The notes beneath the pieces were generated by a model. The model searched no databases. It was not told where the DNA came from and saw only the letters and a program-made list of their open reading frames with translations. A program made the translations under genes and the position numbers. From IMG/VR virus record IMGVR_UViG_3300031997_000052, positions 1 through 27,367 of that record: a stretch of DNA of 27,367 bases. One strand, 5' to 3'. Shown here in pieces: positions 1 through 27,367 of the stretch. How positions within the stretch are numbered: the stretch's first letter is position 1; every line of letters begins with the position of its first letter. This stretch comes from a virus.

Positions 1-66
1 TTTATTTATGTACCTATTAGAATAGTTAATACTGGAGCTAAATTAACTGGTAATAATGCTGGTTAA
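1..66 (+). CDS. C-terminal end of an upstream virion gene (possibly tail sheath), partial
   Basis: The first 21 codons of the window read as an open frame ending in IVNTGAKLTGNNAG and a TAA stop, followed 21 bases later by a strong stem-loop terminator. The gene starts outside the window. In T4-type phages the tail sheath gene lies directly before the tail tube gene, and a tail tube gene follows here after an accessory insertion, so sheath is the best guess. The visible stretch is too short to prove it, and any other structural protein with a beta-rich C terminus would fit. Confidence 0.45.
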   Translation, partial: FIYVPIRIVNTGAKLTGNNAG

Positions 67-87
67 TAACTATATAATATTGTATAG

Positions 88-116
88 AATTAAGCGCCTT
101 TAACAGGCGCTTAATT
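88..116. terminator. Rho-independent terminator between convergent genes
   Basis: A perfect 12-bp stem (88-99 pairs with 105-116) closes a 5-base loop and ends in TTTT on the plus strand. It lies just after the stop of the plus-strand gene that enters the window and overlaps the stop codon of the minus-strand gene at 111-554. It can therefore serve both convergent transcripts, although the U-run on the minus side is weaker. Confidence 0.85.
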
Positions 117-554
117 TTGTGGGAACATACATTGTTTTATGTATAATGTGTATTTTGGTAGTACATCGTCCATTAGAAAAACATTTAATGCATCCATTTG
201 AGATGCAACTCCATCCATACCATATGAATGCCCTTGTTCATAAGCTTTATGATACACAGTATCAAATATACCATACATTATAAGCATATTGTATTCTTTT
301 TTTAAATGATCTAGCCATACATTCATCGTTTCATTATTAAACAACTCTTGACATTTTCTGACTGTGTCTCGTTCAAGTTGATTTGCACAGCGTGGAATGA
401 TTAAATTAGAACACAATCTAGCTTTTTTATAATCATCAAACTGTGTCCAATTATCACCTTTATACGCATAGTATACTGGTATTATATCTGGCATTGGTGG
501 AGGTAGTGGCACTTTTATTGCAGCTAGTTTTTTTGCTGCATCCCAAGTAATCAT
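111..554 (-). CDS. Hypothetical protein, 147 aa
   Basis: I do not recognise this protein. It is acidic to neutral, rich in Tyr, Met and Asp, and looks mainly helical after a proline-rich stretch near residues 16-27 (VPLPPPMPDIIPVYYAY). No signal peptide or membrane segment is visible. It is read against the surrounding structural genes and ends at the shared terminator at 88-116. Its ATG at 554 has no clear ribosome binding site. It lies downstream of a 37-codon ORF and a TnpB element on the same strand, so it probably belongs to an accessory insert between the upstream virion gene and the tail tube gene. Confidence 0.6.
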   Translation of the reverse strand: MITWDAAKKLAAIKVPLPPPMPDIIPVYYAYKGDNWTQFDDYKKARLCSNLIIPRCANQLERDTVRKCQELFNNETMNVWLDHLKKEYNMLIMYGIFDTVYHKAYEQGHSYGMDGVASQMDALNVFLMDDVLPKYTLYIKQCMFPQN

Positions 555-604
555 AACTATAACTTATTTAAAAATAAATTTAACAACTGATTTGATTCAT
601 ACCA

Positions 605-677
605 GCATTCATTGCGCACTGTTGTTCTTGATTCGCTGTGCTCATGCACAACAGTCAAGTTCTTCGACAGTGCGAGT
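605..677 (-). repeat. 73-bp direct repeat, copy 2: solo right end of TnpB element E1
   Basis: These 73 bases are identical to 795-867, which is the 3' end of the tnpB gene of element E1 plus its downstream flank. The copies lie 190 bp apart in the same orientation. Each can fold into a nested hairpin: an outer stem GCACTGT/ACAGTGC (616-622 with 667-673), an inner CTTGA/TCAAG and a tip TGTGC-ATGA-GCACA. The identity stops on both sides, so this copy carries the right-end or guide-RNA scaffold part without the nuclease gene. The sequence just beyond it (604 downwards on the minus strand) differs from that beyond copy 1. Confidence 0.8.
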
Positions 678-755
678 AACGATTTTACGCTCAGCGTAAC
701 TCATATTATCATATGTACGTTTTTGTTCTGCTTGTATTTGTTCTTCTGCTGTCAT
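642..755 (-). CDS. 37-aa ORF whose C terminus is supplied by the TnpB right-end repeat
   Basis: An ATG at 755 follows GGGTGG at a suitable distance and opens a 37-codon frame. The first 26 residues (starting MTAEEQIQAEQKRTYDN) are acidic and helical and are not recognised. The last 11 residues, TRTVEELDCCA, are encoded by the 73-bp repeat and are identical to the last 11 residues of the TnpB at 832-1938, in the same reading frame. It is either a small phage gene truncated by insertion of a right-end copy or a chance fusion. The plausible ribosome binding site favours a once-real gene. Confidence 0.45.
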   Translation of the reverse strand: MTAEEQIQAEQKRTYDNMSYAERKIVTRTVEELDCCA

Positions 756-794
756 ATTATCCACCCATTATGTATTATCAATAATGTTAACCCG

Positions 795-867
795 GCATTC
801 ATTGCGCACTGTTGTTCTTGATTCGCTGTGCTCATGCACAACAGTCAAGTTCTTCGACAGTGCGAGT
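795..867 (-). repeat. 73-bp direct repeat, copy 1: right end / putative guide-RNA scaffold of E1
   Basis: This copy covers the last 11 codons and stop of tnpB (832-867) and about 37 bases beyond it. The minus strand folds into a 58-base nested hairpin with an outer 7-bp stem (806-812 with 857-863). Overlap of the nuclease 3' end with a structured right end is the usual layout of omega-RNA (reRNA) in IS200/IS605-family TnpB loci, where the guide is the flank immediately after the element. Here that flank starts at about 794 and runs downwards. Confidence 0.65.
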
Positions 868-1938
868 TATGTGATTTCTTTTCTCAGAGGCAATGCCTTT
901 GCCCAACAATAGAGTATTAATCGCGGCATTTATGTCGCGATCATGCGTAGCTCCACAACTACAACTCCACTGTCTTACTGCAAGCCCGTCAAATCCACTC
1001 GGACCAGTTAGGTCTCCGCAATTTGAACAGGTCTTGGTGGAATTTCTGTTACTTACCAGAACTAATTCTCCAAATCCATCAATTCTTGACGCTAATTTGT
1101 GCTTTAGTAGTTCTCGTATTTTACCAAGTGCTAAATTGGCATACTGCTTTCCATATTTTTGAATTAATCCCTTAAAATTATCATCTGACCAATATATTTT
1201 TGCATATATTTTAGCTATTCCAGTTGTCAATTTATGGTGGTGATCAATTCTTTGATTTGTTATTTTTCTTTGTAGATATTTTAATTTTTTCGAGTTCTTT
1301 GATTTTCTCTGCAAATTACCAATTTTTTTCTCTGCGTCTTGATAAAATTTTGGAAAATCAATCTGTACTCCATCGCTTAATGTTAAACTTGTTTTTAATC
1401 CAGGATCAATTCCTGCTTCTTTTCCATCTGTTATTTCTATTTTGTCTCTGTTTTGGTCATAACAGCAACTCACATACCAACAATCAAATTTCTTGATTAA
1501 TGTGCATTTTTTTAATTTGCCCGTGAATTTACCTGGTTCACTAATCTTCAGAGTTGTCTTTAATCCAGGAATTTTTAATCTACCTGATTTATCAAATTTT
1601 ATATCACCTGCAAAATAAAAAGACTTCTTTTGTCTACAATTTTTATAATGCAATTTGTGAATCCCGTGTTTCTTAAAACTGGTCAACACCGCTTGAATAC
1701 AACAATTAATTAGAGCACTTGGAATTCCACATTTCTTGCTATGTCCTATTATTTTTTTAGATAATATACTTCGTAGTTGTAGGTCAGACATAAACATATA
1801 TGCAAACCAATTCTCATCAAGCTCGTACTTGATTTGATTAATTACCCAATTCTCAATCCCAATAGCACTCCACAAGAAGTCATTAAGTACTTCTTCTTGT
1901 TTCTTTGTTGGATAAATTTTGTGTGAAATATTAATCAT
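832..1938 (-). CDS. tnpB: TnpB-family RNA-guided nuclease homologue, probably catalytically dead
   Basis: The 368-residue length is normal for TnpB. The RuvC-I aspartate is in GIDPGLKTSL (D178), the zinc ribbon is CSNCG...CSCG (C304, C307, C326, C328), and the RuvC-III aspartate is in THDRDINAAI (D335). The RuvC-II position, normally an E in a string like IVIEDLN, reads KIYWSDDNFKGL, with Ser251 where the Glu should be. The alternative Glu of rearranged TnpBs, just before the TSKTCS-like string, is also absent (VSNRNSTKTCS, Asn297). E291 lies nearby and might substitute. Family knowledge says loss of this Glu removes DNA cleavage but can leave RNA-guided binding, as in TldR-type repressors. 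The C terminus overlaps the structured right end. An AGGAG-like motif lies about 18 bases before the ATG. Confidence 0.85.
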   Translation of the reverse strand: MINISHKIYPTKKQEEVLNDFLWSAIGIENWVINQIKYELDENWFAYMFMSDLQLRSILSKKIIGHSKKCGIPSALINCCIQAVLTSFKKHGIHKLHYKNCRQKKSFYFAGDIKFDKSGRLKIPGLKTTLKISEPGKFTGKLKKCTLIKKFDCWYVSCCYDQNRDKIEITDGKEAGIDPGLKTSLTLSDGVQIDFPKFYQDAEKKIGNLQRKSKNSKKLKYLQRKITNQRIDHHHKLTTGIAKIYAKIYWSDDNFKGLIQKYGKQYANLALGKIRELLKHKLASRIDGFGELVLVSNRNSTKTCSNCGDLTGPSGFDGLAVRQWSCSCGATHDRDINAAINTLLLGKGIASEKRNHITRTVEELDCCA

Positions 1939-1997
1939 AGAATATATTGTGGCTGCTCCTATAATATTTATCCACTGCTTTTGAACTTGCGCAATTC

Positions 1998-2060
1998 AAA
2001 TCAATTGGATGCCCAGCCAGTTGCACTACTCCCGTTGGTCGTCACAAAGCAACTTGGGGC
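1998..2060 (-). other. Conserved left-end block of E1 with hairpin
   Basis: Read on the minus strand, this stretch matches the block upstream of the second tnpB (23803-23864) over about 60 bases, with shared words TGCTTTGT, CTGGCTG and CAATTGATTT. A 6-bp stem pairs AGTTGC (2054-2049) with GCAACT (2024-2019). In the other element the same stem is GGCTGC with GCAGCT, giving a T-A to C-G compensatory change. A structured left end is expected for IS200/IS605-type transposition, where single-stranded hairpins are recognised; a leader RNA is the alternative. Confidence 0.6.
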
Positions 2061-2151
2061 TCCGCTCCGCGTTCGAATGATGATTATATAATGATTCGCT
2101 TTTAAAATCAAATCTAATTTATTAAAAAATCCATACATTTCCATCATTTTG

Positions 2152-2159
2152 TATAAATA
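2152..2159 (+). promoter_or_regulatory. T4-type late promoter TATAAATA before the tail tube gene
   Basis: The octamer TATAAATA lies 41 bases upstream of the tail tube ATG. It is the T4 late -10 word recognised by the gp55 sigma factor. The same word recurs at a similar distance before several other virion genes in the window. Confidence 0.7.
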
Positions 2160-2200
2160 TCTTAAAACAGTATTAATACTATATACAGAGGATATTATAT

Positions 2201-2791
2201 ATGGCTACAATTACAGATATGGGTATTGCATCAAACTACAGAGGTATATTACAACCTAAGTTGAAAAACAGATGGCGTGTAACCTTTGTACAAATTGGTG
2301 GTGGATTGGCAGATTCACGTGACCTTACAATGCAAGCAGTTAAAGTGTCAAGACCACAATTAGATTTTGATGAAGTTGAAATACATCGTTATAACACAAT
2401 TGCATTTATTGCAACTAAACATAAGTGGTCTGAATGTACGATGACTGTTGAAGATGATGTTACCAGCGGTGCAACAAGTGTTGTTAGAGATCAACTTGAA
2501 AAGCAACAATTATTAATTGCACCTGGTTCAGGACCTTGGTTAGCTACAGCTCCTGAAGCATCAAAATATAAATTCGGAACGAGAATTGAAATGCTTGACG
2601 GTGGTATTAATATACTTGAAGTATGGCATCTTGAGGGTTGTTGGATTAAAAGTGCTAATTTTACAGATTTAGATTATTCAGATGGTGAAAAAGTGACTAT
2701 CGATCTTTCAGTAAGATTTGATCATGCGCATCAAGATATTATGGCATATACAACTGGTCAAGGTAATGCATTAGGTGGCGGTAGTATTTAA
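2201..2791 (+). CDS. Tail tube protein (T4 gp19-like)
   Basis: This 196-residue protein should polymerise into the inner tube of the contractile tail. The N-terminal half has the expected pattern for tube subunits: a short leader, a strand LKNRWRVTFVQI (about 21-32), then LTMQAVKVSRPQLDFDEVEI, a central YNTIAFIATKHKWSECTMTV and an acidic DDVTSG loop, ending in strands around DLDYSDGEKVTIDLSVRFDH. T4 gp19 is shorter (163 aa); the extra length here is in the region 90-150. The ATG follows GAGGATATTATAT, a good ribosome binding site, and a late promoter lies 41 bases upstream. It is the first gene of the plus-strand morphogenesis block. The call rests on fold-like pattern and context, not alignment. 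Confidence 0.72.
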   Translation: MATITDMGIASNYRGILQPKLKNRWRVTFVQIGGGLADSRDLTMQAVKVSRPQLDFDEVEIHRYNTIAFIATKHKWSECTMTVEDDVTSGATSVVRDQLEKQQLLIAPGSGPWLATAPEASKYKFGTRIEMLDGGINILEVWHLEGCWIKSANFTDLDYSDGEKVTIDLSVRFDHAHQDIMAYTTGQGNALGGGSI

Positions 2792-2796
2792 AGTTT

Positions 2797-4458
2797 ATGG
2801 CTATAAGTGATACTGTAACGTCTTATGGGTCGTCTCTACTCGGTGGTGTCTTTGATGCCACGGGTGCAGCGACCCAAGCTGGGCTTCAAGGTGTAGTAAA
2901 TACTGGTGTTTCTCAAACTATAGGTACGTATAATCAAGCTGTAAGACAAGGGCTTGGAATGGCTATGTCTCAAGGTACTAATAGTATTATGAATAGTATT
3001 GGGGTAAATTTACAAAATATACCTTATGTTGGTGGAATATTACAAAATGTAGTACAATCTGGTTTATATTCAGCAGCTACAGTATTTGAACATATTATTG
3101 ATGGAAATTTAACATTAAATAATTTACCTGGGTTTGGTAATTATAATGTTAATAAAATATTAAGTAATGATCCTGGTATTACTGGTAGTATTGCTAGTGG
3201 TATGAATGGATTGACAAATACGTTAACATCATTAACGAGTGGGTCACTTAATAATTTAGGTGTACCAAATTTTGTATCTAACGCAGTTCTTGGTGCATTA
3301 GGTCCAGGACAAGGACAAGGTCTAGGCGCAATCGGTACAAATGCGGCAGCTGGAAGTAGTATTGTAAGTGAAAAATCTTATGCATCTGTGTTAGATTATG
3401 GTAAAGCAAATTATACCCCAAAATTCAAATTTTTATATATTGTTAATATTCAATTTGTAGATGAATATAAAACTATAAACAACAGTTTTACATTTTTAAT
3501 TAAGAAATTTGAACGCCCTACAATTACAATTGAGCATGATGAAGTTAATTTTTATAATTTTCGATCTATGGTTCCAAAAAGAACAGTTTATAAACCATTT
3601 AATTTTGAAATACATGACGATATACAAAGTGAAGCGATGAAATTCGTAGTAGGATATCTGAGAAAAGTTAGCCCGATATTTAATACAACAAATGCAGATA
3701 GTTATGAGTCAAATAGTATGAATTATTTACGTGCATCTAGTTCTTATGGATTACAAACACGACACGACAATTTTAATGTTATTAATACCATAACAGTAAG
3801 TCATTTATATAATTTTAATGCAACAATGGATGTTTATACATTTCATAAACCAAAAATACTTGAAGTTACTTTAGGTGATTGGGATATGAGTGCAGGTACT
3901 GAAGGTAGTTCAATAAATATTAATATGGCTTATGACGGTTTTGATGTACAAGTTGGTGTTAAAGCAAAAGTACCTGGACAACCACTTGGATTACTCGATC
4001 TTATGGAAAATCAACATCCAGTTGATTTAGGTACAAATGATTCTAAAGGTGGAGTATTTGAGTCTAAACCGATAAAAGATTTGACATATTTAGATTCTGC
4101 ATCTCCAAATCAATCAGGTAATAATTCTTTTAGAATTATCAGTGAGGGTACAAGATTTGTAGCACCAGGTACCAATATTCCTCAAATTACTGATGCTAAA
4201 TTTATGCCTGCAGCTTCTGGTATTATACCAGGTAATGTTATTGATGCAGGATTAGCAAATGCACAAGTTGCAACAATGTCAACTTCTGCTAATAATATAA
4301 TTAATAATACAAATTATATAAGTAGTACATCACCTAAAATAATGCCATCGTTATCAGAAATGGCAGCCGGTGCCGTTATTCCAACTTCTGCACCGAAAGC
4401 ATCTGCAAATTCATTTATGAGAGATATGCAGGATGTTGGCGCAATGAATTACGGATAA
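2797..4458 (+). CDS. Tail tube/baseplate-like structural protein (gp48/gp54-like region)
   Basis: This is a 553-residue protein. Residues 1-200 are rich in Gly, Ser, Asn and Leu with weakly hydrophobic helices. Residues about 205-395 form a tube-like beta domain (FKFLYIVNIQF, FLIKKFERPTITIEHDEVNF, ILEVTLGDWDM, ININMAYDGFDVQV). The tail (395-553) is low-complexity. T4 gp48 and gp54, which cap the baseplate and start the tube, also carry a tube-like fold with extra segments, so a tube-initiator or baseplate-hub role is likely. It starts 5 bases after the tail tube stop with little ribosome binding site of its own, which suggests translational coupling. Exact T4 equivalence is uncertain. Confidence 0.5.
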   Translation: MAISDTVTSYGSSLLGGVFDATGAATQAGLQGVVNTGVSQTIGTYNQAVRQGLGMAMSQGTNSIMNSIGVNLQNIPYVGGILQNVVQSGLYSAATVFEHIIDGNLTLNNLPGFGNYNVNKILSNDPGITGSIASGMNGLTNTLTSLTSGSLNNLGVPNFVSNAVLGALGPGQGQGLGAIGTNAAAGSSIVSEKSYASVLDYGKANYTPKFKFLYIVNIQFVDEYKTINNSFTFLIKKFERPTITIEHDEVNFYNFRSMVPKRTVYKPFNFEIHDDIQSEAMKFVVGYLRKVSPIFNTTNADSYESNSMNYLRASSSYGLQTRHDNFNVINTITVSHLYNFNATMDVYTFHKPKILEVTLGDWDMSAGTEGSSININMAYDGFDVQVGVKAKVPGQPLGLLDLMENQHPVDLGTNDSKGGVFESKPIKDLTYLDSASPNQSGNNSFRIISEGTRFVAPGTNIPQITDAKFMPAASGIIPGNVIDAGLANAQVATMSTSANNIINNTNYISSTSPKIMPSLSEMAAGAVIPTSAPKASANSFMRDMQDVGAMNYG

Positions 4459-4465
4459 TAAAATT

Positions 4466-4900
4466 GTGGCTGGATTTACTCAAGGGTATTATACACCTAA
4501 GAATAAAGAAAAATACATAGGCGATTCAACTAAAATCATATTTCGATCAAGTTGGGAATTAAATCTACATCTATTTTTAGATAATAATCCAAAAGTTTTA
4601 AAATGGGCTTCTGAACCTATTGCAATACCATATCTTAAACCAACTGATAAACAGATTCACAAATATTATCCCGATTATTATGTAGAATATATTGATAAAA
4701 ATAATGTATTACATAAAGAAATTATTGAAGTTAAACCTCATAAACAAACTATTGTATCAAAATCTCACAATAGGCGTTCAAAAATATATGAAGATATTCA
4801 ATTCGCGATTAATAAAGCGAAATGGTTATCTTGTACATTATTTTGTAAAAAACATGGATTAACTTTTCGGTTATTAACTGAAAAACAAATGTTTGGATAA
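4466..4900 (+). CDS. Head completion nuclease-like protein (T4 gp4-like)
   Basis: This 144-residue protein starts with GTG at 4466 and closely resembles the T4 gp4 head-completion family in length and motif order: a YYTPKNKEKYIGD opening, IIFRSSWEL (about 24-32), EPIAIPYL, HKYYPDYYVEYID and EIIEVKPHKQT. The order E31, D70, E88-x-K90 fits a PD-(D/E)xK nuclease core. In T4, gp4 acts at the end of packaging to finish DNA-filled heads before tail joining. It sits between the tail and terminase genes, which fits a head-tail joining role. The start is 7 bases after the preceding stop. The GTG start and weak ribosome binding site suggest coupled, modest translation. Confidence 0.82.
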   Translation: MAGFTQGYYTPKNKEKYIGDSTKIIFRSSWELNLHLFLDNNPKVLKWASEPIAIPYLKPTDKQIHKYYPDYYVEYIDKNNVLHKEIIEVKPHKQTIVSKSHNRRSKIYEDIQFAINKAKWLSCTLFCKKHGLTFRLLTEKQMFG

Positions 4901-4928
4901 GTACATTTTTGTAGAAAAGCCAACAGTA

Positions 4929-4964
4929 ATACTATATTAATATAATATTAATATTATATAGTAT
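4929..4964. other. AT-rich stem-loop after the gp4-like gene
   Basis: A 9-bp outer stem (4929-4937 with 4956-4964) continues into a 5-bp inner stem (4939-4943 with 4951-4955). It is followed by TTTCCCCCTT rather than a U-run, so it may be an RNA end or processing signal more than a classic terminator. The word TTTCCCCCTT occurs again near 5038. The rest of 4901-5097 holds no gene, only the late promoter at 5058. Confidence 0.45.
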
Positions 4965-5057
4965 AGATCTTTCCCCCTTCGTGTCACAAAGGATTTTATA
5001 TCATAACGCTCCAAAGTGCAACTCTTTTTTTAATATATTTCCCCCTTATTTTTTAAA

Positions 5058-5065
5058 TATAAATA
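5058..5065 (+). promoter_or_regulatory. T4-type late promoter TATAAATA before the terminase genes
   Basis: TATAAATA lies 32 bases before the ATG of the small-terminase-like gene. With the stem-loop upstream it would start a packaging transcript covering 5098-7903. Confidence 0.68.
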
Positions 5066-5097
5066 GTACATAAAAACAACGTGTTAAGCGAGTTATC

Positions 5098-5523
5098 ATG
5101 ATACATACAACTACTGTTGAGCAAGTAATAGAACATCCATTAGAGAAGGTATTTGGGATTGAAACTGGTACAACTATTATTGATGTTATGCAAGTTGAAT
5201 CTGAAATAGTTGATGAAAAGTTATACGATGAAAAAGATGTTGAAATTGAAAACCAATATGAAAATATATACAACACAGCGTTATTAGCGTATGCAGCACA
5301 AGCAAGTACAGTTAGTATGGGAGCAGATCCTCGATGTCAAGCTCGTAATATGGAAGTTGCAAATGGGTTTTTAAATACAGCTCTCGCTGCAGCCAAAGAA
5401 AAAGCAAATCTAAAACAACAAAAAGAAAAAATAAAAACTGTTAAATCAACTGATACAAATATTACAAATAATAATTTAATAATGGATCGAGATGAGTTAT
5501 TAAGAATAATGATGAAACGGTAG
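5098..5523 (+). CDS. Small terminase subunit-like protein (T4 gp16-like)
   Basis: This 141-residue protein lies immediately upstream of the large terminase, the usual place of the small subunit that recognises DNA and stimulates the packaging ATPase. The pattern matches gp16: an acidic N-terminal arm (residues 30-55), a central helical core (NIYNTALLAYAAQAS, then DPRCQARNMEVANGFLNTAL at about 77-96 in the position of the conserved PR...E motif), a Lys/Gln-rich coiled coil (KEKANLKQQKEKIK), and a short C-terminal NNNLIMDRDELLRIMM segment resembling the terminal ELL motif of gp16 proteins. The ribosome binding site is weak (AAGCGAG). A late promoter lies 32 bases upstream. Confidence 0.65.
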   Translation: MIHTTTVEQVIEHPLEKVFGIETGTTIIDVMQVESEIVDEKLYDEKDVEIENQYENIYNTALLAYAAQASTVSMGADPRCQARNMEVANGFLNTALAAAKEKANLKQQKEKIKTVKSTDTNITNNNLIMDRDELLRIMMKR

Positions 5524-5601
5524 CAAATCCTTAAGCTGATAATGGAGATCAAGTGCACAGGGAGTATTTAAGCCCAGGTGAAATATAAAAGGAAATTATA
5601 A

Positions 5602-6492
5602 ATGGCAAAGAGAAACCCATATTTAAAAAAATCAGGTGTATTAGATGAATATACCGCAGAACAGATGCATGAATTAGTTCGTTGTGCAACTGACCCTATT
5701 TATTTTATTGATAATTATTGTAAGATTGTACATCCAGTATTGGGAGTAGTATCATTTAAATTACATGGATATCAACGTAATCTTATTCATAATTATCATA
5801 CTGCTTCTAATGTTATAGTGAAATCACCTCGACAAACAGGGAAATCGACAACAGCGAGTGCATTTTTACTTTGGTTTGCTATATTTCATGATAATAAACA
5901 TATATTAATTGTATCAAATAGAAATGCTGGTTCAATGGAAATGATAACTCGTATTGAATTCATGTATGAACATTTACCGCATTGGTTAAAACCATCCATT
6001 GATTCAGAACATTGGAATATGCATTCAAAATGGTTTAGTAATGGCTCAAAAATCGATTCAGAAGCGACAACTACACAATCAGGTCGAGGATTAGCAATAT
6101 CTCTTCTTTTCGGGGATGAATTCGGCCACGTGGACCCAAATGTTGCTGAATTATTTTGGACTGCAATTTCACCTACATTAGCAACAGGAGGTAAAGCTCT
6201 TATTGCGTCTACTCCAAATGGAGATCACAATCTTTACGCACAATTATGGAGAGGTGCACTTGCAGGTATTAATGGTTTTACACCAGTTGAAATTCAATGG
6301 GATGAACCACCTGGTAGAGATGAAGCATTTAAGCAAGAACAAATTGGTAAAATTGGGATTACTAAATGGTCCCAGGAATATGAATGCTTGCAAAGTGAAA
6401 CTATGATAAATATAATTGATGATCTCGGAAATGTTCGAGATATTTCTATTAAAGATTTATACATGGAGCTTGCAGAAAATGAATATACATGA
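5602..6492 (+). CDS. Large terminase N-terminal part fused to a short N-intein (IntN)
   Basis: Residues 1-261 are the packaging ATPase of a gp17-like terminase: Walker A SPRQTGKST (75-83), Walker B LLFGDE (168-173) and a coupling region ending in KWSQEYE. The reading then enters an intein at Cys262 (CLQSETMINIIDD...IKDLYMELAE), giving a 35-residue IntN with only intein block A, then TGA. The rest of the intein and the nuclease domain are in the separate gene at 6719-7903. The shape matches the AceL-TerL split intein known from an Antarctic lake metagenome (about 25-residue N part, same host protein). Trans-splicing would restore a roughly 546-residue terminase. The ribosome binding site AAAGGA precedes the ATG. 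The stop overlaps the start of an endonuclease relic. Confidence 0.9.
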   Translation: MAKRNPYLKKSGVLDEYTAEQMHELVRCATDPIYFIDNYCKIVHPVLGVVSFKLHGYQRNLIHNYHTASNVIVKSPRQTGKSTTASAFLLWFAIFHDNKHILIVSNRNAGSMEMITRIEFMYEHLPHWLKPSIDSEHWNMHSKWFSNGSKIDSEATTTQSGRGLAISLLFGDEFGHVDPNVAELFWTAISPTLATGGKALIASTPNGDHNLYAQLWRGALAGINGFTPVEIQWDEPPGRDEAFKQEQIGKIGITKWSQEYECLQSETMINIIDDLGNVRDISIKDLYMELAENEYT

Positions 6493-6741
6493 ACAATTAG
6501 CACAACCGTATGTTATTTCACCAATTGATAATAATACATATTGTAGAGCAAATGGTGGATTTTTAAGACATCTTAGAGCTAACGGATTTGAAAGTTATCA
6601 AGATTTTTTTGAAATAATATATCCGGATTTTTAAATAATATTGTCCTACATGAAATTGCAGCAGTAGAAAATTTACAAATGTTACCATGGAGAGAAAATT
6701 TATCAAAAGGATGTAAATATGAAACTAAATCACAATATTAA
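6479..6741 (+). pseudogene. Relic of an HNH-type homing endonuclease between the split-intein genes
   Basis: A 51-codon ORF opens at 6479, with GGAG ten bases upstream, and overlaps the IntN gene by 14 bases. It contains YCRANGGFLRHLRANGFESY and ends at 6634. A second frame, open from 6640 to a stop at 6741, overlaps the start of the IntC gene. It reads VENLQMLPWRENLSKGCKYE, which resembles the NLQLL...EN...K tail common in HNH/NUMOD-type homing endonucleases. The two pieces are in different frames and the catalytic centre is missing, so this looks like a free-standing endonuclease with an internal deletion and frameshift. Its overlaps with both intein halves fit the fractured-gene layout described for phage split inteins. 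Confidence 0.6.
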
Positions 6742-7903
6742 TAATTGGAAAATAAAAACACCAAATGGATACGAAACATTTGCGGGTGTTGCATATATGG
6801 GAGTATCTCAAACCTATAAACTTACATTTAATGATAATACAAATATAAAAGCCACTGATTCACATATATTTTTCTTGGAGGATAATACAGAAATATTTGT
6901 CAAAAATATTACACCAGGTATTATTTTGTCTGGAATTAAAAATAAAACAGTAATTGATATTGAGCTTGATGAATTAACAGAAGTGTATGATATTATCGAA
7001 ATACCATCACATACATTTTTTGCAAATGGAATATTAAGTCACAATTGTCAATTTATTTCCTCAGATCCACTATTAATTAATTCATTATACTTAGCTACAT
7101 ATCCAATTGAACAACCTCCTGAACCAGATGCAAGAGGAATTGTTTGGTTCGATACACTTGACCCTAATAAATCGTATATTATTGGTATAGACCCTGCTAC
7201 TGGTTCTGAAAATGATTATACAGTTATGAGTGTTTTTTCATTTCCAGATTTAGAACAAGTAGCTGAATTTAGATCAAATACAACTTCATCAGCTATTGTT
7301 TATACCACATTTAAGTATATGATTAAGAAAATGATATTTGCTAAAATTACAAATATATATTTTAGTGTTGAAAATAATGGTGTTGGAGAAGGGTTTATAG
7401 GTATTTACCAAACAGATGATGATTCTCCTGAATATGGAGAATTTATATCAGAAGAAGGTAAAAACCGAGCCGGTATGAATACTAGCGGTAAATCGAAATC
7501 AAAAGCTTGTATAAATTTTAAGAATTTATTTGAAGGTGGTAGAATAAAAGTTAAATCTAAACATGCTATCATTGAAATGAAAGATTTTGTTAGGCAAGCT
7601 GGTAGTTATGGTGCTCGTAGAGGTGCAACAGATGATTGTATTGCATCTATGTTAATTGTTGTGCGTATATTGGATGAATTAGTGCAGTATGAGGATAATG
7701 TGTATGAAGTGTTGTATAACACAGGTTTGATTAATGAGTTCGATTCAAGTAGTAAACCTACTATAGATGATGCACCTACTCCTATGGTAATTGGAGGTGG
7801 TTTTTATGAGTCGAAATATGCGCATTATAAAATTGGAAAATTTCATGACGTAAATGATCCAAATTCTTTTGATCCATGGGGTGATTACCCATTTTTAGGT
7901 TGA
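6719..7903 (+). CDS. C-intein (IntC) fused to the large terminase nuclease domain
   Basis: Residues 1-109 are the C part of the split intein: WKIKTPNGYETFAG, block B TDSH (TxxH, 47-50), block F EVYDIIEIPSHTFFANG and block G ILSHN ending at Asn109. Cys110 is the +1 extein residue (CQFISSDPLL). Residues 110-394 complete the terminase: the RNase-H-like nuclease has D158 (IIGIDPATG), E218 (YFSVENNGVG) and D305/D306 (GATDDCIASML), the usual acidic set of gp17 proteins. The ATG at 6719 follows AAAAGGATG, so the gene has its own ribosome binding site. All splice-site residues (Cys1, TxxH, His-Asn, Cys+1) are present across the two genes, so trans-splicing is plausible. Confidence 0.9.
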   Translation: MKLNHNINNWKIKTPNGYETFAGVAYMGVSQTYKLTFNDNTNIKATDSHIFFLEDNTEIFVKNITPGIILSGIKNKTVIDIELDELTEVYDIIEIPSHTFFANGILSHNCQFISSDPLLINSLYLATYPIEQPPEPDARGIVWFDTLDPNKSYIIGIDPATGSENDYTVMSVFSFPDLEQVAEFRSNTTSSAIVYTTFKYMIKKMIFAKITNIYFSVENNGVGEGFIGIYQTDDDSPEYGEFISEEGKNRAGMNTSGKSKSKACINFKNLFEGGRIKVKSKHAIIEMKDFVRQAGSYGARRGATDDCIASMLIVVRILDELVQYEDNVYEVLYNTGLINEFDSSSKPTIDDAPTPMVIGGGFYESKYAHYKIGKFHDVNDPNSFDPWGDYPFLG

Positions 7904-7957
7904 TTAATATGTAATTATATATTATAATTAATCATTAATTAAAGAGAATAATGAATA

Positions 7958-9064
7958 ATGAATAATAAATTTAAATTACTTGCATATCATCTTATGCAAA
8001 GTAGCGATATATTTTATAAAATGAAATGTACTATAGAAGGTAGTATGCATCATCGTGAAGCAAATGTATTAGTACATACATATATGGTATTAAATGAATA
8101 TTTTGACTTAACTACACATAAATGGAAGTTGTGTGATTTAGAAGGTGCATTTGCGTGTTTATTTCATGATGTTGGTAAACCAGCAGCTGAAGTAAATAAA
8201 TTTTCAGAAGAACGAGGACACTATCATAGTTATCCAGGTCACGAGCTTATTTCAGCTAGAATTTGGGAAAATTGGGCAGTTGAACATTATGGAATATTGA
8301 TTTATTTTTTCCCCTGTTTTAATTTTCAAAGTATTTATAATATTGGTTGGATGATAGAACATCATCTACCGTATGATATTAAAAATAAATATAAACTTGA
8401 ATGTATTTACAAAACAGGAAAATCAATAGGTGAAAATACATTTACTAATGTGTTACTTGCTGATGGTAGAGGTCGTATAAACGACAACGCAGAAGCACAA
8501 GGTATTAGACAACAAACATGGTTGAATGCATATACAAACTATGAAGGTTCACCTGATGTTATAATCGGTGATAGACATGTACATATGATTATTGGACCAT
8601 CTGGAGTAGGTAAATCTACTATAACAAATAAATTAGTTAACGACTGTACACCTGATGTAATTGCTGTATTTTCTTTGGATAAACTTAGACTTGATTGGTA
8701 TTCTGATTTATTAATTATGAACCCAAATGAGCAATATGACTATGTACATGAAGCTGCATTATCTGATCCAAAATTCAATGGTAGATGGCAAAGAGAGTAC
8801 GTAAATTTAGTAAAAAGTTCTGTAAAAATGATTATCATTGATGGTACTAACCTATTTACAAAACATCGTAGATTTTTTCTCGATGTGGCTCGAAACAACG
8901 ATATAGTTACACATGCAGTTTATTTAACATCATCATTAAAAATCTTAGAACAGCGACAAAATGCACGAACTGATAAAATTGTTGATATGAATATAGTTAA
9001 AAAACAATATGCAAATATACAATACCCATCATATAATGAATTTGATGTAATTCATATAATATAA
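7958..9064 (+). CDS. HD-domain / polynucleotide-kinase fusion
   Basis: This 368-residue protein has two domains. Residues about 30-190 form an HD-type metal phosphohydrolase: H40, the HD pair at 70-71 (CLFHDVGKP), H95 in YPGHE, HH at 135-136 and the late aspartate in LLADGRGR (D169). Residues about 205-368 form a P-loop kinase: Walker A GPSGVGKST (213-221), IIIDGTN and a lid region with EQRQNARTDKIV, as in T4 PNK-like kinases. Such fusions are expected to act in nucleic-acid end repair, removing a phosphate or cyclic phosphate and adding a 5' phosphate; the substrate is not shown by the sequence. It follows the terminase by 54 bases, with an AT-rich inverted repeat near 7904-7936. Of several nearby ATGs only 7958 gives a long frame. 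Confidence 0.75.
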   Translation: MNNKFKLLAYHLMQSSDIFYKMKCTIEGSMHHREANVLVHTYMVLNEYFDLTTHKWKLCDLEGAFACLFHDVGKPAAEVNKFSEERGHYHSYPGHELISARIWENWAVEHYGILIYFFPCFNFQSIYNIGWMIEHHLPYDIKNKYKLECIYKTGKSIGENTFTNVLLADGRGRINDNAEAQGIRQQTWLNAYTNYEGSPDVIIGDRHVHMIIGPSGVGKSTITNKLVNDCTPDVIAVFSLDKLRLDWYSDLLIMNPNEQYDYVHEAALSDPKFNGRWQREYVNLVKSSVKMIIIDGTNLFTKHRRFFLDVARNNDIVTHAVYLTSSLKILEQRQNARTDKIVDMNIVKKQYANIQYPSYNEFDVIHII

Positions 9065-9073
9065 GGTAAAACA

Positions 9074-9160
9074 ATGGGTTACCGTACAACAGTAATATTT
9101 GATAATGACCAGGTTAAAGAAATGTGTGAAGATGTTTATGGTGACTTTGAACTAATATAA
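9074..9160 (+). CDS. Small ORF, 28 aa
   Basis: An ATG at 9074 follows AAGGTAAAACA closely after the kinase stop and opens 28 codons (MGYRTTVIFDNDQVKEMCED...). It is acidic and not recognised. It could be a real small gene or the remaining N terminus of a longer one. The good spacing and coupling to the preceding gene are the only support. Confidence 0.4.
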   Translation: MGYRTTVIFDNDQVKEMCEDVYGDFELI

Positions 9161-9167
9161 GCTTAAT

Positions 9168-9175
9168 TATAAATA
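9168..9175 (+). promoter_or_regulatory. T4-type late promoter TATAAATA before the SWIM-finger gene
   Basis: TATAAATA lies 23 bases before the ATG at 9199, with AGGGAA as the ribosome binding site between them. This suggests the 9199-9914 pair is expressed late. Confidence 0.62.
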
Positions 9176-9198
9176 TATGTATACTTTAGGGAATACAT

Positions 9199-9723
9199 AT
9201 GAAACCATTAAAAGACTACTTAAATGAAATAACATTACCACAAATTGATGCTAATAATACAAGAGGGTTTCCAGCTACTCAAAAAAGACAACATATAGTT
9301 AATACAGTAAATGTACAAAATATAAAATTTATACCATATATACCCTCTACCACATTACAAGTACTTGCTGAAACTCAAAGTAACGGACATAATTATAATA
9401 CAAGTATGGTATTTGATAATGTACAATTTCAAGAAGAACCTGATCAACGAACTGTTGTTGTACATGGAACCGATAATGAAGATCACAATATTACACCAAT
9501 ATTAATAATGCAAGATCAAGTCAAAGTCGATTGTACATGTGCAGATTTCAGATTTAGATTTGCACAACAACATTTTAAGAATAAAAGTTTGGTAGGAAAC
9601 CCGCCACCACAATATATTGCTAAGACAAATAGACCGTCTGTTAACCCAATGGATGTATTAGGATCTTGCAAACACATTTTAGCGTTACGTGATAAATTAA
9701 GAATAATGAGAGTTATACGATGA
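9199..9723 (+). CDS. SWIM-type zinc-finger protein
   Basis: This 174-residue protein carries a C-x-C...C-x-H arrangement typical of SWIM fingers: DCTCADFRFRFAQQHF (Cys112, Cys114) and GSCKHILAL (Cys157, His159). SWIM fingers bind nucleic acids or proteins. The linker between the metal ligands is long (about 42 residues) and proline-rich. The N terminus MKPLKDYLNE resembles the short leader of some phage head proteins, so a virion-associated role is possible. It has its own late promoter and overlaps the next gene by four bases (ATGA), so the two are translated together. The precise role is unknown. Confidence 0.6.
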   Translation: MKPLKDYLNEITLPQIDANNTRGFPATQKRQHIVNTVNVQNIKFIPYIPSTTLQVLAETQSNGHNYNTSMVFDNVQFQEEPDQRTVVVHGTDNEDHNITPILIMQDQVKVDCTCADFRFRFAQQHFKNKSLVGNPPPQYIAKTNRPSVNPMDVLGSCKHILALRDKLRIMRVIR

Positions 9724-9914
9724 AATTAAAAGAATTAAATGAATCACCAATATATACAATTGAAACAGATAAATCATCAGCTCAGGAAATTAAAGTTGAA
9801 ATTGAACAAACATTAAAAGGTGCACCGATTGGAGCTACATGTGTTTATAAGACTAAAAAAGTGGTTATGATTGGTACTAAGATTGATAAAGGTATTAAAA
9901 TTTCTAAAAGTTAA
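9720..9914 (+). CDS. Hypothetical protein, 64 aa
   Basis: I do not recognise this protein. It begins MKLKELNESPIYTIETDK, is lysine-rich and likely alternates helix and strand, with no membrane segment. Its ATG overlaps the preceding stop as ATGA, so it is coupled to the SWIM protein and is probably a partner. It ends just before the strong terminator at 9927-9963. Confidence 0.6.
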   Translation: MKLKELNESPIYTIETDKSSAQEIKVEIEQTLKGAPIGATCVYKTKKVVMIGTKIDKGIKISKS

Positions 9915-9926
9915 TAAATTATTTTA

Positions 9927-9963
9927 AACAATAAAAAGGGGATTTAATCCCCTTTTTATTGTT
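9927..9963. terminator. Strong bidirectional rho-independent terminator
   Basis: An uninterrupted inverted repeat centred on 9945 pairs 18 bases per arm, with GGGGA/TCCCC at the tip and an A-run in one arm facing a T-run in the other. It sits between the convergent genes ending at 9914 and 9970 and fits both directions. Confidence 0.92.
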
Positions 9964-9969
9964 ATATCA

Positions 9970-12057
9970 TTAAGTTCTCAATTTAGTGATTGGAGATGAT
10001 GCTATACCACCATGGTCAGAAGTTACTTTGACTGTAGCTGGTTGTGCAACACCAACAAATACTGCAGTATATATTCCACCTGCAAGTGTCATTGTAGCAG
10101 ACCCTTGAGCTACACCGCTTCCATCAAACATTGTAGCTGTTAATATTGCAGTAGGTGCAGATGAACTAGCATTAATAGTTAATCGTAGTTTAGTTGTACG
10201 ATATTCAACTAAGCTAATACCAACTACATCAGCTGCCACAGGGTTAACTGTTACAGTTGTGTTAGATGGAGCTGAAGTTACACCATTATTATTTGTAGCA
10301 ATAAGACTAAAATGTAATACAACTGCTGCTTGACCAAAGTTAATAGTTGGCGCAGTAAATGTTGCAACTCCAGTTGATGTATTTTGTGTTAATACTACTT
10401 TCACCGTATCAGATGTAGCTTGTGTCCACGTAAATGTAAACGGTGGTGCGTTAGCTGTATCTATTGCAGATCCTGCTAAAGTAACTGCTGCACCTGAAAT
10501 TACTGTTTGCACAGCCCCTGCATTAGCAGTAACAGTACTTATAGTGCAATTTTTAGGTGTAGGAGCCACCGTAAATCCAAGTGGCCATGGATCCAATTGA
10601 GATACTATAGTACCTACTCCGTTTAATGGACCAGATCCAAATGCCAAGAACGGCATATCTTCAAAATTATTAGGTACTATAGGTGTACCTACATTTGCAT
10701 TTTCAGGAAATAAAAACTCAAAAATAGGTGCTTGATATTTTCCAGCCGATAAATTATTCAAAGTTACAAATGGTATTGATGGTATTCCTGAACCTGGTGA
10801 TGTTTCAAGAGCGGCTATCATTTCACGTGTAGCAGGAAGAAATGTTCCAGCAGGGGGTGATGTTAATACTGTTGAAGGTGGACGAAATCTCCACCTACCA
10901 CGAACTGCACCAGTAGGAGGACCTTGATCTACATTCATAGAACCCCAACTTCTTAAAGAATTAAGATTTGCTCCAGTACATGGATCGACATCAACCGCGT
11001 ATAATAATATATTTCTACTTGGATCTGTTGTAAATCCTTCAAATCTTGTACGTGCAGTAGCTTCAATTCCCCCTGCTACTGTTATTCCACCAACTCCTAA
11101 TAACATAACATCAGTAGCCACATATGCAGGATCTGTTCCAGGTGTTGTAAATAATCCAACATTAGCAATTACCTGATAAGCAGCAATATAATCATTAGCT
11201 CCATTATTTAATAATATGCCAGAATATGAAACATAATCACCAATCTCAAATGGAGTCATTACCGATGGATTTGGTGTATTTATATTGACATTTACTAATG
11301 CAGGCATCGTAAATATCATTGCAAAGCCAGATGGAGAAGCCGCATCTAATGGTCTGTTAGTTTGTGGACATAATGTATCTGTTTCTGGGACACCGGGTGC
11401 AGCACGGGGAATACACATGGGATATCCAGTTTCACTTCGAATTGTTGGATTATCTTCATCAATTGTAAAACGAGAATCAGGTGTCCAAATACGACCAAAT
11501 CTTCCAATTGGATCATTTATTTTAACACGTTCACCAGTTGCTGAATCTCCTATAGTACCACCAACTTGTAACTCTCCAGTAGTATAATTTATAAAATTAA
11601 TAAACCCTTGTCCTGATTGTAATGATGATTGGGATAAAAATATAAGACCTGCAATATATTGATCATTATTTCGATTACCAACAATATGAGCTTCAAAAGT
11701 AACACGAGGTGATGGGTTATCAGATAATGCTAATCCAGTTTGTGTAGGTCCATATGGACTTGGAGCTTTTGTATATAATTGTTGCCAAGTAATAGCAGTC
11801 GCTGGCATTTGTAGTATGGTATTTTTGGGTACTATTATTAATTGATTATTAACTACAATTGTTCCCCCACATGTAACATTTGTAGAACATGTTGGATCTA
11901 ATGTAGCTGACTGTATAGTTCCTGTAACATCGAATTGCGACGGATTAGAAGGTGGAATTGTTAATCCAGTTATTGGAAAGCCTATGCTTAATATTAATAT
12001 TATAGCTATTCCCCATTTCCCATATTTAGTATGAGTATAGCTAATTTGTGTTTTCAT
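9970..12057 (-). CDS. Large secreted or surface protein with C-terminal Ig/PKD-like domain
   Basis: This is a 695-residue protein. Residues 14-33 (WGIAIILILSIGFPITGL) form a signal peptide or membrane anchor behind a basic N terminus. The mature part is rich in Thr, Ser, Pro, Gly and Asn with few charges, including motifs such as QYIAGLIFLSQSSL and FEIGDYVSYSGIL. From about residue 505 there is an Ig/PKD-like region (GAAVTLAGSAIDTANAPPFT, FTWTQ) followed by another beta domain. Secreted proteins with this middle region exist, from memory, in bacteria and fungi, so a cellular origin is likely. A Sec-type signal is unusual for a virion protein. ATG follows TAGGAT. A surface-coat, adhesion or host-conversion role is a guess. 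Confidence 0.65.
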   Translation of the reverse strand: MKTQISYTHTKYGKWGIAIILILSIGFPITGLTIPPSNPSQFDVTGTIQSATLDPTCSTNVTCGGTIVVNNQLIIVPKNTILQMPATAITWQQLYTKAPSPYGPTQTGLALSDNPSPRVTFEAHIVGNRNNDQYIAGLIFLSQSSLQSGQGFINFINYTTGELQVGGTIGDSATGERVKINDPIGRFGRIWTPDSRFTIDEDNPTIRSETGYPMCIPRAAPGVPETDTLCPQTNRPLDAASPSGFAMIFTMPALVNVNINTPNPSVMTPFEIGDYVSYSGILLNNGANDYIAAYQVIANVGLFTTPGTDPAYVATDVMLLGVGGITVAGGIEATARTRFEGFTTDPSRNILLYAVDVDPCTGANLNSLRSWGSMNVDQGPPTGAVRGRWRFRPPSTVLTSPPAGTFLPATREMIAALETSPGSGIPSIPFVTLNNLSAGKYQAPIFEFLFPENANVGTPIVPNNFEDMPFLAFGSGPLNGVGTIVSQLDPWPLGFTVAPTPKNCTISTVTANAGAVQTVISGAAVTLAGSAIDTANAPPFTFTWTQATSDTVKVVLTQNTSTGVATFTAPTINFGQAAVVLHFSLIATNNNGVTSAPSNTTVTVNPVAADVVGISLVEYRTTKLRLTINASSSAPTAILTATMFDGSGVAQGSATMTLAGGIYTAVFVGVAQPATVKVTSDHGGIASSPITKLRT

Positions 12058-12333
12058 ATTTGTAAATCCTATATAAGTTGTTAGTTTGTTAATGTTTTTG
12101 TATCCCCACGTAATTAATTATTCGCATAATCAATAATATTATATATCTAAAAAATAATTAATATTATTTTTTTTATTTTTAAAATGTTATTTTAAAAAAA
12201 ATAAATATGTAAGTTATTGATAAGATACGAGAAATGTGTTGATTTTATACTCAATTTACAATTATAATATTGTATAAATTTGGTTATGAATTGTTTAAGT
12301 TTAAAATTTTGTGAATTCTGCAAACCCCGCATC
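12058..12333. other. AT-rich intergenic region between minus-strand genes
   Basis: This stretch separates the structural gene ending at 12334 from the secreted-protein gene starting at 12057. It holds AT-only inverted repeats (about 12147-12170 and 12170-12207) that could weakly terminate or pause minus-strand transcripts. No TATAAATA late word reads toward the secreted-protein gene, so that gene may be regulated differently from its neighbours. No gene is seen here. Confidence 0.4.
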
Positions 12334-13191
12334 TTATTTCATTTTTGATTTAATACTAGCAGGCATTCTTATACCTTTTGGTTTTTTAACAGTAATTCCT
12401 AACTCTGTTAAAATTGCTGATACTGATTGTTCATTTTTATTAGCTACAGTCATTTCTTTTACAGGTTTTTCTTCTTTTTTAGGCTCCGGTTTTACTTCCT
12501 TATCTTCCTTTTTATCTTCTTTCTTTTCAACTTTGTCAATTTCACCTTCAATTTTATCCATTTGAGATAAAATTCGTTCAATATCAAGATCTTTTTTAGA
12601 TTTAATAGTTGTTGTATCTATTTTTTCAATTTTATCTTCAATCTTATCCATTTGTGAAATAATTTTATCGATATCAAGATCTTTAACAAATGGAGTTGAT
12701 CTAGTTTCCGGTTTGGTATCAGTAACTGGTTTAGTTTCCGGGGTTGGTTTAGTTTCTGTAGCTGGTTTAGGAACCGGAGTTAATTTAGGAATAATTGTTG
12801 TATTAAGTTCTGCTGGTTTTTTAGTAGCTTGTGAAGGTTCAGAACTAACAGCATTTTTAATCTCTTTAGCGATGTTACCACTAGGTTGACCAGTTACTGT
12901 TACTCCACTTGTTACATTGATTGAACCTTTAAATGGTTCGAAAAAATACCCATCATTTGTTTGAACAAATAAACCACAATTATACGCGGTTTTCTTAATA
13001 AATTCTAAAATGGGAATAGTACATGTATACTCATCATTTTCCACTTTATTACACTTAAACATTAAACGCATATTAGAAGTGTTTATATAAAAGTATACAG
13101 TAAGTTCAGCTGTACTTATACCTTCCGCAGTTATTTTGAAAGAATAAACATTTTCTTTGTGTTTGTTTAAACTTAAAACATTGTCACCCAT
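12334..13191 (-). CDS. Probable virion protein with K/E/P-rich tail and internal repeat
   Basis: The 285-residue protein has a beta-rich N-terminal domain (1-95, VYSFKITAEGISTAELTVYF, CTIPILEFI, DGYFFEPFKGSINV) and a Pro/Thr/Lys linker with repeated TKP motifs (135-165). Two copies of a 22-residue charged helix follow (170-191 and 200-221, both with KDLDI...I.SQMDKIE). The C terminus is lysine-rich. The helix pair suggests a coiled coil or a binding surface used twice. I do not recognise the family. It is the last gene of a three-gene minus-strand block with virion-like proteins. AAAGGA precedes the ATG, and a CATAAATA late-promoter variant lies 26 bases upstream. Confidence 0.6.
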   Translation of the reverse strand: MGDNVLSLNKHKENVYSFKITAEGISTAELTVYFYINTSNMRLMFKCNKVENDEYTCTIPILEFIKKTAYNCGLFVQTNDGYFFEPFKGSINVTSGVTVTGQPSGNIAKEIKNAVSSEPSQATKKPAELNTTIIPKLTPVPKPATETKPTPETKPVTDTKPETRSTPFVKDLDIDKIISQMDKIEDKIEKIDTTTIKSKKDLDIERILSQMDKIEGEIDKVEKKEDKKEDKEVKPEPKKEEKPVKEMTVANKNEQSVSAILTELGITVKKPKGIRMPASIKSKMK

Positions 13192-13201
13192 AATAGTTCC
13201 T

Positions 13202-13690
13202 TTACTTTATTTTAGTGTATTTATGGAAAATTAATTTAATATTGTTAGTAATTTTCCTGATGTTAGTACTCATTATTTTTATTTTATCTCTGGTAACATC
13301 AGTTATTTGTAATAAATTAATAACTATGCGCCCAGATCTATTAGGTAATACATAATCTTTTATAACCTCTTTATTATCCCATACAACAGTAAATTTAAAC
13401 TGCCCGGCTTTATCACCCAATTTATCACTAACTGGTACATAAAACGGTGGATTCGCTCCAATTGGAATTCTAGGTTGTCCAACCGGCTGGAAAATATTTT
13501 TGGCTGATCCTGGAGCCATTGGATATGACCCACCACCTGGTTCTTGTATATGTACCGGAGGTATAACCGGTGGAATAACATCTATATGACATCTTTTACC
13601 AAGATGAAATCTCATAGTTATTAAATTACAACAAGCTGGTAGTCCAACTCCTAATCCACCAGTAATAATGCCGTTCATTGAATCGAACAT
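13202..13690 (-). CDS. Probable virion protein, 162 aa
   Basis: This protein has a Gly/Pro-rich front (GIITGGLGVGLPACCNLIT, then VIPPVIPPVHIQEPGGG) and a beta-type second half (QFKFTVVWDNKEVIKDYVLP, GRIVINLLQITDVT). The proline-rich segment recalls the flexible linkers of tail-associated proteins. I do not recognise it further. Its ATG is 2 bases after the stop of the gene at 13693, with no clear ribosome binding site of its own, so translation is probably coupled. It shares the operon read from the late promoter at 14334-14341. Confidence 0.55.
   Translation of the reverse strand: MFDSMNGIITGGLGVGLPACCNLITMRFHLGKRCHIDVIPPVIPPVHIQEPGGGSYPMAPGSAKNIFQPVGQPRIPIGANPPFYVPVSDKLGDKAGQFKFTVVWDNKEVIKDYVLPNRSGRIVINLLQITDVTRDKIKIMSTNIRKITNNIKLIFHKYTKIK
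13218..13225 (-). promoter_or_regulatory. Variant late promoter CATAAATA
   Basis: On the minus strand CATAAATA lies 26 bases upstream of the ATG at 13191, inside the 3' end of the preceding gene. It differs from the T4 late word at the first base only. Confidence 0.4.
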
Positions 13691-13692
13691 AA

Positions 13693-14289
13693 TTAAGGTC
13701 TAGGTAATCTTTCACAAACCTCAGTTACACTTGGTGCACCTGTTGAATCTTTAAGATCAAAAACAGTAAGTGGAGTTACGCCATCATTTTGATATACAGT
13801 TAGTGTCATTGCAACTTTATCAACTTTTGTTCTATTATGTTCATATTTCACTAAAATATCTAATAAAGTTAGACATGTATTTGTATTAATATGAGCTTGT
13901 TTAGCATCTGCGTTGGTTTCATTAACAAGTAACCCAAATGTTCCAAGAGATGTATAATCACCAGCTGTTGCATCCCATACCCCATCAACAATTTGTTGAA
14001 TGTTGGTATTATCAATTGTAAATAATGCATCAGTTGCAGATGGTAAAGCAGCAACACTGTATCTACCCCAACTAGTCATCCCTATTCCAGCGTCAACTAT
14101 CGCTGTATAATTTTTTGTATCATCATATGCTGTAAAGTTATACTTATAAAACCCGTCTCCTACTTCTTCGACTGAGTCATTGTTAACTATTAATGTGTTT
14201 GATGCAACGTCTAGCTTCCATACTTTGATGGTAGGAGTCAACCCAGTAGTAGGCAATCCGTTGCTAGTAAAAAACGAGCTTATAATCAT
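13693..14289 (-). CDS. Probable virion or fibre-associated protein, 198 aa
   Basis: Residues 1-75 form a beta-sandwich-like domain of a kind common in phage tail proteins: a TPTIKVWKLD strand, a VEEVGDGFYKYNF strand and a DDTKNYTAIVDAG ending. A helical middle (TNIQQIVDGVWDAT, ADAKQAHINTNTCLTLLDIL) could be a coiled coil, and a last beta unit (KVAMTLTVYQNDGVTPLTVF) closes the protein. This looks like a structural adaptor; the family is not named. It is the first gene of the minus-strand structural operon, with GGAG before its ATG and a TATAAATA late promoter 45 bases upstream. Confidence 0.58.
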   Translation of the reverse strand: MIISSFFTSNGLPTTGLTPTIKVWKLDVASNTLIVNNDSVEEVGDGFYKYNFTAYDDTKNYTAIVDAGIGMTSWGRYSVAALPSATDALFTIDNTNIQQIVDGVWDATAGDYTSLGTFGLLVNETNADAKQAHINTNTCLTLLDILVKYEHNRTKVDKVAMTLTVYQNDGVTPLTVFDLKDSTGAPSVTEVCERLPRP

Positions 14290-14333
14290 CTATAATGACT
14301 CCAATTGTTTGTTTATTTGTATCATAATGTTAT

Positions 14334-14341
14334 TATTTATA
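14334..14341 (-). promoter_or_regulatory. T4-type late promoter TATAAATA, minus strand
   Basis: TATTTATA on the plus strand reads TATAAATA on the minus strand, 45 bases before the ATG at 14289. With the plus-strand copy at 14384-14391 it forms a divergent late promoter pair between two structural operons. Confidence 0.65.
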
Positions 14342-14383
14342 GATTTTTTAAAATTGTTATTTAATATTTACCCTAAATATAAT

Positions 14384-14391
14384 TATAAATA
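14384..14391 (+). promoter_or_regulatory. T4-type late promoter TATAAATA, plus strand
   Basis: TATAAATA lies 33 bases before the ATG at 14424 and faces away from the minus-strand copy at 14334-14341. Confidence 0.68.
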
Positions 14392-14423
14392 ATGAATTAA
14401 ATCGTGTTCACTGGAATAAAATT

Positions 14424-14795
14424 ATGGCATTCGTCTTAACCACTCAAATATACCCACAAACTACAGGTCCAATTGTTAGTACACCTAATGTGATTATATT
14501 AGATAATGATACCGGTGGTGATATTATTGATACAATAAGTTATACATTAGCTTATTCAATGAAATGGTTAGTAACTATAATTGACGTAACAAATAATAAA
14601 GCTAGATTCTTAGAAGTTTCAGCAATTCATAGAAATGGTATAAGTGTAATGCATAATATTTTTGGAGATGTAGGTGATAGAATTCATGTTTTAATTAATG
14701 TAATATTAAATGGACCAAATGTTGAATTGATACTTACAAATAATAGTGGTTCAACATTACACGTGAATACAGTTAGAATTAATACATTAATATAA
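14424..14795 (+). CDS. Probable virion structural protein, 123 aa
   Basis: This is a compact beta-rich protein (TISYTLAYSMKWLVTIID, KARFLEVSAIHRNG, VMHNIFGDVGDRIHVLINV, VELILTNNSGSTLHVNTVRI). The order of strands and the HNIFGDVGD turn look like small jelly-roll or fibre-tip proteins of tailed phages. No enzyme motif is seen. It has its own late promoter and a GGA ribosome binding site, and it opens the plus-strand fibre block. Confidence 0.55.
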   Translation: MAFVLTTQIYPQTTGPIVSTPNVIILDNDTGGDIIDTISYTLAYSMKWLVTIIDVTNNKARFLEVSAIHRNGISVMHNIFGDVGDRIHVLINVILNGPNVELILTNNSGSTLHVNTVRINTLI

Positions 14796-14827
14796 AAAAT
14801 ATTATACAACAATTGAGGTAATAAACA

Positions 14828-15289
14828 ATGGCAATAAATTTAAGTAATATATCATGGCATCAAAAAAATAATCAAATTACTACATTTTATAATGTAGGAG
14901 CTAGTCTATACACAATTATATTTAGTAAGTCCCCTGACAATTTTAATAATAATATTAAAGAATTATTTACTAATCAAACAAAAATTACGATACCCGAAGA
15001 TACATGGAAAATAGTTGTTGATATGCACGATGAATCAACACATGAAACTGGGTGGACTATATCAAAAGATAGTGGGTTAACAGAATTTGCTACTATTGTT
15101 GAAGTAACACAACATTTCGAAACATTAATAAATCCAACATCTATGATATTTGTTTGCCCTAATACAATGTTTAAAAAGATAGGTAAATTATTTACAACAG
15201 CTGTACGGGATGTATGGAATGTAACACCTGTAAATGGAGATGAAAATAGTTATTTTTATTTTTCAAAAAAAAATACCATCAGTATATAA
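14828..15289 (+). CDS. Hypothetical protein of the fibre block, 153 aa
   Basis: I do not recognise this protein. It is rich in Asn, Thr and Ile with mixed strand and helix (LSNISWHQKNNQITTFYNVG, KELFTNQTKITIPEDTWKIV). No signal peptide or membrane segment is seen. TGAGGTAATAAACA precedes the ATG, and the gene lies 32 bases after the previous stop, so it is probably a cotranscribed virion or assembly protein. The late promoter of the next gene overlaps its last codons. Confidence 0.5.
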   Translation: MAINLSNISWHQKNNQITTFYNVGASLYTIIFSKSPDNFNNNIKELFTNQTKITIPEDTWKIVVDMHDESTHETGWTISKDSGLTEFATIVEVTQHFETLINPTSMIFVCPNTMFKKIGKLFTTAVRDVWNVTPVNGDENSYFYFSKKNTISI

Positions 15290-15292
15290 ATA
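15285..15292 (+). promoter_or_regulatory. T4-type late promoter TATAAATA overlapping a stop codon
   Basis: TATAAATA spans the stop of the preceding gene (15289) and lies 30 bases before the ATG at 15322. Confidence 0.65.
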
Positions 15293-15321
15293 TTAGTATA
15301 AATTAACCAAGGAGAAAATAT

Positions 15322-16578
15322 ATGTTAGATTTATTTAGATTAGTTGGAGGGATTGACCTTCAAGCGGAAGATTTAAGCAGTAATGCTAATATTTTGCAAG
15401 GTGCTGGTGTACCTGGTGGAGATAGTGGGGAACAAGACGCTGCACCACGCGGTAGTATTTATTTAATGACAGGTGCGGAAACTAATCATTTGCAGTTGTT
15501 TTATAAATGGACTACAGTAAACAACAGCGCAGCTGATTGGCGTCAGTCAGCAAGTAAAGATTATGTAGATGCTGTTGCACAAGGTCTTAGTTGGAGAGCA
15601 CCAGTTCGAGTTATAGATACAACAGTATATGCTAATGTTGCAGCGTTTCCAACTAGTGGAACAATTGATAGTGTTCCGTTAAATGCAGGAGATAGAGTTT
15701 TATTTGCAAATGTTACAGCGGCTGGTGAAAATAACGTATATATTTGGGATGGTACAACTTGGACAGAAGATGTAAACCAGGAATCTGATGGTGATGCAGT
15801 ATTAGTTCAAGTTGGTTCAAAAGCTGAGACCCAATGGGTATTTGATGGAACGAATTGGGTGCAATTTGGGGGTGCAGCTTCACAGGCTGAGTTAAGTTTT
15901 ATACGTGATTATATTGGTAAAACTGGCCCTGGAGCAGAAAATCCTACTTATTCATCAACAAATGTAATTACACAAAGTTCTACGTTAGAAACAGCAATTG
16001 GTGCATTAGATGCTGTTAATGGTGATGGTGAGATTACAAATGATGTGGCAGATAATGTTGGTACACTATATGCGTTATCTGATAATTTAACACAAGCTGG
16101 TGGTGCATTAACTGTAACAGATGCGTTAAATGAACTAAATAATGCAATTGGTGATAAATCATATACACAAAACAATGTTGTTATTGACGGTGAAAGTACT
16201 GCTGCAAGTATTGAAAAATTGGACATTGCGGTTGGTAGTTTGTATGCACAAGGGGATACAATCAACTTAACTAATGTCAATGTTACTGTGACACCTGTTA
16301 CTGTTGACACGATTGATACATCAGCTGCAACTGAAGTTAAATGGCTAATTCAAGTACGTGAAACTAGTACTCCTGCAAATAGACAAGCATCTGAAATTCA
16401 TGCGTTAACTAATGGCACAACTGTTGATTTTACACGTTATGGTGTGTTAAAAATTGGCTCAGCTATTGCTGGATTAGTTATTTCATCAGATATCAATGCC
16501 GGTTCAATTAGATTACGTGTTAAAGCAACAAACAATTTAGATATTGTTGTAAAGCGTATCGGTTATTCAGCATTCTAA
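15322..16578 (+). CDS. Virion structural / tail fibre protein, 418 aa
   Basis: An N-terminal module around residues 45-75 has the pattern APRGSIYLMTG...LFYKW...ADWRQ, which is shared in form with the gene at 16687 and is common in fibre-related phage proteins. Residues about 85-185 form a beta domain (NAGDRVLFANVTAAGENNVY, WDGTTWTED, QWVFDGTNWVQFGG) of the type that precedes fibre shafts. The C-terminal half alternates short helices and strands and ends in a beta domain. AAGGAG before the ATG is the best ribosome binding site of the block, so the product may be abundant. A terminator follows at 16602. Confidence 0.7.
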   Translation: MLDLFRLVGGIDLQAEDLSSNANILQGAGVPGGDSGEQDAAPRGSIYLMTGAETNHLQLFYKWTTVNNSAADWRQSASKDYVDAVAQGLSWRAPVRVIDTTVYANVAAFPTSGTIDSVPLNAGDRVLFANVTAAGENNVYIWDGTTWTEDVNQESDGDAVLVQVGSKAETQWVFDGTNWVQFGGAASQAELSFIRDYIGKTGPGAENPTYSSTNVITQSSTLETAIGALDAVNGDGEITNDVADNVGTLYALSDNLTQAGGALTVTDALNELNNAIGDKSYTQNNVVIDGESTAASIEKLDIAVGSLYAQGDTINLTNVNVTVTPVTVDTIDTSAATEVKWLIQVRETSTPANRQASEIHALTNGTTVDFTRYGVLKIGSAIAGLVISSDINAGSIRLRVKATNNLDIVVKRIGYSAF

Positions 16579-16601
16579 GTTTTACTTTACAAATTAATAA
16601 G

Positions 16602-16625
16602 AAAGGTGGTACTTCCGCCTTTTTT
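16602..16625 (+). terminator. Rho-independent terminator
   Basis: AAAGGTGG (16602-16609) pairs with CCGCCTTT (16615-16622) with one G-T wobble over a 5-base loop, and a run of six T follows. It ends the transcript of the 418-residue structural gene. Confidence 0.85.
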
Positions 16626-16648
16626 ATTGTTCCATATATTTAACTAAA

Positions 16649-16656
16649 TATAAATA
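16649..16656 (+). promoter_or_regulatory. T4-type late promoter TATAAATA
   Basis: TATAAATA lies between the terminator and the ATG at 16687, 30 bases upstream of the start. Confidence 0.68.
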
Positions 16657-16686
16657 TATAATAAAACTTATAACATAGGATTAAGC

Positions 16687-17622
16687 ATGGGAAACATTGA
16701 CTACGGATTTACAACAGATATTATTTCTGTCAATGATGTTAATCTTATCACATCTGGCATTATAGATCCAACTATAGGTGTTGGGTTTGAAGCTCCCCAA
16801 GGTTCATTATATTTACGATATAGCGCAAGTACAGCTGGTGCAGTATATGTTAAATTTGGGCCAAATAATATTGATTGGATTCAACTAGGTGCCTCTAATA
16901 ATGATCAATTTATAAGAATATCTGCAACTGATAATTATTCAAATTATTTACAAACAAAATTACTCGCAGGAACTGGAATAACGTTAGTTAATTCGTACGA
17001 TCTGGGTAGTGAAACGTTAACTATAAATGTAGCCACACCTAAGTTATATCATGAATTTATAAATAATCCTACTGCTTCAACCCCACTTGCTATTAATTCA
17101 CTTACATTAGGTGCAGGTGCACAAACTGATACAACAGCTGTTAATGCTATTGCTATTGGTAATCAATCATTAGCTCGACTACCCGGTGGAGTTGTACAAG
17201 CAAGCGGCAGATTTGGATCAACAGGAGATGCACAAACAGGTAAGTATTTATTACGAACTCATACAGTTAATTCGTTAGAAACAGAAATGTTTATTGATGG
17301 AACTGGTGGATCTGATAGGTTAGTATTACCAGATGATTCAACATGGTCATTTAAAGGTATTGTAACTGGACATAAAACTAATGCATCTGATGGGCATGCT
17401 GGGTTTTCATTTGAAGGAGTTATATATCGTGTTGCAGGTGCTAGTTCAGTGGTACTATTAGGTCACACTATTATTAATACAATAGCTCGAAGTAATACTC
17501 AATGGAATATACAAATATATGCCGATACTACAAACGGATCATTAAAAATAACATGCAAAGGACAAACAGGTGCAACTATAAGATGGTTATCTCTCGTTGA
17601 AACGGTTGAAATAACAAATTAA
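16687..17622 (+). CDS. Tail fibre protein with shared C-terminal domain, 311 aa
   Basis: Modules in order: an N-terminal GSLYLRYS...AVYVKFG...DWIQLGA segment; a QFIRISATDNYSNYLQ...LLAGTGITLV segment also found in the gene at 20367; a short shaft; and a C-terminal domain from about residue 175 (GSTGDAQTGKYLLR, ELADTTNGS-like region IYADTTNGSLKITCKG, ATIRWLSLVETVEITN) that is homologous to the end of the 878-residue fibre at 17671. This C-terminal domain type is common at the receptor-facing end of phage fibres. TAGGAT precedes the ATG. The paralogy suggests alternative or co-assembled receptor-binding proteins. Confidence 0.75.
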   Translation: MGNIDYGFTTDIISVNDVNLITSGIIDPTIGVGFEAPQGSLYLRYSASTAGAVYVKFGPNNIDWIQLGASNNDQFIRISATDNYSNYLQTKLLAGTGITLVNSYDLGSETLTINVATPKLYHEFINNPTASTPLAINSLTLGAGAQTDTTAVNAIAIGNQSLARLPGGVVQASGRFGSTGDAQTGKYLLRTHTVNSLETEMFIDGTGGSDRLVLPDDSTWSFKGIVTGHKTNASDGHAGFSFEGVIYRVAGASSVVLLGHTIINTIARSNTQWNIQIYADTTNGSLKITCKGQTGATIRWLSLVETVEITN

Positions 17623-17633
17623 ACAGCACAATG

Positions 17634-17641
17634 AATAAATA
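17634..17641 (+). promoter_or_regulatory. Possible variant late promoter AATAAATA
   Basis: AATAAATA lies 29 bases before the ATG of the large fibre gene, the same position as the perfect late words elsewhere, but differs at the first base. Confidence 0.35.
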
Positions 17642-17670
17642 CATATATTAACTATTAAGGATTACTTACT

Positions 17671-20307
17671 ATGAATTCAAACCATGATACCGGTCAAATC
17701 GACTCGCTTTTAACAATCGATACTTCTGTTGCACCTCCATTAGGTGGTGCAACAAATTCACTAACAATTGCTGGAACTGGTGCTTTAGTTTTACCAAATG
17801 GAACAACTGCGCAACAACCAGCAGCTGGTATTGCTCAATTGCGTTACGATTCAACTATTAATGAACTAACATGGAGTGATGCAACTAATTGGTACACATT
17901 ATCAACTGGTGGTACGGTTACTTCAGTTGCGTTTAGTGATGCGTCAACAGCACCAATTTATACAATATCTGGCTCACCTATTACAACAAATGGTACATTA
18001 ACTGTTACATTAGCAACACAAACAGCTAATAAAGTATTTGTAGCACCTAATGGAAGTACAGGACAACCATCGTTTCGTGTATTAGCAACTGCTGATATTC
18101 CAAGTTTAAGTGGTATTTATTTACCATTAGCTGGAGGATCAATGACATCGGGTGCAAATATTACAATGTCAGGTGGTGGTACAATTACTGGATTACCAAC
18201 AACTCCAGCAGGAAGTTCTGATGCTACATCAAAAGCATATGTTGATGCAACTGCATCAAGTTTAAATATACATAATGCAGTTGAAGCAGCTTCTACTACT
18301 GCTCTAACTGCTACTTACAATAACGGATCTGCTGGAGTTAATGCCACTTTAACAAATTCTGGTACACAAGCAGCATTTAGCATTGATGGTTATCCTGTAA
18401 GTCCACCAATTGCTATTGGAACTCGTGTGCTTATTAAAAATCAAGGTACTCAAACACAAAATGGCGTGTATACAGTAACTAATGCAGGTTCTGGTTCTAC
18501 TAACTGGGTATTAACCCGTGCAACTGATTTCGATAATAGTATCAATAATGAAGTACACGCAGGTTCATTTATATTCGTTACAGAAGGTTCAACTCAAAGT
18601 AAGACTGGTTGGGTTGAAACATTTGTTGGAACCGGTACTCCAAATGATCAAATTGTTTTTGGTACAGATAATCTTATATTTACTCAATTTTCTGGAGCAG
18701 GTACATATGCAGCAATAACTCCAATAACATTGACTGGTAGTAATTTTGCATTATCTGGATTATCAGGTTATGGTACGTCTAATCAAGTTATTGGTATGAA
18801 TAATGCTGCTGGTGCTCTTGAATATAAAACAGTATCTGGGGGTACAGCAATAAGTGTTGCAAATACAGCAGGTACAATTACAATTAACAATACAGGTGTT
18901 ACTTCATTAGCGGTTGCAGCATTATCTCAAGCATCTATTACAGTAAGTGCTTCAACTGGATCACTCACATTAACAACAGACCCTGATTTGGATGCATATG
19001 CAGCTTTAGCAACAACTGGAATAGTAGCAAGAACAGGTGCTGGTACAGTAGCAACTCGTACTATAACAGGTACATCTAATCAAATCACCGTTTCAAATGG
19101 TGACGGTGTCGCAGGTGTTCCTGTATTAGCTATTGCAAATAATGTCGTATTACCAGGTACAGGTTCTATGACAATTGTTAGTGGTACATCTGCACAACAA
19201 CCTGCCGCAGGAGCAGGATTAGTTAGATACGATACAACTATTAATTCACCAATGTGGAGTAACGCAACAACTTGGTCACAATTTGGTACAGTAACTTCTG
19301 TTGGTGTCTCTGGTGGTACTACAGGATTAACAACTTCAGGTGGTCCAATAACATCATCAGGTACAATAACTATAGGTGGTACATTAGGTATTGCTAATGG
19401 TGGTACAGGAACAACTGCAATTCCAACAAACGGACAATTGCATATTGGTAATGGTACAAATTTTACATTAAGTACATTAACTGCTGGTACTGGTGTATCA
19501 ATTACAAACGGTGCCGGTACAATTTCAATTAATAATACAGGTGTTACGAGTGTTGGATTTACTGATGCATCAACATCACCAATTTATTCTGTAACTAATT
19601 CACCTGTTACAACAACTGGTACATTAACTATTACATTAGCAACACAAACAACTAATAAAGTGTTTGCTGCACCTAATGGAAGTACAGGTCAACCATCATT
19701 CCGCGCATTAGCGTATGCTGATTTACCAGTTAAATTATATATTGAAAATCCAAGTTCACCAACTACTCCGTTAGCAGCTGGTACAAATGCGGTAGCTATT
19801 GGAAGTGGATCAAGTGCATCTGGTACAAGTACATATGCAGTTGGAACTGGTACTAACGCATCAATATATGGATCAAAAGCTTACGCAAACGGTAATTTTA
19901 CAAGTGCTGGTGATGCACAATCTGGAATGTATATATTACGTAATATAACAGCTAATGCTGCACCACTTGAATTGTTCTTAGATGGTGCAACTGGAACGCA
20001 AAGGTTAATTTTATCTAATAACTCGGTATGGACATTTAAAATATTAATCGCAGCTCGTAGAACAGATGCAGTGGGTGGTGGAAGTGGATATAGTTATGAA
20101 GGTGTAATTCGTAAAGATGCTTCATCTGCATCTACAACATTAGTTGGAAATCCTTCAAAAGTTATTCTTGGTGAAACTAATGCTGGATGGGATGTTACAC
20201 TATCTGCTGATACAACAAACGGTTCATTAAAATTAACTGCAACAGGTGAAGCAGCTAAAACCATCAGATGGGTCGCAACTGTTATAACTGTTGAAGTAAC
20301 AAATTAA
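17671..20307 (+). CDS. Large modular tail fibre protein, 878 aa
   Basis: This is a Thr/Ser/Gly/Asn-rich fibre built of repeated modules. It carries two copies of a GTTAQQPAAGIAQLRYD-type unit (about 47-63 and 508-524), each followed by a W-S-x-A-T-x-W strand. It carries two copies of a longer unit (NGTLTVTLATQTANKVFVAP near 108 and GTLTITLATQTTNKVFAAP near 650). An inserted domain at about 185-350 contains TSKAYVDATA, GTRVLIKNQGTQTQNGVYTV and WVLTRATDFDN, typical of phage fibres. The C-terminal domain (about 742-878) is shared with the fibre at 16687. AAGGAT precedes the ATG. It is probably the main host-recognition fibre, and its repetition makes it prone to recombination. Confidence 0.8.
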   Translation: MNSNHDTGQIDSLLTIDTSVAPPLGGATNSLTIAGTGALVLPNGTTAQQPAAGIAQLRYDSTINELTWSDATNWYTLSTGGTVTSVAFSDASTAPIYTISGSPITTNGTLTVTLATQTANKVFVAPNGSTGQPSFRVLATADIPSLSGIYLPLAGGSMTSGANITMSGGGTITGLPTTPAGSSDATSKAYVDATASSLNIHNAVEAASTTALTATYNNGSAGVNATLTNSGTQAAFSIDGYPVSPPIAIGTRVLIKNQGTQTQNGVYTVTNAGSGSTNWVLTRATDFDNSINNEVHAGSFIFVTEGSTQSKTGWVETFVGTGTPNDQIVFGTDNLIFTQFSGAGTYAAITPITLTGSNFALSGLSGYGTSNQVIGMNNAAGALEYKTVSGGTAISVANTAGTITINNTGVTSLAVAALSQASITVSASTGSLTLTTDPDLDAYAALATTGIVARTGAGTVATRTITGTSNQITVSNGDGVAGVPVLAIANNVVLPGTGSMTIVSGTSAQQPAAGAGLVRYDTTINSPMWSNATTWSQFGTVTSVGVSGGTTGLTTSGGPITSSGTITIGGTLGIANGGTGTTAIPTNGQLHIGNGTNFTLSTLTAGTGVSITNGAGTISINNTGVTSVGFTDASTSPIYSVTNSPVTTTGTLTITLATQTTNKVFAAPNGSTGQPSFRALAYADLPVKLYIENPSSPTTPLAAGTNAVAIGSGSSASGTSTYAVGTGTNASIYGSKAYANGNFTSAGDAQSGMYILRNITANAAPLELFLDGATGTQRLILSNNSVWTFKILIAARRTDAVGGGSGYSYEGVIRKDASSASTTLVGNPSKVILGETNAGWDVTLSADTTNGSLKLTATGEAAKTIRWVATVITVEVTN
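17793..17843 (+). repeat. 51-bp exact repeat shared by two fibre genes, copy 1
   Basis: These 51 bases are identical to 20450-20500, in frame, in the next fibre gene. They encode the NGTTAQQPAAGIAQLR module. Exact DNA identity in otherwise diverged genes points to recent copying or gene conversion. Confidence 0.9.
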
Positions 20308-20312
20308 TAGTG

Positions 20313-20347
20313 TAGAATAATGAAGGAGTTAAAACTTCATTATTCTA
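20313..20347 (+). other. Perfect 13-bp stem-loop between fibre genes
   Basis: Bases 20313-20325 pair perfectly with 20335-20347 over a 9-base loop. An AAGGAG motif spans the end of the 5' arm and the loop, but no start codon uses it; the next gene has its own TAGGAAT site. No U-run follows, so it is more likely an RNA processing or stability element than a terminator. Confidence 0.6.
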
Positions 20348-20366
20348 AAAACATATAGGAATAAGT

Positions 20367-21827
20367 ATGGATTTTGATCATAGTATTGAAGTTATAACAT
20401 TAGATACCGCTAACACTCTTACAATTCAGGGTACGGGTTCTATTGTTATACCAAATGGAACAACTGCGCAACAACCAGCAGCTGGTATTGCTCAATTGCG
20501 ATATGATACTACAACTAATCAAGTAATGTGGAGCAATGCATCTTCATGGAATACATTTGCCTCAGCTTCTGATCAATATGTTAAAATATCCGCAACTGAT
20601 ACTACCGCTAATTATTTACAACCAAAATTAATAGCAGGTACTGGTATAACTATTGTTAAATCTGCTGCTGGGAATGAAACATTAACATTAAGTAATTCAG
20701 GTGCAGTTATTGGTGATCAAGCAGCTATTCAAATTAGTACTACTGCTCCAGTTACAATGACAACTACATTAACTGATATAATATTTAATATATCAGATGT
20801 ATTAAATAATTCAGCAATTTTAAATTGGGTATCTGGTGTAAGTATATCAGTTGGACAAACTGGTCCGTATTTAATATATTACAATGCTCCAAATGTAGGT
20901 GGTGGTGGAACTAGAACAATAACATTTAGAGTCAGGAAAAATACTGATACAGTATTGAACGGAGGTACAACTGTTTCAGCATTCGCTAATAGTAATAACC
21001 CAGATATGTCGTGTTCATTTGTTGCAATATTGACTGCTGGTGATACTCTACAGCTTCAAGTATCTGATTCAAGAACTGGTGAAGTTAGACCAGCCGGTGT
21101 TACATTTGGAGCAATAAGATTGACAGCTGCAACTGGCTCGCAAGGAGCTCAAGGTAATGCTGGAGCTGCCGGTCCAACTGGATCTGGAACAAATATTAAT
21201 GTATATGATGAAAGTATTGCAGTAATTGGTACACCATTTAGTATTTTAAATTTTACAGGTGCAGGAGTTGTCGCTACAGCCGGTTCTGGCGGGACAGTTA
21301 ATATATCAATACCTGGTGGTACTGCAATATTAAAATCTTATACATATTATCCAGGTAGTATGGATAATCCAATTAATGCAAGTTGGGTGATAAATGCATT
21401 AGCACCTATGGTTTCAGATCCTACATATGGTGCATTTAATGTTAGGCAATTTAATGATACCACAGAGCAAGGGGTCGGCTGTTATTTTACAATACCAGCT
21501 GGTGCTAATAATGTAACACTAAAATTTAAAGGGCGAGCACAAACAGCGGGTGGTGCAGTTAGATCTGTACAACTTAGATTATACTCAAAAAGTATCCCAG
21601 ATGCTGCTACGGTTGGATCATGGTCTTCACCTCTTGCATTAACAACATTTTCAATACCGAATGATGCATTATATCATTATTATTCGCAAGTGATCTCGCT
21701 TGCTTCATTAGGAATGACAGCAAATACATTATACCAACTTGAAATAACTAGAACTTCAAGTGTAACAAGTGGTACTAATTTAACTGGTAATTGGTTGATG
21801 ATTGAAATGACGTATGAGTTTACCTAA
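20367..21827 (+). CDS. Tail fibre protein with collagen-like segment, 486 aa
   Basis: Modules in order: a TLTIQGTGSIVIPNGTTAQQ segment with the same QPAAGIAQLRYD unit as the 878-residue fibre; a QYVKISATDTTANYLQPKLI / AGTGITIV segment shared with the fibre at 16687; a C1q/TNF-like beta domain (TTLTDIIFNISDVLNNSAIL to LRLTAATG, about 130-250), which often forms trimers; a short Gly-x-y run (GSQGAQGNAGAAGPTGSG, about 253-270); and a C-terminal beta domain with YYPGSMDNPINASWVI. The collagen-like run supports a trimeric fibre. The stop overlaps the next start by one base (TAATG), so the two are coupled. Confidence 0.75.
   Translation: MDFDHSIEVITLDTANTLTIQGTGSIVIPNGTTAQQPAAGIAQLRYDTTTNQVMWSNASSWNTFASASDQYVKISATDTTANYLQPKLIAGTGITIVKSAAGNETLTLSNSGAVIGDQAAIQISTTAPVTMTTTLTDIIFNISDVLNNSAILNWVSGVSISVGQTGPYLIYYNAPNVGGGGTRTITFRVRKNTDTVLNGGTTVSAFANSNNPDMSCSFVAILTAGDTLQLQVSDSRTGEVRPAGVTFGAIRLTAATGSQGAQGNAGAAGPTGSGTNINVYDESIAVIGTPFSILNFTGAGVVATAGSGGTVNISIPGGTAILKSYTYYPGSMDNPINASWVINALAPMVSDPTYGAFNVRQFNDTTEQGVGCYFTIPAGANNVTLKFKGRAQTAGGAVRSVQLRLYSKSIPDAATVGSWSSPLALTTFSIPNDALYHYYSQVISLASLGMTANTLYQLEITRTSSVTSGTNLTGNWLMIEMTYEFT
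20450..20500 (+). repeat. 51-bp exact repeat shared by two fibre genes, copy 2
   Basis: Identical to 17793-17843. The protein similarity extends beyond the exact match, but the DNA diverges on both sides. Confidence 0.9.
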
Positions 21828-22624
21828 TGGCAATACAATTAACAAGAGCGAATCCGGTTGCTAATTTATCATTTTTGCACTCTAGTAATATTCCAGGACC
21901 GGGGCTTACAACCGCTAGACAAGCACAAACGTTTATGTGTTGGATAAGTGGTGATGCTAATGTATGGACAGCAACTCAAGCATCAAGTATTTGTGGAATG
22001 TATGATGGTACATATGATGCTAGTACCCTTCCAACCACTGCATTACAAATTGGAGCAAAATTGAATGGCGATGGCGTGTTTTTATGGACATGGGGAGGTG
22101 TAGTTTTAGTTAGCACGAGTCCGACTTCAGGTAATGGAGCTATTACGCCATATACACCCACAGCTAATATTTGGTTTCATGTTGTATATGCGTGTAATAC
22201 ATGGACTGGAACAAATCAAACTCATTTAATGTATATAAACGGTGTATTACGAGCATCAAGTACAAATATATTACAAGTTGATGGACAATTTACTCAAAAT
22301 TTTATTAATGGGTACCCACAAGTAATTCCTGTTACAGGGAATGAAACAGCTAATGTTAAAGTTGATGATGTACGTTTATATAATAGACAATTAACTGCTA
22401 ATGAAATATTGACAATATATAACAGTTATGGTAGTATAGATGATATTGTATCAGGATTAGTTGCACATTATATATTTGAAGAAAGCATAAATGGGCTACC
22501 TACAACTAATGTTTATGATTGTAGTGCAAGTGTTAATAATTTAAGAATGCAGAACTATGGAGGTACAGCTATAACATATTGTGATGGAGTGACTGGCTCT
22601 AATGTAAGAGTACCACAAATTTAA
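21827..22624 (+). CDS. LamG/concanavalin-like virion protein, 265 aa
   Basis: The protein has the signature of a LamG-type jelly roll: TFMCWISGDANVW near the start, IWFHVVYACNTWTGTNQTHL with MYINGVLRASS in the middle, and VKVDDVRLYNRQLTANEILT toward the end. This last D-D-V-R-x-Y-N-R-x-L-T-x-x-E-I string is the usual final strand of LamG-3 domains. Residues 205-265 form a short extra unit with GLVAHYIFEES, which looks like the first strand of a second, truncated LamG domain. Such domains bind sugars, so receptor or surface glycan binding is likely. The gene is coupled to the fibre before it by a one-base overlap. Confidence 0.75.
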   Translation: MAIQLTRANPVANLSFLHSSNIPGPGLTTARQAQTFMCWISGDANVWTATQASSICGMYDGTYDASTLPTTALQIGAKLNGDGVFLWTWGGVVLVSTSPTSGNGAITPYTPTANIWFHVVYACNTWTGTNQTHLMYINGVLRASSTNILQVDGQFTQNFINGYPQVIPVTGNETANVKVDDVRLYNRQLTANEILTIYNSYGSIDDIVSGLVAHYIFEESINGLPTTNVYDCSASVNNLRMQNYGGTAITYCDGVTGSNVRVPQI

Positions 22625-22655
22625 TAAGTACAATAAAAAATAGGATAATAACATA

Positions 22656-23603
22656 ATGGCAAATTATTTAAAAATAATTGGAGAATTTTTCCCAACTGCA
22701 TCAGTACAATTAACTGGAACTGATCCTTCAGTGTATTCTAATATTGCGTGGAATTCTACTCAAATATCACAAAATACTCTTGATCAATATATTCCTAAAT
22801 CAACTAACGATATTAGAAATACATACTCAGACCGCACCGAAAATGCAATTGTTCATAGTGTTGTAAATAACACAGCAAGTATAATATTAGCTAGCACTCC
22901 AGTATATTCTACTGGTACAGATTCATTAACCGGTAGAGCATATATTGCTCCGGCAGATAGCGCAATACTGTCAAAATTACCAGTTGTTGGAATAGTTGTT
23001 GGAGACATTAATCCAAATACAGCTGGCATTATATGTACAGTTGGTATATTAAAAGGTGTATTAAATACAATAAGTTACAACGCAGGAGATGTATTGTACG
23101 TTGCATCTGGTGGTGGAATTACAAATATAAAACCAACTGATACTAATCAATGGCAACAAGTAGCTACAGTAGACGAAGCTTTAACATCAGGTAATTTAAA
23201 TATTAATTTACATTCTGTGCAAACGATATTTACACAACGATCTATTGATATTCCTATATTTGGAACAACATCACAATTATACCGATCTTCAACTAGCACA
23301 TCATATACATCGGTTGCTCGTTTTATATATCGAGGATCTAATATATTTGGACCTCCATCATACATTAAAGCAGTCTGTTGGAGTTCAATGAGTTCTAAAA
23401 CAGCAAATGTTAGATTATTTGATATTACAAATGGTTTAGTTATAGCAACATCTGATACATTTAATGATACAACCGCTACAGTAATTGATTTAAATGTTAT
23501 ATCTAATATACCAGTAAATGAGGCGATTTTAGAATTTCAAATAATAACATCTTTCGCAAATAATACTGTATCTATATCATCTGGACACATATATTTTAAC
23601 TAA
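22656..23603 (+). CDS. Virion structural protein, 315 aa
   Basis: The N-terminal part (MANYLKIIGEFFPTASVQL, then SNIAWNSTQISQNTLDQY) looks like a capsid or fibre-anchoring segment. The middle (AYIAPADSAILSKLPVVGIV, YNAGDVLYVASGGGITN) resembles beta domains of fibre and baseplate wedge proteins. A C-terminal beta domain starts near residue 220 (YRSSTSTSYTSVARFIYRGS). No enzyme motif is seen. TAGGAT precedes the ATG. It is the last gene of the plus-strand fibre block; no terminator is evident before the disrupted minus-strand gene that follows. Confidence 0.62.
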   Translation: MANYLKIIGEFFPTASVQLTGTDPSVYSNIAWNSTQISQNTLDQYIPKSTNDIRNTYSDRTENAIVHSVVNNTASIILASTPVYSTGTDSLTGRAYIAPADSAILSKLPVVGIVVGDINPNTAGIICTVGILKGVLNTISYNAGDVLYVASGGGITNIKPTDTNQWQQVATVDEALTSGNLNINLHSVQTIFTQRSIDIPIFGTTSQLYRSSTSTSYTSVARFIYRGSNIFGPPSYIKAVCWSSMSSKTANVRLFDITNGLVIATSDTFNDTTATVIDLNVISNIPVNEAILEFQIITSFANNTVSISSGHIYFN

Positions 23604-23613
23604 ATATTTGAAT

Positions 23614-23778
23614 TTACTCTGATATAATTGACCTACCAGTGAAAATACATTCTAATTTCTCATTAATGTATGCAATTTCATGAGGCATCATAGGTAAATG
23701 TTTATTAGCATGTTTGTTACATTCCGAAAAATCTATACCACACTCATAAGACTTTTGGCATATTTTAATATATTCATT
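23614..23778 (-). pseudogene. C-terminal half of a small gene split by element E2
   Basis: On the minus strand an open frame runs from the left edge of E2 to a TAA at 23614, with 54 codons (NEYIKICQKSYECGID...GRSIISE) and no start codon of its own at the proper end. It holds three Cys and the motif KHANKHLPMMPHEIAYINEK. If E2 is removed between TCATT (23774-23778) and about base 25238, it joins in frame to the ORF at 25236-25358, giving a protein of about 94 residues with an N-terminal membrane segment. The family is not recognised. Confidence 0.6.
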
Positions 23779-23802
23779 GGAAGTAGACTCGACGTCTGCT
23801 GA

Positions 23803-23864
23803 CCCCCAGGCTGCTTTGTTGCCGAAGTATGAGCAGTGCAGCTGGCTGAGTATTCAATTGATTT
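23803..23864 (+). other. Conserved left-end block of E2 with hairpin
   Basis: Partner of 1998-2060 in E1. The stem GGCTGC (23809-23814) pairs with GCAGCT (23838-23843), where E1 has AGTTGC and GCAACT. One pair changes as T-A to C-G and another becomes a G-T wobble, so pairing is kept while sequence changes. Confidence 0.6.
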
Positions 23865-23968
23865 TGAGCAAGAATTGTCATATAAACACTATTCTCTTAA
23901 AGTAATTAAAGTTATTACTATTATATATTATAGTTGAAACTTTAGCAACTTTAATATATAATATTTAT

Positions 23969-25090
23969 ATGATTACACTTGCATATCAATATCGATTCTT
24001 TCCAGATAATGACCAGAAAGCACAACTAGCAAATGAGTTTGGTTGTGCAAGATTTGTTTGGAATTGGGCACTTGATCAGAAAAAAAGTTGTTGGAAAAAT
24101 GGAAAATTAAATGTTAGTTATGAAGAAATATCAAAAGAATTCACACAACTACGAAATGCAACTGGATTTGAATTCTTAAAAATACCTGCGAGAACTACAA
24201 GCACTAATAAATTACGTGATCTAGATCAGGCGTTTAGTAATTTTTATAATTCACGCACTAGAAAAAGAAAAGGTGAACTTATTGGTAAGCCAAAATTTAA
24301 GAACATAGACTCGAAAAAATCAATTAGATATCGAGATGTATTTCTTAAAAATAAACAATTAAAAATCCCAAAATTAGGAAAATATATCAATATTAAGTGG
24401 CATCGAGATCTACCAGTTGATGCACGTATTTTATCTGCTACAATTTCTCAGAACTTAATTGGTGGGTATTATATTTCAATTTGTTTTGAATCAAATATAA
24501 GTAATATTTTAGAAGTAAATTCAAATCAAATTGGACTAGATTTAGGAATAAAAAATTATGTGGTTGATTCAAATGGAGATAAGCGTAATCTACCATCAAA
24601 GCTTAAACAACTTGATAAAAAGTTAAAGAAACTTTCTTCTAAGTTCTCGAAAGCTAAAAATGGTTCTAAACGCCAAAAGAAATTAAAACATAGAAAGAGA
24701 AGATGTCAAAATAAAATTAATAATATCAAAAAGAATTTTATTCACGAATTAACAACAGAAATCGTGAAATTAAATCAATTAATTTGCATCGAAACACTTA
24801 AAATAAAACAGATGCAAAAAAATAGAAGTTATGCACCTAAGATTCAGGTGCAGTCCTGGGGTGAATTTTATCGGTGTTTGAAATATAAGGCCGTTAAGTT
24901 CGGACGCGTAGTAGTTGAAGTAGATCAATATTATGCGAGCTCCAAAATATGTAATTCGTGTGGATATAAAAACACAGAACTGATAGGTACAAAAGATCGA
25001 AGTTGGATTTGTCCAGTTTGTGAAACAAATCACGACCGAGATATCAACGCAGCTATTAATATCCGAAACGAAGGCATAAAAATTTTATAG
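23969..25090 (+). CDS. tnpB: TnpB RNA-guided nuclease, apparently intact
   Basis: The 373-residue protein has the full RuvC set: D191 in IGLDLGIKNY, E275 in LICIETLKIK and D358 in NHDRDINAAI. The zinc ribbon is C328, C331, C348 and C351 (ICNSCG...ICPVCE). The N-terminal part (YQYRFFPDNDQKAQLANEFG, ARFVWNWALDQK) and basic helices (residues 215-260) fit guide-RNA and DNA binding. Family members use an RNA from the element's right end to cut DNA next to a target-adjacent motif, keeping the element in place after transposition. The ATG has no clear ribosome binding site, only the A/T-rich TATAATATTTAT before it. It is much more lysine-rich than E1's TnpB and not closely similar, though both elements share a left end. 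Confidence 0.92.
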   Translation: MITLAYQYRFFPDNDQKAQLANEFGCARFVWNWALDQKKSCWKNGKLNVSYEEISKEFTQLRNATGFEFLKIPARTTSTNKLRDLDQAFSNFYNSRTRKRKGELIGKPKFKNIDSKKSIRYRDVFLKNKQLKIPKLGKYINIKWHRDLPVDARILSATISQNLIGGYYISICFESNISNILEVNSNQIGLDLGIKNYVVDSNGDKRNLPSKLKQLDKKLKKLSSKFSKAKNGSKRQKKLKHRKRRCQNKINNIKKNFIHELTTEIVKLNQLICIETLKIKQMQKNRSYAPKIQVQSWGEFYRCLKYKAVKFGRVVVEVDQYYASSKICNSCGYKNTELIGTKDRSWICPVCETNHDRDINAAINIRNEGIKIL

Positions 25091-25238
25091 GTCCGCGCGC
25101 TGCGGCCTTGAAGCAACACAACCAATAACTTGACTCCTGGAATATTAGGAAATCAGTCAAGTTTAAGATAAGAAATTATCAGGAAGTGTTGAATCAATTA
25201 GGGATGTGCTTTGCTGACACGACGTCAGTGGGTGCTCA
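25090..25238 (+). ncRNA. Putative guide RNA (omega-RNA) scaffold and right end of E2
   Basis: Directly after tnpB the sequence turns GC-rich and folds into several hairpins. These are CCGC/GCGG (25093-25096 with 25102-25105) flanked by GG/CC; AACTTGACT/AGTCAAGTT (25127-25135 with 25155-25163); GATAA-GAAA-TTATC (25167-25180); and CTGAC/GTCAG (25214-25218 with 25224-25228). Stacked hairpins between a tnpB stop and the element end are what a TnpB guide-RNA scaffold looks like; the guide would then be the flank starting near 25239. Promoter and 5' end are not seen. Confidence 0.55.
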
Positions 25239-25358
25239 ATCCCCTTGCGATACGCGACATACTATATTCCGTATAACTTGTATTAAATTATTTACAATAG
25301 GCCAATATTTCCACGTAAATAAAACACCAATTATAAATCCAATTATAAATTTTAACAT
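25236..25358 (-). pseudogene. N-terminal half of a small membrane-protein gene split by E2
   Basis: An ATG at 25358, 17 bases after the stop of the upstream gene, opens 40 codons. Residues 2-20 are a membrane segment (LKFIIGFIIGVLFTWKYWP). The stop codon TGA at 25236 appears to be supplied by the right end of E2, so the protein is probably truncated. The missing part is the open frame at 23614-23778. The truncated form may still be made as a 40-residue membrane peptide. Confidence 0.6.
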
Positions 25359-25374
25359 TTTGTTACACTTGGTA

Positions 25375-25725
25375 TTAAACTAAATAGGATGGAGGTATAA
25401 TAATTTCTTGATCAATAGGGCGCCACATATGTAAAACATACGGGTGGTTATTGATATATTTTGATGCCGGTGGATGATATTGTACTACACAATCTTCTTC
25501 ATCCCAAAATAAATCTTTAATTATGCACATTTCATCCCAATGAGGACATCTTGTATTTGTTGATACAGACACGTGCTCCCATCCATACCCATCAGATGCT
25601 TGACAATGTAAAATAATTTTTAATTTTAGTCGTATAATTGAAAACTGACCATTGTTTCCATCTGATTTATTTGATTGCATTGGGCCAGTTTTAACACGAA
25701 ATTGTTCAGGAACATGAAAAGTCAT
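25375..25725 (-). CDS. Conserved phage protein of unknown function (DUF7694-like)
   Basis: The 116-residue protein contains the string GWEHVSVSTNTRCPHWDEMC followed by IKDLFWDEEDCVVQYHPP and YVLHMWRPIDQ. From memory this matches a widespread phage family annotated as DUF7694; the function is unknown. The aromatic, His and Cys content could bind metal, but no standard site is clear. The start overlaps the preceding gene's stop by four bases (ATGA), with GGAAAG as ribosome binding site. It is the last intact gene of the minus-strand accessory operon before the E2-disrupted gene. Confidence 0.65.
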   Translation of the reverse strand: MTFHVPEQFRVKTGPMQSNKSDGNNGQFSIIRLKLKIILHCQASDGYGWEHVSVSTNTRCPHWDEMCIIKDLFWDEEDCVVQYHPPASKYINNHPYVLHMWRPIDQEIIIPPSYLV

Positions 25726-26051
25726 TGGTCTTTCCTATGTAACATTAATACATTAGAATATTTTTTAATTACAGTAAATGCTAAGAATTCTTGAAAGTAT
25801 TTACTAAATTGGTTCTGTAGGTATTCACCTGATAATTGTTCATAGTCTTCTGTAATTTCTGACTCTATCATAAACATTATAAAACAACTCATAGTTACGT
25901 TAAAGTTGCGTTGATCCATACTGTTAGATTTTAAAAATATATCTTCTAACAAGTCACTAGGCACTCTATAAGTTACAGCTAAAAAATTAGCCATATTCGT
26001 AGTTAATATATCAGATAATTCAGCTATATAATTGTTCATTTTAGTGGTCAT
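25722..26051 (-). CDS. Hypothetical protein, 109 aa
   Basis: I do not recognise this protein. It is acidic and mostly helical (MNNYIAELSDILTTNMANFL, SCFIMFMIESEITEDYEQL), with many Met, Phe and Tyr and no clear membrane segment. Start choice is uncertain: ATG at 26051 gives the longest frame, and an ATG four codons later is equally possible; neither has a clear ribosome binding site. Overlap with the next gene (ATGA at 25722-25725) places it in the minus-strand operon. Confidence 0.55.
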   Translation of the reverse strand: MTTKMNNYIAELSDILTTNMANFLAVTYRVPSDLLEDIFLKSNSMDQRNFNVTMSCFIMFMIESEITEDYEQLSGEYLQNQFSKYFQEFLAFTVIKKYSNVLMLHRKDQ

Positions 26052-26068
26052 AAACTATTATAATATCA

Positions 26069-26278
26069 TTACCAATGTTGATGAGTACATTCATTCCCTA
26101 ATACAAATTTATCATTTTCAATAGTAGCGTAAAAGTATTTCTTTAATTCATCTCCCATTAATTTTAATAAATCTTCTGAAGCGACTATTTCACTACAACG
26201 TGAACTATCTTTGCTATAAATTAAAGCACTTCTATACTTACCAGAGGTTATTATTGATATTTGAACTTTTACAATCAT
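26069..26278 (-). CDS. Hypothetical protein, 69 aa
   Basis: The start at 26278 is chosen because GGAG lies nine bases upstream; an ATG twelve codons earlier lacks a site and would overlap the preceding gene. The protein (MIVKVQISIITSGKYRSALI...) looks like a small alpha/beta unit, with strands at both ends and a helix SEDLLKLMGDELKKYF. It ends in CTHQHW, a possible metal-binding tail. No family is recognised. It is coupled to the small ORF upstream, whose stop lies one base before its start. Confidence 0.6.
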   Translation of the reverse strand: MIVKVQISIITSGKYRSALIYSKDSSRCSEIVASEDLLKLMGDELKKYFYATIENDKFVLGNECTHQHW

Positions 26279-26279
26279 A

Positions 26280-26429
26280 TTATTTCTCCATGCAAGTAAC
26301 AACAACAGATTCAACTTGTGATTTAATCGTGTTAGCAGCTATGTCGCATTTAGCTTTAGATGTAAATTCTTGAAAACGTACATCAGTCACGTATGTAGCG
26401 TTGATTATTACAATTAATAGCCACATCAT
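26280..26429 (-). CDS. Small protein with N-terminal hydrophobic segment, 49 aa
   Basis: An ATG-ATG pair at 26429 opens 49 codons: MMWLLIVIINATYVTDVR, then a polar helix (FTSKAKCDIAANTIKSQVES) with two Cys in the mature part. The hydrophobic start suggests a signal peptide or single membrane anchor, so a small membrane or periplasmic protein is likely. Its stop lies one base before the start of the 69-residue gene, and the GGAG for that gene lies in its last codons, which indicates real coupling. The ribosome binding site for this ORF is weak. Confidence 0.5.
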   Translation of the reverse strand: MMWLLIVIINATYVTDVRFQEFTSKAKCDIAANTIKSQVESVVVTCMEK

Positions 26430-26462
26430 GTAATACTCATAATTACCAACTGTATTATTAAA

Positions 26463-26774
26463 TTACAACTCACTAATTTTAGATATATAATATCTTACAG
26501 TATTAACATCACAATACCCTAAAACACCACTACCACTTTGATCAGCGTCATCTAGTGCTGAATCATCAATATTACCTTCTGGTGTAATAATAGCTATTTC
26601 AAACAAACCATCTCTACCACCATATGAAAAAGGGCCTATAACAATGCTTAATCGATACCCATTTTTAAAAACTAAACGAGCTCGTTTAAATAATTCATCA
26701 CTGCAATCATATAGTTGATAGTCAAGTGACGTTACATCGAAAAATAGTAATGATACTAATGCTGGTACCGACAT
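26463..26774 (-). CDS. Hypothetical protein, 103 aa
   Basis: I do not recognise a family. The protein has a hydrophobic start (VPALVSLLFFDVTSLDYQLY), a beta-hairpin-like middle (RLVFKNGYRLSIVIGPFSYG, DGLFEIAIITPEG) and a C-terminal part with VRYYISKISEL. The GPFSYGG...GLFEIA pattern looks like a small phage early protein. It starts 10 bases after the AP2-type gene and has a weak ribosome binding site, so it is probably cotranscribed with it. Confidence 0.6.
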   Translation of the reverse strand: MSVPALVSLLFFDVTSLDYQLYDCSDELFKRARLVFKNGYRLSIVIGPFSYGGRDGLFEIAIITPEGNIDDSALDDADQSGSGVLGYCDVNTVRYYISKISEL

Positions 26775-26784
26775 TTGTAGTATT

Positions 26785-27261
26785 TTAACGTTTATATTCT
26801 TTTAAAAAAGTAATTAACCAATTAGGAGGAGGTGGAACCTTTACTGGTACTGATATTGTTTTAGTATAGTTTATCCGATCTGTTCTAGCAAGTTGATAAG
26901 CACCATTATATCCCCATTTAAGTATTGAATAATAATATTTTTTTTGTTTCCCATTACACATAACACTAGCTATCCATCCCACTCCCGCTATGTATCCGTT
27001 ATGTTGTTGACAACAAATACTTAACCCTATAGCATTCGTTTTTGATTTTTTATTTCGAGTATGATAATAAATTGTACGAGGTGTGTGATCTTTACAAAAC
27101 ATTTTTTTGTAAGATACAGCCGCTTTAAGAGCGTTATCTGATCCACCATATACACCATCCGAAAACAGTTTTGAATAATAAACATTATCACACCTGACAC
27201 GAAAATTCCAGCCATGGCATCGAGAATAATCATGTCTTTTTATATTTTTTATTTTGTCCAT
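26785..27261 (-). CDS. Double AP2-domain DNA-binding protein, 158 aa
   Basis: Two AP2-type units can be read. The first spans about 16-55 (HGWNFRVRCDNVYYSKLFSD, VYGGSDNALKAAVSYKKMF), with the YGG..AL.AA..Y helix pattern. The second spans about 75-132 (VGWIASVMCNGKQKKYYYS, WGYNGAYQLARTDRINY). AP2 domains bind DNA through a three-stranded sheet; in phages they occur alone or attached to homing endonucleases. No nuclease motif is present here, so a regulator is more likely. It heads the minus-strand accessory operon, and a tandem 48-bp repeat lies directly upstream and could be its own operator. The ATG lacks a strong ribosome binding site. Confidence 0.72.
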   Translation of the reverse strand: MDKIKNIKRHDYSRCHGWNFRVRCDNVYYSKLFSDGVYGGSDNALKAAVSYKKMFCKDHTPRTIYYHTRNKKSKTNAIGLSICCQQHNGYIAGVGWIASVMCNGKQKKYYYSILKWGYNGAYQLARTDRINYTKTISVPVKVPPPPNWLITFLKEYKR

Positions 27262-27308
27262 AATTATCTGAATAATAGATATTTAAAGAGGTTATTATAA
27301 ATACATTA
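27261..27308. repeat. 48-bp direct repeat upstream of the AP2 gene, copy 1
   Basis: Identical to 27320-27367, with an 11-base gap (59-base period). Each copy contains the dyad TATCT-N7-AGATA and, on the plus strand, AAAGAGG and TATAAATA (27296-27303). Copy 1 touches the ATG of the AP2 gene. It is probably a duplicated promoter/operator. Confidence 0.85.
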
Positions 27309-27319
27309 TATTATAGAGT

Positions 27320-27367
27320 TAATTATCTGAATAATAGATATTTAAAGAGGTTATTATAAATACATTA
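27320..27367. repeat. 48-bp direct repeat upstream of the AP2 gene, copy 2
   Basis: Second copy, running exactly to the window end, so further copies may follow outside. It contains the same dyad and TATAAATA word (27355-27362). Confidence 0.85.

What the first reader, a model, noticed from the sequence alone, without database searches (positions are those of the whole stretch)
5602..7903. Large terminase split into two genes by an atypical short-N split intein
The terminase is cut between QEYE and CQF. The first gene carries a 35-residue IntN with only block A (Cys262). The second begins with a 109-residue IntC holding TxxH, the vYDi...HTFFANG block and SHN|C. Cys1, TxxH, His-Asn and Cys+1 are all present, so trans-splicing should work. 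The break point lies early in the intein, as in AceL-TerL, and the IntN and IntC strings resemble it (ETM...DLY..LA; KI.(S/T)PNG). Most natural split inteins break late, so this is a rare class and the sequence looks new.
Basis: partly seen in the sequence, partly recalled or inferred. Interest (0 to 1): 0.88.

Follow-up and report, generated by a model that had tools for sequence, protein, structure and literature searches.

The report
Phage packaging enzyme with split intein
A phage's DNA-packaging motor protein is encoded as two separate genes whose ends carry the halves of a self-splicing protein element (an intein) that should stitch the two products into one enzyme; this is a new, divergent example of a type already known from many phages, here with the decayed remains of the nuclease gene that usually sits between the halves.

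Summary
TerL is encoded as two genes (5602-6492, 6719-7903). They are separated by a split intein with a 35-aa IntN (6385-6489) and a 109-aa IntC (6719-7045), inserted at QEYE|CQF, with all class-1 catalytic residues present. Two other IMG/VR contigs carry the identical split. Two ~79%-identical relatives have the empty site, so the 661-bp insertion is real and not an assembly error. IntC matches the consensus atypical TerL intein Cat (PDB 6dsl, E=1e-7), and its predicted fold retrieves inteins. Mechanism: most likely protein trans-splicing to a 546-aa TerL (splicing itself untested).

The novelty is overstated. The same short-N split at this TerL motif occurs in sequenced phages (PX29 gp17A/17B, PSTRCR_127, 92A1). 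It is common in IMG/VR: at least 63 of 80 retrieved loci, usually with a GIY-YIG homing endonuclease in the gap. AceL-TerL, GOS-TerL and Cat are published.

The split persists after its endonuclease died. The intein is a deep branch, about 34% identical at most to any found. Verdict: new member of a known kind.

The parts
5589..5593 (+). Shine-Dalgarno-like AAGGA of terL-N
   Evidence: sequence
5602..6384 (+). TerL N-extein (ATPase domain, residues 1-261, Walker A SPRQTGKST, Walker B LLFGDE)
   Evidence: Pfam Terminase_6N E=1.6e-13; PHROG 5989 E=5e-48; 51% identity to XacN1 TerL
6385..6489 (+). IntN, 35 aa CLQSETMINIIDDLGNVRDISIKDLYMELAENEYT: Cys1, block A and first helix; stop TGA 6490-6492
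   Evidence: aligns with IntN of PSTRCR_127, 92A1, PX29, EniLVp02 and AceL (AceL from memory)
6479..6634 (+). 51-aa ORF in the gap overlapping the IntN end; probably the N-terminal remnant of the lost homing endonuclease, identity inferred only
   Evidence: no family or phage hit; position matches the nested HEGs of PSTRCR_127 and 92A1
6631..6741 (+). C-terminal remnant of an HNH homing endonuclease (LNNIVLHEIAAVENLQMLPWRENLSKGCKYETKSQY*), different frame from the 51-aa ORF, overlapping the IntC start
   Evidence: phrog_5104 E=1.2e-5 (profile 173-200/228) and phrog_1035 endonuclease VII E=0.0067; 46% over 35 aa to Bp7 homolog, shuffle z=11
6707..6711 (+). Shine-Dalgarno-like AAGGA of terL-C
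   Evidence: sequence
6719..7045 (+). IntC, 109 aa: TxxH block B (T46-H49), block F, block G with H108-N109
   Evidence: PDB 6dsl_B CatC E=1e-7; predicted fold retrieves gp41-1, VidaL, Npu DnaE and Cat inteins
7046..7900 (+). TerL C-extein (RNase H-like nuclease domain, 285 aa, begins Cys+1 CQFISSD)
   Evidence: Pfam Terminase_6C E=2e-7; 41% identity to XacN1 TerL; 81% to empty-site relative L036

Best explanation
A naturally split class-1 intein of the atypical, short-IntN (S2 site) TerL type interrupts the large terminase of a XacN1-like phage. SHOWN: a 661-bp element (6385-7045) sits between E261 and the next Cys of TerL, an empty site in close relatives. Both extein halves and both intein halves are intact, each reading frame starts with a ribosome-binding site, and all class-1 catalytic residues are there. 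The gap carries HNH homing-endonuclease debris lacking the catalytic D-H segment. INFERRED: the two proteins are made separately. The short IntN docks into the nearly complete IntC, Cys1 makes the thioester (assisted by T46/H49), Cys+1 attacks it, Asn109 cyclises (assisted by H108), and a peptide bond joins the halves into a 546-aa TerL. An HNH homing endonuclease nested between the halves once spread the element and later decayed by deletion and frameshift, leaving a split intein that can no longer home by itself.
For: Reading frames, boundaries and residues. Cat match E=1e-7. Same architecture in PX29 ('putative N-intein', 'GIY-YIG endonuclease and C-intein'), PSTRCR_127 and 92A1. Identical locus in two further contigs. 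Empty site in L036/L037. Purifying selection on both halves against L036, dN/dS about 0.06 and 0.10. HNH relic: phrog_5104 E=1.2e-5, endonuclease VII profile 0.0067, 46% identity to the Bp7 homolog with z=11. Decay series in IMG/VR: intact HEG, HEG lost, contiguous. Intein fold from AF2 plus Foldseek.
Against: Splicing was not observed. The IntC model is only moderately confident (mean pLDDT 73.6, TM about 0.4-0.5; IntN absent). dN/dS covers divergence that may mostly predate the insertion. The 51-aa gap ORF has no detectable homolog, so calling it the N-terminal part of the HEG is inference from position.
Confidence: 0.88

Rival explanations
1. A two-piece terminase that works without splicing: the ATPase and nuclease domains act as separate subunits and the intein halves are inert or only hold them together.
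For: The break falls near the boundary between the ATPase and nuclease domains; functional genes-in-pieces are known (a ribonucleotide reductase, cited in PMC10448857).
Against: All catalytic splicing residues are kept in an intein only about 34% identical to its nearest relative; the class includes active splicers AceL, GOS and Cat; an inert intein should lose Cys1, Asn109 or Cys+1.
Confidence: 0.06
2. A pseudogene: the split terminase is broken and the phage lineage is defective.
For: The gap shows decay (relic HEG); the window is a fragment.
Against: Both halves are fully open with conserved motifs and ribosome-binding sites; the same allele is found in two further contigs; purifying selection.
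Confidence: 0.03
3. A group I/II intron or translational bypass joins the two frames at RNA level, rather than an intein.
For: Phage terL introns exist (ICP1, PMC10448857).
Against: No Rfam match in 5500-8000 even at E<=1; IntN and IntC are recognisable protein sequences in frame with each extein.
Confidence: 0.02

Closest known systems
Cat / AceL-TerL / GOS-TerL atypical split inteins
   Same: TerL host, split after the first helix (S2), short IntN (25-37 aa), IntC about 103-109 aa, class-1 block B and HN|C; Cat IntC matches at E=1e-7
   Different: About 33% identical in IntC; Cys1 unlike GOS-TerL Ser1; XacN1-like TerL host; HNH relic instead of GIY-YIG HEG
Split TerL inteins of cultured phages (Aeromonas PX29 17A/17B, Providencia PSTRCR_127, Serratia 92A1, Vibrio EniLVp02)
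   Same: Same TerL motif and short IntN; in PSTRCR_127 and 92A1 a HEG gene nested between and overlapping both halves
   Different: Their HEGs are GIY-YIG type or absent; in PX29, PSTRCR_127 and 92A1 the insertion is at QEH|C, one codon from the window's QEYE|C
Vibrio phage Va1 TerL-C intein
   Same: Highest IntC identity found, about 34%
   Different: A DUF559-containing (Vsr-like) nuclease is fused to IntC
Fractured genes with split inteins and HEG in the gap (Dassa et al. 2009, cited in PMC6892783; e.g. MIJ3 PolB with HNH orf154)
   Same: Split intein with an HNH nuclease between halves
   Different: The HEG here is a non-functional relic; different host gene

Membership tests
Atypical (S2-split) TerL split inteins | Short IntN (15-37 aa) with block A and first helix, no block B | tested here: met
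   35 aa, ends after ISIKDLYMELAENE; size and S2 definition from PMC13014065
Atypical (S2-split) TerL split inteins | IntC with blocks B, F and G and sequence homology to AceL/Cat | tested here: met
   PDB 6dsl_B E=1e-7; T46-H49, H108, N109
Atypical (S2-split) TerL split inteins | Inserted at the conserved TerL QE-x-x-C-x-F motif | tested here: met
   QEYE|CQF; relatives QEHN|CSF, EFE|CEF; empty site in L036/L037 and XacN1
Atypical (S2-split) TerL split inteins | Class-1 nucleophiles Cys1, Asn, Cys+1 | tested here: met
   Cys262, N109, Cys110
Atypical (S2-split) TerL split inteins | Protein trans-splicing activity | not testable with these tools
   needs expression and mass spectrometry
Atypical (S2-split) TerL split inteins | HINT fold | tested here: inconclusive
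   IntC alone pLDDT 73.6; all top Foldseek hits are inteins at probability 1.00, but TM is only 0.4-0.5
Fractured gene with active homing endonuclease | Intact HEG between the halves | tested here: not met
   only a 51-aa ORF and a frameshifted C-terminal HNH remnant
Group I/II intron in terL | Conserved intron RNA structure | tested here: not met
   no Rfam match at E<=1

The most novel reading that the evidence does not exclude
The split is kept by selection after the endonuclease died: separate production of the halves (with the still-open 51-aa gap ORF) tunes when active terminase appears, i.e. trans-splicing acts as a packaging switch.
Probability: 0.07. Interest if true: 0.75.

Novelty: new member of a known kind. 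Interest (0 to 1): 0.32.

Why it matters
It adds a deeply diverged short-IntN split intein, useful as a possible orthogonal labelling tool, outside the GIY-YIG-bearing clade that dominates the searches. It also catches the endonuclease-decay step of the split-intein life cycle, with an empty-site relative at about 79% nucleotide identity for comparison. The relatives collected here (intact HEG, HEG lost, and one contiguous copy, L096) form a series for testing how split inteins arise, decay and re-fuse.

Tried and rejected
Assembly-error idea: rejected by L001/L002. RNA intron: no Rfam match. Phage tblastn with the 51-aa gap ORF gave only chance hits, E>=3, and it aligns with no tested HEG better than marginally, so its origin stays inferred. 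Profile alignment A2 was too divergent for a collection scan. Scans with the PSTRCR_127 and Va1 IntC found no relatives in IMG/VR. The intein tree is poorly resolved with long branches; only the Cat-like clade is well supported. A joined IntN-IntC model was not attempted because the joined sequence is not a direct translation of the window. The original GOS-TerL, Cat and Dassa papers are not held, so later papers citing them were used. AceL letters were from memory and only supplementary.

Full report
Observation. TerL-N is 5602-6492; Cys262 opens a 35-residue IntN. TerL-C is 6719-7903; residues 1-109 are IntC, ending SHN before Cys+1. The halves are in different frames and the inserted segment 6385-7045 is 661 nt, not a multiple of three. 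No frame is open through the gap. The two joined exteins would give 546 residues.

It is real. Two other IMG/VR contigs, L001 and L002, carry the same locus at 99.99-100% nucleotide identity; the only L001 difference lies at window 2014. Two relatives, L036 and L037, about 79% identical in nucleotides over TerL, are uninterrupted: SQEYE|CVFISSDPLL. L036 and L037 are 99.96% identical to each other, so they count as one lineage. That comparison defines the insertion to the residue. Xanthomonas phage XacN1 also has the uninterrupted gene. Between the window and L036 both TerL halves show strong constraint, dN/dS 0.06 and 0.10, though much of that divergence may be older than the insertion.

It is an intein of the AceL/Cat kind. 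IntC's best solved relative is CatC, the consensus atypical intein (PDB 6dsl, E=1e-7), followed by gp41-1, Spl DnaX and VidaL. A 22-sequence AlphaFold2 model of IntC alone (pLDDT 73.6) retrieves only inteins at the top of the PDB search, Cat among them. Class-1 residues are complete: Cys1, T46xxH49, H108, N109, Cys+1. The split follows the first helix, the S2 site described for AceL-TerL and GOS-TerL, with published IntN lengths of 25 and 37 aa (PMC11766414; PMC13014065).

The class is not rare. Cultured phages have the same short-IntN split at this TerL motif: PX29 gp17A/17B (already annotated as N-intein and GIY-YIG plus C-intein), PSTRCR_127, Serratia 92A1, EniLVp02, VP-1 and the K469 group. 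A Cat query in IMG/VR found 125 relatives, of which 80 were kept. In the automatic classification 54 of 80 have IntN and a gap of about 590 bp, five have a gap under 60 bp, and one (L096) is contiguous. Four more loci missed by the pattern were read by hand and also have IntN and a GIY-YIG gap gene, giving at least 63 split loci. Sixteen were not assigned, most of them cut by contig ends. The gap genes sampled are GIY-YIG endonucleases.

What is particular here. First, the intein is a long branch, about 34% identical at most to any intact homolog in the tree, and its host TerL is nearest to XacN1 and the Stenotrophomonas phages CM1/RAS14 rather than to cyanophages. Second, the gap holds a decayed nuclease gene of another type. 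The frame-1 stretch 6631-6741 (LNNIVLHEIAAVENLQMLPWRENLSKG...) matches the end of phrog_5104 (E=1.2e-5) and the endonuclease VII family (0.0067). Phage Bp7, Acj133 and AS-zj homologs align at 46-48%; Acj133's copy itself splits rnlA. Those proteins have an LDH segment just upstream; the window lacks it, so the catalytic part is gone. A 51-aa ORF (6479-6634) fills the start of the gap in another frame, without any detectable homolog. The relic C-terminus overlaps the IntC start and the 51-aa ORF overlaps the IntN end, the same nested layout as the intact HEGs of PSTRCR_127 and 92A1. I infer one HNH HEG that lost its middle and its frame.

Mechanism. Shown: insertion, intact halves, residues, relic. 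Inferred: separate translation, docking of IntN into IntC, and standard class-1 splicing to full TerL. Also inferred: past mobility by the HNH enzyme and its later loss. Rivals (unspliced two-piece enzyme, pseudogene, RNA intron) are unlikely but only the intron was directly tested.

Verdict. A confirmed, well-formed split intein; a new and divergent member of a known family with a dead homing endonuclease. Interest is moderate to low.

Noticed in passing
window 792-2075: IS200/IS605-type TnpB element (TnpB ORF 832-1938, minus strand; Cas12f1-like TNB E=4e-15) that is cleanly absent from the near-identical contig L002, which reads ...ATGTTAAC|AATGATG....
   Followed up: partly
window 602-676: A solitary 75-bp copy (74/75 identical) of the element end at 792-866, the end beyond the TnpB stop codon, with a strong hairpin; also absent from L002. 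Could be a solo element end.
   Followed up: partly
L096 3294-3707: A contiguous (cis) version of the AceL/Cat-type TerL intein: IntN runs straight into IntC in one frame, about 126 aa.
   Followed up: partly
L100, L103, L115 (also L085, L109): Split TerL inteins whose gap is only 6 bp (L100, L103, L115), or otherwise under 60 bp, with no room for an endonuclease: split kept after complete HEG loss.
   Followed up: partly
L026 834-4176 (Vibrio phage VP-1): TerL carries two inteins: a contiguous one in Walker A (SGK|C...SHN|TT) and the split one at QEYD|C with a GIY-YIG domain fused to IntN.
   Followed up: no
L003 1-2439: A TerL C-part with IntC at the Walker B site (HN|CLAIDEAAF), preceded in frame by a possible Vsr-like nuclease; IntN lies off the contig.
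   Followed up: no
L024, L028, L029: Insertion in these phages is at QEH|C(A/C), one codon earlier than the window's QEYE|C, so the same motif is hit in two registers.
   Followed up: no
window 7958-9064: Gene after TerL fuses a weak HD-like region to an AAA_33/polynucleotide-kinase domain.
   Followed up: no
window 2201-4458: Two adjacent tail-tube-like genes; the second (553 aa) carries a tail-tube domain at residues 205-389.
   Followed up: no
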